DNA from: Acidobacteriota bacterium
Lineage (GTDB): Bacteria > Acidobacteriota > Terriglobia > Terriglobales > Acidobacteriaceae
NCBI GenBank assembly: GCA_021779695.1
Contig: JAJYAE010000194.1
Location: 1 to 8,362, forward strand
Reading direction: 5' to 3'
Length of the DNA: 8,362 nucleotides
Part shown: piece after piece, positions 1 through 8,362 of the stretch
How positions within the stretch are numbered: position 1 is the stretch's first letter
Layout: each line of letters begins with the position of its first letter
Notes under the pieces: model-generated
What the model saw: the letters and a program-made list of their open reading frames with translations, nothing else
Database searches by the model: none
What the model was told of the DNA's origin: nothing
Program-made: the position numbers and the translations under genes

Positions 1-585
1 GACGGGGCTTTCCTGGACGCGGGTCTGGATGTAAAGGACGAGTAGAGCGGGACTGGCGCCGACGAGGAAGAGACCACGCCAGCCGATCGAGTGGAAGAGC
101 AGGCCAAAAGCGGCAGAGGCAAGGATGGATCCGAGAGCGTAGCCCTCTTGAAGGATGCCGCTGAAGGCGCCGCGGCCCTTCTGGGGGAGTGTCTCAAAGG
201 TAAGGGCGGCGCCGACGCCCCACTCGCCGCCCATGGCAATGCCGAAGAGTGCGCGAAGAGCGAGCAGAACGTGGAGCGAGGGGGCAAAGGCGCAGGCGAA
301 CTCGATGACGGAGAAGCTGAGGATGTTGAAGATGAGGATGGGTCGGCGACCGTAGCGGTCAGCCAGCAAGCCGAAGAGGAGCGCGCCGACGGGGCGTAGA
401 GCCTGGGTCCAGAAGACGGCGGCGAGGACGGCGGAGGGGTGGGTGTGGAAGTCGGCGGAGATAGCCTTGACACAGAAGATGAGCAGGAAGAAGTCGAGGC
501 TGTCGAGGGTCCAGCCGAGGAAGGAGGCAAGGAAGGTATGGCGCTGCGCGGACGTCAAATGCTTGAAGTCATGGAAGAAAGACAT
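1..585 (-). CDS. MFS transporter, N-terminal part (sialate/lactate:H+ symporter-like), cut by window edge
   Basis: Inner-membrane secondary transporter, probably a proton symporter for an organic acid. Reading the minus strand from the ATG at 585 gives 195 codons without a stop to base 1, so about half of a typical 400-450-residue protein is present. Visible: a GWTLDSLDFF segment at residues 24-33 with two membrane aspartates (D28, D31), typical of the sialate/lactate and aromatic-acid symporter branches; MFS motif A, GLLADRYGRRP, at 72-82; and a MGGEWGVGA stretch at 118-126, also typical of that branch. About six hydrophobic segments fit TM1-TM6 (roughly 18-38, 52-74, 83-101, 104-125, 143-163, 168-186). 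A GTG directly before the ATG could also serve as start, and no good Shine-Dalgarno is seen. Leucine is mostly CTC (about 18 CTC to 4 CTG), unlike the CTG-rich neighbours. Divergent from the USP gene, with tandem operator-like sites between. Substrate is unknown; family placement is by motif only. Confidence 0.88.
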   Translation of the reverse strand, partial: MSFFHDFKHLTSAQRHTFLASFLGWTLDSLDFFLLIFCVKAISADFHTHPSAVLAAVFWTQALRPVGALLFGLLADRYGRRPILIFNILSFSVIEFACAFAPSLHVLLALRALFGIAMGGEWGVGAALTFETLPQKGRGAFSGILQEGYALGSILASAAFGLLFHSIGWRGLFLVGASPALLVLYIQTRVQESPV

Positions 586-658
586 CACGGGGAGGATAGC
601 AGACGCTAACCGGATGGGAGACAAGAGACGGAGAACCGGATGAGGGGCGCAGCGGTCT

Positions 659-672
659 GTGATTTAAATCAC
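659..672. promoter_or_regulatory. Crp/Fnr-type operator, site 1 (perfect 14-bp palindrome)
   Basis: GTGATTTAAATCAC is its own reverse complement. With flanks it reads TGTGA-N6-TCACG, one base from the E. coli CRP core TGTGA-N6-TCACA; it differs from FNR (TTGAT-N4-ATCAA) at the outer positions of the half-sites. Its centre (665.5) is 80 bp upstream of the transporter ATG and 22 bp from site 2. Site identity is clear by shape; binding by the regulator encoded at 2464-3291 is inferred. Confidence 0.65.
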
Positions 673-680
673 GTTCGCGG

Positions 681-694
681 GTGAATGATGTCAC
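681..694. promoter_or_regulatory. Crp/Fnr-type operator, site 2
   Basis: GTGA-ATGATG-TCAC has both half-sites exact and the same six-base spacer length as site 1. Centre 687.5 lies 22 bp, about two helical turns, from site 1, so two dimers would bind the same DNA face. If the -10-like CAAAAT at 717-722 is used, transcription would begin near 729, putting this site at about -41.5 (class II activator position) and site 1 near -63.5 for the plus-strand USP operon. Confidence 0.55.
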
Positions 695-716
695 TGCGAT
701 GGAGCCTAATCGTAAT

Positions 717-722
717 CAAAAT
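717..722 (+). promoter_or_regulatory. Possible -10 element of the USP operon promoter
   Basis: CAAAAT matches four of six bases of the sigma-70 -10 consensus in a locally AT-rich patch. No recognisable -35 is present, as expected for an activator-dependent promoter. Its distance from operator site 2 fits class II activation. The call depends mostly on this spacing. Confidence 0.3.
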
Positions 723-745
723 TGAGAGTTAAAGCGAGAAGAATG

Positions 746-770
746 GGCGCCGGAAGCGGCGCCATGGCGC
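746..770. repeat. Overlapping inverted repeats in the USP leader
   Basis: GGCGCC at 746-751 pairs with GGCGCC at 758-763 across a six-base loop; with one bulged G the stem extends by AT/AT to eight pairs. The right arm overlaps a second, perfect 12-bp palindrome, GCGCCATGGCGC, at 759-770. The two structures share bases 759-763 and cannot both form in one RNA. If transcription starts near 729 they lie in the 5' leader. Function unknown. Confidence 0.4.
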
Positions 771-875
771 TTTCAGGCATTAGATGAGGAGCGTCACGGC
801 GTGAGTATTGAGACATTTGCGCGGTGGTGGTCGAAGCCGCGGGATGCCTGAGCCATGGCGACAAGGCGGAATGGC

Positions 876-881
876 AGGAGG
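876..881 (+). promoter_or_regulatory. Ribosome binding site setting the USP start
   Basis: AGGAGG, a full Shine-Dalgarno, ends four bases before the ATG at 886 (one base before an in-frame GTG at 883). The earlier in-frame starts (TTG 808, ATG 871) have no comparable site. The spacing is slightly short but this is the only strong signal in the area. Confidence 0.65.
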
Positions 882-885
882 CGTG

Positions 886-1785
886 ATGAGCTGGCGAGGC
901 GGACTGAAGACGATTGTGGTGGCGACGGCGCTGGATGGGGGATCGGATGGCGCCCTGGAGTACGCGCGGAAGCTGGCGGCAGCGTATGGCGCGCGGATTG
1001 TGCTGGCCCACGGATTGGATCCGCTGGAGTATGCGCAGGTGGATGAGGTTCCAGGCCGGGTGCTGGGGAAGATGCCGGATGAGGCTCGCGCGGCGCTGGA
1101 CCGGATGGCGCAGGAGTTGTTGCAGGAGGGGATTTACAGTCATTCGGAAGTGCGTCAGGGGGAAGTGACCGAGATGTTGCTGACGGTTGCGCGGCAATAC
1201 GAAGCTGGACTGATCCTGGTGGGGACCAAGGGCCGGTATGGAGCGGGTCCCGTGGTGGTGGGAACCGTGGCCGAGCAACTGGTGCGGAGGGCAACGTGTC
1301 CAGTGATGGCCGTTGCGGCGGACTGGAATGCAGGTGCGTACCGGCCGGTGCCGGGTGGTCCTATTTTGCTGGCGATGGAGCGCAACGAGGCATCGCATGC
1401 GGCGGTGGAGGTCGCGGTGTCGCTGGCCGGGAAGTTCCAACGGCCGCTTTTGGTGGTGCATGCGAGGACTTCGGCGGAGGCGTCGGCATTTCTGAATCCG
1501 TGCGCAACAACTTTAGAGCAATTTGGGATTGAAGCGCCGAATGACGTGACGGTGCGGTGCGTGGTGAAGGACGGGCCGGCGGTTGACGCGGTGGTTGCCG
1601 GGATCGAGCAGCACCGGCCCAGTGTGCTTGTGTTGGGCGTGAAGCGCACGAGCGAGACGCCGGGGCGTCATGGGACGGCATTTTCACTGCTCGCGCGGTC
1701 GAGGGTGCCGGTGATCTGCGTGCCCCCGGAAGCTGCGGCAGCAAAGAGTTCGACCGAAGGCCAGATGGCGACGGTTGGCGAATGA
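886..1785 (+). CDS. Tandem-domain universal stress protein (UspA family)
   Basis: Cytoplasmic stress protein of 299 residues with two UspA domains in one chain. Domain 1 (about 7-147, opening LKTIVVATALDGG) has a complete ATP-binding signature G-x2-G-x9-G-T at residues 113-127 (GTKG followed nine residues later by GT), so it probably binds ATP. Domain 2 (about 159-281, opening GPILLAMERNEASHAA) keeps the fold, but its loop reads GVKR...GRHGT with the second glycine replaced by Arg, so nucleotide binding there is doubtful. The ATG at 886 was chosen because it has an AGGAGG and places the first beta strand at the usual distance from the N terminus; the frame stays open back to a TTG at 808. Family members support survival under stress, often in low oxygen or starvation. 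First gene of a likely operon with the two Crp/Fnr-like genes, downstream of tandem GTGA-N6-TCAC sites, which suggests Crp/Fnr control. Confidence 0.9.
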   Translation: MSWRGGLKTIVVATALDGGSDGALEYARKLAAAYGARIVLAHGLDPLEYAQVDEVPGRVLGKMPDEARAALDRMAQELLQEGIYSHSEVRQGEVTEMLLTVARQYEAGLILVGTKGRYGAGPVVVGTVAEQLVRRATCPVMAVAADWNAGAYRPVPGGPILLAMERNEASHAAVEVAVSLAGKFQRPLLVVHARTSAEASAFLNPCATTLEQFGIEAPNDVTVRCVVKDGPAVDAVVAGIEQHRPSVLVLGVKRTSETPGRHGTAFSLLARSRVPVICVPPEAAAAKSSTEGQMATVGE

Positions 1786-1952
1786 GAGATCAATGGCGGA
1801 AGCGGGCCCGGAAGCGACTGTTGCCAGGCTGGCGGAGGCACAGTGGTGACTGGAGCGAAGTGGAGCTCTGCGTGAAGAGCAGAGGCAGGGAGATGGATTG
1901 GATGAAGACAATGTGCGGCCACGGGAGGCATGAGCGTGGAAACGCAAGTTAA
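1782..1952 (+). CDS. Possible 56-residue basic peptide in the USP-regulator gap (doubtful)
   Basis: An ATG overlaps the USP stop codon (ATGA) and opens a 56-codon frame ending at TAA 1950-1952, just inside the next gene in another frame. It fills the 144-bp gap and would suit translational coupling. The N-terminal third is very rich in Arg, Lys and Trp (for example QWRKRARKRLLPGWRR), and two Cys occur later. No Shine-Dalgarno is evident, codons such as AGA and AGG are frequent, and the family is not recognised. It may be a chance frame. The gap otherwise holds only a weak stem-loop (CTCTGC 1866-1871 with GCAGAG 1879-1884). Confidence 0.18.
   Translation: MRDQWRKRARKRLLPGWRRHSGDWSEVELCVKSRGREMDWMKTMCGHGRHERGNAS
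1923..1928 (+). promoter_or_regulatory. Ribosome binding site suggesting a later start for the HTH-less gene
   Basis: GGGAGG ends one base before the ATG at 1930, too close for normal use, but seven bases before an in-frame GTG at 1936. Initiation at GTG 1936 (170 residues) is therefore as plausible as ATG 1930 (172 residues). Confidence 0.45.
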
Positions 1953-2448
1953 GCAGGGAGAACACGCGACAGCGCATCCGCTGGCGGAACTGCTGGCATG
2001 TCCCCCGGAGACGGGAAGTCTGCTGAGCGCGGCGACCCAGACGTTTAACTTTGAGGCGGCGCGGACGATTTTTACCCAGGGAGAACCGTGCAGGGGGCTC
2101 TATGTGGTTCTTGCGGGGCAGTTGCAGCGGAAGACGGAGAGGATGGATACGCGTTTGACGCTGGGCCAGGTGCGGCCGGGCGGGCTGGTGGAATTGGCGG
2201 CGGTGCTTGGAGACGGGCGGCATACGTATACGCTTCGGGCTCTGAGCGGCGGGACGATGCTGCTGCTTCCGATGGAGGCGCTGACGGCGGCGTTCAAGTC
2301 GCACCCGCCACTGCGGATGCAGTTGCTGGAAGAACTGGCGCGGGAGGTTTCCCGGGCGTATGACGCATGCTTTGCAGTGCGAATGGTTGGGACGCGGCGG
2401 CGCAGACTGGACACGTCCTATTCGTCAGGGATGCAGGGGACGCGATAA
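1930..2448 (+). CDS. HTH-less cyclic-nucleotide-binding-like (Crp/Fnr sensor domain) protein
   Basis: A 172-residue protein consisting of a Crp/Fnr sensor domain only. Residues about 40-120 form the beta-roll (FNFEAARTIFTQGEPCRGLY, then LAGQLQRK, GQVRPGGLVELAAVLGDGRH, TLRALSGGTMLLLP). Residues about 128-150 look like the dimerisation helix (LRMQLLEELAREVSRAYDAC). After it comes only a short Arg-rich tail (RRRR at 156-159) with no helix-turn-helix, where Crp/Fnr proteins would have about 70 more residues. By alignment with CRP, the cAMP contact Glu72 is kept (E88) but Arg82 is His98, so cAMP binding is doubtful. Cys24, Cys54 and Cys147 are present. It ends 15 bp before a full-length Crp/Fnr gene, so a partner, titrator or heterodimer role is possible but unproven. 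A truncated former regulator is the alternative. The start may be GTG 1936. Confidence 0.75.
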   Translation: MSVETQVKQGEHATAHPLAELLACPPETGSLLSAATQTFNFEAARTIFTQGEPCRGLYVVLAGQLQRKTERMDTRLTLGQVRPGGLVELAAVLGDGRHTYTLRALSGGTMLLLPMEALTAAFKSHPPLRMQLLEELAREVSRAYDACFAVRMVGTRRRRLDTSYSSGMQGTR

Positions 2449-2454
2449 GGAGAG
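2447..2454 (+). promoter_or_regulatory. Ribosome binding site overlapping the upstream stop codon
   Basis: AAGGAGAG begins inside the TAA stop of the HTH-less gene and lies nine bases before the ATG at 2464. It supports translation of the two genes from one mRNA with coupling, and supports the longer form of the regulator. Confidence 0.6.
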
Positions 2455-2463
2455 TGCAGTCTG

Positions 2464-3291
2464 ATGGAAGCTGAGTCGACGGCCGCGGAGGTCGAGGTCG
2501 AGGGTTCCGCGGCAGGAATGGAAGAAGATAAGGGTAGTGAAACTGAGTTATACTTATCGCAACGACGCGGAATAAGTATGGCTGGATTTCACCCACATCA
2601 CCCCCCGGAAGATTGTTTGAACTGCGAGCATCGCCATTTGCGGATGTTTTGCAACCTGACGCCGGAGGCCCTTCAGGATTTCGACGCAATCGGCATCATG
2701 ATGAATCACGCGCGGGGAGCGAAGTTGTTCTCCGAGGGGGATGCTGCGCGGAATGTTTTCATTGTGTGCTTTGGGCAGGTGAAGATTTCTTCGACGTCGC
2801 GCGACGGGAAGACGATGATCCTGAAAATTGCCGGGCCGGGTGATGTGATGGGGCTGAGCGCGGTGCTGGCGAATGTGCCGCACGAGGTGACTGCGGAGGC
2901 TCTTGAACCCTGCCAGGTAAAGACGATCCGGAAGCAGGAGTTTGTGGAGTTTCTGGGACGGCACGGGATTGCGAGCATGCATGCGGCGCAGGCGCTGTCG
3001 GGCGAATACCTGACCGTGTTCCACGACGCGAAGCGGCTTGCTCTTTCCGGTTCGGCGGCGGGCCGATTGGCGCGTTTGTTGCTGGACTGGGGGCGCTCGG
3101 CATCGAACGGCAAGCCTGAGATGCGCTTCACGATGGCGCTGACGCATGAGGAGATCGCCAATATGGCGGGTACTTCACGGGAGACGGTGACACGTCTGCT
3201 GAACCAGTTCCGGCGCGACCAGTGGATTACGATCAAGGGCGCGAGTATGACGATCCTGAAGCCGGATCAACTGGAACGTCTGACCGCGTAA
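2464..3291 (+). CDS. Crp/Fnr-family transcriptional regulator with FNR-like cysteines and CRP-like DNA reading helix
   Basis: A 275-residue DNA-binding regulator. Order: an acidic low-complexity extension (1-38); a cysteine cluster C51-x2-C54-x8-C63; the sensor beta-roll (about 65-160) with a fourth Cys at 150 where E. coli FNR has Cys122; the dimerisation helix (about 163-192); and a C-terminal helix-turn-helix with turn and recognition helix THEEIANMAGTSRETVTRLL at 227-246. The four cysteines suggest a [4Fe-4S] cluster, hence oxygen or redox sensing, though x8 is longer than the x5 of E. coli FNR. CRP residues Glu72 and Arg82 align with Leu131 and Glu141, so cAMP is an unlikely effector. 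Arg239, Glu240 and Arg244 match CRP Arg180, Glu181 and Arg185, predicting GTGA half-sites; E. coli FNR has Val at the first of these. ATG 2464 has a good ribosome site; ATG 2578 (M39) would give a 237-residue form with cysteines near residues 13, 16, 25 and 112, closer to E. coli FNR. Last gene of the plus-strand cluster, convergent with the second USP. Confidence 0.92.
   Translation: MEAESTAAEVEVEGSAAGMEEDKGSETELYLSQRRGISMAGFHPHHPPEDCLNCEHRHLRMFCNLTPEALQDFDAIGIMMNHARGAKLFSEGDAARNVFIVCFGQVKISSTSRDGKTMILKIAGPGDVMGLSAVLANVPHEVTAEALEPCQVKTIRKQEFVEFLGRHGIASMHAAQALSGEYLTVFHDAKRLALSGSAAGRLARLLLDWGRSASNGKPEMRFTMALTHEEIANMAGTSRETVTRLLNQFRRDQWITIKGASMTILKPDQLERLTA
2549..2579. promoter_or_regulatory. 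AT-rich dyad overlapping the internal start codon of the regulator
   Basis: ATACTTAT at 2550-2557 and ATAAGTAT at 2572-2579 are exact reverse complements, 14 bases apart and 22 bp centre to centre, inside otherwise GC-rich coding DNA. The left arm contains TATACT (2549-2554), five of six bases of a -10 box; the right arm covers the A and T of ATG 2578. Possible readings: an operator over an internal promoter, or an RNA hairpin hiding the second start. No convincing -35 is present. Confidence 0.35.
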
Positions 3292-3353
3292 GAAAATCTT
3301 CTGAATCTAAACAAATTTGGTGATCAAGCCGGGAATCGAGTGCTCCGGGAGCG
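3292..3353. other. Convergent gap with a weak stem-loop
   Basis: The 62 bp between the two converging stop codons carries a short dyad: AGTGCTC (3339-3345) pairs with GAGCGCT (3349-3355), including one G-T pair and a three-base loop, and reaches into the stop of the second USP. No T-run follows on either strand, so an intrinsic terminator is not well supported. Confidence 0.3.
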
Positions 3354-4310
3354 CTAGAGCTGGAACTCGGCGCGCTCAAGATCGCCCTCTTCAGCGCTGA
3401 CGGTGTTGTCTTCGCGCAATGTGAGGACCGGACAGCGGGCATGCGCGAGCACGCGGTAGATGGTGTGATCGTGGGTGAGCGTCTGCATGGTGGAATGGCG
3501 AGTAGCGCCGAGGATGATGAGGCTGGCGGACATTTCGGCGGCAGCGGCGAGGATTTCGATTGAAGGGTTGCCGTGCACCACGTGGGACTCGATGGGAACG
3601 TCAAGTTGGCACTCGGCATTGGATTCCCCGGCGAGGGTGCGAAGCTCGAACAGGGTGGCGGAGTCGATGGAGGAAGGAAGCCCACGGCGGGTGAGCTCAT
3701 CCAGTGGCGGCAGGACGTGGAGGAGCACGAGACGGGCTTTTTTGGCAGCCGCGATTCGGCAGGCAAGCACTGCGCTCGGGCGAGAGGCCTCTCTTAGTTT
3801 GGTGGCGTGCAGGACGACCTTTTTGTCGTGGCTGTCGGACACCGGAAGATGAGCCTCGGGTCCCACGGTAAAGACCGGGAGTGGAACCGAGCGCAGCACC
3901 TGCTCTGCCACAGAGCCGAGGAGAAGCCTTGTGAGCTTTCCCCGACTCCGAGTGCCAATCAGTATACGATCGACGTGGAACTGTCGTACAGCGGCATATA
4001 TTTGCTGAACGGGAATGCCCTCGCGGATGAGTGCGTGACAGTCAATGCCGGCGTCGCGCGCCAGGCAGACCCAGGGGTGAAGGGCTTTGGAGGCTGATTC
4101 AACGGCGGAGGCGGGGTCATAACTCGGCCTGCCCGCGGGGTCTGATGAGAAGCCGGCAGAGACCGGGATGACGTGAAGGAGCAGGAGGCGAGCCCTGCAT
4201 TCGCGGGCCTGCGGAACCGCAAAAGCCATGAGATGCTCGAGATCGAGCAAGTCTGTTGCGACGAGGATCACTGCCGGATTTGTCCACCGCTCCCCGTAGG
4301 CGAAGGTCAT
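3354..4310 (-). CDS. Tandem-domain universal stress protein (UspA family), second copy
   Basis: A 318-residue cytoplasmic USP with two UspA domains. Numbered from the ATG at 4310, domain 1 (about 10-150, opening NPAVILVATDLLD) carries a nucleotide-loop pattern at 119-133, GTRSRG followed by LLLGS, with Ser in place of the second Gly. Domain 2 (about 163-300, with a VVLHATKLREASRP strand and loop) ends in a poor loop beginning GATRHS, so ATP binding there is doubtful. The frame extends upstream to a GTG at 4373 (339 residues), but those 21 residues are unlike a USP and lie very close to the operator-like site at 4382-4395. ATG 4310 has a GAGG nine bases upstream and sits about 78 bp from the operator centre, so it is preferred. 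Only distantly similar to the first USP, so not a recent duplicate. It converges on the Crp/Fnr gene and probably belongs to the same stress response. Confidence 0.88.
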   Translation of the reverse strand: MTFAYGERWTNPAVILVATDLLDLEHLMAFAVPQARECRARLLLLHVIPVSAGFSSDPAGRPSYDPASAVESASKALHPWVCLARDAGIDCHALIREGIPVQQIYAAVRQFHVDRILIGTRSRGKLTRLLLGSVAEQVLRSVPLPVFTVGPEAHLPVSDSHDKKVVLHATKLREASRPSAVLACRIAAAKKARLVLLHVLPPLDELTRRGLPSSIDSATLFELRTLAGESNAECQLDVPIESHVVHGNPSIEILAAAAEMSASLIILGATRHSTMQTLTHDHTIYRVLAHARCPVLTLREDNTVSAEEGDLERAEFQL

Positions 4311-4381
4311 GGTCTTATGCCTCGCATTGTCAAGATGCCATTGCTCAGCGAATCGCGCTGTGCCTTCTCGCACCGCGAGAT

Positions 4382-4395
4382 GTGAGCGAAATCAC
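4382..4395. promoter_or_regulatory. Crp/Fnr-type operator, site 3, upstream of the second USP
   Basis: GTGA-GCGAAA-TCAC has both half-sites exact; with flanks it reads TGTGA-N6-TCACG, the same outer bases as site 1. Its centre is 78 bp upstream of the preferred ATG of the minus-strand USP. With the -10-like GACAAT it would sit near -68 (class I position); no good -10 fits class II spacing. The receptor gene begins about 270 bp away on the other side, so control of that gene is less likely. Confidence 0.6.
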
Positions 4396-4479
4396 GTGGC
4401 TTTGCGGACGCTGTGGAGCGTGCTGAGCGGTCGAGGCGGGGAAAAACTGACCGATCTTTATTGCTTCCTTACGGCGAAT

Positions 4480-4492
4480 CCAACTATGTTGG
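4480..4492. repeat. Short dyad CCAAC-TAT-GTTGG upstream of the receptor
   Basis: Five exact pairs flank a three-base loop, and the dyad overlaps the weak -10 candidate at 4485-4490. It could be an operator half-pair or a small hairpin. Too short to interpret alone. Confidence 0.25.
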
Positions 4493-4587
4493 GGAATGGA
4501 AGACCACACCCCCATCAACCACAGCTGTAAATCCCAAAGACAAACCAATCAGTTGTGAGTTCGTGCGCGCCTGCGCCGACGGACCCG

Positions 4588-4609
4588 TTCTTTCCTATTT
4601 TTCTTTTTT
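4588..4609 (+). other. Pyrimidine tract in the receptor leader
   Basis: Twenty-one of 22 bases are T or C, mostly T, with a single A at 4597, in otherwise GC-rich DNA about 55 bp before the receptor ATG. It could be a U-rich leader element or, on the opposite strand, an A-tract. No stable GC stem directly precedes it, so it does not look like a terminator. Confidence 0.35.
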
Positions 4610-4648
4610 GCGGGCGCGACAGAAGAGACACATCAATACACAGATTCT

Positions 4649-4653
4649 GGAGG
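4649..4653 (+). promoter_or_regulatory. Ribosome binding site of the receptor gene
   Basis: GGAGG lies ten bases before ATG 4664, with a second purine run AAGG (4656-4659) nearer. It supports this start, which also gives a proper signal peptide. Confidence 0.6.
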
Positions 4654-4663
4654 ATAAGGCGCT

Positions 4664-7600
4664 ATGCTTCATCGGCATACTCGAAGTGTATTCGAAGGGC
4701 TCATCCGGATGCTGTTCGTCGTAAGTCTGCTTCAAACAGGAGTTTATGCACAGACGTTTCGAGGAGGCATCAACGGGACGGTCACCGATCAGTCAGGCGC
4801 CGTGGTGCCGGGTGCTGATGTGACTTTGACCAATATGGGCACGGCGGCGACGTCGAAGGCGGTGAGCTCCAGCGCGGGCGAATTCAGTTTTCCCGACCTG
4901 CCGGTGGGTAGCTATCAGATCGGCGTTACGGCGCCAGGGTTCAAGGTCATGAGTGTGCAGAAGATTCCCGTGTCTGCTGGGACAACATACACGCTGCCAG
5001 TGAAGCTCAGCGTTGCGACGACAGGCGAGACGGTCGAGGTTTCGGCCGATGCGTTGACGCTGGATACGACTTCGACGGTGGAAACAACGGATATTCCAAG
5101 TGAGACGGTGCAGAATGCACCGATGAATGGGCGAGACTTTACGCAGCTGATTGCTGTGACGCCGGGCTATAGCGGCTACTCGGGCGGCGGCTATGGATCG
5201 GTCAATGGATCGCGGCCGGACATGGTGAACTGGCAGATTGAAGGTGCGGATAACAACGATGTGTGGTGGAACATTCCGGCGGTGAATCAGGGCGGGGTTT
5301 CGGGTATCGCCGGCATCACTCTGCCGCTGGACGCGATTGATCAGATGTCTGTGGTGACGCAGGCGGGCGCTGACTCGGGGCGCAACCCGGGAGCGACTGT
5401 GAACCTGGCAATCAAGTCGGGCACAAACCAACTGCACGGAACGCTGTACTACTTCAACAGGAATGAGGCGCTGGCGGCGCAGTCTGCGCTGTCGTTAACG
5501 AAGCCGGAGCTGCGGAATCAGCAGTTCGGCTACTCGGCGGGCGGGCCAATTCTGAAGGACCGCTTGTTCTTCTTCACGACGTATGAAGGGCAACGGTTCA
5601 CGATTGGCGTGAATGCGCCCTCGACGGAGCCATCGACTGCGTATCAGACGCAGGCGGAGAGCATTCTGTCAGCGTACGGGGTTCCTGTGAGCCAGACGGC
5701 GCTGAACCTGCTGAATGGCAACGGAAGCACGTCGGGACTTTGGCCGACGGCGGCGCTGGGCGGAACGGCGACGCCGTTCAACTACACGAATCCTGCGAAT
5801 GAGCATGGCTTCAGTCACAATGGGCTGGTGAAGCTGGACTACAACCTGAACGCGAATAACAAACTTTCATTCAAGTGGTATGTGGGCCAGGGCAACCAGA
5901 TTGCACCGACTGTTTCGTATCTTTCGCCGTACTACGAGGTGGCGCCGATCCATGTGCAGAACTATTCGCTGACCTACAACACGGTGTTGTCATCGCAGAT
6001 GACGAACCAGGTGTTCATGGGCGTGAACTACTTCAACCAGGCATTCAGCGATCAGTCGACGGTGTACCAACCGATCACACTGGGGTTGAATACGGGTGCG
6101 ACGAGTGTTGCGCTTGCGGGCGCTCCGCGAATTGAGATTGCGTCACCGAACTCGAGCAGCGGCCTGGGGGCTTCGTCGGATGGCTTCGACACGGTGGGAG
6201 GTACACCCAACTCAGGACGCAACGACATTACGGGCCACCTGGACGAGGCGCTCTCGTGGACTGTGGGCAAGCATGAATTTCGGTTTGGCGGCGAAGTGCG
6301 GCAAGCGCAAGTGGACGATTTCTACCAGGCCGGACAGCGCGGAACATTTCTGTTTGACGGCACGCAGGGGCCATGGACGGGCAACACGGGGACGGCGTGC
6401 GATGCGCTGACGACGACGGCTCCGGGATCGATGACGCTGAGCGCTAATCTGAGCAGCGATCCACACTTCTATCAGCTCGCGGATTTTCTGGCGGGTTGCT
6501 TTGATGCTGGGGGCACGAACATTGTGCAAGGCAATCCGAAGCGGCAGGTGTTTGTGAACAGCTGGGCGCTATTTGCGCAGGATGCGTTTCAGATTACACC
6601 TTCGTTGAACCTGAACTATGGTCTGCGCTACGAGTATGTGGGGCCGATGCATGACGGGACGAAGGACCTGACGACCTTCCTGCCGGGGGCGCCAAATGGA
6701 ATTGCAACGGCGGGCGTGAACATCGCGAACCTGTATCCGCAGTATCACGGCGGGTATGGGCCGCGGGTGGGCTTTAACTGGGAGCCGAGGGGCGCAAAGA
6801 ATCTCGTACTTCGCGGAGGGTTTGGCATTGGTTTCGACAGCCCGAACGTTGTGAACTATCTGAACTCGCGCTTCAGCAGCAACGGAGGAGCGTTTGGCGT
6901 GCAGGACAATCCGGCTGGATCGACGCCGGTGGTGGACACGGGGTCGACCGTAAACGTGATTCCGTCCGGAAGCAGCTACGGGAGCCTGATCTTCCCGAAT
7001 GCTGCGACCTCATCGAATCCTTGCATTGCGAATCCGAGCGCGGTGCAGGCGGGCTGCTCTACGGCGAACCTGTTCTCGATCAGCCAGAATCTTCGGCCGG
7101 GCTATATGTACAACTACAACTTCAACGTCCAGCAGAGCCTGGGGGGCAGCGTGCTTCTGCAGCTTGGGTATGTGGGCAGCGAAGGACGGCGGCTGCGCGC
7201 ATTGCTTGATGTGAACCAGGCGGGGCTGGGCAGCGGGGGCGCGAACTCGACGCGGCCGTACTTTGCCCAGTATCCCAATTACGGTGTGATCAATCAGATT
7301 CAGGGCATCGGCACGTCGAACTACAACTCGCTGCAGGCGCTGCTGCGGATGTCGAGCTGGCACGGACTGACGTCGCAGTTTGCGTACACGTGGGGCCATG
7401 CATTGGACGAGATCAGCGAGATCTACCTCTATAACCCGCAGAACAGCCTGTGCTTCAAGTGCGAGTACGGGAACAGCGACTTTGACGTGCGTAATACGTT
7501 CACGAGCTATGTGTCGTATATGGCTCCGGCGTTTGCGCATGGACCGATGGCGTTGAAGTCGGGCTGGCAGTTCAATACACTGATGAACTTCCACGGCGGG

Positions 7601-8071
7601 CAACCGTTCACGATCTACTCGAGCAACGTGGGCGGAAGCGGCAACGGCGAGTATGCGGAGCGTGCGAACAAGAATCCGGGCGTGAGCGCGTATGCGGGCG
7701 TTTCGCATAGCGTGCAGGGAACGGCGGCGACAGGCTATTCCGTGACGTGGATGAATCCGAACGCGTATACGCCATCGCTGAATGGCGCGTACGGCGACAG
7801 TCACAGGAACGACCTGCATGGGCCGGGCTTTGCGGATGTGGACCTGTCGGTCTTCAAGAACACGAAGATTACGGAGCGCATCAACACTCAGTTCCGGGTT
7901 GAGATGTTCAACGTGTTTAACCGGCTGAACCTGGCTTCGCCGGGCGGGGGCTATTGCACGGACTCGAGCGGCTGCGCGATTACGACAACGGTGGGAAGTG
8001 CCTATGGCGCGCCGGGGATTGGAGCGGGCGAGCCGTTTAACACGCAGCTGGCTCTGAAGATTATCTTCTGA
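4664..8071 (+). CDS. Oar-like TonB-dependent outer-membrane receptor with carboxypeptidase-regulatory-like domain
   Basis: An 1135-residue outer-membrane protein. Residues 1-29 form a signal peptide (basic start, hydrophobic MLFVVSLLQTG core, VYA before the predicted cut at Gln30). Residues about 33-116 are a CarboxypepD_reg-like beta-sandwich (GGINGTVTDQSGAVVPGADV, later FSFPDLPVGSYQIGVTAPGF). A plug follows at about 140-265 (NAPMNGRDFTQLIAVTPG at 151-168, NLAIKSGTNQLHGT at 247-260), then a long barrel ending in Phe, as outer-membrane barrels do. RVEMFNVFNRLN near the C terminus is typical of the family. Known relatives are abundant in Acidobacteriota and related to myxobacterial Oar; proposed roles include TonB-powered uptake of oligosaccharides or peptides and export or adhesion. 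Here the ligand is unknown. The mature protein has eight cysteines, several in close pairs (787/798, 930/933, 1098/1104), suggesting disulfide-bonded surface loops. No SusD-like partner or carbohydrate enzyme is adjacent, and the gene is closed by a strong terminator, so it is probably monocistronic. Confidence 0.93.
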   Translation: MLHRHTRSVFEGLIRMLFVVSLLQTGVYAQTFRGGINGTVTDQSGAVVPGADVTLTNMGTAATSKAVSSSAGEFSFPDLPVGSYQIGVTAPGFKVMSVQKIPVSAGTTYTLPVKLSVATTGETVEVSADALTLDTTSTVETTDIPSETVQNAPMNGRDFTQLIAVTPGYSGYSGGGYGSVNGSRPDMVNWQIEGADNNDVWWNIPAVNQGGVSGIAGITLPLDAIDQMSVVTQAGADSGRNPGATVNLAIKSGTNQLHGTLYYFNRNEALAAQSALSLTKPELRNQQFGYSAGGPILKDRLFFFTTYEGQRFTIGVNAPSTEPSTAYQTQAESILSAYGVPVSQTALNLLNGNGSTSGLWPTAALGGTATPFNYTNPANEHGFSHNGLVKLDYNLNANNKLSFKWYVGQGNQIAPTVSYLSPYYEVAPIHVQNYSLTYNTVLSSQMTNQVFMGVNYFNQAFSDQSTVYQPITLGLNTGATSVALAGAPRIEIASPNSSSGLGASSDGFDTVGGTPNSGRNDITGHLDEALSWTVGKHEFRFGGEVRQAQVDDFYQAGQRGTFLFDGTQGPWTGNTGTACDALTTTAPGSMTLSANLSSDPHFYQLADFLAGCFDAGGTNIVQGNPKRQVFVNSWALFAQDAFQITPSLNLNYGLRYEYVGPMHDGTKDLTTFLPGAPNGIATAGVNIANLYPQYHGGYGPRVGFNWEPRGAKNLVLRGGFGIGFDSPNVVNYLNSRFSSNGGAFGVQDNPAGSTPVVDTGSTVNVIPSGSSYGSLIFPNAATSSNPCIANPSAVQAGCSTANLFSISQNLRPGYMYNYNFNVQQSLGGSVLLQLGYVGSEGRRLRALLDVNQAGLGSGGANSTRPYFAQYPNYGVINQIQGIGTSNYNSLQALLRMSSWHGLTSQFAYTWGHALDEISEIYLYNPQNSLCFKCEYGNSDFDVRNTFTSYVSYMAPAFAHGPMALKSGWQFNTLMNFHGGQPFTIYSSNVGGSGNGEYAERANKNPGVSAYAGVSHSVQGTAATGYSVTWMNPNAYTPSLNGAYGDSHRNDLHGPGFADVDLSVFKNTKITERINTQFRVEMFNVFNRLNLASPGGGYCTDSSGCAITTTVGSAYGAPGIGAGEPFNTQLALKIIF

Positions 8072-8094
8072 GCGAGTTGGAAGAGATGGAAAGG

Positions 8095-8125
8095 CCGGCC
8101 GCGGAGGATCGCGGCCGGTATTTTT
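8095..8125 (+). terminator. Intrinsic terminator of the receptor gene
   Basis: CCGGCCGCG (8095-8103) pairs perfectly with CGCGGCCGG (8110-8118) across a six-base loop, GAGGAT, followed by TATTTTT to 8125. A nine-pair GC stem plus U-run 23 bases after the stop codon is a textbook rho-independent terminator on the plus strand. Confidence 0.92.
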
Positions 8126-8362
8126 GCGTGGGTGCCGGGATGGGAAAGCGGGTAGCCGCTGAGGAGTCAAGGAAGGTTGGATGGTGACAGGTCCGGGCCG
8201 GATCGTTCCGGTGCAAATCCCATTTGAACGAAGGCGCGTTGCGGCGGGCGCATTCGCATAGGTTGGGCTGGCAGTTGTGACTGACGAGCCGCCACCGGAC
8301 GGAGCGAAACGTTGATGGCGCCCAGGAACTGGTGGAAACGCGGCCGGATTGGGCACAGAAAA
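8126..8362. other. Region after the terminator with no recognisable gene
   Basis: No frame here resembles a known protein; the long minus-strand frame that crosses it continues antisense through the receptor and is judged a shadow. There are CCGG-based dyads: CCGGA (8198-8202) with TCCGG (8207-8211), TCCGGTG (8207-8213) with CACCGGA (8293-8299), and GTCCGG (8191-8196) with CCGGAC (8295-8300). They share bases, so only some could form together. It may be the leader or promoter region of a gene beyond the right edge. Confidence 0.35.

Follow-up and report, generated by a model that had tools for sequence, protein, structure and literature searches.

Conserved tandem CRP-type operators and a cysteine-bearing Crp/Fnr regulator at an acidobacterial USP locus, one node of a putative genome-wide regulon

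Sequence comparison indicates that three GTGAN6TCAC sites in the window, the whole 8,362-nucleotide stretch of acidobacterial DNA analyzed here, are conserved operators under strong selection. The window is best read as one node of a genome-wide regulon in the acidobacterial family, and we give a probability of about 0.68 to the reading that this is an oxygen or redox regulon whose products include HTH-less partners of the regulator itself.

Results

Exact GTGAN6TCAC was found at three places in the window (Table 1), and no further copy was present. The first-pass annotation had held that few such sites were expected by chance and that all three were intergenic. Both statements were borne out: none of the sites lies within a gene, and dinucleotide-preserving shuffles of the window gave 0.06 expected sites versus 3 found, with 0 of 200 shuffles reaching 3. 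A related genome has 183 sites over its roughly 6.3 Mb, and at this density 0.24 sites are expected in the window, with a probability of about 0.002 for three or more. Matches with one mismatch (7 in the window) added little, since 7 or more were reached in 8 of 200 shuffles. There is next to no probability that the three sites cluster by chance and have no function. The motif is weak, with eight fixed bases, and is as frequent in a related genome as stated above, but the sites are conserved and their spacing is fixed across dozens of loci, and the conserved footprint described below already refutes this explanation.

Table 1. Coordinates of the features of the locus (positions in the window)
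Feature	Position	Strand	Remarks
Operator 1 of USP1 (GTGATTTAAATCAC)	659..672		distal of tandem pair; exact match
Operator 2 of USP1 (GTGAATGATGTCAC)	681..694		22 bp downstream of operator 1; exact match
Candidate -10 of USP1, CAAAAT	717..722	+	read from sequence
USP1, two USP domains	886..1785	+	PF00582, two stretches
HTH-less Crp-like protein, 172 aa	1930..2448	+	PF00027 only; sensor beta-roll and C-helix
Candidate -10 of the regulator promoter, TATACT	2549..2554	+	conserved upstream of the start
Crp/Fnr-family regulator, 237 aa	2578..3291	+	PF00027, PF13545, PF00325; ORF opens at 2464
USP2, two USP domains	3354..4310	-	PF00582, two stretches; start from conservation in relatives
Degenerate second operator of USP2 (GTGCCTTCTCGCAC)	4360..4373		22 bp downstream of the exact one
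Exact operator of USP2	4382..4395		exact match

The locus was then compared across the best 80 of 105 loci, which came mostly from close relatives. The 866,859 bp of these loci contained 174 GTGAN6TCAC sites, compared with between 4 and 18 at each of the spacer lengths 2-5 and 7-12 and 1 for the reversed pattern. Of the 174 sites, 140 stood no more than 320 bp upstream of one of three genes, USP1 (107), USP2 (28), or the regulator gene (5), and the gene order USP1, HTH-less protein, regulator was kept in 61 of the 80 loci. The exact site was absent from the DNA examined for the orthologues L069-L075 (63-68% identical).

The sites had also been described as adjoining both USP genes and a transporter gene. 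The USP part of this description stood, but the transporter part did not, and the MFS transporter was rejected as the operator's target because its gene adjoins in only 5 of these 80 loci. A TonB-type receptor (at least 45% identity) was likewise rejected: it was found in 19 of the 80 loci, and the distance of the site was constant relative to USP2, not to the receptor.

Upstream of USP1, the half-sites reached 2.0 bits per column in 59 aligned rows, compared with about 0.1 in the upstream flank. Both sites were exact in 49 of 61 rows, one was exact in 11, and none in 1, and the spacing was 22 bp in all 49 rows with both. For USP2, 28 of 33 rows had an exact site no more than 180 bp upstream, and 26 of these 28 carried a GTGN8CAC partner at +22, with no other offset seen from 14 to 44. 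On this comparison, the USP1 and USP2 promoters each bear two operators 22 bp, or two helical turns, apart. A distance of 29.5 bp separates the candidate -10 of USP1 from the centre of operator 2, which suggests class II geometry, and the relatives showed a conserved xAxACT-like block at a matching distance. The USP2 gene probably starts at ATG 4310; the GTG at 4373 falls inside the degenerate operator. Two USP domains are encoded by each gene. With the NCBIfam UspE model NF008380 (cut-off 227), the two USPs scored 28.9 and 34 bits, and neither reached the cut-off.

The regulator belongs to the Crp/Fnr superfamily, as shown by its three Pfam families (Table 1), all above cut-off, and by fold matches. 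The 237-aa protein is likelier than the 275-aa frame as the gene product, because MAxxHxHHPPEDC is conserved. In 69 of 79 loci TATACT was present no more than 60 bp before the start. The structure model (pLDDT 85) overlies A. fischeri holo-FNR with a TM of 0.85 and GlxR with a TM of 0.84. Residues R239, E240, and R244 of the 275-aa frame are R201, E202, and R206 of the 237-aa protein. They align with RE-x3-R of E. coli CRP (the E. coli fnr and crp sequences were taken from a genome record), which agrees with the earlier statement that they correspond to the CRP residues reading GTGA. A passage of PMC1274295 states that R180 and E181 specify G and A of TGTGA. The reading helix was SRETVTR in 77 of 79 loci, SRETITR in one, and unreadable in one.

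The regulator contains the cysteine pattern CxxCx8C (C13, C16, and C25) and a fourth cysteine, C64, in a beta-roll strand of the model. All four were present in 79 of the best 80 of 105 loci, and the 80th protein begins past the first three. The FNR cluster ligands are cysteines 20, 23, 29, and 122. The cysteines had been called FNR-like, and an N-terminal cluster is indeed present, but the FNR pattern is not: the position of C122 is occupied by a lysine (K115), the fourth cysteine lies at 64, and the N-terminal spacing differs from CxxCx5C of E. coli FNR. The NCBIfam Fnr model NF008365 gave 62 bits and did not reach its cut-off of 228, and FNR was absent from the matches listed for the regulator's N-terminal half in a sequence search of solved structures. 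The cAMP-pocket residues of E. coli CRP are E72, R82, and S83. In the alignment with this protein, GEL...ERSAW of CRP is replaced by GLS...HEVTA in the regulator, and cAMP was rejected as the signal. The NCBIfam CRP model gave 57 bits, below its cut-off of 266. These data support a regulator that unites a CRP-type reading helix with an N-terminal cysteine cluster.

The locus had been proposed to be a self-contained regulon. This was not upheld, since enrichment of the operator extends genome-wide and copies of it adjoin respiratory and anaerobic-type genes. The extended site TGTGAN6TCACA occurred 61 times in four related genomes, versus 4 reversed controls; GTGAN6TCAC occurred 183 times in one 6.3-Mb related genome, versus 46. 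In the more distant genome KBS 89 the enrichment was weak (86 versus 56). Of the 61 extended sites 58 were examined, and 54 of the 58 lay outside genes predicted by a crude home-made gene finder. The motif is thus common, with 183 copies in one genome, but not randomly placed. Some sites adjoin NiFe-hydrogenase, Ccm, Nuo, and, in one genome, Hcp genes, and many adjoin genes without an evident link to respiration. Six of 20 site-neighbour genes of the four genomes tested with Pfam matched no family, and several identities beyond the Pfam matches were read by eye. Of 200 family genomes, 77 had tandem 22-bp pairs, while the reversed control gave 0 in all 200; some pairs precede radical SAM, multihaem cytochrome, hemerythrin, and USP genes. 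The tandem was rejected as a universal rule: a GTGN8CAC partner at 22 bp accompanied only 2 of the 58 extended sites, and the tandem is therefore a feature of some promoters.

The regulator cysteines might sense a cue other than O2, such as thiol oxidation, nitric oxide, or a bound metal, and work as a redox switch that has no [4Fe-4S] cluster. The lysine at the C122 position, the conserved C64, and the Hcp gene next to a site all point this way, Hcp being a nitrosative-stress target in other bacteria. However, the N-terminal cysteine spacing resembles that of FNR-type proteins, the model overlies holo-FNR, and the usp genes of the related A. capsulatum answer to O2, two of them being up 7- and 56-fold when O2 fell from 10 to 0.1 μM (as reported in PMC11636273). 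We regard a non-O2 cue as possible but not favoured.

Next, the paralogues of the regulator were considered. Each of four genomes contained a paralogue with cysteines and the helix TTRETVTR (L158, L160-L162), and further paralogues with RETVTR or RESVTR lacked the cysteines (L159, L166, L171, and L253). Nineteen of 20 paralogue loci were read, and among these a site was found upstream of 3 of 4 regulator orthologues, 4 of 4 Cys paralogues (an exact site in each), and 1 of 11 others. A paralogue common to the four genomes has the same helix and cysteines, and therefore the binder of the operators may be the regulator, the Cys paralogue, or both. Over the 200 genomes, 44 held both a tandem pair and a close regulator match, 33 the tandem only, 44 the regulator only, and 79 neither, so that the two coincide only modestly (P = 0.0035). 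Of the 44 genomes with both, 17 were inspected by hand, and 8 of these 17 had a tandem pair no more than 1.5 kb from a regulator homologue. A paralogue could be the main binder, with the neighbouring regulator having another role or joining under some conditions. The site before every Cys paralogue, the additional paralogues with a matching helix, and the 33 of 77 tandem-bearing genomes without a close regulator match would fit this. Against it, the regulator accompanies the tandem-site USP1 in the 61 loci mentioned above, its own gene is preceded by sites in five loci of that sample, and the pair is close to a homologue in the 8 hand-checked genomes. We consider a paralogue as main binder less likely than not.

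The first-pass annotation had described the 172-aa protein as HTH-less, and its cNMP-binding domain was found with no HTH. The structure model had a pLDDT of 83 and a last helix at 127-161. A profile comparison matched the protein to the sensor half of the regulator with a probability of 98.3. Its C-helix, the part that makes the dimer interface in the Crp/Fnr superfamily, is its best-conserved stretch. Stand-alone HTH-less Crp-like sensor domains in ten genomes had a site upstream in 19 of 27 cases, compared with 0 of 18 for hand-picked full-length paralogues without cysteines (Fisher P about 1e-6). The HTH-less set comprised open frames of about 210 aa or less, excluding the USP1-operon copies, one gene with an internal stop, and one with a 218 aa frame; 19 full-length controls were picked, one of which, L259, has cysteines and no site. 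Operators before many small HTH-less Crp-like genes were unexpected. The HTH-less proteins sat on long branches. They arose on three or more forced branches, and the operator was the same on these.

There is close to an even chance that the HTH-less proteins act independently as sensors or scaffolds, for instance together with USPs, and share the regulon without being partners of the regulator. Eight of the 27 genes have no site, and the sequences are far from the regulator (24% identity) and have the long branches noted above. Retention of the C-helix and the repeated origin, with the same operator, on three or more forced branches speak against this.

Discussion

The predicted system resembles FNR, Anr, and FnrL in fold, N-terminal cysteine cluster, and lack of a cAMP pocket, and E. 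coli FNR also in gene order, as a two-domain USP gene adjoins the regulator gene here and fnr and uspE are neighbours in E. coli. It differs from E. coli FNR, whose half-site is TTGAT, in its RE-x3-R helix and TGTGA half-sites, besides the cysteine positions given above. The RE-x3-R helix, its predicted pairing with TGTGAN6TCACA, and the overall fold are shared with E. coli CRP and GlxR/MtbCRP, whereas the replaced cAMP-pocket residues, the cysteine cluster, and the target genes are not. In Desulfovibrio, hcp is controlled by HcpR, an FNR-like protein that recognizes wTGTGAnnnnnnTCACAw; in the account given in PMC1274295 HcpR lacks FNR-type cysteines, unlike the regulator described here. It binds haem, as stated in PMC12750200.

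We propose that the regulator, with or without the Cys paralogue of the same helix, binds the operators as a dimer through R201, E202, and R206. At tandem operators two dimers would sit next to each other on the same DNA face, and the one nearer the promoter would be about 41 bp before the start, the position from which class II activators contact RNA polymerase. The signal would be low oxygen or a redox change, perceived through an Fe-S cluster or thiols at C13, C16, C25, and C64, and not cAMP. The HTH-less protein encoded in the USP1 operon, and likewise its relatives at other places in the genome, would be products of the regulon. By pairing with the regulator or titrating it, they would limit the response; these are the steps of which we are least sure. 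Id proteins are dominant-negative partners without a DNA-binding domain. The HTH-less proteins are like them in having the dimerising part without the DNA-reading part and in that the system they possibly limit also controls their production, but here the partnering is putative. A wider scheme can be drawn, in which the acidobacterial low-oxygen response runs through Cys-bearing Crp/Fnr regulators on tandem CRP-type operators, and several HTH-less copies of the sensor half, as systematic members of the regulon, form Id-like inactive heterodimers with the regulators, a multi-member negative feedback that arose more than once from different sensor lineages. In this full form it is doubtful.

A single literature search for HTH-less Crp/Fnr partners in bacteria found no example, and searches for an acidobacterial Crp/Fnr-USP system and for tandem Crp/Fnr sites found no description. 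Term searches of main texts found no Crp or Fnr named in the A. capsulatum O2 paper (PMC11636273) or in two acidobacterial genome papers (PMC9599518 and PMC5900883).

The operators offer a concrete, testable candidate for a usp response at low O2 of the A. capsulatum type. Oxygen levels fluctuate in the soils and peat in which Acidobacteria are abundant. If the partnering is true, the enrichment of operators before HTH-less Crp-like genes would point to a feedback layer that is new for this much-studied superfamily.

Conserved operators at the USP genes

The pattern GTGAN6TCAC occurred exactly three times in the window, against 0.06 expected from shuffles, and the described regulator, two two-domain USP genes and HTH-less protein were all present, so that the inventory of the first-pass annotation was confirmed. 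Beyond the USP2 operator, as seen from USP2, lies the gene for a large TonB-type outer-membrane protein.

Features of the window
Feature	Position	Strand	Remark
Exact site 1	659
Exact site 2	681
USP1	886-1785	+	two USP domains
HTH-less protein	1930-2448	+	172 aa
TATACT	2549-2554
Regulator	2578-3291	+	237 aa; start by comparison with relatives
USP2	3354-4310	-	two USP domains; start by comparison with relatives
Exact site 3	4382
TonB-type protein	4664-8071		PF25183 + carboxypeptidase-regulatory-like domain

One genome per species was scanned, and the best 80 of 105 loci were used. In 61 of these 80 loci, USP1 is followed on the same strand by the gene for the HTH-less protein and then by the regulator gene. 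Across 61 rows (the window plus 60 loci), the 300-bp stretch preceding USP1 contained a pair of exact sites in 49 cases, always 22 bp apart, a single exact site in 11, and no exact site in 1. The half-site columns held 2.0 bits, except a single column of the second site (1.2), and the upstream flank about 0.1 bits. Measured from its centre, the proximal site is about 30 bp away from a conserved block resembling a -10 element, which would put this site near -41, the class II position.

An exact site was also present upstream of USP2 in 28 of 33 rows, and was kept even where USP2 lies kilobases from the regulator (L006, L009, and L034). A degenerate GTGN8CAC followed it 22 bp downstream in 26 of the 28 rows, and at none of the other offsets tested in these rows. 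In the best 80 of 105 loci, a spacer of 6 gave 174 sites, while spacers of 2-5 and 7-12 gave 4 to 18 each. The three sites are predicted operators. They had also been placed next to a transporter, but in these 80 loci no operator-like conservation of the kind seen for the USP genes was found with transporters.

TATACT lies about 24-39 bp before the regulator start in most relatives (L001-L080), and in many a GAAAATCCCTGCC block precedes it. In three relatives (L028, L049, and L056) an operator stands before this element at class II spacing. Orthologues in L069-L075 (63-68% identical) adjoin a TonB-type receptor gene in several loci; the DNA fetched for them contained no USP genes and no exact operator.

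Regulator and HTH-less proteins

The suggested CRP-like helix was upheld: SRETVTR aligns with CRP SRETVGR, not with FNR TVETISR, and a passage of PMC1274295 pairs CRP R180 and E181 with the half-site G and A. C13, C16, C25, and C64 were found, by a pattern demanding all four, in 79 of the best 80 of 105 loci (the sequence of the other, L063, starts past the first three), and C112 in 73 of the 79. FNR C122 has K115 as its alignment partner. The regulator model (pLDDT 85) resembled A. fischeri holo-FNR (TM 0.85) and cAMP-bound GlxR (TM 0.84). In the regulator, the residues of the CRP cAMP pocket are replaced. On paper, the regulator would act like an FNR with CRP sites as its targets, but it did not pass the membership tests for FNR.

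The HTH-less protein of the window consists of a Crp-type sensor half and C-helix. Outside the USP1 operon, two genomes together encode six more HTH-less proteins of the stand-alone type, and each of these had an exact site upstream. Across ten genomes, 19 of 27 such proteins had a site, the nearest lying 130-204 bp ahead of the domain, in contrast with 0 of 18 full-length paralogues without cysteines (P ~1e-6); the single full-length paralogue with cysteines (L259) had none, and the reversed control was absent upstream of all 46 genes compared. On a tree with weak deep nodes, the site-bearing proteins need at least three separate branches. HTH-less proteins of this kind may serve in feedback or titration, although 8 of the 27 lack a site.

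Operators elsewhere in related genomes

The regulon did not prove self-contained, as had been proposed, since the extended palindrome TGTGAN6TCACA recurs beside other genes in four related genomes (17, 14, 22, and 8 copies; reversed controls 1, 2, 0, and 1), and 54 of 58 fetched extended sites lay outside predicted genes. By grouping, with Pfam run on one member per group, the neighbours included NiFe-hydrogenase small subunit and CcmF (three genomes each), NuoA and a NuoL-type protein (two each), and CcmE, Hcp, and rubrerythrin (one each); for many others a respiratory role was not evident. GTGAN6TCAC occurred 183 times in a single 6.3-Mb genome (46 reversed) and 86 times in the more distant KBS 89 (56 reversed).

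The tandem 22-bp pair recurs within the family: 77 of 200 genomes contained it, and none of the 200 contained the reversed control. Pfam on seven genes beside tandem pairs gave three radical SAM proteins and one each of multihaem cytochrome, ABC ATPase, hemerythrin, and two-domain USP. A radical SAM/SPASM gene repeatedly follows the pairs (L174, L176, L177, L179, L196, L198, and L205; three confirmed by Pfam, the rest read by eye), and its product looks like an alternative haem-pathway enzyme. In other genera (L204, L206, L208, and L209), a tandem pair separates two adjacent genes for cysteine-bearing Crp-like proteins, which are followed by a gene for a multihaem cytochrome. A lipoprotein-like gene of unassigned family carries an operator in two genomes (L102, 2222-2761, and L117).

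Predicted binders and signal

Each of four genomes had one paralogue with CxxCx8C and TTRETVTR. A site was present upstream of all 4 Cys paralogues, 3 of 4 regulator orthologues, and 1 of 11 other paralogues; RETVTR is common to some paralogues without cysteines. Over 200 genomes, the tandem pair and a close regulator hit showed only a modest coincidence (both in 44, tandem pair alone in 33, regulator alone in 44, and neither in 79; P = 0.0035). From these two comparisons, the regulon is ascribed to the Cys-bearing pair, regulator and paralogue, as its predicted binders, and at USP1 the neighbouring regulator is the likelier one.

A. capsulatum belongs to the same family as the source of the window. 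Several of its usp genes rose as O2 fell to 0.1 μM, two of them 7- and 56-fold at that level, and neither Fnr nor Crp occurs in the main text (PMC11636273). In E. coli, fnr adjoins uspE. Together, this usp response, the fnr-uspE adjacency, and the hydrogenase, cytochrome, and Hcp neighbours speak for low oxygen or redox as the putative signal.
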